Part shown: positions 1 through 64,000 of the stretch, piece by piece
Layout: the number at the start of each line of letters is the position of its first letter
How positions within the stretch are numbered: the first letter of the stretch is position 1
DNA from: Acidiluteibacter ferrifornacis
Lineage (GTDB): Bacteria > Bacteroidota > Bacteroidia > Flavobacteriales_E > Vicingaceae
DNA length: 64,000 nucleotides
Assembly (NCBI RefSeq): GCF_009909615.1
Contig: NZ_WWNE01000003.1
Location: forward strand, 433,248-497,247
Reading direction: 5' to 3'
The notes under the pieces: model-generated
What the model was told of the DNA's origin: nothing
What the model saw: the letters and a program-made list of their open reading frames with translations, nothing else
The model's database searches: none
Translations under genes and position numbers: made by a program

Positions 1-1061
1 AATTGAGGAGTGAATCCTGCTTCCCGAATGGCCTGCTGAATTCCTTCTGAAGTAAACCGGTGAGGCGCACCTGCTACAGAAACCACATTTTCTTCAATCA
101 TAATAGACCCCATATCATTAGCCCCACCATGTAAACAAACCTGTGCTGTTTTCTTCCCCACAGTTAACCACGATGCTTGAATATTTACCACATTGGGTAA
201 CATAATACGAGATAATGCTATCATTCTGATGTATTCTTCAGGACTGACATTATTTTTGATTCCCTTTACTCTGGACAGTAGTGTGCCATCATCCATAAAT
301 GGCCATGGAATAAATGCCAAAAAACCCTTGGCATCCTTTGGTTTTTCACTTTGAACCTCTCTGAGCCAAACCAAATGTTCAAATCGTTCTTCAATAGTTT
401 CTATGTGACCGAACATCATAGTTGCGGAGGTCGTTATATTTAATTGATGTGCAGCTCGCATAACATCCAACCATTCTTTTCCCGTACATTTTCCTTTGGA
501 AATTAATCTTCGCACTCGATCATTCAATATTTCAGCTCCCGCACCAGGCAATGAATCCATTCCAGAAGCTATTAATGCTTTCAAAACCTCTATGTGAGAC
601 ATGCCTTCTAGTTTTGAAATATGGGCAATTTCGGGAGGTCCAAGTGCATGAAGTTTTAAATTAGGATACAGTTGCTTTAATTCAGAGAAGAGCTCAGTAT
701 AAAATTTAAGTCCCAATTCTGGATGATGGCCCCCTTGAAGCAATAATTGTTCTCCACCATATCGCATCATTTCATCTATCTTTTGCTTGTATTCAGGGAT
801 AGTGGTTATGTATGCCTCACTGTGTCCTGGAATCCTAAAAAAGTTACAAAATTTACAGTTCGCAGTACACACATTGGTGGTATTCGCATTTCGATCGATA
901 ATCCACGTCACTTTATCACCATCTGGTTTGTGCTTTTTCTTCATTTCATTGGCCACATAACTCAGCTGAGCTAAGGGTGCGTTGTGAAATAAAAAAACGC
1001 CTTCTGCTGCGGATAGGAATTCGAAATTCAGAGCTCTTTCTAATAAAGATTTTACGTTCAT
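1..1061 (-). CDS. mqnC: Cyclic dehypoxanthinyl futalosine synthase MqnC (3' end cut by window edge)
   Basis: Radical SAM enzyme that cyclises dehypoxanthine futalosine in the futalosine route to menaquinone. Reading the minus strand from an ATG at 1061 gives an open frame to position 1, about 353 codons, with no stop, so only a short C-terminal end is missing. The radical SAM cluster motif CTANCKFC (CxxxCxxC) lies near residue 64, and the segment HGGANDMGSIMIEENVVS near the C-terminus is typical of MqnC rather than MqnE. It is divergent from pdxA across a 144-bp gap. MqnC versus MqnE is decided on motif memory, not on a search; the family (CofH/MqnC/MqnE radical SAM) is secure. Confidence 0.88.
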   Translation of the reverse strand, partial: MNVKSLLERALNFEFLSAAEGVFLFHNAPLAQLSYVANEMKKKHKPDGDKVTWIIDRNANTTNVCTANCKFCNFFRIPGHSEAYITTIPEYKQKIDEMMRYGGEQLLLQGGHHPELGLKFYTELFSELKQLYPNLKLHALGPPEIAHISKLEGMSHIEVLKALIASGMDSLPGAGAEILNDRVRRLISKGKCTGKEWLDVMRAAHQLNITTSATMMFGHIETIEERFEHLVWLREVQSEKPKDAKGFLAFIPWPFMDDGTLLSRVKGIKNNVSPEEYIRMIALSRIMLPNVVNIQASWLTVGKKTAQVCLHGGANDMGSIMIEENVVSVAGAPHRFTSEGIQQAIREAGFTPQ

Positions 1062-1113
1062 TCAATTTATTTTCTCTATAAACAATAGAACTGTTTATTG
1101 GTTTGATTTGTCT

Positions 1114-1134
1114 TAACTTTGAAATTCAAATTTA
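1114..1134. promoter_or_regulatory. Back-to-back divergent -7 elements (pdxA and mqnC)
   Basis: TAACTTTG at 1114-1121 on the plus strand and TAAATTTG on the minus strand (positions 1134 to 1127) both match the Bacteroidota -7 consensus TAnnTTTG. They point away from each other towards pdxA and mqnC. Neither has a well spaced TTTG -33 partner, so the call is tentative. Confidence 0.4.
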
Positions 1135-1205
1135 CGAATTAATACACTTTGAATTTTCGATTTAAATTAAGCAAACAAGGTGGATTTACAATAAATTAAG
1201 AATAA

Positions 1206-2264
1206 ATGCAAACAGAAAGTAATCAATTAACTAAAGTTGGAATATCAATAGGGGATATTAACGGAATTGGAATTGAAGTCATATTAAAATCAATATTAGA
1301 CAATAGAATTTTTGAACTTTGCACCATAATAATTTATGGCTCATACAAAACTATTAGCTACCATAGGAAGGCATTAAATATCTCGAACCTCAGTTTACAT
1401 AAAATCAAAACTCCTGAAGAAGCCAATACAAAAATGGCTAATCTCATCAGTTGTTGGTCTGAAGAGGTGAATATTGAGTTGGGAGCTGTGAGTGAAGAAG
1501 GAGGTCAATATGCCTTGAAATCGTTGGAGGCCGCAACCCAAGATTTGATAGATAAAAAAATTGATGTTCTTATAACAGCTCCAATTAATAAAGATAACAT
1601 CCAATCAGAAGGCTTTTCATTTCCTGGGCACACCGAATTCTTAATGGAAAAAGATGCTTCAGAAGAGGTTTTAATGTTTATGGTAAGCGATGTAGCTAGA
1701 ATTGGCGTCGTAACAGGACATATGCCACTTAAAGAGGTTGCCGGAAAAATCACCACGGAGGCGATCTTGAAAAAAATCACATTAATGCAAAAATCTTTAA
1801 TAGAAGATTTTGGGATTATCAAACCAAAGATTGCGGTTTTCGGATTAAACCCTCATGCTGGGGACAATGGTCTTTTAGGAGATGAAGAGGAAAAGATTAT
1901 TATCCCTGCAATCACCCAGGCAAAAAATAGAGGAGTAATTGCTATTGGACCTTTTGCGGCAGATGGTTTTTTTGGTTCAGGTAATTTTAAAAATTTTGAT
2001 GGAATTCTCGCCATGTATCACGATCAAGGATTGATACCAGCCAAAACACTCTCGTTTGGCAACGGAATTAACTTTACAGCAGGATTGAAAATTATCAGAA
2101 CTTCACCTGATCATGGCACAGGCTATGACATAGCTGGAAAAAATTTAGCAGACGAATCTTCATTCAGAAATGCTATTTATAAGGCGATTGAAATCCATAA
2201 AAACAGATTAAGATACAAGGAAATGACTGCCAACCCTCTTCAAGTTAGTAGAGCAAGAAATTAA
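1206..2264 (+). CDS. pdxA: 4-hydroxythreonine-4-phosphate dehydrogenase PdxA
   Basis: NAD-dependent oxidation of 4-phosphohydroxy-L-threonine in the DXP-dependent pathway to pyridoxal phosphate, cytoplasmic. The 352-residue length fits the family (about 330-350). Visible landmarks are GHTEFL, then the three expected metal-ligand histidines in GHMPL (His172), NPHAGDNG (His217) and YHDQGLIP (His272), and the C-terminal RTSPDHGTGYD motif. The ATG at 1206 is the only sensible start. It is followed after a 73-bp gap by DUF177-rpmF, a promoter-like site lying in that gap. Confidence 0.95.
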   Translation: MQTESNQLTKVGISIGDINGIGIEVILKSILDNRIFELCTIIIYGSYKTISYHRKALNISNLSLHKIKTPEEANTKMANLISCWSEEVNIELGAVSEEGGQYALKSLEAATQDLIDKKIDVLITAPINKDNIQSEGFSFPGHTEFLMEKDASEEVLMFMVSDVARIGVVTGHMPLKEVAGKITTEAILKKITLMQKSLIEDFGIIKPKIAVFGLNPHAGDNGLLGDEEEKIIIPAITQAKNRGVIAIGPFAADGFFGSGNFKNFDGILAMYHDQGLIPAKTLSFGNGINFTAGLKIIRTSPDHGTGYDIAGKNLADESSFRNAIYKAIEIHKNRLRYKEMTANPLQVSRARN

Positions 2265-2302
2265 TACCTTTAAACTATTGATATATTTCAAAAATTATTT
2301 AA

Positions 2303-2310
2303 TAACTTTG
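2303..2310 (+). promoter_or_regulatory. -7 promoter element upstream of DUF177-rpmF
   Basis: TAACTTTG matches TAnnTTTG and sits 27 bp before the GTG start. A TTG at 2278-2280 is 22 nt upstream, close to the usual -33 spacing. This would let the ribosomal gene pair be transcribed apart from pdxA. Confidence 0.45.
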
Positions 2311-2337
2311 ACGCCCTTTAAAAAGTGAGAAGGAATC

Positions 2338-2859
2338 GTGAAGAAGAAAGATAAATTGATTATCCCATTTGAGGGATTAAAGGAGGGCATCCATGAATTT
2401 GATTTTCATGTAGACCAAGAGTTCTTTAGTAATTTTGAGCATTCCATCATTGAAAATGCCGAAATAGATGTATTTGTAACATTCGAAAAAAAGACGAATT
2501 TATTCTTGCTACATCTTGATATAAATGGTGTTGTAAATACCGAATGTGATAGATGCTTAGATGATTTGCAACTAGAAATAGATGGTGAACAAAATTTTGT
2601 AATTAAGGTCACAGAGAAGTCTATTGACGATGATGATCATATTATTGCAATTTCACCAAATGAGCAAGAGTTGGATTTGACGCATGTGATTTATGAAAAT
2701 ATTCACTTATTAATGCCAATTAAAATTGCTCATGATGACATTGAAGATTGCAATCCGGAGATAATCAAACAACTTAATCTGGTGAACCATCCGGATGAAG
2801 ATGATGAAGATGAAGACGAGCAAGACCCAAGATGGGATGCGCTCAAAAAGATAAAGTAG
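2338..2859 (+). CDS. DUF177 (YceD-type) protein upstream of rpmF
   Basis: 173-residue YceD/DUF177 protein. Family members are encoded next to rpmF and have been linked to large-subunit rRNA accumulation; the molecular role is not settled. The sequence has a CDRC motif in NTECDRCLDDL near residue 69, the usual mark of the family, and a strongly acidic tail (a run of Asp/Glu followed by QDPRWDALKKIK). The start is a GTG at 2338; no ATG fits the conserved N-terminus. It lies 34 bp before rpmF, the classical arrangement. Confidence 0.88.
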   Translation: MKKKDKLIIPFEGLKEGIHEFDFHVDQEFFSNFEHSIIENAEIDVFVTFEKKTNLFLLHLDINGVVNTECDRCLDDLQLEIDGEQNFVIKVTEKSIDDDDHIIAISPNEQELDLTHVIYENIHLLMPIKIAHDDIEDCNPEIIKQLNLVNHPDEDDEDEDEQDPRWDALKKIK

Positions 2860-2893
2860 AAAGTAGTAATAAAAAAGTAAAATAAATAGAAAA

Positions 2894-3085
2894 ATGGCAC
2901 ATCCTAAACGAAAGATATCCAAAACAAGAAGAGATAAAAGGAGAACCCACCACAAAGCTGAAAAGCCAACGGTAGCAACATGTAGCACTACTGGAATGCC
3001 GCACTTATACCATAGAGCGCACTGGCATGAAGGTAAATTGTATTACAAGGGTAAAGTAGTATTAGAAAAAGAAGTTGCTATTTAA
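2894..3085 (+). CDS. rpmF: 50S ribosomal protein L32
   Basis: 63-residue, very basic protein beginning [20 protein letters not shown], which is diagnostic of bL32. The usual second half with one CST and an H-rich stretch follows; the four-cysteine zinc site seen in some L32 proteins is not complete here (only one Cys), as in the zinc-independent form. It is co-oriented with DUF177 and closed by a strong terminator at 3166-3200. Confidence 0.97.
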
Positions 3086-3165
3086 TTTTCTAACTTTGAT
3101 TACTGTTAGAAAACTCGCAATAAAATTCGACGGTTTGATTTATAATTAAACGGAACTATAGATTT

Positions 3166-3200
3166 AAAAGGCCAATAACGTTTACGTTAATTGGCCTTTT
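3166..3200 (+). terminator. Rho-independent terminator after rpmF
   Basis: Inverted repeat AAAAGGCCAAT(AACG)...(CGTT)AATTGGCCTTTT with a TTTA loop and one bulged A; the right arm ends in TTTT. It separates the rpmF unit from fabH, which therefore needs its own promoter. Confidence 0.8.
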
Positions 3201-3330
3201 GTTGTTAAATAAAAATAGATGGATTGCATGAATTGAGGAGATTTTTGAATATTCCTTTCGTTTTATGCTTTTAATCATTTAAATTGTGCGATTATTTCGC
3301 AATTTTACACTTTTACTAAAGAAATTTAGA

Positions 3331-4332
3331 ATGACCAAAATTAAAGCAGCAATTACGGCAATTGGAGGATATGTGCCTGAATATCGACTAACCAATGAAG
3401 TGTTAGAAACGATGGTAGATACCAACAATGAGTGGATATTGAGCCGAACAGGAATCGAAGAGAGACGAATCCTTAAAGGCGAAGGACTAGGCACTTCTGA
3501 CATGGCTGTCCCTGCGATTCAAGAACTGCTCAAAAAGCGAGGAATCACTGCCAAAGATATCGACTTAATCATTTGTTGCACGGTGACACCTGATTTAACT
3601 TTTCCTGCTACAGCTAACATTATAAGTGATAAGATAGGCGCAACAAATGCCTTTGGATATGACCTCAATGCAGCCTGCTCAGGCTTCCTATATGGATTAG
3701 TTACCGGCTCAAAATTCATTGAATCAGGTCAATATAAAAAGATAATTATAGTAGGTGCAGATAAAATGTCGTCCATTATAGACTATGAGGACCGTACAAC
3801 TTGCATCATCTTTGGCGATGGTGCTGGTGCTGTGCTCTTGGAGCCAAATGAAGAGGGAAATGGGATTCAAGATTCTATCTTAAGGAGTGATGGTTCTGGA
3901 AGAGTTTATCTTCACCAGAAAGCAGGAGGTTCGGTAAAACCTCCTACCCATGAAACAGTAGATCAAAAAGAACATTTTGTTTATCAGGAAGGTCAAGCTG
4001 TATTTAAATTTGCAGTAACAAATATGGCAGATGTTTCGGCAGAAATAATGGAAAAAAATAATTTAGTTGCCGATGATGTTTCATGGCTGGTTCCACACCA
4101 AGCCAATAAAAGAATCATTGATGCGACCGCCAGAAGAATGGGTGTTAGTGACGATAAAGTAATGCTAAACATTCAAAAATATGGTAATACGACAAATGGA
4201 ACCATCCCGTTGTGTTTATGGGAATGGGAAAATCAACTAAAAAAAGGGGATAACATCATACTATCCGCTTTTGGAGGTGGATTTACATGGGGTTCTGTTT
4301 ATATCAAATGGGCTTATAATTCAGAAAAGTAA
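3331..4332 (+). CDS. fabH: Beta-ketoacyl-ACP synthase III (FabH)
   Basis: Condenses a short acyl-CoA with malonyl-ACP to start type II fatty-acid synthesis. The catalytic triad is visible: Cys116 in [10 protein letters not shown], His256 in VPHQANKR, Asn286 in YGNTTNGT. I chose the ATG at 3331 (333 residues, beginning [17 protein letters not shown]), which matches the family N-terminus; the frame is open upstream to a GTG at 3286 but those 15 residues are unlike FabH. It is followed by accB and accC, forming an initiation module for fatty-acid synthesis. plsX, often found between rpmF and fabH, is not here. Confidence 0.95.
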
Positions 4333-4382
4333 ATTATACAGATTAATTTATATCTTTAATCTTACAACAAAAAGAAACGAAT

Positions 4383-4907
4383 ATGAAAATCACAGAAATT
4401 CAAGAGCTAATCAAGTTTGTTGCCAAATCAGGGGTAAGTGAAGTTGAAATAGAAGATAAAGACTTTAAAATCAATATTAAAACACCTCCAAATAGAAGAG
4501 GAAAAAATGCTGAGGTAACAACTCAAATGGTACCACAAGGAATGCCAATGATGCAACCTCAGTATGCACAACCAATGCCTCAAGCGGCTCCCGCTCCTGC
4601 ACCGGCGCCTGCTCCTGCACCAGCTGCTGCCCCGGCTCCTTCTGCTGAAGATAAGGCTGCTGCTAATTATATTGAAATTAAGTCACCAATGATAGGAACA
4701 TTTTACAGAAGCCCATCTCCTGACAAGCCAGAATTTGTAAAAGTAGGTGATACCATTAAAGCAGGTGATGTAGTTTGTATAATTGAAGCAATGAAATTAT
4801 TTAACGAAATCGAAGCAGAGGTGTCTGGAAAGGTAGTTAAAGTATTGGTAGACGATATGACACCTGTAGAATACGATCAACCGTTATTATTGATTGATCC
4901 AAGCTAA
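4383..4907 (+). CDS. accB: Acetyl-CoA carboxylase biotin carboxyl carrier protein
   Basis: BCCP subunit of acetyl-CoA carboxylase, 174 residues. The N-terminal region is followed by a linker rich in Pro and Ala (about residues 55-92, many AP repeats), then the biotinyl domain with the [12 protein letters not shown] motif; Lys138 is the expected biotinylation site. It precedes accC by 66 bp, the standard accBC arrangement. The Pro-Ala linker is typical of the family and not a separate repeat element. Confidence 0.96.
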
Positions 4908-4973
4908 TCCAATTCCTATATTGATAAAATAGTCAACTTGAAAACAAGTTGATAAAAGAATAAAACAACATCT

Positions 4974-6332
4974 ATGTTTAAAAAAATATTAATTGCCAAT
5001 AGAGGTGAGATCGCACTGCGTGTAATTCGAACCTGTAAAGAAATGGGCATTAAAACAGTGGCGGTTTATTCAAAAGCGGATGCGGATAGTTTGCATGTAC
5101 GTTTTGCCGACGAAGCTGTTTGTATTGGTCCAGCTCCTAGTTCAGAGTCTTATTTAAAAATGACCCATATTATCGCAGCAGCTGAAATTACTAATTCAGA
5201 TGCCATTCATCCTGGTTATGGTTTTTTATCCGAGAATGCTAAATTCTCTAAAATATGTGATGAAAATGGGATAAAGTTCATTGGAGCGTCTCCAGAAATG
5301 ATTGATTCTATGGGCGATAAAGCATCTGCAAAAGCTACAATGTTAGCAGCGGGTGTGCCATGTATTCCAGGTTCAGAAGGGATATTAGAAAACTTTGAAG
5401 AGGCTAAAAAAATTGCTAAAAAGATTAAGTATCCTATCATGATGAAAGCTACTGCCGGTGGTGGTGGTAAAGGGATGCGTGTTGTTAAAAGTGAATCAGA
5501 GCTTCAAGAAGCATGGGATTCTGCTCGAAAAGAAGCAAAAGCGGCCTTCAGTAACGATGGTATGTATATGGAGAAATTCATAGAAGAACCTCGTCACATT
5601 GAAATTCAAATTGCAGGAGATCAATATGGCAACTATTGCCACATGTCAGAAAGGGATTGCTCTATTCAAAGAAGACATCAAAAGCTAGTAGAAGAAACCC
5701 CATCACCATTTATGACTCCTGAATTGAGGAAAGCAATGGGTGAAGCTGCTATCAAAGCTGCTGCTGCTGCAAATTATGAAGGGGTTGGTACAGTTGAGTT
5801 CTTAGTGGACAAACACCGTAACTTTTACTTCATGGAAATGAACACACGTATCCAAGTGGAGCACACGATTACGGAAGAGGTTATTAACTTTGACTTGATT
5901 AAAGAGCAAATAAAAATTGCTGCAGGAATTAAGATTTCTGGTAAAAATTACGAACCTCAGATGCACGCTATTCAGTGTAGAATTAATGCTGAAGATCCAT
6001 ACAACGGGTTTAGACCAAGTCCGGGAGCGATAACCACTTATCACTCTCCAGGCGGACATGGAGTGCGTGTAGACACTCATTCATACGCCGGTTATGTAAT
6101 TCCTCCAAACTACGACTCTATGATTTCCAAGTTGATCACTGTGGCTCAAACACGTGAAGAGGCAATTAAGAAAATGAAGAGAGCACTAGGAGAATATGTG
6201 ATCGAAGGAATTAAAACAACTATTCCTTTTCATTATCAATTAATGGAAGATCCTACTTTCCTAGCCGGTGAATGTACCACTAAGTTTATGGAAACATTTG
6301 TATTAAAAGACAAGTCGAGTTTAGAAGACTAA
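4974..6332 (+). CDS. accC: Acetyl-CoA carboxylase biotin carboxylase subunit
   Basis: ATP-grasp enzyme that carboxylates biotin on AccB. Its 452 residues match the usual 445-450. Landmarks are the N-terminal [13 protein letters not shown], the glycine-rich ATP loop GGGGKGMR, the [15 protein letters not shown] catalytic strand and the C-terminal lid domain. A strong hairpin terminator follows at once, closing fabH-accB-accC. Confidence 0.97.
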
Positions 6333-6340
6333 ATTAAAAG

Positions 6341-6379
6341 ATAGCTGTTCTGATTTGAAATGAACAGCTATTTTTTTTT
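6341..6379 (+). terminator. Rho-independent terminator after accC
   Basis: ATAGCTGTTC and GAACAGCTAT form a perfect 10-bp stem around an 11-nt loop, followed by an uninterrupted run of T. Confidence 0.88.
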
Positions 6380-6448
6380 GCTATATTACAATCTTAGGAT
6401 ATTCTTACACAAGGATTATTCTTTCATAGGTATGATATTGTAAAACTT

Positions 6449-8515
6449 TTAATACTTTATCACTTTTTTAACAACACGTTGTCCCCTTATCTCTAAATTC
6501 AAAAAATACACTCCATTCTTAAAGGGACTCATATCAATTTTGACAATAGGGTTGTTGGGTTCCTCAATAAAATAGATCACTTTTCCGCTTAAATTAGTCA
6601 ACCAAAGACGATCATAATTCGTATTTAATGAAACATTAACGACTCCTTTAGTTGGGTTGGGAGAAATAAAAAGTGCATTTAAAAGTTGGTTATTATCAAT
6701 CTGTGTTACTACAAAAGGCTGACAAACTGAAGTATCAACACAACTATTCTGAGTGACCTCTACAGCATATGTTCCACTACTAATTGCAGTGAAAATATTT
6801 GTTATTTGATTCGGAATAACGGTATAATTATTAGCACAATCCAACCAACGAAAAGTAGCATTCGAAGCATTGGCGGTTATACTATTGATATTAACATTAG
6901 TGGTAATATCAACCGTATCAACTATTAAATTAACTGTAATTATACTATCACAATCTATAAAATTGACCAATGTATCTTTGTAAACTCCTGATGCATTCCA
7001 TACTTTTTTCAATGAAGGAGAAGTATAGGTATCACAAGTATTAGCATTAATACTACTATAGGTTTCAATACATTGAAAGAGTTTTAGATAGAACTGGGTA
7101 TTAGTTCTGTACAAACTCGTAAAATTATTTGTTGCATTGGATGGATTTAGATCTGCAATTCCACTAAAGGTGCCTCTAGCGTGCAAATTATATTCTTTAT
7201 CTACTTGAATAGATTCGATGCCATCTGCAGTTGGCCCACCAACACTTCCACTAGATTGATAGTTTCCCATAGAATCCATACGTAAATAAAACCCATCGCT
7301 ACCTCCATTTGAACTAACGTTATTTATACCTGTTCCTAGATTCAAATCTACTGTATTCATATAATACCCACCTAGGTATATTCCCCCTAGTGGATCACTA
7401 TCGGTTGATTGTATATATACATCTTCAGTATCAAACATCTTTACCCATTGAAACAACCCGTTACGATCTAATTTCAACAGATATGAATGGGTGTAAAACT
7501 GAGGTGTAGTGAGGTTCATTACTGATGAGCTGGGGTCAAAATCTATAGTGCCAGTAAACGTTCCAGAAATTATAATTGAGCCTGAAACATCTACCTCTAA
7601 GGTATTCATAAATAGATTTTCTGGAAAGTTAATGTTAGAAGAGCTAAGTGTTTTAACCCAATTGAACTGACCTAAAGTATCCATGTTGAGGATAAAATAA
7701 TCTTTAAAACCTATTGAAGATTTTATAACTGTAGACAGCGATGGATCGAAATCATAACTGCCATCGAATTTTCCAATATAAATTAAGTCATTTGTTATCG
7801 GGTCAATATCTATTGCAATGGGATTGGTATATGCATATAAAGAATCGAAAGCATGTGCCCACCTAAAGCCACCAAATTTATCCCAACTAAAAAGAGCAAA
7901 ACCAAAATCTGAGTAACGAAGTTGAGTGGAAGACGGGTCTCCATCATAATCAACACTGCCTCCAGGATTACAAGCCACATATAAATTATCGTTTTTATCA
8001 ACTGCAAAGGACTTGTCGCTCATTTGGTCTATACCTTCCACTTTTTGAGCCCATTTAAAAACTCCATTGGCATCTAATTTTAATACAAATAAAGCTCGAC
8101 TTCCAAAGGCAAAAAGGTTAAAGACCCCAGCGTCTGGATCAAAATCTACTTGGCCGTCAAAATTGCCAAAAATCAGTAAATCTCCTTTGTTATCTATTCG
8201 AAATCCATATGGCTCTACACCGTATGGATTACCAATGTTCTTAAACCAAACCAATTGTCCACTTTTATTTTGTTTGCAAATAAATAATTGACTTTGAGCG
8301 TTTATTGCTTGACGAAATGGGAAGTTGGTGTTTTGAACAAAAATACTATCACTCCATTCTCCAACAGTATAAACATTGCCACTATCATCAGGATGAGAAA
8401 TGAGGTTATCATTATAGCTAATATTCTGAAAAATGGTTGACCAATTTAGTGATTGGGAGTGGCTGATTGAATAAGCAGAAAAAAATAGGAAGAAAAGGAT
8501 ATAGTTTATTTTCAT
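6449..8515 (-). CDS. Secreted repeat protein with T9SS C-terminal sorting domain
   Basis: 688-residue predicted secreted protein of unknown function. A signal peptide covers about residues 1-22 (ends SISHSQS). Six degenerate repeats follow, each with a G-x-F-x-G-x-x-D-F-D-P-like core at about residues 124, 189, 255, 325, 390 and 455, so spaced 65-70 residues, suggesting a propeller-like fold of SBBP type (inference). A Cys-containing module with CDTYTSPS and CDSIITVNLIV, common in Bacteroidota surface proteins, comes next. The last about 75 residues (FISPNPTKG...NGVYFLNL...VVKKVIKY) match the type A T9SS sorting domain. It is monocistronic, with a promoter match upstream. It is probably cell-surface or secreted; ligand unknown. 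Confidence 0.82.
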   Translation of the reverse strand: MKINYILFFLFFSAYSISHSQSLNWSTIFQNISYNDNLISHPDDSGNVYTVGEWSDSIFVQNTNFPFRQAINAQSQLFICKQNKSGQLVWFKNIGNPYGVEPYGFRIDNKGDLLIFGNFDGQVDFDPDAGVFNLFAFGSRALFVLKLDANGVFKWAQKVEGIDQMSDKSFAVDKNDNLYVACNPGGSVDYDGDPSSTQLRYSDFGFALFSWDKFGGFRWAHAFDSLYAYTNPIAIDIDPITNDLIYIGKFDGSYDFDPSLSTVIKSSIGFKDYFILNMDTLGQFNWVKTLSSSNINFPENLFMNTLEVDVSGSIIISGTFTGTIDFDPSSSVMNLTTPQFYTHSYLLKLDRNGLFQWVKMFDTEDVYIQSTDSDPLGGIYLGGYYMNTVDLNLGTGINNVSSNGGSDGFYLRMDSMGNYQSSGSVGGPTADGIESIQVDKEYNLHARGTFSGIADLNPSNATNNFTSLYRTNTQFYLKLFQCIETYSSINANTCDTYTSPSLKKVWNASGVYKDTLVNFIDCDSIITVNLIVDTVDITTNVNINSITANASNATFRWLDCANNYTVIPNQITNIFTAISSGTYAVEVTQNSCVDTSVCQPFVVTQIDNNQLLNALFISPNPTKGVVNVSLNTNYDRLWLTNLSGKVIYFIEEPNNPIVKIDMSPFKNGVYFLNLEIRGQRVVKKVIKY

Positions 8516-8581
8516 GGGGTAAAGCTTTGGTTTAGAGATTTAAAGATACATAGATTTTTATTAATTCTAACTCTATGTTAT

Positions 8582-8614
8582 CAAACCTAAAGCAAAGTTT
8601 ATAATTCATTCAAA
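8582..8614 (-). promoter_or_regulatory. Promoter of the T9SS cargo gene; rest of 8516-8871 intergenic
   Basis: On the minus strand, TTTTG (8614 side) is followed after 21 nt by TAGGTTTG (8589 to 8582), a good match to TTTG-N19-21-TAnnTTTG, 66 bp before the start codon. The remainder of the 356-bp gap 8516-8871 shows no further gene and no clear structure. Confidence 0.5.
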
Positions 8615-8871
8615 ATCCCCAAAACTGCAAACTTTTCTTTCTTCTCCTTAAAAATATAGTATTCCTCCATTTTCATTATCTTAGAATCCCAAGCATTATA
8701 AAATTTAGCTACCCTATAAAAAATAAGAATCCCATAGGATTTTAAACCCAGCTGAGCTCAGGTTCCTAATTCATGTTTTCTGAATGTAGTTTCATACAAC
8801 TAAGCCTGGCAAGCTCGATATAGATTTACACCAATAATTAATAAATTAACTGGTAAAATATTAATACAAAA

Positions 8872-9273
8872 ATGAAAAAGTATACACCTATATTATACAC
8901 AATATTAACTAGCCTTTTTTTTATACTAACATGTTATTCCTTCTTTTACCCTGACAATTGGCATTCAGAAGTCTATTTGAACTATATACCAAAAGATTTT
9001 AAACCTATCGAATTTGACTTAAAAACAGGAGAAATAAGCTCAGAAAATACGATCAACAAAAAAGCAGCAGATTATGTGCCAACATACGGATTTTTAATGT
9101 ATAAATTTTATAATTTTTGTAAATATTGGGGTGCTATAATTTTTTTACTTCTAGTTATTGGGTTTATTCATTTGATGATAATTTGCACGCCACAGCAAAG
9201 AATAAAATATGGACTTCTTAACTCCATACAGTTAATTAGTGCGTTAATTTTTCTTCAAAAAGTAATTATCTGA
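8872..9273 (+). CDS. Small hypothetical membrane protein
   Basis: 133-residue protein that I do not recognise. Three hydrophobic segments are visible: about residues 6-25, 88-108 and 114-132, with a polar loop of about 60 residues between the first two, probably outside the membrane. The start ATG is clear and the composition is typical of a real AT-rich gene. It sits alone between the T9SS cargo gene and the RHS remnant, so context gives no function; it may be accessory cargo of the same variable region. The 291 bp downstream (9274-9564) hold no gene that I can see. Confidence 0.6.
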   Translation: MKKYTPILYTILTSLFFILTCYSFFYPDNWHSEVYLNYIPKDFKPIEFDLKTGEISSENTINKKAADYVPTYGFLMYKFYNFCKYWGAIIFLLLVIGFIHLMIICTPQQRIKYGLLNSIQLISALIFLQKVII

Positions 9274-9564
9274 ATACTTTATTAGTTTAAGTTTTTCAAC
9301 CGGTTTTCCTGATTTGTAGGATGTGTTTTAAATACAACATGCTCCGAAGACATTTCCTCCTAAAGACTGACGCATGCAACCTTGTGGAATTCAAAGTTGG
9401 ATTATAGAGATCAGTAAAACACACTATTGAAGAGAATAAGTCCAATCCATCTACCTCGGATAATTGTTTAGTTTTAAGAATTATTTTTCAAAACATAACA
9501 GTCATTTGAAATTAAATGAAATAGAAAAGTTAGTACATTTAGCTTAATATGTAACGAATTTTAT

Positions 9565-10897
9565 ATGGATAGTATTCTCAAATCCAATTTATTCCGCAGG
9601 GCTACAAACGCCTGCGGAACATCCTGCGGTGTTGATTGCATTAGTGGTGGAGATGGACTGTGTGCCATGGTGGTGAATGATGCCGCTGCAAATACCATTG
9701 AAACTTATGTGGTCTATTCAGATCATCTTGGTTCCATAGAAGTATTAACAGACCTAAATGGAAACATTGTCGCAGAGCAAAGTTTTGATGCTTGGGGACG
9801 ATACAGAGTGCCTAACAATTGGGATTACTACTCCAAAAATACAGTCAATAATTTACCCGATGGCTCTGGAGAGGATTTACTGGCCACGAACACATGGAAG
9901 AGTTCCAACTCATAAATATGAATGGAAGACTTTATGACCCATATTTGGGCCGAATGTTAAGCCCAGACAACTATGTTCAAGTGCTACCTCTACCCAAGCA
10001 TACAACAGATATACTTATGCACTAAATAATCCGTTGAAGTATACAGATCCTGATGGAGAGTCCATTATTGGTGCAATAATTATAGGTGCTATGATCAATG
10101 CAACTATTCAAGGATTATCGGGAAACTTAAATAGTCATGGTGATTTTTATATGGCTTTAGGAGTAGGTGGGCTTTCAGGTGCTGCAGGCGCATGGGCAGG
10201 GGGTCCTACTATTGGAGCTGCATCAGGTTTTGCTGGTGGTTTCGTAGGTGGTACAGGAAATGCATGGAAAGGTGGTTCTAGTTTTGGTGATGGTTTAGTA
10301 TCAGGATTGCAGAGTGGAACCATTGGAGCAGTTACTGGTGGTCTAATTGGTGGAGCTGCGGGCGGAATTCAAGCTCATAAATCGGGTTTAGACTTTTGGA
10401 AAGGAGATAGGATTATAAATGAATCGGTATTCAATGAAACTTATGGATTATCTACTGCATGTGAAGACTGTGGCTTTCAGGATGGAGATTTATTAAGTGA
10501 TTTTAAAGCTGACTTAAGCGGTTCGGATGACTATCGTCAATTAATGAAATCATATGCGAAAGCAAAACATTATATTCAAAGTGGTAAAAATGTAGAAATT
10601 GGAGATTTAATTAATTTATAATCAGCCACCTCACCAAATGGTTGGGATAATTTTAATGGCTATTTTAATAGTAAAAGTTACATAATTCCAAATCATGGTA
10701 AATTAAAAATGTTAGTACCTACCCCAGGGCATGAAAAAAATTTAGTTATAGATGTTGCTACAGCAGATAACCGTATAAATACAATTGCACTATACCAAAG
10801 AACACCAACAGTTATACGTCCATTATCATACGTAAGATATCCTACAAAGCAATTAATGCTTAAAGGTTGGATGGTATTCGATAATAACTTAATTTAG
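9565..10897 (+). pseudogene. Orphan RHS core end and C-terminal tip, frameshifted
   Basis: Remnant of an RHS/YD-repeat polymorphic toxin. Recognisable core sequence begins about 9640 (GGDGLCAMVVND, then SDHLGSIEVLTD and NGNIVAEQSFDAWGR). It continues in another frame with RGFTGHEH and NMNGRLYDPYLGRMLSPDNY (9870-9980), then in a third frame with QAYNRYTYALNNPLKYTDPDGE, the RHS core terminus. So frame changes lie near 9865-9875 and 9978-9982. A Gly-rich pre-toxin region and a unique tip follow; an in-frame TAA at 10619 interrupts the tip, and the same frame stays open to 10897 (contains LVPTPGHEKNLVIDVATADN). RHS proteins normally exceed 1,000 residues; the large 5' part is absent. The toxin activity is not recognised. 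Confidence 0.8.
9591..9620 (+). repeat. Inverted repeat at start of RHS remnant
   Basis: TTCCGCAGG ... CCTGCGGAA, a perfect 9-bp stem around a 10-nt spacer, lies where recognisable RHS sequence starts. It may be a boundary of the rearranged segment or chance; no function is assigned. Confidence 0.4.
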
Positions 10898-10903
10898 AAA
10901 AAA

Positions 10904-11554
10904 ATGAAAACACTTATTATCAGCCTCTTTTGTATTTGCTTTAGTTGTTCAATGTCATGTCAGACTATAAACTTGGTTGAAAAAGCTATAAACTCTGCAG
11001 ACGTTTTGAAACAATTTTCGACCAGTTTAATTAAAGAAGAAACAATCCATTCTTATTTATGCGACATCAATTTTTTTGGAAATGTAAATTTCTATTCTGA
11101 TGGGATTTTTTGCAGCGAAAGCAGGCTTGGGGATTTATATCCATCAGCTTGTTATGTATCTGATACTGTGCAAACATTTTTTTTTGAATTTGGTAAAATA
11201 AATAAAGGAGATTACAAAGAAGTAGAAACTAAATCAACTTTTGAACTGTCGAACAATGTAGAATCAATCACTTTTAAATCGTTTATCACTTTAAAAGATA
11301 CATCTGCTTGTTTTATAAAATGCAAAAGTCCAATCATAATAAAAGATAAGATTTTATTCGAGCTTGTTTTAATTAATAAAGAGGTAACAAATCAGCTATT
11401 TCTTATGTTGATTTATAATATAGTTACGAAAGAGTTAGAACATATTTGGCGAAAGCAAGTCAGCCATTGGGGGTACTTCAATCCTTTTAATGGTTGTTAT
11501 GAGGATGCCTTACTCTATGAAAAACTGAATTTTGACAATTTGGAGAATAAATAA
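10904..11554 (+). CDS. Putative secreted or lipoprotein immunity partner of the RHS tip
   Basis: 216-residue protein with no family I recognise. The N-terminus is a signal sequence with several cysteines (residues 10, 12, 15, 19: CICFSCSMSC), which could be processed as a lipoprotein at Cys15 or Cys19. The rest is a mixed soluble domain with aromatic and Lys residues and no membrane segment. It starts only 6 bp after the end of the RHS tip frame, the position where cognate immunity genes of RHS toxins lie, and this is the only basis for the role. A hairpin at 11592-11625 follows. An ordinary lipoprotein is the alternative. Confidence 0.55.
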   Translation: MKTLIISLFCICFSCSMSCQTINLVEKAINSADVLKQFSTSLIKEETIHSYLCDINFFGNVNFYSDGIFCSESRLGDLYPSACYVSDTVQTFFFEFGKINKGDYKEVETKSTFELSNNVESITFKSFITLKDTSACFIKCKSPIIIKDKILFELVLINKEVTNQLFLMLIYNIVTKELEHIWRKQVSHWGYFNPFNGCYEDALLYEKLNFDNLENK

Positions 11555-11591
11555 AATAGCTCAAGGAGCGTAATCCCTACTTCGATAGATG

Positions 11592-11625
11592 TGTTTAAAA
11601 TCCTGCTTAGCAGGTGGATTTTAAT
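11592..11625 (+). terminator. Hairpin after the putative immunity gene
   Basis: TTAAAATCCTGC, a TTA loop, then GCAGG and GGATTTTAA with a small bulge. It is strong and lies 40 bp past the stop codon, but the T-run is weak, so it could be a terminator or a remnant of a repeat. Confidence 0.4.
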
Positions 11626-11672
11626 TCAAAATAAAATGCTAAAAATCAGTTTAAAGTAGTAGTCTAATTTTT

Positions 11673-12188
11673 TTGATTGTTATACTATTTTCAAATTGTG
11701 AGAAAAATGACTTGTGTAAAGATGATGAACTTTCCATTGCAAGAACTAACCATACCGATAGTTTAAAAATTGATGGATATTATTTTGGAGATGTTAATTC
11801 CGATAGTAGTATGCCATTTGCGAATATTTACTATTTATACACAAATGGATTGTTTTTTACTTCAGAGGCATCAGACTTGGATAAAGCAAAAGCAGGTGTA
11901 ATAACTGTGGATGTTGAAAATAACGTTGGGAAACAAATTAAAGGATTATGGGGCTTATTTCGAGTAAGTAACAACACGATTGAAATTGAGCGTTGGCGTT
12001 CAAGACCAAATGGTTGCGAAACCATTATTTATGAAAGAGGCGAAATATTAAATGATACGACTTTCGTTATTACAGTAAGAGAACATCGAACAAATGGCGA
12101 AGTAAAACTAACTGAAACACCAAACAGTACTTTTTCATTTCGTCCGCTTGCTGAAAAACCCGATAGTACCAACAGCTTTGTACAATGA
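11673..12188 (+). CDS. Putative lipoprotein, start possibly frameshifted
   Basis: 171-residue frame from a TTG with LIVILFSNCEKND, in which FSNC looks like a lipobox, but the signal peptide lacks its positive N-region. An ATG at 11636 in another frame encodes MLKISLK and then stops; joining it to the present frame by a single-base change near 11654 would give a normal lipoprotein signal (MLKISLK-SSSLIFLIVILFSNC). So either translation starts at TTG or the gene carries a frameshift. The mature part contains two YY-rich strands and ends PDSTNSFVQ; I do not recognise it. The stop overlaps the next start (ATGA), suggesting a coupled pair. Confidence 0.55.
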   Translation: MIVILFSNCEKNDLCKDDELSIARTNHTDSLKIDGYYFGDVNSDSSMPFANIYYLYTNGLFFTSEASDLDKAKAGVITVDVENNVGKQIKGLWGLFRVSNNTIEIERWRSRPNGCETIIYERGEILNDTTFVITVREHRTNGEVKLTETPNSTFSFRPLAEKPDSTNSFVQ

Positions 12189-12457
12189 GTAGGACAATGC
12201 ACGTAAAACAAATTTTATTCATGCTTTTTGCAGCTTGTTTGTTCTTAGGCTGCAAAAAATGTCTTGATTGCGAATGCACTAAAAATGGTCAGAAGTTCAT
12301 GGAGGAAGAATGTGCAACAGGTATAAATCAGGAAAGTGGATTAGAGTATTGGCAAAAAGATATGATGGAAAAAAAGGTTACAAAGATTGCCTTTGCTCCT
12401 ATAATTAAAGTTCACGATGAAAAAGCTATCATTTCCTGCCCTACCTCATCCACATAA
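12185..12457 (+). CDS. Small Cys-rich lipoprotein
   Basis: 90 residues with a lipoprotein signal ending LFLGC (Cys23), followed by KKCLDCECTKNG, so the mature protein begins with a cluster of cysteines. Its start ATG overlaps the TGA of the upstream gene by ATGA, a sign of translational coupling; an internal Met5 is the alternative start. The last 17 bp overlap the convergent TM2-domain gene. Family unknown; probably outer-membrane or periplasmic. Confidence 0.62.
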   Translation: MSRTMHVKQILFMLFAACLFLGCKKCLDCECTKNGQKFMEEECATGINQESGLEYWQKDMMEKKVTKIAFAPIIKVHDEKAIISCPTSST

Positions 12458-12869
12458 TAAACTGAGAATTATTCTCATACTGACTAATGTCTTTGGTAGC
12501 GATAAGCGCTATTACATCCACTAAAGGAATCAACCCCAAACCACCACCAAGTGTAAGCGAATAAGCAATGGGCACATTGGCTTTGGTTCCTAAATATATG
12601 CGGTGCACTCCAAAATGGCCTAAAGCCACGCCTAACAGAATTGCTTTTAGCTTTTTGTGCTTTACTTCTTCTAAATTAGTAATTAGTGGAGAAGAATCAC
12701 TTGCTCTTTGAGTGAAATGATTCAACTCAGCATCCAATTGCAGTTCTAATTCTGCTTGGATCAACTGAAACTGATCGTAAGAAATAGAAACAGCAGGAGA
12801 AGCCTTTGCCTCACCTGCTGTAAAATAGCCAATAATAATTGGCAGTATAATTCTATAAATATTCTTCAA
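12441..12869 (-). CDS. TM2 domain-containing protein
   Basis: 142 residues: signal-like hydrophobic N-terminus (to about residue 24), a helical segment rich in Gln/Glu, then a TM2 domain from about residue 75 with the typical LGHFGVHRIYLGTK motif between two membrane segments and a GLGLIPLVDVIALI second helix. TM2 domain proteins are widespread small membrane proteins with no firmly known function in bacteria. Its start directly abuts the stop of sodA, so it probably lies second in a sodA transcript. Confidence 0.8.
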   Translation of the reverse strand: MKNIYRIILPIIIGYFTAGEAKASPAVSISYDQFQLIQAELELQLDAELNHFTQRASDSSPLITNLEEVKHKKLKAILLGVALGHFGVHRIYLGTKANVPIAYSLTLGGGLGLIPLVDVIALIATKDISQYENNSQFIMWMR

Positions 12870-13475
12870 TTAAGAAGCATTATTTAAGTTTTCTTCTACT
12901 TTTGACCAGTTCACTACATTAAAAAATGCATTGATGTAATCAGGTCTTCTGTTCTGGTAATTTAAGTAATAAGCATGCTCCCAAACATCAATTCCTAAAA
13001 TTGGCGTTCCATTGCACTCTACTACATCCATTAAAGGATTGTCTTGATTTGGAGTAGAACATACTTTTAACTTTCCACCCTCTACGCACAACCAAGCCCA
13101 TCCAGAACCAAATTGAGTGGCAGCAGCTTTAGAGAACTCATCTTTAAATGCCTCGAAAGAGCCGAAGCTATCGTTAATCATATCAGCTAATTTTCCTGTT
13201 GGAGCGCCACCTGCATTCGGGCCCATAATGTTCCAAAATAGTGAGTGATTATAGAAGCCCCCCCCATTGTTTCTAACTGCTGCTGATTGCTTTGAAATAT
13301 TGGCTAAAATCGACTCAATCGACTTTCCTTCTAACTCAGTCCCTGCAATTGCATTGTTTAAATTGGTAGTGTATCCGTTGTGATGCTTACTATGGTGAAT
13401 TTCCATAGTTCTTGCATCAATATGTGGTTCTAACGCATCGTATGCGTAAGGTAGTTTTGGTAATTCAAATGACAT
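12870..13475 (-). CDS. sodA: Superoxide dismutase, Mn-type
   Basis: Dismutates superoxide in the cytoplasm. The 201-residue sequence begins with the family signature ([21 protein letters not shown]). Metal ligands by position are His27, His77, Asp163 and His167 (DVWEHAYY). The sequence [10 protein letters not shown] together with Gln144 in STPNQDNPL is the Mn-SOD pattern (active-site Gln from the C-terminal domain), though cambialistic behaviour cannot be excluded. A TACCTTTG -7 element lies 41 bp upstream. Confidence 0.96.
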
Positions 13476-13515
13476 AATATATTTATTTTTAATGATTAAA
13501 ATTGTTGATTGAACC

Positions 13516-13523
13516 CAAAGGTA
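13516..13523 (-). promoter_or_regulatory. -7 promoter element of sodA
   Basis: TACCTTTG on the minus strand matches TAnnTTTG, 41 bp before the sodA start. No clear -33 element. Confidence 0.42.
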
Positions 13524-13774
13524 AGACTAAGAGCACATATTTGAAAATTAGGAAACGCCTTTTTAAATCGCTTTAACGAACATTAATATTTACTTAAAGT
13601 AATTGTTCTAATTACACCCAAATTAAAAACTTACTCCTACTCTCCACACAAAATAAAGTGTTTAACTACTATTTAATTTCGATACTAACGTTAAATTAAA
13701 AACAATCAACATAAACCATTGTTTTACAAAAACTTACAACCTGCCCTAATGGGAAATAATAAATTCTTCATTTT

Positions 13775-13804
13775 TTTGTTGCTATGTTAATTTATCTATA
13801 TTTG
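13775..13804 (+). promoter_or_regulatory. Promoter of the acidic lipoprotein gene; rest of 13476-13840 intergenic
   Basis: TTTG at 13775-13778, 18 nt, then TATATTTG at 13797-13804: the best match in the window to the Bacteroidota -33/-7 consensus. The start codon is 36 bp downstream. Apart from this and the sodA element, the 365-bp gap shows nothing. Confidence 0.6.
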
Positions 13805-13840
13805 CAAAAATTTTTTAACCGTTTTTTAACACACAACAAA

Positions 13841-14074
13841 ATGAAAAAATTATTCGCAGCAATGATGTTAGTTTCAGCTATGGGATTGTATTCTTGTGGT
13901 AATGCTAACCAAGAAAATGACGTTCAAGAAGAAGCATCAGAAATGATCAACGAAATGGATGAGTCAATGGAAGAAGCTACTGAAGAGGCTACTGAAGTTA
14001 TGGAAGATGCAGCTGAAGCAGCAGACTCTACAATGGAAGAAGCAGGAGATGCAGTAGAAAATGCTACCAACTAA
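13841..14074 (+). CDS. Small acidic lipoprotein
   Basis: 77 residues from the ATG at 13841 (the frame is open 57 bp upstream, but the lipoprotein signal MKKLFAAMMLVSAMGLYSC fixes the start). Lipobox Cys19. The mature part is almost entirely Glu, Asp, Ala, Met, Thr in a heptad-like pattern (EEATEEATEVMEDAAEAAD), probably a helical, strongly negative surface protein. It has a strong own promoter and a strong terminator, so it is a monocistronic and possibly highly expressed gene. No function known. Confidence 0.78.
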   Translation: MKKLFAAMMLVSAMGLYSCGNANQENDVQEEASEMINEMDESMEEATEEATEVMEDAAEAADSTMEEAGDAVENATN

Positions 14075-14092
14075 TATCGAAAGATTTTAAGT

Positions 14093-14128
14093 AAAAAAGC
14101 CGATTCAAATGATTGAATCGGCTTTTTT
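14093..14128 (+). terminator. Rho-independent terminator, probably bidirectional
   Basis: AAAAAAGCCGATTCAA, ATGA loop, TTGAATCGGCTTTTTTT: perfect stem with A-run and T-run on either side. It can serve both the acidic lipoprotein gene and the convergent minus-strand protease gene. Confidence 0.9.
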
Positions 14129-14157
14129 TATTGTCTTTTATTTGTTGCAAAACCCTG

Positions 14158-15768
14158 TTATCTAAAGGATTCTATTGCCTTTGTAATTGTGATATCAGTT
14201 GTATTAACTATGGGATAAAAGACTTCATCACCAAACAAGTTTCGCCCAATCGTTGCCTTTAATCTGTTCTTTATCAATTCCTTTGATTCTAGCATCCCTG
14301 CTTCATCCATCGCTACCCCTTTAATTTCTGCATAATCAGCAAACTCACTCAATAACTGATTGGATACAGAATAGATTTTTAAAAACCGTTCTCCAGAGTT
14401 ATATTCTGCCATCAATTCTTTACGGTGCTTATCAACATAATCAAAACCAAACTGATAAAACATTCCTCTATAATTCAATTGACCAAAATATTCACTTGCG
14501 CCCACAGTGTCTATTGGAACAAACAAGTCGGGCATTATGCCGCCTCCGCCATATACCACCTTACCACCAGGTGTGATATACTTTAATGAGTCTACAAAAT
14601 GAATAGAATCTTTAGATTGCAATTCTCCAGACTTAAATCGCTCATATGCTTCACTATTGTAAGCATCGACTCCCTTATCATAAGATTTTTGAATACTCCT
14701 ACCTGTTGGGGTATAATATCGTGCAACTGTCAATCTAATGCCTGACCCATCAGGCCATTGAATTCCTTCTTGCACTAGGCCTTTACCAAACGAACGTCTT
14801 CCAACAACTAAACCTCTATCATTATCTTGTATAGCGCCTGCCAAAATTTCACTTGCAGAAGCTGAATTTTCGTTCACTAAAACTGCAACATTAATATCTT
14901 CTAAACTACCTCTAGAAGTAGCATAAAACTCCTCCTTGGCTCTTGCTTTACCTTTTGTATAGACAATCATTTTACCTTTGGATAAAAACTCATCTGCTAG
15001 CTGTGTAGCCGAGGTTAAGAATCCTCCTCCATTATTTCTCAAATCAACTACAATACTTTTCATTCCTTTTTGTTTGAGTTGATTTGCTGCCTGTAAAAAT
15101 TCTTCATGGGTATTTTTCGCAAATCGAGTGATTTTAATGTAGCCTACTTCAGCGTTGAGCATATAAGCCGACTCCACACTATGCAAAGGAATTTCATCTC
15201 GAGTTATTGTAAAATCAATCAACTTGACCGTTCCAGGCCTGTGGATTGAAACATTTACTTTGGTACCTTTAGGTCCTTTTAGCAATTTCATTACTCGTTG
15301 ATTGTCTACACCCACACCAGCGACCAACTCTGTATCAACCCTTACAATACGATCGCCCGCCATAATACCTAACTTCTCTGATGGTCCCCCGCCGATAGGA
15401 TTAACAATCATAATTGTATCATCCGTAATTCTAAATTCTACACCAATTCCATCAAAATTCCCTTCTAAAGGATCATTCATAGCTTTATAATCTTCAACCG
15501 GGATATAATATGAATGGGGATCTAAGGATTGTAATAACTCGCTTATGGTGGACTCTAAAAGCTCATCTTGATTAATTGTGTCTACATAATCATTCTCAAT
15601 GTAGGACATGACTTGCTCCAGCTTGTTAGAGGTGCTTATATTGGGCTGAAAGGGCAATCCCATTTGGCTCCCGGCTGCCATTTTTTTACCCATAAAAATG
15701 CCACCAACCAACACTAATGCAAGAATTAGAGGCAAAAAGAGAACTATTCGTTTGTACTTATTATCCAT
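14158..15768 (-). CDS. C-terminal processing peptidase, S41 family
   Basis: 536-residue periplasmic serine protease of the CtpA/Prc type. A membrane anchor lies at about residues 8-27. A PDZ domain follows (about 100-180, with FDGIGVEF and GIMAGDRIVRVD), then the S41 catalytic domain with DLRNNGGGFL, the nucleophile region NENSASASEI and the lysine-containing GRRSFGKGLVQ. It is likely to trim or degrade envelope proteins. Its start is 7 bp after the dCMP deaminase stop and it is probably cotranscribed with it and purN. Bacteroidota carry several S41 paralogues; the exact subtype is uncertain. Confidence 0.92.
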   Translation of the reverse strand: MDNKYKRIVLFLPLILALVLVGGIFMGKKMAAGSQMGLPFQPNISTSNKLEQVMSYIENDYVDTINQDELLESTISELLQSLDPHSYYIPVEDYKAMNDPLEGNFDGIGVEFRITDDTIMIVNPIGGGPSEKLGIMAGDRIVRVDTELVAGVGVDNQRVMKLLKGPKGTKVNVSIHRPGTVKLIDFTITRDEIPLHSVESAYMLNAEVGYIKITRFAKNTHEEFLQAANQLKQKGMKSIVVDLRNNGGGFLTSATQLADEFLSKGKMIVYTKGKARAKEEFYATSRGSLEDINVAVLVNENSASASEILAGAIQDNDRGLVVGRRSFGKGLVQEGIQWPDGSGIRLTVARYYTPTGRSIQKSYDKGVDAYNSEAYERFKSGELQSKDSIHFVDSLKYITPGGKVVYGGGGIMPDLFVPIDTVGASEYFGQLNYRGMFYQFGFDYVDKHRKELMAEYNSGERFLKIYSVSNQLLSEFADYAEIKGVAMDEAGMLESKELIKNRLKATIGRNLFGDEVFYPIVNTTDITITKAIESFR

Positions 15769-15775
15769 TTTATTT

Positions 15776-16219
15776 TTAATCTAAATCTGAAAGTTGAACA
15801 GTTTCCACTCCGGCTTGTTCTAAAAATTTTAATCCACTATCGTCCTTGTAGGAATTCATATAAACTACACGAGTTATACCAGCTTGCAAAACTAACTTAC
15901 TGCACTCCTTGCAAGGAGAAAGCGTAATATATAACGTCGCCCCACGCGAATCATTGGCAGATTTGGAAACTTTAAGGATTGCATTTGCCTCTGCATGCAA
16001 AACATACCATTGAGTATCGCCGTTTTCATCTTCACAACAATTATCAAATCCTGTTGGAGTTCCATTAAATCCATCAGAGATGATCATACTATCTTTAACT
16101 ATCAAGGCTCCTACTTGTTTCCGTTTACAATACGATAAACTTCCCCATTCTTTCGCCATTCTCAAATAGGCCTTGTCATATCTCATTTGCTTTGAATGGC
16201 TATTGTACTGTATTTTCAT
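15776..16219 (-). CDS. dCMP/cytidine deaminase family protein
   Basis: Zinc-dependent deaminase, probably deoxycytidylate deaminase supplying dUMP for dTMP synthesis. The zinc motifs HAEANAI and SPCKECS are both present. I place the start at the ATG at 16219 (147-148 residues, MKIQYN...), because the frame open upstream to 16318 would overlap purN and encodes a non-family N-terminus; Met at 16186 is another option. It lies between purN (61 bp) and the S41 protease (7 bp). Confidence 0.88.
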   Translation of the reverse strand: MKIQYNSHSKQMRYDKAYLRMAKEWGSLSYCKRKQVGALIVKDSMIISDGFNGTPTGFDNCCEDENGDTQWYVLHAEANAILKVSKSANDSRGATLYITLSPCKECSKLVLQAGITRVVYMNSYKDDSGLKFLEQAGVETVQLSDLD

Positions 16220-16280
16220 AATCGGTAAAAATAAGGATGCTATTGATTTTACCATCACAAATGTGATGAATGGATTGTTT

Positions 16281-16853
16281 TTAACTGTTAAAAGTTGTGA
16301 TATAATCATGAATGGCATTGGGGAAGTACTGATGTTCTAACCGTTGAACTTTAGCCGATAATGTATCTAAAGTTTCATCCTCTTCCAAGTCTACAGAGGC
16401 TTGTTTTAAAACTCTTCCGTCATCATAGTCTTCATTCACTAAATGGATTGTAATACCACTTTTAGTTTCATTATTAGCTAAAACGGCTTCATGCACATAT
16501 TTACCATACATACCTTTGCCCCCATATTTAGGTAAAAGTGAGGGGTGCAAATTGATGATTCGATCAGGAAATGCTTTGATCAGGTCGGGATGAATTTTTA
16601 ACAAAAAACCAGCAAGAACAATAAAATCAACCTCAAGGGCTTGAAGATATTCAATAATAGACTTTGGAGCAGCAAACTCCTCTTTACTAAAAATTTGAAC
16701 TGGAACACCCAATCGCTTAGCTCTTTCGATAGCACCACACTGAGCTCTATTCACTACGATCAATTTCACTTTGATTGTTGATTCTTTTAAAAATTGAACA
16801 ATTTGCTCTGCATTAGAACCACTTCCTGAAGCGAAAACAGCAATATTTGACAT
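16281..16853 (-). CDS. purN: Phosphoribosylglycinamide formyltransferase
   Basis: Transfers formyl from 10-formyl-tetrahydrofolate to GAR in purine synthesis. The 190 residues show the N-terminal AVFASGSGSNAEQI loop, NLHPSLLPKYGGKGMYG with the catalytic Asn-His, and SGITIHLVNEDYDDG carrying the catalytic Asp region. It is divergent from the nitroreductase gene; a TACTTTTG -7 match lies at 16866-16873 on the minus strand. Confidence 0.95.
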   Translation of the reverse strand: MSNIAVFASGSGSNAEQIVQFLKESTIKVKLIVVNRAQCGAIERAKRLGVPVQIFSKEEFAAPKSIIEYLQALEVDFIVLAGFLLKIHPDLIKAFPDRIINLHPSLLPKYGGKGMYGKYVHEAVLANNETKSGITIHLVNEDYDDGRVLKQASVDLEEDETLDTLSAKVQRLEHQYFPNAIHDYITTFNS

Positions 16854-16931
16854 TCTTTTTTATTGCAAAAGTAGCGCAAATTAGTAGTTTTAGTGAATCA
16901 ATTCTATTGAATAATTCTGACAAAAAACTTT

Positions 16932-17600
16932 ATGACACAAACAAGCAACTTCATCCCTTATACTTTTAATAAAAAATCCTCCGAAGAGATGCTAAAATCA
17001 AGTTTGGACTTTTATCACAAAATGAGCAGTAGGCGTTCAATTCGTCACTTTTCAGAGGAGTCTTTTCCGATTGAAGTGATAGAAAATTTAATCAAAACGG
17101 CTTCCACTGCACCATCAGGAGCCCACAAACAACCTTGGACTTATTGTATAGTAGCCAATAAAGAATTGAAAAGAAAAATCAGAATTGCTGCAGAAAAAGA
17201 AGAATTTGAGAATTATAATGGACGAATGAGCGAAGAATGGCTACAAGATCTCGCAATTTTTGAAACGGACTGGAAAAAACCATTTTTAGAAATCGCCCCC
17301 TATTTAGTGATTGTTTTCAAACAAACATATGGCTTTACTAACAATGAAAAATCAAAACATTATTATGTAAATGAGTCGATTGGCCTTTCAGTTGGCTTAT
17401 TTTTAGCTGCAGCTCACCAAGCAGGATTAGCCACTTTAACACACACCCCTAGTCCTTTGAATTTTTTAACAGAAATACTAGAACGACCAATAAATGAAAA
17501 ACCTTTTCTATTAATTCCCGTTGGCTATCCTGCGGTGGGTGCAAGGGTTCCAGATATAAAGCGGAAAGAATTAGATGAAATTGTCGTATATTACCGATGA
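16932..17600 (+). CDS. Iodotyrosine deiodinase-like flavoprotein (nitroreductase superfamily)
   Basis: 222-residue FMN enzyme. The nitroreductase core is clear: SSRRSIRHFS (FMN phosphate binding), TASTAPSGAHKQPW, and a late GLATLTHTPSPL. Beyond that, the active-site lid EEFENYNGRMSEEW...TDWKKPF resembles iodotyrosine deiodinase (IYD), and the three substrate-zwitterion residues known in IYD correspond to Glu91, Tyr95 and Lys116 here. IYD reductively dehalogenates iodo- and other halotyrosines; a Bacteroidota IYD has been characterised. The substrate in this organism is inferred. It stands alone between purN (divergent) and acpP. Confidence 0.85.
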   Translation: MTQTSNFIPYTFNKKSSEEMLKSSLDFYHKMSSRRSIRHFSEESFPIEVIENLIKTASTAPSGAHKQPWTYCIVANKELKRKIRIAAEKEEFENYNGRMSEEWLQDLAIFETDWKKPFLEIAPYLVIVFKQTYGFTNNEKSKHYYVNESIGLSVGLFLAAAHQAGLATLTHTPSPLNFLTEILERPINEKPFLLIPVGYPAVGARVPDIKRKELDEIVVYYR

Positions 17601-17679
17601 AATTGCAAAAAAAAATTTTGATATTGGCTGAATTACTTTTTTCTTTGCAGCTTGTAAAAACAATAAAAAACTTAAAACA

Positions 17680-17916
17680 ATGGCAGATACATCATCAAGA
17701 GTAAAAGCAATTATAGTAGACAAATTAGGTGTAGATGAAAACGAGGTTACACTAGAAGCAAGTTTTACCAACGACCTTGGTGCTGACTCTTTGGATACTG
17801 TAGAATTAATTATGGAATTCGAAAAAGAATTCAACATTGCTATTCCAGACGATCAAGCGGAAAAGATTGGTACAGTAGGAGATGCAATTAAATACATTGA
17901 CGAGAACGCAAAATAA
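17680..17916 (+). CDS. acpP: Acyl carrier protein
   Basis: 78-residue acidic carrier for fatty-acid synthesis. The phosphopantetheine attachment motif [15 protein letters not shown] has Ser37 as the expected site. It is followed 14 bp later by fabF, the standard acpP-fabF pair, then rnc. Confidence 0.98.
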
Positions 17917-17930
17917 TTTTTTCTTTTAGA

Positions 17931-19184
17931 ATGAAATTAAAGCGAGTAGTAGTAACCGGCCTAGGAGCACTTACACCCATTGGTAACAACATCCAAGAGT
18001 ATTGGACAGGTTTAATCAATGGAGTTAGTGGAGCTGCCCCTATTACACAGTTTGATGCTTCCAAGTTTAAAACTCAGTTTGCTTGTGAGCTAAAAAACTA
18101 TGACCCTAATAATTATTTTGACAAGAAAGATCACCGAAAATTGGATCTATTTGCTCAATATGCACTAATTGCAGCTGACGAAGCGATGTTAGATAGCGGA
18201 ATTGACGTAGAAAAAATCAATTCAGATCGAGTTGGAGTAATTTGGGGTGCAGGCATTGGTGGACTTAAAACATTCCAAGATGAGTGTTTTGCTTTCGCTA
18301 AAGGTGATGGAACTCCTCGTTTCAATCCGTTTTTCATTCCAAAAATGATAGCAGATATAGCCCCTGGACATATTTCAATGAAATATAATTTCCGGGGGCC
18401 TAATTTCACGACAGTTTCTGCTTGTGCATCCTCAACAAATGCGATTATTGATGCATATAACTACATTCGATTAGGAATGGCTGACGCATTCATTACTGGT
18501 GGGTCAGAAGCAGCTGTAAATGAAGCAGGAATTGGAGGATTTAATGCACTGCATGCACTATCAACCAGAAATGATGATCCTAAAACAGCTTCAAGACCGT
18601 TTGATTTAGGTCGAGAAGGATTTGTATTAGGTGAAGGTAGTGGTGCATTAATTCTAGAAGAATATGAGCATGCAATTGCTCGAGGTGCAAAAATTTATGC
18701 AGAAGTTATCGGTAGCGGTATGTCTGCAGATGCACACCACATCACAGCTCCCCACCCTGAAGGTTTAGGAGCTCTTAATGTAATGAAAAATGCATTAAAT
18801 GATGCAGAAATGTCAATAACTGACATCGATTACATTAACGTACATGGAACATCAACACCACTTGGTGATGTAGCTGAATCAAAAGCTATTAAACAAGTTT
18901 TTGGAGAACACGCTTACAATTTAAATATCAGTTCCACTAAATCTATGACAGGCCACCTTTTAGGTGCAGCTGGTGCAGTAGAAGCAATTGCTTCAATTTT
19001 AGCGGTTAAGAATGATATTGTGCCTCCAACGATTAACCATTTCACAGATGATCCTGAATTCGATCCAAAATTGAATTTTACATTCAATAAAGCACAAAAA
19101 AGAACTGTTAATGCAGCTCTAAGTAACACTTTTGGTTTTGGTGGTCATAATGCTTCAGCGATTTTCAAAAAATTCAACGGCTAA
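17931..19184 (+). CDS. fabF: Beta-ketoacyl-ACP synthase II (FabF)
   Basis: Elongating condensing enzyme of fatty-acid synthesis, 417 residues. The KAS II triad is Cys165 (SACASSTNA), His305 (VHGTSTPLGD) and His342 (KSMTGHLLGAAGA). The C-terminal NTFGFGGHNAS glycine loop is intact. Its TAA is immediately followed by the TTG start of rnc, indicating one transcript acpP-fabF-rnc. Confidence 0.98.
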   Translation: MKLKRVVVTGLGALTPIGNNIQEYWTGLINGVSGAAPITQFDASKFKTQFACELKNYDPNNYFDKKDHRKLDLFAQYALIAADEAMLDSGIDVEKINSDRVGVIWGAGIGGLKTFQDECFAFAKGDGTPRFNPFFIPKMIADIAPGHISMKYNFRGPNFTTVSACASSTNAIIDAYNYIRLGMADAFITGGSEAAVNEAGIGGFNALHALSTRNDDPKTASRPFDLGREGFVLGEGSGALILEEYEHAIARGAKIYAEVIGSGMSADAHHITAPHPEGLGALNVMKNALNDAEMSITDIDYINVHGTSTPLGDVAESKAIKQVFGEHAYNLNISSTKSMTGHLLGAAGAVEAIASILAVKNDIVPPTINHFTDDPEFDPKLNFTFNKAQKRTVNAALSNTFGFGGHNASAIFKKFNG

Positions 19185-19901
19185 TTGAGCTTATTTAAGG
19201 GGATAAAGTATTTTTTTCTACCTGAAAAAAGTAAATATCGAACTCTAAAACTAATTCTCGGTTTTTTACCTGGAAATATTGAGTTGTACGAGCAAGCCTT
19301 TAGACATAAATCAGCTGCTGAAGAAAATAGCAATGGGATAAAAAATTCAAATGAACGCCTAGAGTTTTTGGGAGATGCTATCCTTGACGCAATCATTGCT
19401 GATTATTTTTTTCTAAAGTTTCCATATAAAGGAGAAGGATTCTTAACCAAGATGCGCTCAAGAATGGTAAGTCGATCCTTTTTAAACGATTTAGCCAAAA
19501 AACTAGATCTTGATACATTTCTAGAAATTTCAGATGGAGTAGTGAATGCAAAATCCGTTTATGGAAATGCATTAGAAGCATTAATTGGCGCTATATATCT
19601 TGACAAAGGGTACGAACTCACTAAAAAATTTGTGGTAGAAAAAATCATTTCTGACCATGTGGATATGGAAGCTTTAATAAAGTTAGAAAGCGACTACAAG
19701 AGTAAATTGATTATTGCTGCACAAAAAGAAAAGAAAACCTTGGTCTTCGATATTAAATTGATGGAAAATGATACCTTCAATTATTATATTGCCACCATCT
19801 ACATACAAGATAGACCCATTTGTGAAGGCAAAGGAAATACAAAGAAACAAGCTGAACAACAAGCTTCTCAGGTGTTTTTTGAAAGAGGTTTCAAAATTTA
19901 A
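19185..19901 (+). CDS. rnc: Ribonuclease III
   Basis: Double-strand-specific endonuclease for rRNA and mRNA processing, 238 residues. The signature NERLEFLGDAILD and the second acidic motif NALEALIGAIYLD give the catalytic metal site; the C-terminal dsRNA-binding domain is recognisable in LESDYKSKLI and NTKKQAEQQAS. It starts with TTG at 19185, directly after the fabF stop with no spacer; no ATG is available before the conserved catalytic domain, so the rare start is probably real and tied to translation of fabF. Confidence 0.95.
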   Translation: MSLFKGIKYFFLPEKSKYRTLKLILGFLPGNIELYEQAFRHKSAAEENSNGIKNSNERLEFLGDAILDAIIADYFFLKFPYKGEGFLTKMRSRMVSRSFLNDLAKKLDLDTFLEISDGVVNAKSVYGNALEALIGAIYLDKGYELTKKFVVEKIISDHVDMEALIKLESDYKSKLIIAAQKEKKTLVFDIKLMENDTFNYYIATIYIQDRPICEGKGNTKKQAEQQASQVFFERGFKI

Positions 19902-19944
19902 CATCTATTTAAAATCCCCTTCTGCTTATCCATTTTACAATGAT

Positions 19945-19952
19945 TAACTTTG
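19945..19952 (+). promoter_or_regulatory. -7 promoter element before the IPExxxVDY gene
   Basis: TAACTTTG matches TAnnTTTG and ends 22 bp before the ATG at 19975. No -33 match. Confidence 0.38.
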
Positions 19953-19974
19953 ACAACGAAAATTGTTGGCGATC

Positions 19975-20382
19975 ATGGGTAAAATAACACTAGAGTTAGA
20001 AGAAGATTTCGATTTTAAGTTAATTGGAATTAGTTGTCACTCTAAAGATTATCGCCTTTCCTTTGAACTTGATAGAACATTAGAGTTCGATTTTTTTAAA
20101 GAAGAGAATTTAGAAATAAAAATAAAAGAAGGCTTCGCAGAATTTTCTTTCTATTCATATATAGATGAAGAAAATTATACGGAATATTACTTATTGTCCA
20201 ACCGCGGATCAATGGGTTATTTAGTTCCTGAAGAAAAGCTATCTGATTATTTCTTGGTCATTAAAGGATTGATTAATGATGAAAAAGAAATACTAAAAAA
20301 ACTAAATCAAATAAAGCTTGTTTTAAAAGCTTATTCAATTAATGTAGAAGAACTTAAATCTAAAAGAAATTTAATCTTTTAG
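19975..20382 (+). CDS. IPExxxVDY family protein
   Basis: 135-residue conserved Bacteroidota protein of unknown function. The family is named for a motif seen here as VPEEKLSDYFLVIKG near residue 82. Acidic N-terminal half, Lys-rich C-terminal helix. It lies in the usual place between rnc and pyk. I chose the ATG at 19975 (MGKITLELEED) over a TTG at 19963, since it leaves room for the promoter-like site. Probably cytoplasmic. Confidence 0.8.
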   Translation: MGKITLELEEDFDFKLIGISCHSKDYRLSFELDRTLEFDFFKEENLEIKIKEGFAEFSFYSYIDEENYTEYYLLSNRGSMGYLVPEEKLSDYFLVIKGLINDEKEILKKLNQIKLVLKAYSINVEELKSKRNLIF

Positions 20383-20396
20383 TTAATTTTATAATT

Positions 20397-21827
20397 ATGA
20401 AATCAGACAAAAAAACTAAAATCGTCGCTACTATTGGTCCAGTGACTTCTTCAAAAGCGATGTTGAAGAAAATTATTGAGGCTGGAGTAAATGTTTGTCG
20501 AATTAACTTTTCGCATGGAAGTCACGAAGATCACCTGAAGGTAATTCGAAGGGTAGCAGAAATAAACAAAGAAAATGGTTATCACACAGCTATTCTAGCC
20601 GATTTGCAAGGACCAAAAATAAGAATTGGGGAAATTGAAGGTGGTGCTGTAAATATTACGAAAGGAGAGAGAATTACCTTTTCAACCAAAAAAATTATTG
20701 GAAATGCGACTAAAGTATATATCAATTACGACCAATTCCCAAAGGACGTCACAGAAGGTGAACGCATATTAATTGACGATGGTAAATTGGCATTGAAAAT
20801 AATCTCTACCAATCAAAAAGATGAGGCTGTTGCCGAGGTATTAAATAGTGGAGTCTTATCCTCAAAAAAAGGGGTTAATCTACCTAATACTAAAGTTTCG
20901 TTGCCATCACTTACTGAAAAAGACCGAATAGACCTCGAATTCGCTATAGAACACAATGTAGAGTGGATCGGTCTTTCATTCGTTAGAAGTGCAAGAGATA
21001 TCATTGAGCTAAAACACATTATTAAGTCCAAAGGCAAAACATCAAGGGTAATAGCTAAAATTGAGAAGCCTGAGGCAGTAGCAGATATTGACGACATTAT
21101 AGCAAAAACAGATGCCATAATGGTTGCAAGAGGTGATCTTGGTGTAGAAATTCCTATGGAAGAAGTTCCTTTGGTTCAAAAAGAGATTGTTAAAAAATGC
21201 CTAGTAGAAGCAAAACCAGTAATTATTGCAACTCAGATGATGGAAAGCATGATTACCAATATCAGCCCTACTCGAGCCGAGGTAAATGATGTTGCAAATG
21301 CAGTACTGGACGGAGCGGATGCAGTTATGCTATCAGGAGAAACTTCTGTAGGTGCCTACCCTTTGCAGGTTATTGAATCCATGGTGAAAATTATTGAACA
21401 GATGGAAACTTCAGAAAGTATTTATCACCAAGAAACTGTACCAACCTCACCGGACGACGAACGTTTTATTTCAGACTCCATTTGTTTCAATGCAGGAAGA
21501 TTAGCAGCAAGAGTAAATGCCAAGGCGATTGTAACCATGACGCACTCAGGTTATACCGCCATTAAAATTTCTAGCTTTCGACCCAAAGCAGGAACCTATG
21601 CTTTCACAGGTAATCATGCACTTTTAAACACTTTAAGTTTAGTCTGGGGAGTTAGAGGTTTCTATTACGATAAGTTTGTTAGTACTGATCACACTATAGC
21701 CGATATTAAGTTTATCTTAAAGAAAAATGGATACGTTAAAGAAAAAGACTTAATCATCAATTTAGCAAGTATGCCTATATCTGACAAAGGGCAATCGAAT
21801 ATGTTGAAGCTTAGTTTTGTTGATTAA
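20397..21827 (+). CDS. pyk: Pyruvate kinase
   Basis: Final ATP-yielding step of glycolysis. 476 residues with the N-terminal KTKIVATIGP, RINFSHG, the metal and phosphate site IAKIEKPEAV and MVARGDLGVEIP, MMESMI...TRAEVNDVANAVLDG with LSGETSVGAYP, and the C-terminal regulatory domain. It starts 14 bp after the IPExxxVDY gene and ends at a strong terminator. Confidence 0.98.
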   Translation: MKSDKKTKIVATIGPVTSSKAMLKKIIEAGVNVCRINFSHGSHEDHLKVIRRVAEINKENGYHTAILADLQGPKIRIGEIEGGAVNITKGERITFSTKKIIGNATKVYINYDQFPKDVTEGERILIDDGKLALKIISTNQKDEAVAEVLNSGVLSSKKGVNLPNTKVSLPSLTEKDRIDLEFAIEHNVEWIGLSFVRSARDIIELKHIIKSKGKTSRVIAKIEKPEAVADIDDIIAKTDAIMVARGDLGVEIPMEEVPLVQKEIVKKCLVEAKPVIIATQMMESMITNISPTRAEVNDVANAVLDGADAVMLSGETSVGAYPLQVIESMVKIIEQMETSESIYHQETVPTSPDDERFISDSICFNAGRLAARVNAKAIVTMTHSGYTAIKISSFRPKAGTYAFTGNHALLNTLSLVWGVRGFYYDKFVSTDHTIADIKFILKKNGYVKEKDLIINLASMPISDKGQSNMLKLSFVD

Positions 21828-21854
21828 AGAATAACTAAAAGTTAATTAAATATT

Positions 21855-21890
21855 AAGCCCATTGGCCTTTTCTAATGCCAATGGGCTTTT
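21855..21890 (+). terminator. Rho-independent terminator after pyk
   Basis: AAGCCCATTGGC and GCCAATGGGCTT form a perfect 12-bp stem with a 10-nt loop, followed by TTTTG. Confidence 0.88.
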
Positions 21891-22012
21891 GTTTTATACC
21901 TACATCTAGTTTTAATCGTTTAAATTCATTGATTGCCCTTTGAATATACTCTTTAAGTAGAATTTGACAATGAGTTAAAATTGCATAGTGTTTCCTTATT
22001 AGTCCTCCTAGC

Positions 22013-22020
22013 TAAATTTG
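22013..22020 (+). promoter_or_regulatory. -7 promoter element of the SpoIIE phosphatase gene
   Basis: TAAATTTG matches TAnnTTTG, 16 bp before the ATG at 22037. The -33 element is not clear. Confidence 0.35.
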
Positions 22021-22036
22021 TTAAACCACTACACTA

Positions 22037-24004
22037 ATGAAAACTCAAATGTTTAACTCTCTAAGATCACAGTTATTTATTATTTTTATTTTATTCTCCA
22101 TGCTGTCGGCATTGGCTAGCATTTTCACCTTTTCTTACTTTGATAAAAAAGCGGAGATTATTGAAATAGAGAACCACTTTAATAAGCTTAAATCTAGTTT
22201 TCAATCGATTAGGCTAGCACAAGAAAACTTTTACAGGCAAGACCTCATCGACACTGTTTATTATCATTTTGGAGATAGTTACTATACAAAAGCGTCCAAA
22301 GAGAATAGTAGAGATTTTCAAAATGAATGGTCTCTATTAATGGAAAAGTCTTCGAACACCCAGCTCAACTTCTCCAATAGTTTTCAAAGGATTTCTACTG
22401 AATTTAATTCGTACATTTCTTATTACGAACACCTTAAAAAACTACTTCATACTAGAGGGTTTAAAAATTATGGCATTGAAGGAAAAATGAGAACGTATGC
22501 TCATCAATTAGAAGACAATCAAACCATTCCTCTCAAGCAAGTACTTCAATTACGACGTCATGAAAAAGATTTTATAATTCGACAAGACATTAAGTATGTG
22601 ACTTTATTCAACATATTGGTTAATCAAATTAGTAAACTTAATGGTGACAATGATATTCTATATCAGTATGCTTCATCGTTTAACAAATTCGCGGAGCTTG
22701 AACAATCAATAGGCTTAAAAACAAACACCGGGTTAACAAAACGAATCAATGAGCAAGCAGATACTGTTAATTTTTATCTAAAGAAAACAGAAAGTGAATT
22801 GGGAGAAAAGTCTAAAGCAATTCTCTATGAATTACAAGTCGCCTATTCAATTATTATACTTTCCTTCATATTTATAAGTATAGTAGGGGCAATAATTTTA
22901 TCTAAACGAATTAGCAAGCGTATCTCTGTATTGAGCAATGGTATCGCCTTTTTCGTCGATTCAAATTTCACCATGAGGAGTAAGCTAAATGTTTCAGATA
23001 AGAAAGATGAAATTAGCAAGTTGGTTCAGAATGTCCAAAAATTAGAAGAAGAAATAGTCAGTTATATTAATCTGTTTAAAGAAAAAGTTGATGAAAAAAC
23101 AGCTGAAATACTAATTCAAAAAACTAAAATTGAAGAACAGAATAATAAAATTGTACATCAACATGCTGTATTAGAAGCTAAAAATAAAGACATTACAGAT
23201 AGCTTAAGGTATGCTAGAAGAATACAGCAAGCTCTTATGCCTTCGAAAGAAAACTTTGATGAACTTTTTAATGAGTACGCTTATATTTTTCAACCTAAAG
23301 ACATTGTTAGTGGAGATTCAATTTGGGTTAGTAAAGTCAATGGTCAACTCTTGTTTGCTAGTATCGACTGTACGGGCCACGGAGTACCAGGAGCCTTTAT
23401 CAGTATTCTTGCTATTAACTCCTTAAATGAAGCAGTAAAAACAAATGAATTAAATCCTGCTAATATTTTAAGTATTGCAAATGACATCATGTATTATTCA
23501 CTAAAGCACTATAAGATAGACAAAACGGGTGAAGGTATTAAAGATGGAATGGATATTTCTTTATGCTCCTTCAACCCCAATACTAAAGTCTTGAATTATG
23601 CAGGTGCTAATAATTCTATCTTTATTCTTAGCAAAGAAGAAAGAATAAAAGATAGTGAACATTCAATTAAAGTAGAAGTGATTGAGGGAACTTATATCAC
23701 AGAACTAAAACCCAACAAATTATCAATTGGTGCAGAATCTAATATTATTCTAGGTGCTATTCAAAATCAAACCATCCAGCTTGAAAAAGGTGATTGTGTT
23801 TTTCAACTTTCTGACGGATATGTCGATCAATTTGGTGGAGCAAGGGGGAAAAAGTTTAAGAAAAAACAATTGAAAGAATTATTAGCTCAATCTTTCGATC
23901 TCAAATTGTCACATCAACAAAATCTACTTGAAAGAACCATTTCAAAATGGATGGAAGGATACGAACAAGTAGACGATATCTCATTATTTGCCATTCGAGT
24001 TTAG
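22037..24004 (+). CDS. Membrane sensor PP2C/SpoIIE-type serine phosphatase
   Basis: 655-residue signalling protein. Membrane segments at about residues 13-31 and 272-293 enclose a periplasmic helical sensor region of about 240 residues. A HAMP-like region and coiled coil (about 340-390) lead into a SpoIIE/RsbU-type PP2C domain: DSLRYARRIQQALMPS, KDIVSGDS, SIDCTGHGVPGAFISI, KDGMDISLCS and QLSDGYVDQFGG. The usual VSGDFYW motif is VSGDSIW here; the acidic metal ligands are kept. It is monocistronic. A second protein of the same design is at 57531-59318. The target (perhaps an anti-anti-sigma factor) is not in this window. Confidence 0.87.
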   Translation: MKTQMFNSLRSQLFIIFILFSMLSALASIFTFSYFDKKAEIIEIENHFNKLKSSFQSIRLAQENFYRQDLIDTVYYHFGDSYYTKASKENSRDFQNEWSLLMEKSSNTQLNFSNSFQRISTEFNSYISYYEHLKKLLHTRGFKNYGIEGKMRTYAHQLEDNQTIPLKQVLQLRRHEKDFIIRQDIKYVTLFNILVNQISKLNGDNDILYQYASSFNKFAELEQSIGLKTNTGLTKRINEQADTVNFYLKKTESELGEKSKAILYELQVAYSIIILSFIFISIVGAIILSKRISKRISVLSNGIAFFVDSNFTMRSKLNVSDKKDEISKLVQNVQKLEEEIVSYINLFKEKVDEKTAEILIQKTKIEEQNNKIVHQHAVLEAKNKDITDSLRYARRIQQALMPSKENFDELFNEYAYIFQPKDIVSGDSIWVSKVNGQLLFASIDCTGHGVPGAFISILAINSLNEAVKTNELNPANILSIANDIMYYSLKHYKIDKTGEGIKDGMDISLCSFNPNTKVLNYAGANNSIFILSKEERIKDSEHSIKVEVIEGTYITELKPNKLSIGAESNIILGAIQNQTIQLEKGDCVFQLSDGYVDQFGGARGKKFKKKQLKELLAQSFDLKLSHQQNLLERTISKWMEGYEQVDDISLFAIRV

Positions 24005-24047
24005 CTCAATTTTGAGTACTTTCATTTTTTAAATCAAAACTTAAAGT

Positions 24048-25097
24048 ATGTCAATAAATACCTCATTATTAAAGCAAATATGTGAAATATCCGGCGCTCC
24101 AGGATTCGAACAACGCATTAGAGAACTAGTAATAAAAGAAATCACTCCTTTTGTTGATGAAGTTAAAATCAACAACATGGGAAATGTGTACGCCATCAAG
24201 AGAGGAAAATCAGCTAAAAAGGTAATGATTGGCGCACATATGGATGAAATTGGATTCATCGTAAATTATATAGATGATAAAGGGTTTGTTCGTTTTCACC
24301 CTTTGGGAGGTTTTGATCCAAAAACTTTAACTTCTCAGCGAGTAATCATTCATGGGAAAGAAGATGTAATGGGAGTAATGGGAAGCAAACCCATCCATGT
24401 CATGTCAGCAGAAGAAAGAACTAAAGGAGCAAAAATAACCGACTATTTCATCGACTTAGGAATGTCTAAGGAAGAAGTGGAAAAGATTGTAACCATTGGT
24501 GATCCAATCACTCGTTATAGCGAATTAAAAGAATTGGGAAACTGCGTCAATTGTAAATCTATTGATAATAGAGTTTCTGTATTTATTTTGATAGAAGCAC
24601 TGAAGGAATTAAAAGACAAAGAAGTTCCTTTTGACATTTATGGTGTATTTACTGTACAAGAAGAAGTTGGAATTCGTGGTGCTAATGTATCTGCACTAGA
24701 CATTCAACCTGATTTTGGAATTGGGTTAGACACAACAATTGCATACGATGTTCCTGGCGCTAAGCCAGAAGAAATGGTTACCAAACTGGGAGAAGGAACG
24801 GCTATCAAAATAATGGACTCCTCCACGATTTGCGACTATCGAATGGTTAAATTCATGAAAGATACAGCTGATAAACACGCAATAAAATGGCAACCAGAAA
24901 TTTTGCCTGCAGGAGGAACAGATACAGCAGGAATTCAGCGAATGAATGCTGGTGGAGCCATCTCAGGTGCTATTTCTATACCAACTAGGCATATTCATCA
25001 GGTGATAGAAATGGCCGACAAAAACGACATTAGAGCGAGTATTGATTTATTAAAAGTTTGCTTATCTGAAATGGATAAGTACGATTGGAAATTTTAA
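24048..25097 (+). CDS. M42 family metallopeptidase
   Basis: 349-residue aminopeptidase of the M42 (glutamyl aminopeptidase/endoglucanase-like) family, cytoplasmic, degrading small peptides. Co-catalytic metal ligands are visible in order: AHMDEIG (His and Asp), SIDNRVS (bridging Asp), VQEEVGIRG (general base Glu and ligand Glu), GLDTTIAYD (Asp) and PTRHIHQV (His). Members assemble as tetrahedral dodecamers. The N-terminal LLKQICEISGAPGFE matches the family start. Confidence 0.93.
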   Translation: MSINTSLLKQICEISGAPGFEQRIRELVIKEITPFVDEVKINNMGNVYAIKRGKSAKKVMIGAHMDEIGFIVNYIDDKGFVRFHPLGGFDPKTLTSQRVIIHGKEDVMGVMGSKPIHVMSAEERTKGAKITDYFIDLGMSKEEVEKIVTIGDPITRYSELKELGNCVNCKSIDNRVSVFILIEALKELKDKEVPFDIYGVFTVQEEVGIRGANVSALDIQPDFGIGLDTTIAYDVPGAKPEEMVTKLGEGTAIKIMDSSTICDYRMVKFMKDTADKHAIKWQPEILPAGGTDTAGIQRMNAGGAISGAISIPTRHIHQVIEMADKNDIRASIDLLKVCLSEMDKYDWKF

Positions 25098-25106
25098 GCA
25101 AAAAAA

Positions 25107-25133
25107 AAGGACGACTTTTATAAAGTCGTCCTT
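25107..25133 (-). terminator. Terminator of the sigma/anti-sigma operon
   Basis: AAGGACGACTTT-TAT-AAAGTCGTCCTT, a perfect 12-bp stem. The A-run lies on the left (plus strand), so the U-tract forms on the minus-strand transcript of the anti-sigma gene; it may also slow plus-strand transcription from the peptidase gene. Confidence 0.85.
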
Positions 25134-25151
25134 CTACAATCATTTCGTTCA

Positions 25152-25982
25152 TTATACAGCTCCAAGTACATACATATTTTCCATCGTTGGAGTTGGGCTT
25201 CCTCCTGATTTTTCTAATGTTACAGCAAAAGCTTGTGGATTACCTACTGTTTTCATTTTTTGAAGAGTTGCTGCACTTTTTAGTACATCAAAAACACCCA
25301 AATCTACCGGCACACCATCTACAATTGCCCAAAGTTGGTACTGCATATCTGTTGGGGCTTCTGGCAAGCTAGCAATGTCTATAAATGTTTCGTTGGTATA
25401 CTTATTCCAATGTATCAAAGCCAATGAATTTGGTGAAATATCTAACCCTTTCATCGGAATGGTCACATTTGCGGTATCTCTCAGCACTGCTATTTTATTC
25501 TCAGCTGATTCTATTGATGTTTTATAAGTAGATAAATCATTGGCCAAAACTTCCTTCTCCTGATTTAATGAAGCGATGGTTTGTTTAGCTAATTGAATTT
25601 CTTGATATTGAATATAATTAAAAAATGCGCTTACAATTAATAATGCTAACGATGCAGCCACCATTAAAAGCATAGTCATGGAAGTTTTCCCCTTCTCAGA
25701 AGTTTGTATCTCAATGACTTTAGCCTTTTTTTCTTCTAATTTTTCTTGCGAATCTTCTATAACATCAATCGCATCCAACAAACTACTTTTAACTTTTGCT
25801 GAAGGCTTTGGTGATTGACTTTCTGCCAATCTAATTAAATCACTTTCTATTCGCATCACCTCTGCATTTAGTTCAGGGTATTGCGCTAACATATCATTTA
25901 CCAACGAAAGCTCTTCGTTTGATATCGACCCAAGAACATAGAGTTCCAAAAGACCTGATGATATGAATTCTTCTTTTTTCAC
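25152..25982 (-). CDS. Anti-sigma factor, RskA type
   Basis: 276-residue single-pass membrane protein. The cytoplasmic N-terminal part (SSGLLELYVLGSISNEE, an anti-sigma-like helix) should hold the sigma factor; the membrane segment is about residues 103-122, followed by a coiled coil and a C-terminal RskA-like domain outside (LPEAPTDMQYQLWAIVDG...VDLGVF). Its start is 2 bp after the stop of the ECF sigma gene, the usual pairing. Release of sigma would follow proteolysis or a conformational signal, as known for this family. Confidence 0.88.
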   Translation of the reverse strand: MKKEEFISSGLLELYVLGSISNEELSLVNDMLAQYPELNAEVMRIESDLIRLAESQSPKPSAKVKSSLLDAIDVIEDSQEKLEEKKAKVIEIQTSEKGKTSMTMLLMVAASLALLIVSAFFNYIQYQEIQLAKQTIASLNQEKEVLANDLSTYKTSIESAENKIAVLRDTANVTIPMKGLDISPNSLALIHWNKYTNETFIDIASLPEAPTDMQYQLWAIVDGVPVDLGVFDVLKSAATLQKMKTVGNPQAFAVTLEKSGGSPTPTMENMYVLGAV

Positions 25983-25984
25983 CT

Positions 25985-26536
25985 TTAATTACTTAAAACA
26001 GTTCTTAATTTCTCGAGTGCAGTCTTAACTCTTGTTTTGACTGTCCCTAAGGGGATTTCTAATTCTTCAGAAACTTCTTTTTGAGTATACCCTTTAAAGT
26101 AAATCAAATTAATGATTAGCTGATAATCAGGCTTAAGTTCTGAAACAACTGCTGACAACCCTATAGTATCTACATTAATAGAATCTACAGAGCCAGCAGA
26201 ACCATGTACGTCTTTATCTATACTTTGGACTTTTTGTCCTTTTTTATAGGCTTTTGACCGAGTAACATCAATGGCTAAATTCCTAGCAATATTCAACATC
26301 CATGTATATAGTCGTCCTTTTGAAGAATCATAACTATCAATCTTTGTCCATATTTTTACAAAACATTCTTGTAAAACATCTTCTGCAATTTCTTGGTTGT
26401 CGACTACTTGATGAATAATCGCAAATAAAGCATGAGAATAATTGTCATAAAGAGCACTAATACCAGCTTTGTCCTTCTTTTTTAAGAGGGCTATAAGATG
26501 ACTTTCGTCATGGTACTGGTTAGTGTCTTTATTCAT
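25985..26536 (-). CDS. ECF-type RNA polymerase sigma factor
   Basis: 183-residue sigma-70 family protein. Region 2 is recognisable in LYDNYSHALFAIIHQVV...AEDVLQECFVKIW and GRLYTWMLNIARNLAID; region 4 in YFKGYTQKEVSEELEIPLGTVKTRVKTALEKLR. It is paired with the downstream anti-sigma gene. Genes it controls cannot be named from this window. pheS lies 13 bp upstream, so part of its transcription may come from read-through. Confidence 0.93.
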   Translation of the reverse strand: MNKDTNQYHDESHLIALLKKKDKAGISALYDNYSHALFAIIHQVVDNQEIAEDVLQECFVKIWTKIDSYDSSKGRLYTWMLNIARNLAIDVTRSKAYKKGQKVQSIDKDVHGSAGSVDSINVDTIGLSAVVSELKPDYQLIINLIYFKGYTQKEVSEELEIPLGTVKTRVKTALEKLRTVLSN

Positions 26537-26549
26537 TTATGCTAAACTG

Positions 26550-27563
26550 CTATTTAAATTGACTTAAAAATCGTGCATCATTTTCAGAGTACAATCTTAA
26601 ATCATTAACATTAAACTTCAATTGCGCAATTCGCTCCACTCCCATTCCGAAAGCAAATCCAGAATATACTTTACTATCTATGCCACAATTTTCCAACACG
26701 TTCGGGTCAACCATTCCACACCCTAATATTTCTAAAAAGCCGGTGTATTTGCAAACATTACACCCTTTTGATTTACAAATACTGCATGAAACATCCATTT
26801 CAGCACTTGGTTCAGTAAAAGGGAAATAAGAAGGCCGTAAGCGAATTTCAGTATCCTCTCCAAACATTTCCTTAGCAAAATACAACAAGGTTTGTTTTAA
26901 ATCAGCAAACGATACATTTTTATCAATATACAAACCTTCTACCTGATGAAAAAAGCAGTGTGCACGAGCCGAAATGGCTTCATTCCTATAAACTCTACCC
27001 GGACTAATAGTACGAATAGGGGGCTTAGAGTTTTCCATTACCCTTACTTGTACTGAAGAAGTATGCGTTCTTAAAGCGATATCAGGGTTCTTTTCCACGA
27101 AAAAAGTATCTTGCATATCTCTAGCTGGGTGCTCTTCTGGAAAGTTTAAAGCAGAAAAATTATGCCAGTCGTCTTCGATTTCAGGTCCCTCACTTACATT
27201 AAACCCAATACGTTTAAATATCTCTATTATTTCACTTCTAATCAAAGAAAGTGGATGTCTTGCGCCTAAGTCTTTTTCTAGAGCAGGCGCTGTCATATCT
27301 ATGGACTCTGATTTGGATTTAACTTCCTTTTTTTGATTGCTTTTCAGCTCTTCTAGTTTGTTTTGTGCAAACTGCTTCAACTCATTTAAAGCTTTCCCAA
27401 ATTCTTTTTTCTGATCATTAGGGACATTTTTAAAATCATCAAATAATGCCTTGACTTGACCTTTACTACCTAGAATTCTAATTCTAAATTCCTCTACATC
27501 TTTGGCAACATTGCTATTGAACGCCTCCACTTCTGCAAGGAGTTCTTTCACTTTATTCAGCAT
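26550..27563 (-). CDS. pheS: Phenylalanyl-tRNA synthetase alpha subunit
   Basis: 337 residues, class II aminoacyl-tRNA synthetase core. N-terminal coiled coil (to about residue 90), then motif 2 region RTHTSSVQVRVM and GRVYRNEAISARAH with FHQVEGLYID, and motif 3 GFAFGMGVERIAQLK. Three CxxC-like pairs in VSCSICKSKGCNVCKYTG may form a zinc site. pheT is not in the window, so subunits are encoded separately. Confidence 0.97.
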   Translation of the reverse strand: MLNKVKELLAEVEAFNSNVAKDVEEFRIRILGSKGQVKALFDDFKNVPNDQKKEFGKALNELKQFAQNKLEELKSNQKKEVKSKSESIDMTAPALEKDLGARHPLSLIRSEIIEIFKRIGFNVSEGPEIEDDWHNFSALNFPEEHPARDMQDTFFVEKNPDIALRTHTSSVQVRVMENSKPPIRTISPGRVYRNEAISARAHCFFHQVEGLYIDKNVSFADLKQTLLYFAKEMFGEDTEIRLRPSYFPFTEPSAEMDVSCSICKSKGCNVCKYTGFLEILGCGMVDPNVLENCGIDSKVYSGFAFGMGVERIAQLKFNVNDLRLYSENDARFLSQFK

Positions 27564-27567
27564 TCTT

Positions 27568-28221
27568 CTATTTTAAAATGGTCATTCGAATTATTCTCAC
27601 ATCTTGCTTGGGCCTGTCTCTGCGATCAGTTTCTACCTGAGCGATCTTATCCACTACATCCAAACCTGCAATTACTTCCCCAAAGATAGTATAAGCTCCA
27701 TCTAAATGAGGGGTTCCTCCTACGGTTTCATATACTTTTTTTTGAGCTTCCGTATACGGCACTTTTTTATCTTTGTTAGCTTTATCCAAATAAGCTCGAG
27801 GATAAATACTTCCTTGAACAATATAAAACTGAGATCCACTACTTCTTCTACTTGCATTTGTATTATCAGGCTGCCTTGCGGCGGCCAAAGCTCCTTTTTT
27901 ATGAATAAATTGCTCGTTGATCTCAGCCGGTAGCGTATAACCAGGACCTCCATCTGAAAAGACCTTATTAGATGAGGCTGTTCTGGACTCAGGGTCTCCT
28001 CCTTGTATCATAAAGTTTTTAATCACTCGATGAAAGATTGTACTATCATAATATGATCGTGCGACTAAACTTAGAAAATTTTGTTTATGGCCTGGAGTTT
28101 CATCATATAATTTTACTGTAATATTGCCAGCAGTAGTTTCAATAAGCACTTTATTCTGTGCTGAAAGCGAAACAATTGCACTACTTAAGCTGATGAAAAG
28201 TAAAAATAAGGCTTTAAACAA
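27568..28221 (-). CDS. Secreted cyclophilin-type peptidyl-prolyl isomerase
   Basis: Cyclophilin domain with signal peptide, so a periplasmic folding helper. Core motifs: FLSLVARSYYDSTIFHRVIKNFMIQGGDP, ALAAARQPDNTNASRRSSGSQFYI, and HLDGAYTIFGEVIAG. No ATG fits; TTG at 28221 gives 218 residues with a clean signal peptide (MFKALFLLFISLSSAIVSLSAQ) and a leader behind the promoter-like site, while TTG at 28257 gives 229 residues but almost no leader. I prefer 28221. pheS follows after 4 bp. Confidence 0.88.
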   Translation of the reverse strand: MFKALFLLFISLSSAIVSLSAQNKVLIETTAGNITVKLYDETPGHKQNFLSLVARSYYDSTIFHRVIKNFMIQGGDPESRTASSNKVFSDGGPGYTLPAEINEQFIHKKGALAAARQPDNTNASRRSSGSQFYIVQGSIYPRAYLDKANKDKKVPYTEAQKKVYETVGGTPHLDGAYTIFGEVIAGLDVVDKIAQVETDRRDRPKQDVRIIRMTILK

Positions 28222-28233
28222 TTGTGATATCTT

Positions 28234-28276
28234 TATATTTGTGAATAATATTACCAAAAAACAATGAACAAAGTTA
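28234..28276. promoter_or_regulatory. Overlapping divergent -7 elements (PPIase and lipoprotein)
   Basis: TATATTTG on the plus strand (28234-28241) reads towards the lipoprotein at 28264; TAACTTTG on the minus strand (28276 to 28269) reads towards the PPIase. Each -7 lies on the far side of the other, so the two transcripts would overlap. -33 elements are not evident. Confidence 0.38.
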
Positions 28277-28647
28277 TAAAAAATATATTCGGAGCTCTTC
28301 TTATTTCCTTAGTAATTGTGGGTTGCAAAAAAGAAGTTGAACCGGAACTTATTCTTACCGTTGAAGATGAATTTGGAGGTCCTTTAAAAGGAATCAAAGT
28401 GGCCATTTTTGCCAATGAGCTTGACCCCCTTTCAGTGTCATTTGGAATATTAGATTCTGGCATTACTGATGCCTCAGGCAAATACAGAAAAAAGTTTCCA
28501 AATACAGTTGTTTTGGACGTAGCAGCTTATGTAACGAATAAGGATGGCGACACAACTCGATTTGCCAAGGAAACTTTTAAAATTGAAGAAAAACGTCAAC
28601 GAAGCAAAGAAAACTATGTTCGTCGTACCATCTACTTACCGCGCTAA
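28264..28647 (+). CDS. Small lipoprotein with Ig-like/CarboxypepD-type fold
   Basis: 127 residues. Lipobox IVGC with Cys21. The mature part VEDEFGGPLKGIKVAIFAN...SGITDASGKYRKKFPN reads like a carboxypeptidase-regulatory-like beta-sandwich domain, followed by a basic C-terminal tail (EEKRQRSKENYVRRTIYLPR). Function unknown; a surface or periplasmic role is likely. Its 3' end overlaps the convergent gene by 12 bp. Confidence 0.72.
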   Translation: MNKVIKNIFGALLISLVIVGCKKEVEPELILTVEDEFGGPLKGIKVAIFANELDPLSVSFGILDSGITDASGKYRKKFPNTVVLDVAAYVTNKDGDTTRFAKETFKIEEKRQRSKENYVRRTIYLPR

Positions 28648-28980
28648 TTTATTTTCTTCAAAATATTCTACAATAGCTTGCTTCATCAACTGCGTTTGTT
28701 GACTGGATTTTAAATATGGTAATTTATTGGTAGCCTTCCAATGTGGCCACTCATCTTTATCTATTCCTTCAAATTCATAATATCCAAAACGACTCAGTAA
28801 AGTGCATACTGCTACATGTATCACGTCTAGCTTTTGGTCTTTAGTGAATTTTTTTGGCCCATGACCTAACTCTTGAACACCAATTAAGAACAATAGACTT
28901 TGCATATCAACCCCTTCTCCGAAGCGCTTTTCAACAATTTCTACAACCTCTTTCCACTTTTTTTCAAACTCCATATCCAT
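28636..28980 (-). CDS. Conserved hypothetical protein
   Basis: 114-residue cytoplasmic protein, not recognised. No signal or membrane segment; mostly helical, with MQSLLFLIGVQELGHGPKKFTKDQKLDVIHVAVCTLLSRFGYYEF in the centre and a Lys/Gln-rich end. Good coding character and a divergent start to cvpA 37 bp away support a real gene. It overlaps the preceding convergent lipoprotein gene by 12 bp. Confidence 0.68.
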   Translation of the reverse strand: MDMEFEKKWKEVVEIVEKRFGEGVDMQSLLFLIGVQELGHGPKKFTKDQKLDVIHVAVCTLLSRFGYYEFEGIDKDEWPHWKATNKLPYLKSSQQTQLMKQAIVEYFEENKLAR

Positions 28981-29017
28981 AGTTTTGCAAAATTAATTAA
29001 TAGTTTAGCATTTCGTT

Positions 29018-29557
29018 ATGAATTATCTAGATATTGTTATTTGCATCCCATTAGCATGGGCTTTATATAAAGGATTTCGAAAAGGTCTTATTTTAGAAAT
29101 AGCTGCATTGGTTTCGCTGGTAATTGGAATTATGATGGCCTATAAATTTTCTGATTATACCAGTAATTTATTGATTCAATACTTTGAGATACAAACTAAA
29201 GCATTACCATTAATATCTTTCATATTGACCTTCTTGGTGGTCGTAATTGGTATTCACTTTCTGGCAAAAACCTTAGAAAGAATCATCAAGCTTGCCGCTT
29301 TAGGTCTAGTAAATCGACTAGCAGGTGCATTGTTTTCTTTTTTAAAAATCGGATTGATTATAAGCACATTGCTATATGTGGGAAGCTTGTTTGACCAATC
29401 ATTCCAGTTTATTCCTCAAGACATAAAAAAAGAATCTTTGGTTTATGAACCGATTATCTCAGCTCCACCAAAGATTCTTCCTATGCTAAAAAACCTCGAA
29501 ATCGATCAAGCGTTTCCAGCTATTTTATCTTCTGATTCTACTCTTGTATTGCCTTAA
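29018..29557 (+). CDS. CvpA family membrane protein
   Basis: 179 residues with four hydrophobic helices (about 4-22, 28-45, 62-84, 100-120), beginning [25 protein letters not shown], the CvpA family N-terminus. In other bacteria CvpA is needed for colicin V export and envelope stress tolerance; its mechanism is open. The C-terminus has a [10 protein letters not shown] motif. The last 20 bp overlap the 3' end of pgk on the other strand. Confidence 0.87.
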
Positions 29558-30728
29558 TTCCTGGCAGCACTTTTCCTTCTAAATATTCTAATAATGCTCC
29601 ACCTCCTGTTGAGATATAGCTCACTTGTTGATTAAATCCAAATTGGTTAACAGCAGCTGCAGAATCTCCACCACCAATTAAAGAAAAAGCACCATTTTTT
29701 GTAGCCTCTGCAACTGCCATAGCTATTCCTTTGGTTCCTCTTTCAAAATTCGACATTTCAAAAACACCCATTGGGCCATTCCAAATAATGACTTTAGAGC
29801 GCTTAATGATATCTGAAAAATCCTCAATTGCTTTTGGTCCAATATCTAACCCCATAAATCCATCTCGAATCTCCATATTATCAGAAATACCACGTTCTGC
29901 AGTATTTGAAAATGCCTTTGATATTGCAGAATCAACAGGAAGCTGCACGTTAACTTTCTTTTCTGCTGCTAATTTTAAAATTGTTTGTGCTAAATTTAAT
30001 TTGTCATCCTCCACAAGTGAATCGCCAACTTGACCACCTAGTGCTTTAAAAAAAGTATAAGCCATACCTCCTCCAATGATTAAGTTGTCCACACGATCCA
30101 ACAACTTCTCAATTAATAAAATCTTATCAGAAACCTTCGCTCCCCCCATTATAGCTGTGATTGGATGATTATCTGAAGAAAAAGCCTTATCAACAGCCTC
30201 TAACTCTTGTTCGATAACGAAACCAAACATTTTATCGTTGGGAAAAAATTGAGCTACTATCGCTGTAGAAGCATGTGCTCTGTGGGCCGTACCAAAGGCA
30301 TCATTAACGTACACTTCTCCTAATTGAGCTAGCTCTCTGGAAAAATCGATATCTCCATTAGTTTCTTCTGAATGAAACCTAAGATTTTCTAACAATACCA
30401 CTTCTCCCTTTTGTGCAGCGGCTACTACTTTTTTTGCCTCCTCACCGACACAGTTTTTAGCAAAAGTCACAGGAAGCCCTAACTTTTCAGAAAGACCATT
30501 TACAATATGCTTCAAACTATACTTATCGTCATAAGCTCCCTTCGGTCGACCTAAGTGAGACATCAAAATTGGCGTTCCTCCGTTTTTGACAATATGTTGA
30601 ATAGTTGGCACTGCTGCGTCTATACGTGTATAATCTGTTATATTAAAATCTCCATCTAGTGGAACATTAAAATCAACTCTAACCAATACTTTTTTACCTT
30701 CAAAATTGTAATTCCTTAGTGTATTCAT
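29538..30728 (-). CDS. pgk: Phosphoglycerate kinase
   Basis: Glycolytic ATP-forming enzyme, 396 residues. Landmarks: [43 protein letters not shown] with the hinge [11 protein letters not shown], and the nucleotide site [12 protein letters not shown] with [13 protein letters not shown]. Convergent overlap with cvpA at the 3' end. A TACTTTTG -7 match (30772 to 30765) lies 37 bp upstream. Confidence 0.97.
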
Positions 30729-30764
30729 CTTGTTATCAAAATTTGAGTTCGCTAATTAGTAATA

Positions 30765-30843
30765 CAAAAGTAACTTTTCAAAATAAATGTGGCTAGTTTT
30801 TATTTCGTCAATCGAGAATTGCCCGTTTCTATCAGTATTTTTG
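30765..30843. promoter_or_regulatory. Divergent -7 elements for pgk and holB
   Basis: TACTTTTG on the minus strand (30772 to 30765) upstream of pgk and TATTTTTG on the plus strand (30836-30843) 19 bp before holB, both matching TAnnTTTG; -33 elements unclear. Confidence 0.35.
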
Positions 30844-30862
30844 AGCTAGAATAAACGAAAAG

Positions 30863-32011
30863 ATGCGATTTAAAGATATTATTGGTCAAGAAGAAATAAA
30901 GTCACGCCTTATACAAACTGTGAAGGACGGCAGAATTAGTCATGCTCAATTATTTACAGGTAGTGAAGGGTCAGGAAATTTGGCAATGGCCATAGCTTAC
31001 GGGCAATATATTAATTGTCTTAACCCGACTGATGAGGATAGTTGCGGAGCATGCAGCTCTTGTGCGAAATATGAAAAACTAGTACATCCTGATTTAACTT
31101 TTGCTTTCCCTGTCGCTACTTCCTCAAAGGCTCCCAAAAAGCCAGTTAGTAATCACTACATTACCGAATGGAGGGAAGCAGTATTGCAAAACCCTTATTT
31201 AGAATATGATGAATGGATTTCTAAGATAGAAATAGAAAATAAAATAGCTGCGATATCGGTGAATGAAAGTTCTGAAATTCTAAAATCAGTTGTATACAAG
31301 CGCTTTGAAGCCAAATATAAAGTTGTAATTGTGTGGCATGCAGAAAAAATGAATACCGAAGCATCTAATCGACTTTTAAAGTTTATTGAGGAACCAGAAC
31401 CTAACACTTTAATTATTCTAATTTCTACAGATGCAGAAGCCATCATTAGAACTATTCTTTCAAGAACTCAACACACCAAGTTCAATCAAATCGATTTAAA
31501 AAGCTTATCCAACTATCTACAAGAAAAAAAGAACCTTGACTCTGAGAAAGCGATGCAAATTGCAGCTTTTAGTGATGGCGATTTTAATTCTGCGATGCGG
31601 TTAATTGACATGGAAGGCAAAGAGACCTTCTTCTTTGAGACCTTTAAAAATTGGATGCGAATGTGTTTTGCCGGTAAATTACCTCCTTTATTGGACTGGA
31701 TAGAAGAAATATCAGCTAAATCAGTTGGAAGAGAACAGCAAAAGAATTTTTTAACGTACACCTTAAGACTACTGAGGGAAAGTATTATTTCTAATTATGC
31801 TGATGATAACCTTTTAAGACTAAGTAGTGGAGAAAAGGCATTTCTAAACAAGTTTGCTCCTTTTGTACACACCGGTAATATATTAGAATTGAACGATTTG
31901 TTTAACGAAGCCTATTACCATATTGAAAGAAATGCCAACCCAAAGCTGGTCTTTTTTAACCTTTCTACAAGAGTGACCAAACTATTAAGAACCAAAAATG
32001 TAAATTTGTAA
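30863..32011 (+). CDS. holB: DNA polymerase III delta-prime subunit
   Basis: Clamp-loader subunit, 382 residues. N-terminal AAA fold with FKDIIGQEEIKSRL and HAQLFTGSEGSGNLAMA, in which the P-loop lysine is replaced, as usual for delta-prime, which does not hydrolyse ATP. Four cysteines (NCLNPTDEDSCGACSSCAKY) fit the zinc module. The clamp-loader sequence EKMNTEASNRLLKFIEEPEP and SRTQH follow. It starts the holB-ricT-gldH-PBP1A run. Confidence 0.9.
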   Translation: MRFKDIIGQEEIKSRLIQTVKDGRISHAQLFTGSEGSGNLAMAIAYGQYINCLNPTDEDSCGACSSCAKYEKLVHPDLTFAFPVATSSKAPKKPVSNHYITEWREAVLQNPYLEYDEWISKIEIENKIAAISVNESSEILKSVVYKRFEAKYKVVIVWHAEKMNTEASNRLLKFIEEPEPNTLIILISTDAEAIIRTILSRTQHTKFNQIDLKSLSNYLQEKKNLDSEKAMQIAAFSDGDFNSAMRLIDMEGKETFFFETFKNWMRMCFAGKLPPLLDWIEEISAKSVGREQQKNFLTYTLRLLRESIISNYADDNLLRLSSGEKAFLNKFAPFVHTGNILELNDLFNEAYYHIERNANPKLVFFNLSTRVTKLLRTKNVNL

Positions 32012-32070
32012 GATTGTAATAATTATTCGACCCTTTTTAAAAGGGCACTAGATATAAATATAGAAGAGAT

Positions 32071-33450
32071 ATGGGATGTGGAAGTTGTTCTACTGGTGGA
32101 GATGGAACTCCTAGGGGATGTAAAAATAATGGAACTTGTAGTTCTGGAGGTTGTAATAAATTAAATGTATTCAACTGGTTGGGAAACATGGAATTGCCCA
32201 ACAATCAACAACCATTTGATATGGTTGAAGTTCGATTTAAAAACGGTCGAAAAGAGTTTTATAAAAACCATGAAAACCTAACCTTATACGTTGGTGATAT
32301 AGTTGCTGTTGAGGCCTCACCTGGTCATGACATCGGAATGGTTTCCTTAGCTGGAGAACTGGTTAGGGTTCAAATGCAGAAAAAGAAAAACTTCGGAAAG
32401 ACGGATGAAGTAAAAAAAATATACCGAAAAGCTAAAGAATCTGATATAGAAAAATGGAAAGAAGGGCAAGAACGCGAAGAAGCAGCTAAACCAATTTCTA
32501 GAAGAATCGCTATTGAATTAGGGCTCTCAATGAAAATTAGTGACATTGAGTACCAAGGAGATTTGTCAAAAGCTGTATTTTACTATACCGCAGAAGAAAG
32601 AGTTGACTTTAGAGAATTGATTAAACGTTTAGCTGATGCCTTTAAAATTAGAATTGAAATGCGCCAAATAGGCATGCGTCAAGAAGCAGGCAGATTGGGT
32701 GGAATTGGTTCTTGTGGAAGGGAGTTATGCTGCTCAACTTGGTTAACTGATTTTAGGTCTGTATCCACTTCAGCTGCTCGTTATCAACAACTTTCACTAA
32801 ACCCCATGAAGCTCGCGGGTCAATGTGGTAAATTGAAATGCTGCTTGAACTTTGAACTAGATGCCTACATGGATGAATTGAAAGGATTTCCAGACACCAA
32901 GAAAAAGCTTAAGACAGCTAAAGGAGATGCTTTCTATCAAAAAATGGACATCTTTGGTAATAAAATGTGGTACTCCTATTTTGATGAACCAGGAAAATTC
33001 ATTGAATTATCTTTGGACAGAGTTCAAGAAATAATGGCAATGAATGAAAAAGGAGCGACTCCGACTGAATTAGTTGACCTTGAGAACATTGTCATCGAAA
33101 TTGCAGAGCCGGACTACGCTAACGTAGTTGGTCAGGATGATTTAACTCGTTTTGATCGTCAGAAGAAAGCTAAGAAAAAACGAAAGAAAAAACCGAGACC
33201 TGCTAACCAAGCGAATGCTTCTACCGAAGGAAGTCCTGTGCCAAATAAACCAGCAAAACCAAGAGGGCCAAGACCTCCTCGAAATAAACAACAAGGAAAC
33301 AAACCTAGAGGTAATAATCAAGGAGCCGAAAATAAGACTCAAAATAATAATGCTACCCCTAGCAAAGAGAATAATACGGGAGCGGAAGGTAAACCAAAAA
33401 AGAAAAAACCATTCCGACCAAAACGTAAACCGAGACCAAACAATGATTAA
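32071..33450 (+). CDS. ricT: RicT (YaaT)/PSP1-domain protein with long basic tail
   Basis: 459 residues. The N-terminus carries Cys motifs (GCGSCSTGGDGTPRGC, CSSGGCNKLN). The PSP1 domain is followed by GGIGSCGRELCCSTWL and GQCGKLKCCLNFE, cysteines that bind Fe-S clusters in the Bacillus Ric complex, where RicT works with RNase Y in mRNA maturation. From about residue 365 the protein is a low-complexity Lys/Arg/Pro/Asn tail, perhaps RNA- or membrane-surface binding (inference). Its stop is immediately followed by the ATG of gldH. In Bacteroidota this neighbour order is regular, but the link with gliding is not explained. Confidence 0.88.
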   Translation: MGCGSCSTGGDGTPRGCKNNGTCSSGGCNKLNVFNWLGNMELPNNQQPFDMVEVRFKNGRKEFYKNHENLTLYVGDIVAVEASPGHDIGMVSLAGELVRVQMQKKKNFGKTDEVKKIYRKAKESDIEKWKEGQEREEAAKPISRRIAIELGLSMKISDIEYQGDLSKAVFYYTAEERVDFRELIKRLADAFKIRIEMRQIGMRQEAGRLGGIGSCGRELCCSTWLTDFRSVSTSAARYQQLSLNPMKLAGQCGKLKCCLNFELDAYMDELKGFPDTKKKLKTAKGDAFYQKMDIFGNKMWYSYFDEPGKFIELSLDRVQEIMAMNEKGATPTELVDLENIVIEIAEPDYANVVGQDDLTRFDRQKKAKKKRKKKPRPANQANASTEGSPVPNKPAKPRGPRPPRNKQQGNKPRGNNQGAENKTQNNNATPSKENNTGAEGKPKKKKPFRPKRKPRPNND

Positions 33451-33924
33451 ATGAGACAATTAACACTTTTTATTTTAGTCACTTCGGTCATGGTTTCTTT
33501 GTATTCTTGTGATGCTAATCGTGTATTTGAAAAGAATTTAGCATTAGAAAATGCCAGTTGGGACAGGATGCAGGTCGCTCGTTTTGATGTAGAAATTACA
33601 GATACATTATCATATTATAATTTATTTGTAAACATTAGGAATTCAGGGCAGTACCCATATAGAAATATTTATTTATTTACTCAAATAAAAAGTCCAACGG
33701 GACAATTTGCTAGAGATACTGCAGAATTCGTTTTGGCAGATCCTAAAGGAAATTGGTATGGAAAAGGAATTGGTGATTTATGGGAACACCAATTTCCTTA
33801 TAAACAATCCGTGATGTTTCCTCGATCAGGGAAATATATTTTTGAAGTAGAGCAAGCAATGAGAGATAGAGAGCTGAAATATATTACAGATATAGGAATT
33901 CGAGTAGAAAAAGTAGCCCAATAA
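33451..33924 (+). CDS. gldH: Gliding motility lipoprotein GldH
   Basis: 157-residue lipoprotein, lipobox SLYSC with Cys20. The family pattern NIRNSGQYPYRNIYLFTQIKSP...DTAEFVLADPKGNWYGKGIGDL is clear. GldH is required for gliding and T9SS function in Flavobacterium; its mechanism is unknown. It abuts ricT without a spacer and is 13 bp before PBP1A. Confidence 0.92.
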   Translation: MRQLTLFILVTSVMVSLYSCDANRVFEKNLALENASWDRMQVARFDVEITDTLSYYNLFVNIRNSGQYPYRNIYLFTQIKSPTGQFARDTAEFVLADPKGNWYGKGIGDLWEHQFPYKQSVMFPRSGKYIFEVEQAMRDRELKYITDIGIRVEKVAQ

Positions 33925-33937
33925 ATTTCAAACGAAA

Positions 33938-36385
33938 GTGAAGGAAAAGGAAAATAAAAAAAATAAAGGAATCCTATTTTGGATTATTCTTTTTTGGTGT
34001 GTAGTAATCATTCCAATGGGATTATTTACGATGCTTATATATGGGACTGCGCATGAGTGGTTTGGAGAATTGCCTAGTTTTGAAGAATTAGAAAATCCTA
34101 AAAGTAATTTAGCTTCTGAGGTATATACTTCTGATGGAAAAGTTCTGGGTAAATATTTCTATCAGAATAGAACTAATGTTCAATATGAAGAACTTTCAGA
34201 ATTTCTTCCAGTTGCCCTAATAGCAACTGAAGATGAACGCTATAACGAACATTCAGGAATTGATTTTAGATCTTTAGGGAGAGTTTTTATAGGTCTCGTT
34301 ACAGGACAGACAGGTAGCACTGGAGGTGGAAGTACCGTTTCACAACAATTAGCCAAAAACCTTTTTCCTAGAAAAGATTTAACCAAGTTTCAATTGGTGA
34401 TGCGAAAATTCAAAGAGTGGGTAATTGCTGTAAGATTAGAGCGACAATACACTAAGGAAGAAATTGTAGCCATGTATTTCAACACTTTTGACTTTGTCAA
34501 TAATGCAGTAGGAATCAAATCAGCAGCAACAGTATACTTCAACAAAACTCCTCAGGAACTGAACATCACAGAATCTGCTATGCTAGTGGGTATGTTAAAG
34601 AACCCAGCATTATTTAATCCATTGCGATTTTACGATACGACACTTCACCGTAGAAATGTAGTATTGACTCAAATGATTAGAAATGGAGCAATTGACAAAA
34701 TAGCATATGACACACTAAAAACAAAACCATTAGGTGTAGATTTTCAACGAGTAGATCACAAAGAAGGGATAGCACCCTATTTTAGAGAGATCCTAAGGTC
34801 TGATTTGAAAAAGATTTTTTCTGAAATTGATTCAACTACAGGAGAACTAAAGTATCGCAAAGCAAATGGCAAGGGTTATGACATTTATAAAGATGGATTG
34901 AAAATTTACACCACTATTAATTATGAGATGCAAAGCTATGCCGAGTGGGCGATGACTAAATACCTCGGAGAAAAGCTTCAGGCTGACTTTTTTAAAGATT
35001 TACAGCGCAAGAAGAAAAATCCATTTGACTGGAGAGTAACGGATGAAGAAGTTGATCAAATTATGAAATCAGCAATGCGAAGAACAGATCGTTACAATGT
35101 AATGGTAGGAGTACAATGTGCCAATTGTGGAAGAAGAGGAAAATATGTAGAAGAAATCACAGAAAATGGAGTGAACTATTTTGAATGTCAAGCAGATGAC
35201 TGCCACCATAAAAGACGGGTAACTCCAAAAGATTCAATTGATATTATTTTCAATACCCCTGTTCCAATGACTGTTTTTTCATGGAAAGGAGAAATTGACA
35301 CAGTCTTGTCTCCTATGGATAGCATTAGATATTACAAAAGCTTCCTGCAAAGTGGTTTGATGTCAATGGATCCAAATACAGGCCATATAAAAGCATGGGT
35401 TGGTGGTATTAATAGCAAATACTTTGCTTTTGACCACGTAGCACAAAGTAAACGGCAAGTAGGTTCTACTTTTAAACCATTTATGTATGCTGTAGCGATT
35501 GATGAGGGATACTCACCATGCTACGAAGTGCCGAATGTTGCGGTAACCTTTAAGAGAGGAGAATTTGGTTTATTAAAAGATTGGTCGCCTCAAAACAGTG
35601 ACCCAAAAGATGTTGGATACAATGTGACCTTAAAGTATGGTTTAGCAAACTCTATGAATACTGTTTCTTCCTTTTTGATGAAGAAATTTGGTCCAGACCG
35701 GGTAGTAAAAATGGCCAGAAATTTAGGAATTAAGAGCCATTTAGACCCTGTTCCTTCTTTGGTTTTAGGAGTCGCTGACCTTTCAGTTTATGAAATGGTG
35801 GGTGCTTTTGGAACTTTTGCGAACAAAGGAATCTATACTGAACCCATCTATATTACTCGAATAGAGGACAAAGATGGCAATGTGATCAAAGAGTTTATTC
35901 CTGAAACGAAAGAAGTAATCAGCGAAGAGACAGCCTACACCATGGTGAATTTGATGGAGGGAGTCACTTCATATAACTACAATAAGGCGAAAGGGAAAAA
36001 GACTGCAGGTACGGGTATTCGTTTACGATTCCAGAGCCACGAATATGGTGGATTTACGGGGCCCATTGCAGGGAAAACCGGTACCACACAGAATAATTCA
36101 GACGGATGGTTCATCGGCATGATGCCCAACCTGGTGACAGGTGTGTGGGTTGGTGCAGAAGATAGGAGTGTGAGGTTCTCAAGAACTGGTGATGGTCAAG
36201 GTGCAAATTCTGCCCTTCCGATTTGGGGATATTACATGAAAAAAGTAATTTCAGACTCTACTTTAAAGGTAAAAAATATAGCCTTTGAAAAACCCGAACA
36301 TCAACTCAGAATAGAGTTAGACTGTGATAAAACGCAAGAAGACAATAATTTTAACGACAACGAAGAACCTAATTTTGGAGGATAA
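33938..36385 (+). CDS. Penicillin-binding protein 1A with a Cys4 insertion
   Basis: 815-residue bifunctional peptidoglycan synthase. One membrane helix (about 14-35), GT51 glycosyltransferase domain with [14 protein letters not shown] (catalytic Glu98) and [14 protein letters not shown], and transpeptidase domain with SxxK Ser510-Lys513 (QVGSTFKPF), SMN, and KTG at 713-715. Between the two domains lies an insertion with Cys394, Cys397, Cys417 and Cys422 (CANCGRRGK...[10 protein letters not shown]), a zinc-ribbon-like pattern that I do not expect in this family. GTG start at 33938. Its stop overlaps the scoA ATG by one base. Confidence 0.93.
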
Positions 36386-37077
36386 TGAAAAAGGTAGTTG
36401 CAAATGCTGAAGAAGCGATAAAAGGAATTGAAAGTGGTATGACTCTTATGTTGGGAGGTTTTGGACTTTGTGGCATTCCTGAAAAATGTATTGAGGCTTT
36501 ATCAAAAAGTAAAATCACAAATTTAACATGCATCTCAAACAATGCTGGAGTAGATGATTTTGGCTTAGGATTTTTATTGAAAAATAAGCAAATCAAAAAA
36601 ATGATTTCTTCCTACGTGGGAGAAAATGATGAATTTGAGCGCCAAATGTTAAGTGGAGAGTTAGAAGTGGAATTAACCCCACAAGGCACTTTGGCTGAAA
36701 AATGTAGAGCCGGAGGGGCAGGAATTCCAGCATTTTATACACCAGCAGGGTATGGAACAGAAGTAGCAGAAGGTAAAGAAACCAGAGAATACAACGGTAA
36801 AATGTATATACTAGAAGAAAGTTTAACGGCTGACTTCGCTATTGTTAAAGCCTGGAAAGGCGACACCAAAGGGAATTTAGTATTCAAGGGGACGGCTAGA
36901 AACTTTAATCCAGTAATGGCAACAGCTGGTAAGATTACTATTGCTGAAGTAGAACATTTAGTAGAACCAGGCGAATTGCATCCGAATGAAATTCATACTC
37001 CAGGTATTTTTGTACATCGAATTTTCGAAGGAAAAGATTACGAAAAAAGAATTGAACAACGAACTATATCTAAATAG
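36385..37077 (+). CDS. scoA: 3-oxoacid CoA-transferase subunit A
   Basis: Alpha subunit of a type I CoA-transferase (succinyl-CoA:3-ketoacid), used in acetoacetate or related acid metabolism. 230 residues; the N-terminal [45 protein letters not shown] and the ending [10 protein letters not shown] agree with ScoA. ATG overlaps the PBP1A TAA by one base. Its final codons and TAG lie inside a perfect 40-bp palindrome. scoB is 512 bp downstream, split off by an inserted unit. Confidence 0.93.
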
Positions 37078-37102
37078 GCAATATTGCCTATTTAGATATA
37101 GT
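37063..37102. repeat. Perfect 40-bp palindrome over the scoA stop codon
   Basis: Every base from 37063 to 37102 pairs with its mirror partner about 37082.5; the centre is GGCAATATTGCC and the arms read ACTATATCTAAATA / TATTTAGATATAGT. In RNA it would form a long hairpin at the end of scoA. It has no T-run, so it is not a standard terminator; an attachment or target site is possible. Confidence 0.85.
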
Positions 37103-37118
37103 CAATGAACCAATGATT

Positions 37119-37568
37119 TAATTTAACAATGTAACAATGAAGAATTGCTTCGTAATTTTTATAATGAATTAATACAAAGTAAATGCAAAAAGAGAATATT
37201 ATAGTCACAAAAACGATAAGTTTTGCTCTAGCCATTATCTCTTATGCTGAATTACTTGAAGAAAAGAAAAAATATATTATCGCAAGACAACTTTTAAAGT
37301 CTGGTACCTCAATAGGTGCAAATATGCATGAAGCACAGAATAGTGAAAGTAAGGCGGACTTTATACACAAAGTAAAACTTGCTGCAAAAGAAGTAGAAGA
37401 AACAAAGTATTGGTTGACTCTCTGTAAAAAATCAGAAAGTTATCCTTTTGAAGAAAGTTTAGAAATCCAAATAAATGAAATTGGTTTGATTATTTATAAA
37501 ATATTATCGAGCTCAAAAAAAGCTTCTAAGATATTGTAACATTTGAGAATTGTTACATTGTTAAATTA
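37119..37568 (+). mobile_element. Inverted-repeat unit carrying a four-helix-bundle gene
   Basis: A 450-bp segment between scoA and scoB is bounded by a perfect 20-bp inverted repeat: TAATTTAACAATGTAACAAT at 37119-37138 and its reverse complement at 37549-37568. The sole gene inside is a four-helix-bundle (23S-rRNA intervening-sequence type) protein. No transposase is present, so movement, if any, would depend on other functions. No target-site duplication could be identified with confidence. Confidence 0.6.
37183..37539 (+). CDS. Four helix bundle protein (23S rRNA intervening sequence protein family)
   Basis: 118-residue helical protein. The motif RQLLKSGTSIGANMHEAQNSESKADFIHKVKLAAKEVEETKYWL is diagnostic of the family first known from insertions in 23S rRNA genes of Leptospira and others. 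Free-standing copies are common in Bacteroidota; the function is unknown. It sits within a 20-bp inverted repeat and interrupts the scoAB operon, in the same direction. Confidence 0.9.
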   Translation: MQKENIIVTKTISFALAIISYAELLEEKKKYIIARQLLKSGTSIGANMHEAQNSESKADFIHKVKLAAKEVEETKYWLTLCKKSESYPFEESLEIQINEIGLIIYKILSSSKKASKIL

Positions 37569-37589
37569 GTCAATTGATAAATTAAGATT

Positions 37590-38243
37590 ATGTTAGATAA
37601 AAACGGAATAGCGAAACGAATTGCACAAGAATTACAGGACGGTTTTTACGTGAATCTTGGAATTGGGATTCCTACACTTGTTGCAAATTATATCCCTGAA
37701 GGAATTGATGTTACCCTTCAATCAGAAAATGGATTACTAGGTATGGGCCCGTTTCCTACAGAAGAAAACGTAGATGCTGATTTAATAAATGCAGGGAAAC
37801 AAACCATTACAACACTTCCTGGCTCCGTATTTTTTGATTCAGCTATGAGTTTTGCTATGATTCGCGGAGGAAAGGTTCAATTGACCGTTTTAGGTGCTAT
37901 GGAAGTATCAGAAACAGGGGACATTGCTAACTGGAAAATACCGGGTAAAATGGTAAAAGGAATGGGTGGGGCTATGGATTTAGTAGCATCAGCTGACAAT
38001 ATAATTGTTGCCATGATGCACGCTAATAAAGCAGGAGAATCCAAGCTATTAAAAAAATGTAGCCTCCCTCTAACAGGTGTGGGTTGTGTTAAAAAAATAG
38101 TAAGTAACCTAGCCGTAATTGATGTAACAGAAAGAGGTTTTGAACTCAAAGAAAGGGCTCCAGGTGTTACTGTGGAAGAAATTATCTCACTTACAGAAGG
38201 AACTTTAATTGTGGAAGGTGATATTCCTGAGATGAAAATATAG
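37590..38243 (+). CDS. scoB: 3-oxoacid CoA-transferase subunit B
   Basis: Beta subunit, 217 residues. The catalytic glutamate that forms the CoA thioester is Glu46 in [35 protein letters not shown] and MGGAMDLV follow, as expected. It should pair with ScoA although an inserted unit separates them, so its expression may be reduced or arise from read-through. Confidence 0.94.
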
Positions 38244-38285
38244 TGGAGTAAAAAGTATAATCTCATTTCCCATTCCTGCTTGTCC

Positions 38286-40160
38286 ATGAAAAGTAAAATC
38301 AACTTTCTTAGTTCAAAATCAATTGCAATAGTTATTTCAATAGTTATTGTAATTGTACATTTTATACTTCGAAAATATAATTATCAAAACTTCCATAATG
38401 TATTGGGATGGGATGTATTAGCTTATTATTTATACTTGCCTTTTACATTTATTCATGGCGACCCAGGAATGACTGACCAAAACATTATCAAGTACATTTT
38501 CGATAATTATCAACCGTCAGGAACTTTCTATCAAGCATATCCAATTGGAAATGGAAATTGGTCTCCAATGTACACCCTTGGATACGCTATCCTATACTTC
38601 CCATTCTTTATAGTTGGGCATATTTGGGCATTGTTTTCTTCTTATCCAGCTGATGGGTTTTCTTATCCATATCAGTTTTCAATTGCAAATGGGGTGCTCA
38701 CCTACATCATTGGTGGAGTTTTTGCTATCCGAAAATCGTTAACCCACTTCTTTTCAGATAAAATAACCAGTATAGTATTAGTATGCATGCTATTAGGCAC
38801 TACTTTCTTCCATGAAGCAGTGATTGATGAAGTCGGTCCTCATGCTATGATGTTTGCAGGATTTGCTACAGCGCTACTTTTAACGATTAAATGGCACAAA
38901 AATCCACAATCAAAAACTGCATTTTTATTAGGTTTAGTAATAGGACTGTGCATCCTAGCTAGAGGAAGTGGTATTTTCGTAGTGTTTGTTCCATTGTTAT
39001 GGAATATACATGATAAAGCTTCTCTTATAGAAAAACTAGAGTTAGTTTGGGAAAAGAGGAAGCATCTACTTTTTCTTATGATTGGTCTATTTGTTTTCCC
39101 AATGATTCAAATTGTATATTGGAAGCTAATTACCGGAGACTTTATTTTTAATACTTATAAAGTAACTCCTGGATTTGATTGGCTCCAACCCCATTTCCAG
39201 AAAGTATTTTTTAGTTACAAAAAGGGCTGGTTATTATATACTCCAATTATTTCATTTGCATTATTGGGCCTATACTCAATGATAAAACAAAACAAACAAA
39301 TTAGTTTTGCTGTAATCACTTTTGTTTTAATTAATATTTATGTGATTTCGAGCTGGGGAACATGGTGGCAGGGAGGAAGTTTTGGATCCCGATACTTTGT
39401 TGAATCTTATGCTATTCTTGCTATTCCATTTGGATATTTTACGCAGGCCATTCTTCATAAACGAATATTGAAGTATACTTTCATTTTGTTAGCATCCTTC
39501 TTTGTTTTCCTAAATCTTTTTCAAACTTGGCAATTCAACAACTTCCTGTTTGATGGATATTCAATGACAAAAGAATATTATTGGAGAATATTTTTAAAGA
39601 CAGAGGTCACTGATGAAGATAGAAAGTATAGAGAAATCATCAGAGATTTTGCACCAGTGGATGTTTTTAATAATAAAGAAGATTATAATAAACGTACTGC
39701 TGCATTTTTAAATTTTGAGGATGTGAATTTTATCGATTTTAACAGAGATTATATTGACAGTACAGTTTCAGTAAGTGGTAATAATAGCTTTAAAATTACT
39801 CCTGAAGCTATTTATGGCCCTACCTATAAAATCCCATATCATCACCTTACCCAGAATGAGCATGCATACATGACGGTAAGTTTTGATTACTATGCACAAC
39901 ATGACATCGCCGAAAGCTCTGCATTCTTAATTGTCGAAATGGACCACAACAATGGTCAATATGTAGAGAAAAGAAGAGCTTGGAACCTTAGAGACTTTGA
40001 ACACAAAACTGGTGAATGGAACACCATTTCTGTTGATTATTTAACACCATACCCTCTATCAATGACAAATGACGTATTCAAAATATACGTATATTTAGAT
40101 GGTGATAAAGCCATTAATATTGACAACTTTAAAGTCGATGTTTACGAACGTAAATGGTGA
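38286..40160 (+). CDS. GT-C-like polytopic membrane protein with C-terminal beta domain
   Basis: 624 residues from ATG 38286 (a TTG two codons earlier is less likely). About ten membrane segments up to residue 430, with GWDVLAYYLYLPFTFIH in the first periplasmic loop, YWKLITGDFIF, KKGWLLYTPIISF and SSWGTWWQGGSFGSRYFVE in later loops. These match the proteins at 47839-49197 and 51532-52887, so the three are paralogues of a GT-C-type family, probably using lipid-linked sugars (inference). Only this copy has about 190 extra residues at the C-terminus, predicted as a beta-sandwich domain. Its stop abuts the stop of the convergent neighbour. Confidence 0.8.
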   Translation: MKSKINFLSSKSIAIVISIVIVIVHFILRKYNYQNFHNVLGWDVLAYYLYLPFTFIHGDPGMTDQNIIKYIFDNYQPSGTFYQAYPIGNGNWSPMYTLGYAILYFPFFIVGHIWALFSSYPADGFSYPYQFSIANGVLTYIIGGVFAIRKSLTHFFSDKITSIVLVCMLLGTTFFHEAVIDEVGPHAMMFAGFATALLLTIKWHKNPQSKTAFLLGLVIGLCILARGSGIFVVFVPLLWNIHDKASLIEKLELVWEKRKHLLFLMIGLFVFPMIQIVYWKLITGDFIFNTYKVTPGFDWLQPHFQKVFFSYKKGWLLYTPIISFALLGLYSMIKQNKQISFAVITFVLINIYVISSWGTWWQGGSFGSRYFVESYAILAIPFGYFTQAILHKRILKYTFILLASFFVFLNLFQTWQFNNFLFDGYSMTKEYYWRIFLKTEVTDEDRKYREIIRDFAPVDVFNNKEDYNKRTAAFLNFEDVNFIDFNRDYIDSTVSVSGNNSFKITPEAIYGPTYKIPYHHLTQNEHAYMTVSFDYYAQHDIAESSAFLIVEMDHNNGQYVEKRRAWNLRDFEHKTGEWNTISVDYLTPYPLSMTNDVFKIYVYLDGDKAINIDNFKVDVYERKW

Positions 40161-41672
40161 CTAATCATTAGTTAATTTATAGATTTTTATCCCTTTGTGA
40201 GTAAATACCAAGTTTCTTCTATACGGATCAATTATTGGATTTGTATAAAAATTAGTATCCACAACAACCATATATTTTGCGCCTAGCTTAATTTTAGAAT
40301 TTAATACATTCTCCTGATCAACAGCATTAATGGCAGACCATCCTTTTCTTTTTAAAGCATTTAACACCACATTAGGACTAGAATCGTCAGGAGCTACAAT
40401 AAGGTCATCTTCCATGATTCCATGTTCCATTAGTTGACTCTCCATTTGATATAGATTAGTAAGCCATTCTGTATCAGGATTAAATCGCGAATTAACATTC
40501 TTTGAGGTGTGAATCACACTCAATACCAAAAAGACTGCAAGAGTTCCTGAAAACAATGTTGTTGTTACGATATTCCTCTCTATCAACCAACTATACTTTT
40601 TTATAAACATTACTATGGTTAAGGGAATAATTATCATTAAAGCAATGGCATAGTAATCGTGATACATAAATTGAATGTAAAACAGCAGAAAAAAACTAGC
40701 TATACCGATCAAGTTGAGTAAGTAAAAATTATAATAGAGGGAGCTGATTTTCTGATGATAAACCGGAACTATAACTAATCCCATTAATACTAATATGAAA
40801 TATCGACCATATTGATATAGATAAGTATCTTTCCATACCATTAATGCTTGTTTTACTTCATGAATTAGTTCTGTAGAAGCACTCCAAATAGGTGCAGTCC
40901 TTAAGAAAAAGTAATCAGTTTCGTTCTCAAGGTTATACCAGCTAGCATATTGATACCAAACAAATAAGATAGCAAAGACGAAAAAGAATCCTACGATGCC
41001 TTCTAGTTTTAATAAATAATTCCTTTCCTTTTTATAAAAGGAGAGCACGTTTGATATCATTAGTGTACCTAATAATGCTAAAGTCGGAATGATGGTAGTA
41101 ATTTTAAGTAGCCCTGCCATTGCAATGAAAACAATTGACCAGACTACATTCTTAATAGACTTTCGCTGTGAATATTGATAAATAAAGTATAAACCGATAA
41201 ATGAAATAGACAACGCAATAGAATCGGAAATAAAACTAATACTATAAACTACATAAACTGGAGACGTAAACAGAAATGCAGAGGCAAAAGCACCGTAGAG
41301 ACTACTCTTCAGTATCTTGGAAGAAAGTCTATACAAAAAAAATAATCCGATATAGGTAGTCAACAACCATATAATGCGGTATACTGAATAATCGAACCCA
41401 AAAATATGATAGCAAACCGCAACAAAATAATACATTATGGGGAACTCACCGGCGGCCTTACCGCGATTCTCCATTTGGTTATTCATTTGTGGCTCTAACA
41501 AAGAATTTCCATCCGAATAGTAGTTATAAGCCAATGATGCCCCGTCTGCTTGCCTCCAAACATGAATCCCTTCAGGCGGTCGATCTATGATTGAAAAATA
41601 TCCATAAAAAAAAGACGCAGCTATTAAAAAAGCTACAAATAAGATATCAGCTAGAAATTTTCGTAAATGCAT
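40161..41672 (-). CDS. GT-C glycosyltransferase-like membrane protein (PMT/ArnT type)
   Basis: 503 residues, about 10-11 membrane helices up to residue 400, then a soluble domain of about 85 residues. The first loop has HVWRQAD (WRQAD at 39-43), a pattern of GT39/PMT_2-like proteins that mark the acidic active site. So it is probably a transferase using a polyprenyl-phosphate sugar, acceptor unknown. It ends exactly at the stop of the convergent GT-C paralogue (no gap). A promoter-like site lies upstream. Confidence 0.77.
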   Translation of the reverse strand: MHLRKFLADILFVAFLIAASFFYGYFSIIDRPPEGIHVWRQADGASLAYNYYSDGNSLLEPQMNNQMENRGKAAGEFPIMYYFVAVCYHIFGFDYSVYRIIWLLTTYIGLFFLYRLSSKILKSSLYGAFASAFLFTSPVYVVYSISFISDSIALSISFIGLYFIYQYSQRKSIKNVVWSIVFIAMAGLLKITTIIPTLALLGTLMISNVLSFYKKERNYLLKLEGIVGFFFVFAILFVWYQYASWYNLENETDYFFLRTAPIWSASTELIHEVKQALMVWKDTYLYQYGRYFILVLMGLVIVPVYHQKISSLYYNFYLLNLIGIASFFLLFYIQFMYHDYYAIALMIIIPLTIVMFIKKYSWLIERNIVTTTLFSGTLAVFLVLSVIHTSKNVNSRFNPDTEWLTNLYQMESQLMEHGIMEDDLIVAPDDSSPNVVLNALKRKGWSAINAVDQENVLNSKIKLGAKYMVVVDTNFYTNPIIDPYRRNLVFTHKGIKIYKLTND

Positions 41673-41747
41673 TCATTTTAACTTAGGAGTTCAATCACTA
41701 TTACTCCAACACAATATAAAACTTATCAAATCAAATTTTCATTTATT

Positions 41748-41781
41748 CAAATATATAGAATAGCTTTAGTATGACTTCAAA
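41748..41781 (-). promoter_or_regulatory. Promoter of the 40161-41672 gene
   Basis: On the minus strand TTTG (41781 side), 22 nt, TATATTTG (41755 to 41748). Good match to the consensus, 76 bp before the start. The rest of the 244-bp divergent gap to the MBOAT gene shows nothing clear. Confidence 0.5.
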
Positions 41782-41916
41782 TTATAATATTATTACAAAC
41801 AGAATGTTTGATTATCTTAGCCAACCGGATTAATGAAAATCTTGCTAGGCATGACTTTGAATCCGTATTTCGTATTGAATCGAAGGAGTTAAAAAGTAAA
41901 CAATTAGGTATCGTAA

Positions 41917-43335
41917 ATGGTTTTTAGTAGCATTTTTTTTCTCACATACTTCTTGCCGACCTTTCTACTTGTTTACCATTTTACTCCAAGAGAATCTAAA
42001 AATTTAGTTGCATTATTAGCTAGTATTCTCTTTTATGCTTGGGGTGCACCAGAATTTTTGGGAATTGCATTGGGCTCCATACTAATTGATTTTTACATTG
42101 TAAAAGCCATATATCACGGTTCTTCTAAAATTAAAAAACAACTGCTCTGGCTCTCTATCTTAATAAACGTTGGGTTATTATTATATTACAAATACTTTAA
42201 TTTCTTTATTGAAACCACCAATCAAATACTGACTAATTTCGGAATAGAAAGTATTGGTTGGACTTCTATTGTACTACCAATAGGAATTAGTTTTTATACT
42301 TTTCAAAAATTAAGTTATACAATTGATGTGTATAGACAAGTTAGATCTCCGCTAAAAAAACTGATAGATTACGCATTATACATCCTGCTATTTCCACAGT
42401 TGATTGCAGGACCTATTGTTAGGTTTCAAGAAATTGCTAGTCAGTTTACAGACAGAGACATCAATAATTACACTGATAAGCTATATGGATTTTATCGATT
42501 TTCTATAGGACTAGGAAAGAAAGTTTTAATTGCCAATGTACTTGGCGAACAAGCAGACCAAATTTTCGACCTCGAGCCTGTAAACTTAAATTCTTCTCTA
42601 GCGTGGATTGGAATTCTTTGTTATACTTTTCAAATCTATTTTGATTTTTCAGGATATTCAGACATGGCAATTGGGTTAGGTAGGCTGATGGGGTTTCATT
42701 TCCCAGAAAACTTCAATAGCCCTTATATATCTCAAAGTATTAGTGAGTTTTGGAGAAGGTGGCACATCACTTTGAGTTCATGGATGCGTGATTATTTATA
42801 CATTCCGTTGGGAGGAAATCAAGTAAAGTCAAAGCTCAGACTATTTCTTAATCTATGGATTGTTTTTTTAATTTCAGGGCTTTGGCATGGAGCTGCATGG
42901 ACCTTTATACTTTGGGGAGCCTTTCATGGTCTATTTTTAATTGCAGATCGACTATTTTTGAATCAACTAACCCAATATATTGGTAAAGCAGGAAGAGTTT
43001 TTTTAACTTTCATCATTGTAATGACAGGTTGGGTATTGTTTAGAGCCGATACACTTAGTCAAGCTATTGATTTTGCTAAAACAATGTACAGCTTTAATTT
43101 TGCACCCATTCCTAACTTTGCTAGTTTAGAGCTATTGATAACACTTTTCATTGGAATTACTTTAAGCTTTTTATTAATTGTTCCTTCTCTAAACAGTTTC
43201 TATTCCAAATTCAGTAATGGCACATCAACGATAAATAGCTTGTCCAAATTTTTTATCAGTTGTATCCTTTTTGCCTTTAGCATCGCAGCTATTTCAGGTT
43301 CTGACTTTAATCCTTTTATTTATTTCCGTTTCTAA
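41917..43335 (+). CDS. MBOAT family O-acyltransferase (AlgI-like)
   Basis: 472 residues, about ten membrane helices. Begins MVFSSIFFLTYFLPTFLLVY, the AlgI-type N-terminus. The MBOAT motifs EFWRRWHITLSSWMRDYLYIPLGG and SGLWHGAAWTFILWGAFHG are complete, including the catalytic His in LWHG. AlgI-like proteins pass acetyl groups across the membrane for O-acetylation of exported polysaccharide. The next gene overlaps by one base (TAATG) and encodes the expected partner. Confidence 0.92.
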   Translation: MVFSSIFFLTYFLPTFLLVYHFTPRESKNLVALLASILFYAWGAPEFLGIALGSILIDFYIVKAIYHGSSKIKKQLLWLSILINVGLLLYYKYFNFFIETTNQILTNFGIESIGWTSIVLPIGISFYTFQKLSYTIDVYRQVRSPLKKLIDYALYILLFPQLIAGPIVRFQEIASQFTDRDINNYTDKLYGFYRFSIGLGKKVLIANVLGEQADQIFDLEPVNLNSSLAWIGILCYTFQIYFDFSGYSDMAIGLGRLMGFHFPENFNSPYISQSISEFWRRWHITLSSWMRDYLYIPLGGNQVKSKLRLFLNLWIVFLISGLWHGAAWTFILWGAFHGLFLIADRLFLNQLTQYIGKAGRVFLTFIIVMTGWVLFRADTLSQAIDFAKTMYSFNFAPIPNFASLELLITLFIGITLSFLLIVPSLNSFYSKFSNGTSTINSLSKFFISCILFAFSIAAISGSDFNPFIYFRF

Positions 43336-44798
43336 TGTGGCTTAAAAAGAACATACAAAAATTGCTCTACTTCCTGCTATTGGGGCTACTTTTCATGCCA
43401 TTTATTCAAGAACGACTGAAGCTTATACCAGTAACTCCGTTATGTGGATACTTTGTAAAAACAGAAAAAATAGAACTCTCTGTATCGAACTTTATGGATG
43501 GAACTTTTCAAGAGAATTTGGAAACTCGAAAAAAAGAGAATGTAGGATTTCATGACTTCTTAATTCGATTGAATAATCAACGGAAGTATTCTCTTTTTAA
43601 TGAAGTAAATACAAACGACATAATAAAAGGGAAAGAAGGCATGTGGTTTGGATTTAGCTATATAGCTACCTATTTTGGTAATGATTACATAGGGCATTCA
43701 AAACTAATGGATTTTAGCCATAAAATTAAATTCATCCAAGATTCTTTGAGCAAAAGGAGGAAGCTATTTTTCCCATTGATCATCCCAGGTAAAACGGCGG
43801 TTTACCCAGAGTTAATTCCTGATAGATTTTATGCTGAAAACAAAAAAAAAACTACCAACTACCAGACGCTAATACAGTTATTAGATAGCACTAAAACAAC
43901 CTATCTGGATCTTAAAAAGTTTATTCTCATGAATAAGCCACTTTTCAAGTATCCGATTTTCCCAAAAAACGGAGTCCATTGGACTGGAAATACTGTTGCA
44001 ATCGTTACCGACACTTTATTAAGTTTTCTGTCTACTAACACAGGTAGAAATTTAATAGATATGAAGCTATCAGATGGTGAAGTCACTTCTGACAATTACA
44101 GATTTACCGATTATGACATTGGAGAATCCATGAATATATTTACTCATATCTCAGGCGATTCACTACATTACCCAATGGTAGAATATGTTTGCAACAATTG
44201 CGAAAAGCCAAGAGTTTTAGGGGTTGGTGATAGTTTTTTGCAGAGTTTTAGGGGATTCTACCACACTTATGACTCTGCTTTTCATCCTAAATCATATTTG
44301 TGGTATTACAACAAAACAGTAGATTGGCCGGAAAAATTTAATGGAAAAAAAGTGCTGATTGAATACTTGGACTTAGAGGAAGAAATTGAAAAATCTGATG
44401 TCATTATTCTTGAATTCACTGATGAAAACATCCGCCAATCAGGCTTCGGCTTTGTAGACCAGTTGTATGACCTATTAAAAAACGGTAAAAAGAACTATTC
44501 TATTAAAGAATTAAAAAAATTTGAAAAATATAAAACAGATAGCACTGTACAGCATGCTAAATCAATTATTCCACTGACGGAATATTCTTTAGAAAAACAA
44601 ATACAATTGATTGCCATTTCAAAGTATAATAGATCCAAAGTTTTAAATTTTGAGGAAGAAGTACAAAAAATGATGGAAGATATCAGAAATAACACGGAAT
44701 GGCTTGAACTAGTGAAACAACAAGCCATCGAGAGAAATATTTCTCTCGAAGAAAATATATACTTGAATGCAAAATGGATGGTTGAAAATGAAAACTAA
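43335..44798 (+). CDS. AlgJ/AlgX-like SGNH acetyltransferase partner
   Basis: 487 residues with one N-terminal membrane anchor (about 10-26), the rest periplasmic. The sequence [10 protein letters not shown] gives the SGNH nucleophile Ser and NGVHWTGNT the Asp/His-type motif (Asn in place of Asp in this copy is notable). It is the usual partner of an MBOAT protein in glycan O-acetylation (alginate-like systems), and the gene overlap supports this. The C-terminal 120 residues are Lys/Glu-rich helical and not seen in the classical family. Confidence 0.78.
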
Positions 44799-44851
44799 AG
44801 ACTATAATTCTTCCTCTATTTTTATTCTACTTTTGTCTTTATCTTTGTTTC

Positions 44852-45562
44852 ATGACCAAAAAGCTTTCTATTCTTATTCCTGCATATAATGAGGAACGAA
44901 CGATTCACTTAATTCTCAACAAAATTAAAACTGTTGAGCTTTCAGGAGGATTTAGCAAAGAGATTATAATTGTGAACGACTGTTCATCTGATAATACCGT
45001 ACAAGTTTTAGAAGATTACATTGCCAAAAATCCAGAAATGGGTATAACGCTTTACAGCCAACCTAAAAATATGGGGAAAGGTGCTGCTATTCATGAAGCG
45101 ATAAAAAGAGCAACTGGAGATTACCTTATTGTGCAAGATGCAGATTTAGAATACGATCCAAGGGAGTATAATATACTACTCAAACCAGTAATAGAAGGAA
45201 ATGCAGATGTTGTTTATGGTTCAAGATTTATGGGAGGCAATCCACACAGAATTTTATTCTTCTGGCATTCTATTGGAAATAAAATATTGACCCAGCTTTC
45301 CAATATGTTCACCAACCTTAATTTGACAGACATGGAAACATGCTACAAATTAATCGATACAAAGATTGCCCAATCACTTCAACTCAAAGAGAAACGTTTT
45401 GGTTTTGAACCTGAATTAACAGCTAAATTAGCGCGCATTCCAAAAATAAGAATCTATGAAGTAGGTATATCTTATTATGGCAGAACATATGAGGAAGGGA
45501 AAAAAATTGGATGGAAAGATGGCTTTAGAGCAATCTATTGCATCTTAAGATACTCATTTTAA
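44852..45562 (+). CDS. GT2 family glycosyltransferase (DPM1-like)
   Basis: 236 residues, GT-A fold, no membrane segment. [47 protein letters not shown] and the metal-binding [13 protein letters not shown] are clear. It resembles dolichol/undecaprenyl-phosphate mannose synthases that supply the sugar donor to GT-C enzymes, several of which are neighbours. TACTTTTG at 44828-44835 may be a promoter just upstream. Confidence 0.88.
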
Positions 45563-45570
45563 ATCTAAAA

Positions 45571-46299
45571 ATGAAAACCCTACTAATTATTCCCTGCTAC
45601 AACGAAGAGAATCGGCTTCCAATCGATGAACTGGTTCACTTTATTGAGAGAGAAAATGAAGGTTTGTCTTTCCTTTTTGTGAATGACGGTAGCACTGATA
45701 ATACCATAAATATATTAAACAAATTAGCAGATACGTTTTCTTTCGTTAAGGTACTAGACCTTCAACAAAATGTTGGAAAAGCAGAAGCCATCCGTACAGC
45801 AATGCTAAAATATACTTCAGATGAATACGATTACATCGGTTATTTTGATGCCGATTTAGCAACTCCACTAGCCGAAGTCAATCAATTTATCGCAAAGGCA
45901 GAAAAGTTTGATCCAATCATTTTAATGGGTTCTCGTGTAAAACTATTGGGTATCACAGATATTAAAAGAAAGTGGTACCGTCATTATTTCGGTCGAGTGT
46001 TTGCCACTATTGCTAGTAGCATGCTTAAGATTCCAGTGTATGATACCCAATGTGGTGCAAAGATGATTAAATCGTCAGTTATCAAAGTGTTGTTTAAGGA
46101 TTCATTTATTAGTTCTTGGCTTTTTGATGTTGAACTATTGTTTCGATTAAAAAAACTTCCTGATTATAATACTAATCCTACCCCTATTATTGAACTTCCA
46201 TTATCAAAATGGGAAGAGAAAGGTGACTCTAAAATTCCGATATCTTATTTATTTAAGGTTCCTTTTGAATTGGTGAGTATCTACTTAAGATACTCTTAA
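45571..46299 (+). CDS. GT2 family glycosyltransferase (DPM-like)
   Basis: 242 residues from ATG 45571 (the frame opens earlier at 45538, inside the preceding gene). LLIIPCYNEENRL, VNDGSTDNT, LQQNVGKAEAIRTAM and GYFDADLATP are the donor and metal motifs; DTQCGAKMIKSS matches the DPM-like class. A second candidate polyprenyl-phosphate sugar synthase. It starts 8 bp after the other GT2 gene and is followed by a decayed GT-C-like gene. Confidence 0.87.
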   Translation: MKTLLIIPCYNEENRLPIDELVHFIERENEGLSFLFVNDGSTDNTINILNKLADTFSFVKVLDLQQNVGKAEAIRTAMLKYTSDEYDYIGYFDADLATPLAEVNQFIAKAEKFDPIILMGSRVKLLGITDIKRKWYRHYFGRVFATIASSMLKIPVYDTQCGAKMIKSSVIKVLFKDSFISSWLFDVELLFRLKKLPDYNTNPTPIIELPLSKWEEKGDSKIPISYLFKVPFELVSIYLRYS

Positions 46300-46302
46300 T
46301 CA

Positions 46303-47832
46303 ATGAAAATTAGTTTATTTGAAAGAAATCTTACACAATCAAAATTAAGCTATCGAGACTTAATTATTCCTATATTATTGTTCGTGGTAGGAATGTATGT
46401 TTTACCATAAAGGATTATATTTTGAGTTTATTCCCGGAGATTTAGGTGATGCGCGCTTTAATAATATCGTATTAGAGCATGGATACCTCTTTTTAATAAA
46501 TAAAGTAGATTGGTTTTGGAATGCACATTATATATATCCGTCAAAACTGGTAATTGCACGATCAGACAATTTGCTGGGTACTTTACCCATTTATGCAGCC
46601 TCCCGTTTTATTGGTTTTGATAGATATACAGCCTTTCAACTTTGGTTTATTGTACTTCATGCCTTAAACTATATTTTTTGCTTCTGGGTTGTCAACAAAT
46701 TGTTTAAGAATAGCATAATTGCAGCTATAGGGGCATACGTTTTTGCTTTTGGAATATTCAATATAGGTCAAATCTATCATGCACAGATTTTTGCCCGACT
46801 TATGCTCCCATTAATTTTTTACTGCGGTATATATTTAGGATTTTTTGATTTGTATTCTATTCTTTTTCTGGTTATTGGGTATTTTTTAATCTACCGAGAC
46901 TTCAGTCTATTCAAAAAAATGCCAATTAGAAAGGATTCTATAATTTATATCAGCTCCATAGCTGTCTCCTTAGCTTCGCTATACACATTATTCAAACCGT
47001 ACTCATTATTTCAAAAGAAACAGGAATGAGGCCTTTTGAGAACGTAATTGATAGTATTCCGCATCTAACGTCATAAATATTTAGTACACCCGCATCTTTC
47101 ATTTGGGGAGATTATCTCTTTCAACCTTTTGTCGACTCTACTAACCTACGGTGGACACATCTCTTATTTCCTAGGTTTTTCCTATTCTATTCTTCTTGTT
47201 GTCTATTCTACTGCTGATAGAGTCTATAATAAAGAATAAATCAGCTAAAGAATTATCATTCTTAATATTGAGTACCTTTTTGTCACTCCTATTTTGCATA
47301 AATATTGAAGGGTTTACGCTATATGAACTAATATATGAAATTCCCGGATTTTCTTCAATGTGAGCTCTTAACAGAATAATAAAATCACAGATTATATTAT
47401 TCATTTTGACGCTCTCTTTTGTGCTTAATTATATCTATAAACATACGAAGTGGGGTAATGCAGTTTTATTAGCTACAGTTCCATTATTCGTACTAGATAA
47501 TTATTACATTCTGAGCAATGACGTTGTTCGATACAGAAGGTCGGTTAGTATTGAAGACGTAGAAAGGATTAATTCAACAATCTGATACAATTAATTTTAA
47601 AGCAGTTGCTTATAATTTCAAAGATAAATCCTCTCACAGTAACATAATCATAAAGCACATAAGCGTAATTATTGCTTGCCAAGACCTAGGCATACAATGT
47701 ATAAATGGATACTCTGGTTCTTACCCAGACAACTATATGTCATTTTTTGACTTAACCAATGAAATTGCTTTAAATAATTGGTTAGATCAGACAAATACTC
47801 TTCGTTCAGACGTACTCCTAATTAATGAGTAA
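46303..47832 (+). pseudogene. Decayed GT-C-like polytopic membrane protein
   Basis: One gene can be followed through several frames. It starts at ATG 46303 (MKISLFERNLTQSKLSY...FVVGMY), shifts near 46400 to FYHKGLYFEFIPGDLGDARFNN (frame open to 47029), shifts again to RPFENVIDSIPHLTS, an in-frame TAA at 47074, IFSTPASFIWGDYLFQPF, a further shift near 47200, YEIPGFSSM, then TGA at 47361 where an Arg codon (CGA) is expected before ALNRII, a last shift near 47575, and the C-terminal INGYSGSYPDNY to TAA at 47832. The NGYSG and YEIPGFSSMRAL-like motifs belong to a Bacteroidota GT-C-like family. Non-functional. Confidence 0.85.
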
Positions 47833-47838
47833 CAACTA

Positions 47839-49197
47839 TTAATCCCTATCTCCTTGAAGTGCTTTCTTGTAATTGGGATGATCTAAATACTTGACATAAT
47901 CTTCTGAAACATGCCTTTTCAAGAAAATATGTTTGTAGGCTTGAAAGGTCATAGAATCATAATGCAAAATAGTATGCTTATACTGATTAAATTGAAAAAA
48001 ATTTAATCCAATCAATGAAGCAGTAATAACAGAAAACACAATCTTTTTCCATTTCAAATTATTGGTTACATCGCTTACAAAAGCGGCTAAAGGTATTGAC
48101 AACAGAGGATAAATATCAATTAAACTTCGCATTCCATAGGAGCCTCCATACCACCAGCACCACCATGAAAATACGATGTAAAAGTGAACCAGAATAAAGG
48201 GAATCAATGAAAGTCGATATTTTCTGACTACCTCATTTTTGTAAAAAAGTCCTATTAATGAAAAAGCCATCAATGGAGAATAAATCAACCATCCATTTCT
48301 AAAACTAAATAGACCAGAAAAAATTTTGGAATCTGTAAAGAAAAAGCCCTCTTCTGAATAAGAATAATAAACCCAATCACCGGTACTGTATTTCCAATAT
48401 AATAGTTGAGGAAAAATAACCAAGCAACCACCCAAGATCCCAATTAACAACTGTTTATAATTCGTTACGAACAACTGAATTCTACGAGTTAAACTGTCCT
48501 TGTTATAGACTCCTAGAAAAAGGAAAAATAATACTACCGTAATGTTTACTGGTCTAATCAAAACTATTAAACCGCTAATAGCACCTAGCATAAATAAGTG
48601 TTTAGTTTTTTTCGTTTTTTCCCAAAGTATCCCTAAATGTAAGAATGCAGCAATGGAGAAAAAACTGAATACATGACTCATTCCGGGCTCTTTAATTACA
48701 TAATTTACAATATTAGTTCCTAATGCTATTATTAGAATAGTAACTGCAGTAACAAGCTCTGAAAAATGTGAAAGTAGGCTCTTTCTTATTAAAATCAATC
48801 CTAAAGTATAAAAGAGCAAGGAGGTTAATACAATAGATAATCTATAAGGTAAGGTATAACCATTATTATCATACCCTAAAGGAGTAGACAAATGATGAGC
48901 AACCAAAAATAAGGGACAATAAAAATAAGCCACACCCATGGTCATTTTAAAAGTCCTTTCCTCCTCTATATTTGTCTTAAACCAAATCTTATTTTGAATA
49001 TTTGAATCTAGCTCATCCCAGAATTGCAATGAGAGATCTTGATAGATAAAAGTTGAAGGTAAATAACCGTAATAACTAAGCACGTCACTTTCGATTACTT
49101 TATGCTCTCCCCTCCAATATTTATTCGAAAACACAAAGCAGGAGATGATTGTAACACAAACGAGAATACTCAGATTACTAAATGATAATTTAATCAT
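47839..49197 (-). CDS. GT-C-like polytopic membrane protein (paralogue 2)
   Basis: 452 residues, about ten membrane helices. Shares with paralogue 3 (51532-52887) VIESDVLSYYGYLPSTFIYQDLSLQF, YWKYSTGDWVYYSYSEE, RNGWLIYSPLMAFSLIGLF and SWWCWWYGGSYGMRSLID; also aligns with 38286-40160 minus its extra domain. Predicted glycosyltransferase or related envelope enzyme using lipid-linked sugar; not proven. Its start overlaps the stop of the preceding GT2 gene by one base. It is the last gene of the long minus-strand run. Confidence 0.8.
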   Translation of the reverse strand: MIKLSFSNLSILVCVTIISCFVFSNKYWRGEHKVIESDVLSYYGYLPSTFIYQDLSLQFWDELDSNIQNKIWFKTNIEEERTFKMTMGVAYFYCPLFLVAHHLSTPLGYDNNGYTLPYRLSIVLTSLLFYTLGLILIRKSLLSHFSELVTAVTILIIALGTNIVNYVIKEPGMSHVFSFFSIAAFLHLGILWEKTKKTKHLFMLGAISGLIVLIRPVNITVVLFFLFLGVYNKDSLTRRIQLFVTNYKQLLIGILGGCLVIFPQLLYWKYSTGDWVYYSYSEEGFFFTDSKIFSGLFSFRNGWLIYSPLMAFSLIGLFYKNEVVRKYRLSLIPFILVHFYIVFSWWCWWYGGSYGMRSLIDIYPLLSIPLAAFVSDVTNNLKWKKIVFSVITASLIGLNFFQFNQYKHTILHYDSMTFQAYKHIFLKRHVSEDYVKYLDHPNYKKALQGDRD

Positions 49198-50126
49198 TAG
49201 TTTTTACTTGATTGTATGTCATAATTTAGAAAACCCAAAAGTAATTGGAAACCTAAAATAACTGGTAATGCGGACAACATAATGGTACCTGCAGAAGCCT
49301 CGACTCCAGTATTAACACTGTTTAACCAATTGATTGAGCCAAAAATAACTCCAAACATAAAAAGTAAGGCCCCCATAAATAATTGAAGGCTTCCTGCATT
49401 AAAATCTCGAAGAAAGTAATTATAACCAATTCGTTTTATGAAACGTACACAATACTTTGGCGGAAATTCAAACAGTATTTTACCAATTCTAAGGTTACTT
49501 TCTTCATCAGCATATAAAGCTTGCATTGAGAAATCTTCAACTCTAGCTCTGACCAAACTGAGTCGGAACAACATATCGCTTTCAAAAAAATATCGATTAT
49601 CGATTTTATCTAATTCTAATTTGTGCAGTGTATCCTTATGAATAGCAGTAAATCCATTCGTAGGATCCATTATATGCCAATATCCGTTTACAAATTTGTT
49701 CAGAAAGGATAATACACTATTTCCAAATAAACGCATTGTAGGCATTCCTTTTAAACTTCTCAAATTATTAAACCGATTGCCTTTCGAATAGTCAGTTTGA
49801 TTCAATAAAATTGAATTTACTAACCCTTTAATCAGGCTTGGATCCATCTGACCATCTCCATCAAGTTTTACTATTACCTCTGCCTGATCATCCTTTAAAA
49901 ATTGCTTATACCCCTCTTTGACAGCACCGCCTACACCCAGGTTTTTTTCGTTAAAAATTACCTTTAATCGATTTCCATCATAGGATTGTTGAAGAAATTC
50001 ACCGCAAGATTCAGGGCATTTATCATCAACTACATAAATTTGAGAAACAATCTCTGGTATTGAGTTTACGACTTCTAAAATTTGATTTTTGACTTTATAA
50101 GCTGGTATAACAACTGCTATTCTCAT
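49197..50126 (-). CDS. GT2 glycosyltransferase with two C-terminal membrane helices
   Basis: 309 residues. N-terminal GT-A domain with MRIAVVIPAYKVKNQI, VVDDKCPESCG, NLGVGGAVKEGY and the metal motif KLDGDGQMDP; MDPTNGFTAI is typical of the DPM/GtrB group. Two helices at about 248-270 and 282-303 anchor it. Probably makes a polyprenyl-phosphate-linked sugar for the adjacent GT-C proteins. It overlaps the next gene by one base. Confidence 0.88.
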   Translation of the reverse strand: MRIAVVIPAYKVKNQILEVVNSIPEIVSQIYVVDDKCPESCGEFLQQSYDGNRLKVIFNEKNLGVGGAVKEGYKQFLKDDQAEVIVKLDGDGQMDPSLIKGLVNSILLNQTDYSKGNRFNNLRSLKGMPTMRLFGNSVLSFLNKFVNGYWHIMDPTNGFTAIHKDTLHKLELDKIDNRYFFESDMLFRLSLVRARVEDFSMQALYADEESNLRIGKILFEFPPKYCVRFIKRIGYNYFLRDFNAGSLQLFMGALLFMFGVIFGSINWLNSVNTGVEASAGTIMLSALPVILGFQLLLGFLNYDIQSSKN

Positions 50127-50144
50127 TTATGAATTGATGTCTAT

Positions 50145-51578
50145 TTAGAACCTTATTGTGTATTTTTTTTCATTTAAGAATTGAAAAAACAATAATAACA
50201 TGAAGAGAGGTACTAAAAAAATAATTCTTCCTTGATACCTTGGAATTACATTGGATAATGTCGCACAAAAAGCAGCATTAAACAAAAGGGAAGTTCCAAT
50301 TGCAATCATCAACAAGAGACTATCCTTTTTTAACTTTCTTTTTCTAATTATTAATACGGTTATTATAATTGAAAGGTACAAAAACAATACTTCTAAAATT
50401 ACTTTAAAATAAAACGAAACTCGTCCTTCTACTTTTTGAGTAGAATGGTCAAAAGCATATAAATCATCAGGAAAATAGAACTCTACAATACTTCTTAAAT
50501 CCACATAATCTAATGGGGACTGCTCTATAGTGATTAATTGCTTCAATGTACCAGTAATTGCCAACGCAATAAAGTCTATACGTAGCTCGTCATCAGATAA
50601 AATGTCGGAAATTAAATCTCCGTATTCAGCTTCTTTTTCAATCCAGCAATTCGTCCAATCACCCCTATCCAAGCATCCTCCTTTATATATTGGACTCTCG
50701 GGGTCGTATAAATAGAACCCAGCAGCAGGCCATTGATTCAGTCTATCCTTATATTCACATAAAGACTTATAGGATGGAGAAAAGCTGGCTCTTTCACAAT
50801 TTTTATTTAGAAATTTACTGGCTAAACCACTCTCTATGTATCTTGTAGCTAGAATGATATTATTAGTTCTTGAAATTATAAAACCTGCCCCAAATGAATA
50901 GTTAATCAAACCTATTGTTAACAAGCTCCCTCCAAAAAGTGAAGCTATAAATATAAATCGTTTGAAATGATGCATCAGTTGCTTTTTTACTAGAAAATAG
51001 ATCCCTAAAGCAATTAATTGTGCAAAAACCAGAGGAATATGTGATAAATGGGTGATTATTGAAACCAAAAAAATAATAGAAATGAAACCGATATGGATAC
51101 TTTCTTTTTTATCCAATACAACCAAAAGAAATAAAGAAAGAATAGATATGACGGTGAAAATATCAGCTATAACCAAGCTAGTGTAATAGCCTACCCCAGA
51201 AAATATGCTCATAATAACTCCTATTATAAACAACACTAAAAAAGGTCTATGGGGCTGCACCAACTTTTTAATAAGCAAAAAAACTAAATAATTATAAATG
51301 ATTGATTGTGCAATTATTACCAACCAAGTGCTATAAGAAAGACTAAGGTGTCGAACCAACAAACCATAAATTATTGGACGGTCAATTGGGACCGTCCCTG
51401 TATGTCCTGAAACCAAATAGGTGCCGGAGTCAGGAAAAAGTAAGGGATAACCGTTACTAAATGCCGGTGCAATTGTGACTAAAACTGACCCAACAAATAA
51501 AATAATATTTAGGATAGTCCATTTATTCAGATTAATAATCCCGTTCTCCATTTTTTGCAGCTTCATTGTCAATTTCAA
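50145..51578 (-). CDS. Polytopic membrane protein, GT-C-like
   Basis: 477 residues (468 if the Met at 51551 is used; the longer form overlaps the upstream gene by 47 bp). About ten membrane helices. LLFPDSGTYLVSGHTG and DRPIIYGLLVRHLSLSY in the first loop resemble a Bacteroidota family of GT-C-like proteins; a large loop with four Cys (KNCERAS, LCEYKD, GGCLDRGDWTNCW) lies between residues 260 and 325, and may be disulfide-bonded. Different family from its two GT-C neighbours. Role inferred from context only. Confidence 0.7.
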   Translation of the reverse strand: MKLTMKLQKMENGIINLNKWTILNIILFVGSVLVTIAPAFSNGYPLLFPDSGTYLVSGHTGTVPIDRPIIYGLLVRHLSLSYSTWLVIIAQSIIYNYLVFLLIKKLVQPHRPFLVLFIIGVIMSIFSGVGYYTSLVIADIFTVISILSLFLLVVLDKKESIHIGFISIIFLVSIITHLSHIPLVFAQLIALGIYFLVKKQLMHHFKRFIFIASLFGGSLLTIGLINYSFGAGFIISRTNNIILATRYIESGLASKFLNKNCERASFSPSYKSLCEYKDRLNQWPAAGFYLYDPESPIYKGGCLDRGDWTNCWIEKEAEYGDLISDILSDDELRIDFIALAITGTLKQLITIEQSPLDYVDLRSIVEFYFPDDLYAFDHSTQKVEGRVSFYFKVILEVLFLYLSIIITVLIIRKRKLKKDSLLLMIAIGTSLLFNAAFCATLSNVIPRYQGRIIFLVPLFMLLLFFQFLNEKKYTIRF

Positions 51579-52887
51579 TTAAATCTTCCCAATATGTATC
51601 ATAACTTTTGGTTTTCAAAAAATTACCCCAATAAGTCTTCTTGGTTGTTGCACAGTAATGTAACAAACCATTTCTATACTGATAAGCTTGAAAAAGATTA
51701 AGGTATATAAAGAAAGTTGTAATAACTAATATTCCGATAGTTAACCATCTACTTTTCTGTATCACGTACCCAATAAAAGCGGCAATGGGAAAAGCAAAAA
51801 CACCGTAAAAATCGATAAATGGACGTGCACCAAACGAACCACCATACCACCATGACCACCAAGAAAAAGTAACATAAATCAACAGTGCAAGTAATACTAG
51901 AATTGCCCCTCTGACTTCCTTCTTATTGAATAAGAGACCAATAAATGCAAATACCATAAAAGGAGTATATAATAACCAACCTTTTCGGTAACTAAACAAT
52001 CCACCAATTATTTTAGGGTCATTAAAAAAGAAGTGTTCATTATCCGAATAAGAGAAAAAGACCCAGTTTCCAGTATTGTATTTCCAATAGAGTAGCTGAG
52101 GTACAAGAACCAAAAAAGCACATAACACAGCACAAGCTACTTGTTTCCATTTGAAAACAAATAGCAACAAACGAGTTTTTATTGCAGCAAATGAATTAAT
52201 ACCATAAAGTAAGAAGAATAGGACAATCAATATATTAGTTGGTCGAATTAACACAATTAACCCGCCAAGCGTTCCTAAAAGAAGTAGGGATTTATTAGAT
52301 TGTCTTTCATACCATTTTATTGTAAAATGGACGAACATAGTTATTAGCGCAAAGCTAAATACATGTCCCATGCCAGATTCAAAAACCACATAGTTAACTA
52401 TGTTAGTTCCAACAGCAACACCAAACAAAGTAATTGCTGTTGTTACTTCATTATAGAATCTGAGCAGAATATGCCTTAAATAGACTAAACCAATTGTAAA
52501 AAATAACATTGCAGAAAGGACTATGGATAACCGATAGGGTAAGGTATATCCGTTTGGTACATATCCAAAGGCAGGAGCTAACTGATGAGCGATTACAAAC
52601 ATTGGCAAATAACAAAAAGACACTCCCATAGTGGTTTTAATCACCTTTCCATTATTTTCAGCTATCTGATACCATATTTTTAGTCTAACATCGTCATTTT
52701 GTTTTTCAGCAAACTGTAAAGATATATCCTGGTAAATAAAGATTGCGGGTAAATAAGCATAATAAGAAATTATATCATTAGAAATAATCTCCTTATCATC
52801 TCTCCAATATTTTGTTGCAAATACAATAGAAAAGACAATTAGTAGACTTGATACAATGCTAATATGACTTAATGAAACTTTAACCAT
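51532..52887 (-). CDS. GT-C-like polytopic membrane protein (paralogue 3)
   Basis: 451 residues from the ATG at 52887, which overlaps the end of the ABC ATPase gene by 8 bp (TTGTATGGTTAA); the frame opens 30 bp earlier. About ten membrane helices with IISNDIISYYAYLPAIFIYQDISLQF, YWKYNTGNWVFFSYSD, YRKGWLLYTPFMVFAFIGLLF and SWWSWWYGGSFGARPFID, strongly like paralogue 2. Predicted sugar transferase or related enzyme. The paired occurrence with paralogue 2 suggests duplication. Confidence 0.8.
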   Translation of the reverse strand: MVKVSLSHISIVSSLLIVFSIVFATKYWRDDKEIISNDIISYYAYLPAIFIYQDISLQFAEKQNDDVRLKIWYQIAENNGKVIKTTMGVSFCYLPMFVIAHQLAPAFGYVPNGYTLPYRLSIVLSAMLFFTIGLVYLRHILLRFYNEVTTAITLFGVAVGTNIVNYVVFESGMGHVFSFALITMFVHFTIKWYERQSNKSLLLLGTLGGLIVLIRPTNILIVLFFLLYGINSFAAIKTRLLLFVFKWKQVACAVLCAFLVLVPQLLYWKYNTGNWVFFSYSDNEHFFFNDPKIIGGLFSYRKGWLLYTPFMVFAFIGLLFNKKEVRGAILVLLALLIYVTFSWWSWWYGGSFGARPFIDFYGVFAFPIAAFIGYVIQKSRWLTIGILVITTFFIYLNLFQAYQYRNGLLHYCATTKKTYWGNFLKTKSYDTYWEDLIEIDNEAAKNGERDY

Positions 52888-54652
52888 ACAAAGCTTCTCC
52901 TTTAGGAATTGCGGCAATTAACTTTTTGGTATATTCCTGTTGAGGACTATTGTATACCTCATCAGAGAGACCTATTTCTTCTATCCTACCTTGGTTCATT
53001 ACAACAATTCTATCAGACATGTACTTCACCACAGACAAATCGTGTGAAATAAAAATATAAGTAAACCCTAAATCGCGTTTTAAATCATTCAATAAATTCA
53101 ATACTTGAGCCTGAACGGAGACATCTAATGCCGAAACCGATTCATCACAAATAATAAACCGAGGGTTTACGGCCAACGCCCTTGCAATACAAATTCGTTG
53201 GCGCTGACCTCCACTAAATTCATGCGGGTAGCGATCGTAGATTTCAGAAGTTAGGCCCACTTTCTCCAATAATTCTTGGACCTTGACCTTTCGATCTTTA
53301 CTATTTAAACCAATACCATGAACCTCCATCGGTTCTTTAATTGCTTCACCAATAGTCATCCTTGGGTTTAATGAAGAGTATGGATCTTGAAATATTATTT
53401 GCAATTCCTTTCTAAAAAGGCGCATTTTAGAAACGTCACACTTAACCAAATCAACCCCTTGATACCATACTTCACCTGACTTGGGCTTTATTAGCTGAAG
53501 TATAGCTCGACCTAAAGTCGTTTTTCCGCAGCCAGACTCACCTACCAATCCTAACGTTTCTCCGGGGTATATGTCAAAACTTACCTCATCTACAGCTTTT
53601 ACTACTTCCTTAACCTTTCCAAAAATCGTTTTTGAAATCGGGTATTCTACCTTAATATTTCTTAGTCTTAAAATTGGGTCCTGTTCATATAATATTTGGC
53701 GTTCCTTGTTTTTAGTCGTTTGACTGATAGATAGAGATTCAAACACCTTGTCAACAGATTGTTCCCTAGATGACAATTTACCCTGTTTATCAATAAACAT
53801 AAAGTCATTAACTGTGGGCAATGATTTTAGTACCTTATCAACAGGAGGTCTGCATGCCAATAAACCCTTCGTATAAGCATGTTTTGGCGTCATCAATACT
53901 TCTTTAACAGAGCCTTGTTCAACTATATTCCCTTTGTACATCACTATTACTCGATCTGCGATTTCTGCCACTACCCCCAAGTCATGAGTAATAAAAACGA
54001 TACCGATACCGTGTTTATTTTGAATATTTTTTAATAATTGTAGGATTGATTTTTGAACTGTTACATCCAATGCTGTTGTCGGTTCATCTGCTATTAATAT
54101 CTCAGGATTACATGCAATGGCCATAGCTATCATAACCCTTTGTTTCTGACCGCCAGAAATTTGGTGAGGATAAGCATCATATATTACTTCAGGTCGGGGT
54201 AATAATACCTCTTTGAAAAGCTCTATAACCCTAGCCTTTGCTTCTTTTTTATTTAGCCTTAAATGAAGAATTAGTGACTCTGCAACCTGTTCACCACATT
54301 TAAAAACTGGGTTTAGAGAGGTCATTGGCTCTTGAAATATCATCGCAATCTTATTACCGCGATATTTCCTCATCTCCTCATCACTCAACCGTAAAAAGTC
54401 AGTTGAAGAGCCTTTCCTATCTGTGTAAATTATCTCTCCTGATTTATAACTTCCTCCTTTTCTTAATAACCCCATTGCAGACAATGAGGTAACAGATTTT
54501 CCTGATCCTGATTCTCCAACAATAGCTAAAATTTCTCCCTTGATTAAAGAAAAACTCACATTAGAAACGGCAGTATTCTCCTGGTCACCATTCTGAAACG
54601 AGATGGTTAAATTTTTAAACTTTAATAGAGAGTTATTGAGGTGCAATGTCAA
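52880..54652 (-). CDS. Fused oligopeptide-type ABC transporter ATPase (DppD-DppF-like)
   Basis: 590 residues holding two ABC ATPase domains in tandem. Domain 1: Walker A GESGSGKS (46-53), signature SGGQKQRV, Walker B ILIADEPTTALDVT. Domain 2: Walker A GESGCGKT, signature SGGQRQRI, Walker B FIICDESVSALDVS. Both have the oligopeptide C-terminal extension (ACRPP; PKGEALYG end). Such fused ATPases serve peptide or nickel importers, or exporters, but no permease or binding protein is encoded nearby. The start is TTG at 54652; no ATG precedes domain 1. Downstream GT-C start overlaps it, upstream GH5 gene ends 4 bp before. Confidence 0.93.
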   Translation of the reverse strand: MTLHLNNSLLKFKNLTISFQNGDQENTAVSNVSFSLIKGEILAIVGESGSGKSVTSLSAMGLLRKGGSYKSGEIIYTDRKGSSTDFLRLSDEEMRKYRGNKIAMIFQEPMTSLNPVFKCGEQVAESLILHLRLNKKEAKARVIELFKEVLLPRPEVIYDAYPHQISGGQKQRVMIAMAIACNPEILIADEPTTALDVTVQKSILQLLKNIQNKHGIGIVFITHDLGVVAEIADRVIVMYKGNIVEQGSVKEVLMTPKHAYTKGLLACRPPVDKVLKSLPTVNDFMFIDKQGKLSSREQSVDKVFESLSISQTTKNKERQILYEQDPILRLRNIKVEYPISKTIFGKVKEVVKAVDEVSFDIYPGETLGLVGESGCGKTTLGRAILQLIKPKSGEVWYQGVDLVKCDVSKMRLFRKELQIIFQDPYSSLNPRMTIGEAIKEPMEVHGIGLNSKDRKVKVQELLEKVGLTSEIYDRYPHEFSGGQRQRICIARALAVNPRFIICDESVSALDVSVQAQVLNLLNDLKRDLGFTYIFISHDLSVVKYMSDRIVVMNQGRIEEIGLSDEVYNSPQQEYTKKLIAAIPKGEALYG

Positions 54653-54656
54653 CTAT

Positions 54657-56297
54657 TTAATTATGTTCATTATTTAAATTCAACCTATTAAGTGTTATAA
54701 TATTTAATTCACCAAAAAATTTATATTGGTTGAACTCATCTTTCTTAAATGTAAAAATACCATTACTGTTTGTTGAATCATTCTCTAAGTAGTTCTTATA
54801 ATGAACATTTTGGTATTCCAATTGAATATCACTTAATTGTGCTTTAGGATTCACCTCTTCATATTCCACACCATTGTACATGTAGATCATTTCATAACCG
54901 AGTGCAGTAATGTGCAAATTGATCATTTTATCATTCGAATACAATGAAAAATGTCCATTTTCATCAGTAAATGTATTGCTTGCAATTGTCCAATCATCAA
55001 TATACCCCCTAATTATTGCGCCTTCTATTGGTTTATTAGATAAACTATCTCTAATATAACCATCTACTCGATAGTTCTTATAACCAACAATATTTCTATA
55101 ATTATTATAGCAAATGCAATCATTAGAAGGTTGATAATCTAGCAAATGTTTTAACTTCCAACCAGCTGGTTTGACGCTCCCATATATAGCTTTTGAGCTA
55201 TCCTTTAAATAAGTAATGCCTTTATGATCCAAGAGAGCTGTGTAATTATGTTCAAAATTATCCCCCCAGTATACATCTTGAAATTGCCACCATCCGAAAC
55301 CACTAATTCCGCAATCAACCGCACGCTTAAAGGCAGCTTCCATAAAGTCACTTTGAGCGGCATACAAAATAGAGTCATTATCTGAAGGCAACGAGGTCTC
55401 AGATATAATTAAGGGTTTATCAACATATTTACTCCACCAATAGATTTCATTGGGCACTCTCAATGGATTATAAGTGTGAAATGAAACGAAATCTAAAGGC
55501 AAAATAGAAGGATCCCATTCAAAAGCCTCCAGTGGTTCTCCAAATCCAATAGTAGAAAGCTGATAAGGGGCTAAAGAATCTTTTAACTTTTTCCATTCTT
55601 TTACCAATTGAAGTGCAGAGTATTTACTTCGTGACTGATCAACACCTAGTAATGCATCAGATTTATCAAAATATAGAGGTTCGTTACATAAGTCGTAGGA
55701 AAAAACATTATTGTTATTCTTCAATAATGCGTATGTACTTTTTATAAACTCTATACGAGATTTCTCCTCAAATTCATTTTGCCTATGATTTGGAAGTAAA
55801 ATCATTACCTTCAACTGATGCTTGGCGGATAAATCAATTACCTTCTTTATTGCATTTTCAAATTTTTCATTAAAAGAGGTAAATTTTACCTTATTGTAAT
55901 TTCCAAAACGATCATATAAGTTAATCAACAACTCTCCAGAGTCATCGTATTTATCTGAGTTGTAACCCACCAGTCGAATACTATTGAATCCTAATTTATT
56001 CAACAACTCGAAATGGTTTTCCAACTGGCCCAGCCACTCCTCTTTACTTGTTCCAATGTGAATATTTAAAGAATCATATTGAACATTTGGAACGGGAATA
56101 ATTTCCTCCCCAACTTCCATAAAATCTACCATATAATTCATCATGACAGGAAAAAAAACACTGTCTCCTAGCATAAACTCCTTATCATTTAAATAGATAA
56201 AGCCATTTTCTTTTGCAACTCTTTGACTCCTTTCTGAATCAGACTCACAGCTGTAAATTAAGATGGATAGTATAAAAAATGGAATTATAAACTTCAT
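54657..56297 (-). CDS. GH5-like glycoside hydrolase lipoprotein
   Basis: 546-residue lipoprotein (lipobox LIYSC, Cys17). A (beta/alpha)8 hydrolase domain of cellulase type covers about 30-370: the acid/base Glu206 in DLCNEPLYF, SFHTYNP, and the nucleophile Glu300 in IISETS, with GWWQFQDVYW near the end. A CarboxypepD-regulatory-like beta-sandwich follows (about 410-490). Substrate not known. Within a glycan-assembly gene run a surface polysaccharide is the likely target, either trimming or release; this is inference. No SusC/D pair is present, so it is not a normal polysaccharide-utilisation locus. Confidence 0.82.
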   Translation of the reverse strand: MKFIIPFFILSILIYSCESDSERSQRVAKENGFIYLNDKEFMLGDSVFFPVMMNYMVDFMEVGEEIIPVPNVQYDSLNIHIGTSKEEWLGQLENHFELLNKLGFNSIRLVGYNSDKYDDSGELLINLYDRFGNYNKVKFTSFNEKFENAIKKVIDLSAKHQLKVMILLPNHRQNEFEEKSRIEFIKSTYALLKNNNNVFSYDLCNEPLYFDKSDALLGVDQSRSKYSALQLVKEWKKLKDSLAPYQLSTIGFGEPLEAFEWDPSILPLDFVSFHTYNPLRVPNEIYWWSKYVDKPLIISETSLPSDNDSILYAAQSDFMEAAFKRAVDCGISGFGWWQFQDVYWGDNFEHNYTALLDHKGITYLKDSSKAIYGSVKPAGWKLKHLLDYQPSNDCICYNNYRNIVGYKNYRVDGYIRDSLSNKPIEGAIIRGYIDDWTIASNTFTDENGHFSLYSNDKMINLHITALGYEMIYMYNGVEYEEVNPKAQLSDIQLEYQNVHYKNYLENDSTNSNGIFTFKKDEFNQYKFFGELNIITLNRLNLNNEHN

Positions 56298-56314
56298 AAA
56301 TAGAATACACTTAT

Positions 56315-57031
56315 CTAGCTGTATACAACCGCCTTAGGGTTTAATAAATCTTCTCCTCTAAATTTGAGGATAAGTTGTGCAATAGCAACAACATCCCTTT
56401 GACAATATTCTTTTATTTTATCTAAGTCTTTGTCTTCCCAGTAGACCCTGGCAATATCACTGCCATCTATCTCTTGCTTTGGTGTTGGAATTCCAAATAA
56501 AGTAGTTAATACATCCAAGGAAGTATAGTGCTTATAATCGCCAAATTTCCACAGCTGTAAGGTATCTAGATGTTGTATCTCCCACGGTTTTCTTCCTGCG
56601 GTATCTAGCAAAAAAGGTAATTTAATTCCATTTACCAGCATTCTTCTCGCAATATATGGAAAGTCAAACTCTTTCCCATTATGAGCACACAATAGATAAT
56701 CTGTTGATCTAAAATACTGCTTTAGCAATTCTGAAAAGTTGGTCAAAAGAGTATTCTCATCATTATCTATAAAGGACTTTACACGAAATGTTCTTTTCCC
56801 TTCTACCTCTCTTATGATTCCTAAGGATATGCAAACAATCTTACCAAACTCAGCATAAATGCCAGCTCGTTCATATAGCTCCACAGAAGTTTGATCGTCT
56901 TTTGCAATATAGCCTGCCTTTTTATCCCATAACGATTTCCATTTATCAGATAACAATTCATAATTAGGAAACAAGGGCACCGTTTCAATATCTATAAAAA
57001 TTATCTTCTCTAGCCTTATTTGATCAAGCAT
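56315..57031 (-). CDS. DEDD-type 3'-5' exonuclease-like protein
   Basis: 238 residues, RNase H-like fold. Exo I motif FIDIETVP (Asp14, Glu16), Exo II CAHNGKEFDFPYI, Exo III YCQRDVVAIAQL, consistent with a DnaQ/PolB-type 3'-5' exonuclease with Tyr in motif III. The family in Bacteroidota is often annotated as exonuclease of unclear substrate. It lies 17 bp before the GH5 gene. Single-stranded DNA or RNA degradation is likely, but its presence in this run is unexplained. Confidence 0.87.
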   Translation of the reverse strand: MLDQIRLEKIIFIDIETVPLFPNYELLSDKWKSLWDKKAGYIAKDDQTSVELYERAGIYAEFGKIVCISLGIIREVEGKRTFRVKSFIDNDENTLLTNFSELLKQYFRSTDYLLCAHNGKEFDFPYIARRMLVNGIKLPFLLDTAGRKPWEIQHLDTLQLWKFGDYKHYTSLDVLTTLFGIPTPKQEIDGSDIARVYWEDKDLDKIKEYCQRDVVAIAQLILKFRGEDLLNPKAVVYS

Positions 57032-57110
57032 ATCAATAATTTATAAGCAGTTAGTATTTCTGTAAAGATAATTGATTTATACTTAGCTTAATATTAACCT
57101 TTATTAATAC

Positions 57111-57515
57111 TTACTTTATCAATACCCCTTTTGAACCGATAACGGGTATCACAGAAAAATTATCTTCTGAAATCGATTCCGCAAGAAAAATATACTTTTT
57201 GTCATACATTTTTCCATTCATCTGGTAACTAACCCAAAACTGATTGTTTAATTGAAAGACATCTTCCATTATAGACTCTACCTTGGCGTAGCTTTGTGGC
57301 GGAAGATCTGCAATCATATGTCGCAATACAGAAGTTCTAATTTCTTCTCCATTTTGCTTCTTAAGATAACCACTTGAACTGACCATCACATTTGTTAAAC
57401 TAGATTCATTATCATTAATCAAGTTAACATACCACGACAGCTCTCCTTCTATTTTTTCTGGCACAATAGCTACATATACCCCTTTAACATCAGGAATGTC
57501 AATATCTTTTCTCAT
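57111..57515 (-). CDS. Conserved small protein of unknown function
   Basis: 134 residues, soluble and beta-rich: DIPDVKGVYVAIVPEK, SYAKVESIMEDVFQLNNQFWVSYQ and a conserved C-terminal FSVIPVIGSKGVLIK. I recall homologues in many Bacteroidota but no role. It lies 15 bp after the SpoIIE phosphatase gene and 79 bp before the exonuclease, so it probably belongs to the signalling module. Confidence 0.7.
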   Translation of the reverse strand: MRKDIDIPDVKGVYVAIVPEKIEGELSWYVNLINDNESSLTNVMVSSSGYLKKQNGEEIRTSVLRHMIADLPPQSYAKVESIMEDVFQLNNQFWVSYQMNGKMYDKKYIFLAESISEDNFSVIPVIGSKGVLIK

Positions 57516-57530
57516 ATATTCAAAAGTGTT

Positions 57531-59318
57531 TTAAACGCGAACGCCAATGATTATAATATCATCAACCTGCTCTTCATGACCCATCCAGGATTTTAGAAAA
57601 CTATCTAGCTTCTCACATTGCTCTCTCATTGGTAAGTTGGAGCCACTTACTAAAAGCTCTCTAAATCTTTTGTACATCATTTTCTTACCCTTAGGGCCTC
57701 CAAATTGGTCAGCATAACCATCAGAAAATACATATAGCTGATCACCGGATTTCAACTGAATTTTATTGTTAGTGAAAGACTCTTCCTTACCTGGTAGAAA
57801 TGAACCGATTGGAAATTTATTGGCTTTAATCTGCTCTATTTTACCATCTCTCAATAAATATAAAGGATTAAATGCACCTGCATATTCTAACTCTAATGTG
57901 CTGTAATTTAATGCACAACAAGCTATATCCATTCCATCCTTACTTGAGGAGCCTTCCTCTTTCTGGTGGAGCGTTTCAGAAACTCCTTTATTTAATTCGT
58001 TTAGTACTTGAGCTGGGCTTTCCCCACCTGTACGTTGCAGAGCATTTTTAAGGTTTGCGTGTCCCACAATACTCATAAAAGCTCCTGGGACCCCATGTCC
58101 CGTACAATCTACAGCAGCGAAAAATACTTTCTCGTTCGAACGTTCCATCCAATAAAAATCACCACTTACAATGTCCTTTGGCTTGAACAATATAAAAGAA
58201 TCCGGCAGTAACTCATTAGTTAAACGCTCGGGAGGAAGTATAGCGTCTTGAATTCTCTTGGCATAGTTAATACTATCCGTTACTTGAGTATAGTATTCCT
58301 CTATTTTATGCTTCTGTTGTTCAATTTCTTCTTTTTGTTGAACAACCTCCGCTGTCCTTAGTCGTACTTTTTCTTCGAGCAATCGTTCGTTCTCTGCCAA
58401 ATCTTCACGCATCTTTAATAGAGCGTGTCCCAATTGATCACTATTACTCAAGGGAGTGTATACAGACCCAAAGTTTCCTGTTCCTATTTCATTCGCAAAA
58501 TCTTTTGTTCTTTTTAATCCATCTACCACATTATTCATTGCGCGAATCATATCGCCAATCTCATCATTACCTTCATTAATTTTCTTTCTGGGAAAAACAC
58601 CTTTGCCTAACCTCACTAACACCTCTCTGAGGTTTTGTATCGGTTTCACAATGCTTCTTGTAGTATATAATGCAATCATTATACCTCCCAATACCAAAAA
58701 CAAACCAAGATATTTTACCAAGTCTTGAAGGTTCTCAAAAGACTCTGTCATAAAGTCAATTTGAGATTTGAGCTGCTTTCTCTGAAGTAGTATTAAATGA
58801 TCCAATTCATTCAATAATTTTTTAGACTGTATATCAATATCACCCCCCTCGGCCAACATATAACCAGCTAAGAAATCATTTTGAAGGTCTCCATAACTTT
58901 CAAAAGAGTAGAAAATATCTTTTAATTCTTGATATGAATTAAACAATAGTTGAATATCTTCGAAAATAACCTTAATACTGTCCTTTTCTGAACCAAACTG
59001 CTCACTAAACATATCATCAAGACGCACTTTTAGCTCCGGATATGCTGTGTCCATTATATGGTTTAACCTTAGTTTAAACGGCTCGTCTTCTTTAGGCTCA
59101 GAGGGCCACTTAGCAATAAGTGAGGTAGATTCCAAAATCATAAACCTCAACTCCTGAAGGCTTGCAGTAGTTGGGCTATATATATTATTGATTTTATCAT
59201 TTAGGGTTCTTGATTCAGAAAGCCTAATGTAAGTGGTGACAAAAATAATTAATGTAAGAAAAATTAAAATCCCAAACCCGAAACCTATCTTCTTACCAAT
59301 CGTTATTCTAAAACTCAT
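57531..59318 (-). CDS. HAMP-containing SpoIIE-type PP2C phosphatase
   Basis: 595 residues. First membrane helix about 13-30, periplasmic helical sensor to about 205, second helix about 206-225, HAMP (IVKPIQNLREVLVRLGKG...DEIGDMIRAMNNVVDGL), coiled coil (about 310-345), then the SpoIIE/RsbU PP2C domain: DSINYAKRIQDAILPP, KDIVSGDFYW, AVDCTGHGVPGAFMS, KDGMDIACC and FSDGYADQFGG. All metal-ligand motifs are intact. It is 23 bp after the TPR gene. The other copy at 22037-24004 has the same design with less similar sensor. The probable target is an STAS-type anti-anti-sigma factor, not found in this window. Confidence 0.9.
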   Translation of the reverse strand: MSFRITIGKKIGFGFGILIFLTLIIFVTTYIRLSESRTLNDKINNIYSPTTASLQELRFMILESTSLIAKWPSEPKEDEPFKLRLNHIMDTAYPELKVRLDDMFSEQFGSEKDSIKVIFEDIQLLFNSYQELKDIFYSFESYGDLQNDFLAGYMLAEGGDIDIQSKKLLNELDHLILLQRKQLKSQIDFMTESFENLQDLVKYLGLFLVLGGIMIALYTTRSIVKPIQNLREVLVRLGKGVFPRKKINEGNDEIGDMIRAMNNVVDGLKRTKDFANEIGTGNFGSVYTPLSNSDQLGHALLKMREDLAENERLLEEKVRLRTAEVVQQKEEIEQQKHKIEEYYTQVTDSINYAKRIQDAILPPERLTNELLPDSFILFKPKDIVSGDFYWMERSNEKVFFAAVDCTGHGVPGAFMSIVGHANLKNALQRTGGESPAQVLNELNKGVSETLHQKEEGSSSKDGMDIACCALNYSTLELEYAGAFNPLYLLRDGKIEQIKANKFPIGSFLPGKEESFTNNKIQLKSGDQLYVFSDGYADQFGGPKGKKMMYKRFRELLVSGSNLPMREQCEKLDSFLKSWMGHEEQVDDIIIIGVRV

Positions 59319-59341
59319 AATTGCTAATAAGCGGTTTTAAA

Positions 59342-60238
59342 CTATTCTCCTTCTTCGTTTCCTTTAAGAATTTCAAGTTCTTGTTTATATGCTTCTGATT
59401 TCGCTAAATCATTGAGACTGTAATATATTCCTTGAAGACCAATCAATGTTTCTTCTCTTTTTGGATCTAAATCATATGCCTTTTTCATGTATGGTAAAGA
59501 CTTTTTAAATAGCGCCAAAATCTGATCTTGAATATTATTTAACTCTTCCAAATCAAGGCTATAATCCATATTATTTACAATATCGACTCCTTCATTATAA
59601 TACAAAATACCCATATTATAGTTAGCACTGATATTGTTCGAATCAATTTCTAAAACTTCTTGGTATAACGCTCTTACTTTATCTAGCAACTCTTTTGAAG
59701 ACCCAGTGGTGTCTATTGATGCCATCTGAGTATAAGTAGTAGCAAGCGTTAATTTATACATTATATCTCTTTCTTGATCAACTACATCAGGCTCAACAAA
59801 TGCCATAATGTCTTTATAAAATTCATAGTTTGATATTGCAATCTTATAATCTTGAGGATTAAAAGAAATTGCAGCATGATTATATATGGTGGTTGCTAAA
59901 AATTTTAGGTTTTTGAGTGTGCTTTCACTTATTTCTCCACCCTTATCAATTTCATATGCCTTCTTAAAAGATTCTACTGCAACTATCCTAGAGGGGGACA
60001 ATTTATTATCTGACTCTGATTCCTTATAAATTTCTTTATAAATAACTCCTCTGTAATACCATGTTCTAGAATCATCTTGAAACAAAGGATCTACTATTGC
60101 AGCATCAATTAGTTCCTGCGCTTTAACTAATTCTTTATTTTGAAGTGCATAAATAGCATTACTCAATTTATTTTGAGCGTGCACTACATTGGAGGACCAA
60201 AGAAGCAGAAAAGCCAATATGTAAAATAGCTTTTTCAT
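59342..60238 (-). CDS. Periplasmic TPR-repeat protein
   Basis: 298 residues with signal peptide (MKKLFYILAFLLLWSSNVVHAQ) and at least four TPR-like helix pairs (around 25-70, 80-105, 195-220 and 240-285, e.g. NISANYNMGILYYNEGV). Likely periplasmic scaffold. It starts 2 bp after the YfiR-like gene, so the two are translated together; both are exported and may act upstream of the membrane phosphatase. Confidence 0.82.
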   Translation of the reverse strand: MKKLFYILAFLLLWSSNVVHAQNKLSNAIYALQNKELVKAQELIDAAIVDPLFQDDSRTWYYRGVIYKEIYKESESDNKLSPSRIVAVESFKKAYEIDKGGEISESTLKNLKFLATTIYNHAAISFNPQDYKIAISNYEFYKDIMAFVEPDVVDQERDIMYKLTLATTYTQMASIDTTGSSKELLDKVRALYQEVLEIDSNNISANYNMGILYYNEGVDIVNNMDYSLDLEELNNIQDQILALFKKSLPYMKKAYDLDPKREETLIGLQGIYYSLNDLAKSEAYKQELEILKGNEEGE

Positions 60239-60240
60239 AA

Positions 60241-60795
60241 TTATTTAACTACTAGTGCAACGTCTTCTAAGCTTTTACTAACCTTAAGGTTATGCTTTTC
60301 AACATTTGACTTATTTAATTCAAACTTTTGTCTATTCGCAACAATAACGAAATTAATTCCAGACCCTTGAGAAGTTAATCCCGGCGCCTCAGTCACAATC
60401 AAAGTACTTTTCCCTTTCAGCTTTTGAACTGCTCCATTTAAATTGGATGATGCATCGTCTGGAATATATAATATGTGTATTTTTTCACTAATTTCAGAAG
60501 GACTTGAATAGACCTGTATTTCAAACTCTTGACTTGCAACTTTTTTAGTTTTAGACATGTCGTAGAGTGCTTTATAGAGACTTGATTTATTACCCAAAAT
60601 ACCAACTACAAAATTACCTGACTTATATTCTGCAGGCCAATCAATGTATTTGGTAAAATTGTATAAGAAGGCAGCTTTGATTTTTGATGTCGTATCTACT
60701 TGTGGATTCGACTCAATAAAACCAAAACTCATACTGCTTAAAAACAATAGTAATATGAATCTATATTTTCTCAATTTTAAACTTATCAACTTCAA
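60241..60795 (-). CDS. YfiR/DUF4154 family periplasmic protein
   Basis: 184 residues with signal peptide to about residue 28. Family motifs: IKAAFLYNFTKYIDWPAEY, FVVGILGNKSSLY, KGKSTLIVTEAPGLTSQGSGINFVIVANRQKFELN and HNLKVSKSLEDVALVV. YfiR in Pseudomonas is a periplasmic repressor of the diguanylate cyclase YfiN. Here the neighbours are a TPR protein and a membrane SpoIIE phosphatase, so a similar inhibitory or sensing role on the phosphatase is inferred. No GGDEF or EAL gene is nearby. Confidence 0.86.
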   Translation of the reverse strand: MKLISLKLRKYRFILLLFLSSMSFGFIESNPQVDTTSKIKAAFLYNFTKYIDWPAEYKSGNFVVGILGNKSSLYKALYDMSKTKKVASQEFEIQVYSSPSEISEKIHILYIPDDASSNLNGAVQKLKGKSTLIVTEAPGLTSQGSGINFVIVANRQKFELNKSNVEKHNLKVSKSLEDVALVVK

Positions 60796-60856
60796 TTAAA
60801 CCACTAAAATAACATTTTTTATCATAAATCAGCGCTTAAAGCGAAACTCATGCCAA

Positions 60857-61261
60857 TTATTTTTTTCTTGTTTTAAACAAGTTGTTGTTTTTTCTGGAGC
60901 CACCTCCTCCACCTTTTCGCTTATAATTACTTCCTGAAGATTTCAATCGACTCTTGCTAATGGTTCTCTTCATTTTAAACCTACTCTTCCCGTTCTTATT
61001 ATTCTTGTAGGCTCCACTACCATTTCTAAACAGTCTTTTTTGCTTTTTGCGCTTATACTTCTGTAAAGCACCTCTTGTTCCTCCCTTGAATGGATTGCTA
61101 TAGTAGCCCTTTTTTGAGGTTTCGTCCTTACCAGTAGTTGGGTTTCTTTTAGCATTCTTTTGGGCACGACTAGGTGTATTAAAACCTTTACTGCATGAAC
61201 TTAACCCAATAGAAATAACGAAAATAAAAATAACTGAGTAACTTAATGAAAATAATTTCAC
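60857..61261 (-). CDS. Strongly basic small lipoprotein
   Basis: 134 residues. Signal with lipobox LSSC (Cys23). The mature part is mostly Lys, Arg, Gly, Asn, Ser (KYKRKKQKRLFRNGSG, then a GGGGG run near 118), so disordered and very basic. Such a protein could bind acidic polysaccharide or lipopolysaccharide in the outer membrane (inference). It has its own gaps of 61 and 63 bp on either side. Family unknown. Confidence 0.68.
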   Translation of the reverse strand: MKLFSLSYSVIFIFVISIGLSSCSKGFNTPSRAQKNAKRNPTTGKDETSKKGYYSNPFKGGTRGALQKYKRKKQKRLFRNGSGAYKNNKNGKSRFKMKRTISKSRLKSSGSNYKRKGGGGGSRKNNNLFKTRKK

Positions 61262-61324
61262 AGGTGTTGACTAAATTTTGCGCAAAGCTACTAAACAGCT
61301 ATTAGAGTATGGTATTATCTATTA

Positions 61325-62152
61325 TTATTTTCTATCTGGTATAGAAAGCAAAGGAACGGAAGTTCTATAAGCGAGCATCTCTGTATTGGAACCCTGAAAA
61401 AGTCGCTCAAAAAACGAGTGTTTTCTTGCAATCATCGCCAAAAAACCACTTCCCCCATCTAATAAATAGGAAGTTAAACCGTCTGCCACTTTCTCTTTCT
61501 TTGCAAAAATAGCATCCGTCTTCACTGGCAATAGAAAAGCTTTCAGCTCATCTAACACTTCTCTTTTCGAAACTGAAATTTCTATTTCTTCGGTTTGTAA
61601 TACATGCAACACATTCACTTTTTTATTCATTGCAGTCGCTAACTTTTTAATGATATTTAAGCTTGAAATATCTTGAATAGGCTCAAGATCAGAAGCAAAT
61701 GTAATTGCGTCAAACTTTTTATAATCATACTTTTCTGGTATCGCTAGAATTGGTATTGCAGCAGTTTTTATCATCCTAGTAGTATTGCTGCCGATAAAAA
61801 ACTCTTCAAAAGCGCTTACCCCTTTTGTTCCCATCACAATTATATCGGCATTGACTTCTTTCGCTACTTGGGGCACTACAGTCTCCAAATCACCTATATT
61901 AGAATAAGTTCTAAACTCTATATCCTTATAACGTAGGTCAGACTTAATGTCTTCTTCTACTTTTCTAAGTCCTTTTTCAGAATCTTCCTTCAAAACATCT
62001 ATGATTGATGTTACAATATTTGATTTTGAATAAGGTAGTTCAAAACAGTTTAACACTGTCACCTTAGAAGTGCTAATCAATGCAAATTCTAATGCAAAGT
62101 CTAATGCATTTTTTGCATTTTTAGAGAAGTCTGTCAATACTAATAAGTTCAT
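61325..62152 (-). CDS. Universal stress protein (tandem UspA)
   Basis: 275 residues made of two UspA domains. The first (1-145) keeps the ATP-binding motif GTKGVSAFEEFFIGSNTTRMI; the second ends GSNTEMLAYRTSVPLLSIP with a weaker nucleotide loop. Found 2 bp after the response regulator gene, so the two-component system and this stress protein are one operon. Confidence 0.9.
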   Translation of the reverse strand: MNLLVLTDFSKNAKNALDFALEFALISTSKVTVLNCFELPYSKSNIVTSIIDVLKEDSEKGLRKVEEDIKSDLRYKDIEFRTYSNIGDLETVVPQVAKEVNADIIVMGTKGVSAFEEFFIGSNTTRMIKTAAIPILAIPEKYDYKKFDAITFASDLEPIQDISSLNIIKKLATAMNKKVNVLHVLQTEEIEISVSKREVLDELKAFLLPVKTDAIFAKKEKVADGLTSYLLDGGSGFLAMIARKHSFFERLFQGSNTEMLAYRTSVPLLSIPDRK

Positions 62153-62154
62153 CT

Positions 62155-62871
62155 TTATGAATTTTGGTCTGTTTGTTTTATATACAATTTAAAGCCTTTA
62201 CCATGAATATTAATAATCTCTATACCATCATCGGCTTTTAAGTATTTTCTCAGTTTAGTGATGTAAACATCCATACTTCTTGAATTGAAATAATTATCAT
62301 CTCCCCATATTAACATTAAAGCAGCTTTTCTTTCCAACGTTTTCCCATCGCTTTGCGCTAACAGCTTCAATAAATCATTTTCTTTTGAGGTTAGTTTCAC
62401 CTCTTTACCGTTTCTTGACAAAACTCTTCTATCAGAGTCGAAAGTATAACTACCAATTTCAAAGGTTGTTTGATCTTTATCAATACTTCCTGCATCTAAA
62501 GACCTTCTGAGAATTGCTTTAATTCTTAGAAGTAAAACTTCCATACTAAATGGCTTAGTTATGTAATCATCCGCCCCTAAAGTAAACCCTTCCATCGTAT
62601 CTTCTTTCATGCTTTTCGCAGTCAAAAATACAATTGGTATATCAGAATTGATTGCTCTAATCTCTTTTGCTAAAGTAAATCCGTCCATTACAGGCATCAT
62701 TACATCTAAAATACACAAATCAAATGATTGATTCAAAAACTTTTTAAGACCTCGCTCCCCATCAGTTGCTAATTCTGTTTGGTATCCTTTAGAATTTAAA
62801 TATTCACTTAATAATGATCCTAAATTATCATCATCTTCAACTAATAGTATAGTTCCATTTATCTGCTTCAT
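62155..62871 (-). CDS. Response regulator, OmpR family
   Basis: 238 residues. Receiver domain with phosphoryl site Asp56 (CILDVMMP), acidic pocket VEDDD, Thr84 and Lys106 (ITKPF); C-terminal winged-helix DNA-binding domain (KEVKLTSKENDLLKLL, ISRSMDVYITKLRKYL region SRSMDVYITKLRK). It begins 4 bp after the histidine kinase stop. Targets unknown. Confidence 0.96.
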   Translation of the reverse strand: MKQINGTILLVEDDDNLGSLLSEYLNSKGYQTELATDGERGLKKFLNQSFDLCILDVMMPVMDGFTLAKEIRAINSDIPIVFLTAKSMKEDTMEGFTLGADDYITKPFSMEVLLLRIKAILRRSLDAGSIDKDQTTFEIGSYTFDSDRRVLSRNGKEVKLTSKENDLLKLLAQSDGKTLERKAALMLIWGDDNYFNSRSMDVYITKLRKYLKADDGIEIINIHGKGFKLYIKQTDQNS

Positions 62872-62875
62872 ATTT

Positions 62876-64000
62876 TTATTTTTTTAATAGAGGTATTGTT
62901 ACTGTAAACTTACTTCCTATTCCTAGCTTACTGGAAAAAGTAATTGATCCTCCGTGTTTCTCTACAATTTCTTTTACATAATTCAATCCTAATCCAAAAC
63001 CTTTAACGTTATGAATATTTCCTGTTGGCACTCTATAAAATTTCTCAAAAATCTTTTTTTGATCCACTTTTGAAATCCCTATTCCTTTATCTTCTATAGT
63101 TAAACTGATAGTTGTTGCTTTTATTTCAGTAGAAACATGAATTTCTGGTACCTCTTTTGAATATTTTATTGCATTGTCTAGCAAATTAAATACCAGATTT
63201 GTGATTAAAACTTTATCTGCTAAAATTAGATCATCCCCCTCATCAAAACTAGAAGTAATGACTCCACCTCTAGTTTTTACTTGAATTTCTATGCTTCGGA
63301 TAACATCATCAACCAATAAATTAAACCTTACTTTTTTCAATTTTAACTCAAAATCACCGGAATCCCAAATAGCACTTTTCAACACATTCTCTACTAACAA
63401 AGCCAATCGATTATTCTCTTGGCCAATCATCCGAACGTAATTATTTCGTCTTTTTTCATCCACCCCTAACTCGCTATCTGACAAAGCCTCACAGGCCAAA
63501 GAGATAGTTGAAATAGGTGTTTTTAGCTCATGAGTCATATTGTTAATAAAATCATTTTTAATGATCGAAATTCTTTTCTGTTGAAAAATAGTCCTAAGAG
63601 CAAAATAAAAAATTCCAATCAATATGGATATCAAGATAACTGAGGCAACTAATATTTGCCATACTTTTTTCAACAAATACTTCGCACGATTGGGGAATAA
63701 AATCAACAGAGCATCAGTTTCCATTAAATAGTCATTGGGAAATAAATCTATTCTATATGGAGTTTCTAATAACTCCAAAGTCCATTCATTTTCAGTATTG
63801 GCCAGCAACGCTCTATTCTTCGCATTGTATATATCAATTATTGCTTCTGCCCTAATCCCTCTTTGTCTTAATTCATTTCTTACAATTGTATCAAGAGTAT
63901 TGACATTTATTCGTTCAACAGCACTTTTATTGATACTAATAAAAGCCAATTCATTTACGATATCATTTACTAATACCGACTTATTCTTTATTTGGTCAGC
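62876..64000 (-). CDS. Sensor histidine kinase (5' part beyond the window)
   Basis: Open on the minus strand from 64000 to the stop at 62876, 375 codons, with no start needed inside the window (a TTG at 63949 is internal), so the N-terminus is missing. A membrane helix lies around 63,590-63,650, then the HisKA H-box NNMTHELKTPIST, N-box FNLLDNAIKYS, G1 IEDKGIGI, F-box FEKFYRV and G2 GFGLGLNYVKEIVEKHGG. Probably phosphorylates the response regulator encoded 4 bp downstream. Confidence 0.95.
   Translation of the reverse strand, partial: ADQIKNKSVLVNDIVNELAFISINKSAVERINVNTLDTIVRNELRQRGIRAEAIIDIYNAKNRALLANTENEWTLELLETPYRIDLFPNDYLMETDALLILFPNRAKYLLKKVWQILVASVILISILIGIFYFALRTIFQQKRISIIKNDFINNMTHELKTPISTISLACEALSDSELGVDEKRRNNYVRMIGQENNRLALLVENVLKSAIWDSGDFELKLKKVRFNLLVDDVIRSIEIQVKTRGGVITSSFDEGDDLILADKVLITNLVFNLLDNAIKYSKEVPEIHVSTEIKATTISLTIEDKGIGISKVDQKKIFEKFYRVPTGNIHNVKGFGLGLNYVKEIVEKHGGSITFSSKLGIGSKFTVTIPLLKK

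Follow-up and report, generated by a model that had tools for sequence, protein, structure and literature searches.

In the window (the whole 64-kb stretch of DNA that was analysed), a gene for a four-helix-bundle (4HB) protein stands between scoA and scoB and is bracketed by an exact 20-bp inverted repeat. The question raised by this locus is what such a framed gene is, and whether its ends are those of a small mobile or passenger element, as the original prediction had proposed. The protein belongs to the PF05635/S23p family, for which structures have been solved and, to our knowledge, no function has been described.

Structure of the locus

The following features were located (positions are those of the window):

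36385..37077, + strand: scoA (3-oxoacid CoA-transferase subunit A), upstream operon partner (TIGR02429, E 2.5e-79)
37063..37102, no strand: perfect 40-bp palindrome over the scoA stop codon (20-nt arms, 100% complementary, spacer 0)
37104..37138, + strand: 5' arm, five AAT cores at 8-nt spacing, AATGAACC AATGATTT AATTTAAC AATGTAAC AAT (array pattern match, G000:C16:470351-470385)
37119..37138, + strand: 20-bp repeat TAATTTAACAATGTAACAAT, inner portion of the 5' arm (window pattern search)
37145..37155, + strand: small hairpin TTGCTTCGTAA, 3' of the 5' arm (array-plus-hairpin pattern)
37183..37539, + strand: 4HB gene (PF05635/TIGR02436; 23S rRNA intervening sequence (IVS)-protein/S23p family), 118 aa (profile matches, AF2 fold)
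37549..37583, - strand: 3' arm, inverted, five AAT cores at 8-nt spacing, AATTTATC AATTGACT AATTTAAC AATGTAAC AAT on the minus strand (array pattern)
37549..37568, - strand: exact inverted copy of the 20-bp repeat, inner portion of the 3' arm (window pattern search)
37590..38243, + strand: scoB (3-oxoacid CoA-transferase subunit B), downstream operon partner (TIGR02428, E 1.1e-96)

The original prediction had the 20-bp inverted pair at its exact coordinates and the 4HB gene between scoA and scoB, which the PF05635/TIGR02436 and TIGR02429/TIGR02428 profiles bear out. The pair makes up the only two matches to the 20-mer in the 64-kb window at ≤ 3 mismatches (expected 0.09; two matches were reached in 0/100 shuffles). 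Longer AAT-core arrays, the 40-bp palindrome and the hairpin of the 5' array had not been noticed before. The 20-mer is the best-matched stretch of two longer inverted arrays (37104-37138 and 37549-37583), and the 3' array carries two extra in-phase AAT cores inward, to 37533. When the 20-mer was searched genome-wide, the exact copy was found at this locus only; at 3 mismatches it matched five other places in the genome, and the reversed-pattern control gave six matches.

The 40-bp palindrome consists of the 3' end of scoA and its own inverted copy, immediately before the 5' array. It is absent after scoA in the junction text of the sister genome G001 and looks like a fold-back duplication at the edge of the array. 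The RNA fold of 37050-37200 gave a z of -5.55. The genome of the window (G000) has three 4HB genes, all mutually different; the second (L001, G000:C15:8418) has an internal TAG stop, and its arms are heptamers (TTAGAAG).

The encoded protein

The protein matched PF05635 at 69.4 bits (cut-off 33.8; E 3.6e-19) and TIGR02436 at 77.7 bits (cut-off 24; E 7.2e-22), and its AF2 model (pLDDT 93.3) has four helices in a four-helix-bundle fold. The nearest solved structures both contain five chains: BT_0352 (2rld; profile E 6e-31) and Xcc0516 (2gsc). The structural match to 2rld had an E of 1.7e-6 and a TM of 0.82/0.89 (TM 0.75-0.83 on query). Xanthomonas S23p is given as a homopentamer in the accessible part of PMC4990558, and by analogy with these solved relatives the window protein would be a homopentamer as well. 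Purifying selection was evident from a median dN/dS of 0.066 (17 usable of 66 pairs).

Inverted arrays around 4HB genes

For each gene, the 160-nt upstream flank was scored locally against the reverse-complemented downstream flank, and permutations were made by swapping flanks between genes. The family set held 110 gene entries, from which one with a short flank and ten that were > 90% alike were removed to leave 99 non-redundant genes. Own flanks scored 15.3 on average vs 8.9 when swapped, and the family sum (1511.5) exceeded all 10,000 permutations (maximum 983.5). A score ≥ 16 was reached by 42% of 90 own flanks and by 2.2% of 320 flanks swapped within the same genome. Among 248 control ORFs in the loci, six scored 16 or more, four of these being second 4HB genes. 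Direct-repeat scores were also raised in the 99 family genes, with a smaller effect (11.7 vs 9.1).

The same test was applied across the phylum (48 of 50 loci, two having been missed by the search profile) and to the subfamily of the window gene (80 named loci, the best 80 of 575 relatives, all kept, including several broken or short ORFs); in both, 0/10,000 permutations reached the observed value. In about half of the phylum-wide loci the arms are weak or undetectable, a score of 12 being reached by 22/48. The gene itself was present in 46/46 family genomes searched and in 116/148 phylum genomes. The array-ended 4HB unit is a general design in Bacteroidota, and the window unit is one copy of it.

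Period and number of cores

The arms are degenerate tandem arrays with a 7- or 8-nt period. Lag 7 was best in 71/110 family genes and 30/48 phylum loci, and lag 8 in 72/80 loci of the window subfamily (best 80 of 575 relatives); shuffled flanks had no clear lag preference. On a tree of 231 proteins, of which 184 were labelled (91 as '7', 93 as '8') and 47 carried no label, genes outside 85-200 aa being excluded, the period changes nine times; in 1000 shuffles of the labels the mean was 61.5 changes and the minimum 49. Repeat units are diverse in sequence (AATTTGAA, CTAGAAC, AGTCTTC and others). That the period nevertheless persists between deeply diverged proteins suggests that array and protein are functionally linked.

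Consecutive [AG]AT cores were counted in 87 subfamily elements. Of the upstream arms, 32 have exactly five, 23 have four and 7 have six; of the downstream arms, 33 have exactly five, 22 have four and 7 have six. Five was still the mode when one gap was allowed, and runs beyond three cores were rare in shuffled flanks. In heptamer arms the counts drop past five cores (from 17 to 5 upstream and from 15 to 3 downstream), and five is a ceiling there, not a peak.

Gain, loss and movement of units

Gene and arms travel together. In non-syntenic pairs with ≥ 70% protein identity, arms were shared in 9/10 (wrong-orientation control 0/10; the ten pairs overlap in membership, gene L072 being in five), and among pairs with < 30% protein identity they were shared in 1.1% of 2835. 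In the best non-syntenic pairs DNA similarity stops near the arms; two units of one genome (L034/L075) are 77% identical over 486 nt.

Three sites (A-C) were compared that are collinear in close relatives, with flanks approximately 80-95% identical. At site A the unit is present in two genomes and the gene absent in two (64 and 43 bp spacers). At site B the unit is present in two genomes, 81 bp with a different inverted array stand in one and another ORF in one, and at site C the unit is present in three genomes and another ORF in one. At all three sites the whole spacer is replaced, coding end to coding end. Whole units have been gained or lost at collinear sites, and either direction is possible. 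At a second junction in the genus, G000 has a full unit plus approximately 2.8 kb of other DNA, G001 has heptamer arms and no gene, and G002 has a broken 4HB gene beside an inversion breakpoint. An inversion of approximately 17 kb separates G001 from G002 and has one breakpoint at a 4HB unit (L348/L349, G002:C45; L347/L350, G001:C9).

Shared arms without synteny, together with presence and absence at collinear sites, uphold the part of the original prediction in which the gene and its inverted repeats form a unit. The part in which the 20-mer served as a transposon-like terminal repeat was not supported: each end is an array of some five cores with 7/8-nt spacing. No recombinase was found within the unit.

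Age, host sites and orientation

Of the 40 family genomes in which both sco genes were readable, 15, from six genera, carry a member of the same subfamily at the scoA/scoB junction, and three of these 15 copies are broken (G001, G013 and G034). The subfamily has this home in 39/80 named loci as well (best 80 of 575 relatives), a count skewed towards scoA/scoB because the query came from there. The 4HB divergence tracks that of scoB (Mantel r 0.63 at n = 46; permutation maximum 0.27), yet the scoB tree implies ten or more changes in presence of the gene. The window copy is an old resident, mostly vertically inherited, and not a recent arrival; with a repeat confined to one site and a long residence there, the idea that this copy had moved recently was largely refuted.

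Other homes of the subfamily are sufB/sufC (11 loci) and sdhA/sdhB (9 loci), again among the best 80 of 575 relatives. Homes (sco, suf or sdh) change five times on the protein tree of 69 labelled genes, 18 'other' sites carrying no label, and in shuffles the mean was 20.6 and the minimum 16; relocation is therefore rare. The scoA-scoB junction of G025 (L138) holds a D12-class DNA methyltransferase gene (PF02086) and an ORF of no known family, and the junctions of G010, G040 and G005 hold other unrelated ORFs. The spacer looks like a general insertion hotspot.

Where both neighbours were resolved, the 4HB gene was co-directional between two co-directional genes in 82/91 family loci (99 examined), 30/41 phylum loci (48 examined) and 73/74 subfamily loci (from the best 80 of 575 relatives). 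Antisense placement between co-directional genes was found in 0, 3 and 0 loci, respectively, for a total of 185 sense vs 3 antisense. Random DNA insertion would yield both orientations, so either only sense copies survive, because copies need a host promoter, or insertion is linked to the transcript. The window unit is probably transcribed from its host operon. A parallel is published in the occurrence of 23S_rRNA_IVP genes within cas operons (PMC3936711, in the part available).

Arrays without a gene

A loose array pattern, (AAT N5) x5, had 15, 47 and 25 matches in the three genomes of the genus, and the reversed pattern had 0. In G000 the matches lie at seven places: the two arms of the window unit and five others, where no PF05635 match was found. 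The order of array plus hairpin recurs in G000 in the window unit and at two places without a 4HB gene, once in G001 and once in G002 (reversed control 0).

Gene-less octamer arrays stand in intergenic DNA at L007/L159 (G000:C14:245349), L156 (G000:C11:55397) and L009 (G000:C20:226616), and two of these three are followed by a TTGCTTYGCAA-type hairpin, as in the window unit. A second recurrent hairpin, which starts with CATCTCGATACAACTTCGC, adjoins the arrays at L156 and L155, in two genomes of the genus, and is probably a dispersed palindromic repeat. At the scoA-scoB junction of G038 (L110), in place of the 4HB unit there is a 153-bp spacer in which a hairpin accompanies a heptamer array (CTAGGTT) without a gene.

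Pairing of the arms and possible recognition of the cores

The window unit folds as a panhandle (z -4.56), which is expected because the arms are inverted. A register test was run on the 25 of 59 elements that have arms of equal length. In-register units agreed at 3.13 of 5 spacer letters and off-register units at 2.98, each being the better in 12 elements, and 619/5000 shuffles reached the observed value. An arm was more like its own partner than like the arms of other elements in 24/25, and among close relatives each arm retained its own version (143/148 pairs). What the two arms have in common therefore seems to be a vocabulary of units and not a base-paired sequence, which favours a common factor that recognises repeated cores. 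The register test set aside the RNA stem as the selected feature, if weakly at n = 25.

For such a factor the encoded protein would be the obvious candidate; the number of cores agrees with the five chains of its solved relatives, although chains in a crystal entry are an indirect guide to the oligomer. Inverted arms would be odd for a reader of RNA only, because the 3' arm has its cores on the other strand.

Explanations

Our preferred reading, held tentatively and at somewhat under even odds, is that of a 4HB unit with five-core inverted arrays of 7/8-nt period, carried in sense within operons, whose protein recognises both ends and which relocates rarely. A homopentamer ring would recognise both terminal arrays of the unit that encodes it, with one protomer per core, which would explain the five cores, the clade-specific period and the unit vocabulary shared without base pairing. 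The rare relocation would use an enzyme supplied in trans.

A stronger form of this reading, which we regard as possible but on balance doubtful, makes the whole a selfish unit: a pentameric ring would read five cores at both ends, the gene would be promoterless and expressed from the host operon, and the unit would relocate between junctions. Were it true, the rRNA IVSs that encode the same protein would be a special case in which the unit landed in rRNA.

The rival that survives best, although we consider it unlikely, is a free-standing counterpart of the 23S rRNA IVS, in which the arms pair as a stem and an RNase III cut separates the 4HB message from that of the operon. Here the stem itself would matter, and not the reading of cores by a protein. 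The gene family and the layout of an ORF between complementary ends are those of rRNA IVSs (PMC4990558, in its available part), and both the sense orientation within transcripts and the window panhandle agree with it. Yet the units in register were no more alike than those out of register, close relatives retained arm-specific versions, and a stem has no need of a fixed 7/8 period or of five cores.

Less likely again is autoregulation by a ring, in which a pentamer would, in the manner of TRAP, bind its own message through the five 5' cores and cover the ribosome binding site, with any mobility incidental. The median distance from the end of the 5' array to the ATG is 8 nt in the 87 subfamily elements, the period follows the protein clade and the protein is under purifying selection, all as this would have it, but the inverted 3' array after the stop codon and the dispersed gene-less arrays are left unexplained.

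We give slightly less credence still to a MITE-like, non-autonomous DNA element with terminal inverted repeats that was moved by some transposase, the 4HB gene being a passenger. Such an element would account for the inverted ends and the gene-less relatives, and Y1 transposase genes are in fact present (four in G000 and one in G001). However, target duplications were looked for by eye and not seen, either at the sco site or at sites A-C; old insertions could have lost theirs. Antisense insertions are also nearly nil, the exact repeat is single-site and the period is tied to the protein. A simple transposon with terminal inverted repeats was rejected on the first three of these points. No inverted 7/8-nt arrays were found beside the Y1 genes of G000 and G001 in the stretches read (two of the five with masked N), on which ground Y1 was rejected as the local mover; one one-sided array lies approximately 2.3 kb from the G001 Y1 gene.

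Replication slippage, by which short tandem repeats would grow by mutation near AT-rich spacers with no link to the protein, was already disfavoured and is very improbable: similar gene-less arrays do occur (heptamers at the G038 sco site, octamers elsewhere in the genus), but slippage would give neither flanks that mirror each other with one shared unit, nor a period that follows the protein tree, nor a preference for five cores, and inverted arrays are not equally frequent around unrelated genes.

Three other candidates were rejected. There was no reverse transcriptase for a retroelement (0 PF00078 matches in G000, with 3/14 control genomes positive), no phage carriage in the viral contigs scanned and no defence system by PADLOC (0 families for the 4HB protein).

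No description of array-ended 4HB units was found in the literature searched, which included the available part of PMC4679880 and had most subscription journals outside its reach; within that literature, the array ends and the period law are apparently new. The mirrored arrays, the mode of five cores, the 7/8 period along the protein tree and the strong bias towards sense placement make the open question of S23p function testable. The framed-gene design is a concrete lead on what 4HB genes do and how they spread.

Comparison with known systems

In TRAP, each subunit of a ring reads one of a series of evenly spaced triplets. The likeness proposed here, of a ring that would read evenly spaced cores with one per subunit, is an analogy only, since TRAP has 11 subunits, an RNA target and a different fold.

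In REP/REPIN-RAYT systems, one protein gene is flanked by inverted short repeats, and many gene-less repeats are dispersed in the genome. The 4HB unit is alike in having one gene with flanking inverted short repeats plus dispersed gene-less repeats. It differs in that the 4HB protein has no HUH (Y1) domain and its repeats come as tandem arrays of 7/8 nt period.

Avd of diversity-generating retroelements is pentameric in solved structures. It shares the four-helix-bundle fold with the window protein, with structural matches to 4dwl/8ub7 that are weak by Foldseek (E 0.16 for 4dwl and above), and the window genome, unlike those systems, has no reverse transcriptase. The resemblance of PF05635 to Avd is noted in the part of PMC10053308 that was available.

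Intergenic 7-nt tandem arrays are likewise known as the heptamer repeats of Xanthomonas (GGGAATC), Nostoc and Beggiatoaceae (TAACTGA), and those of Xanthomonas include 70-75 convergent inverted pairs (PMC4692102, available in part). Xanthomonas has both GGGAATC arrays and the 4HB protein Xcc0516. No mention of a 4HB gene was found in the accessible portions of the two heptamer-repeat papers.

Also among the closest known systems are the 23S (and 16S) rRNA IVSs that encode S23p/23S_rRNA_IVP, described in the available parts of PMC4990558 and PMC11270868 as an ORF with complementary ends, in sense in its transcript and patchy in distribution. The window unit is alike in protein family, in complementary ends around an ORF, in sense orientation and in patchy distribution. 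In contrast, it lies between protein-coding genes, the window had no Rfam match and holds no rRNA, and each of its ends is a tandem array of some five cores whose period is specific to the clade. It is best filed as a variant related to the rRNA IVSs that lacks their defining location, and rRNA intervening sequences, dispersed heptamer repeats and free-standing 4HB genes may possibly share a common frame.
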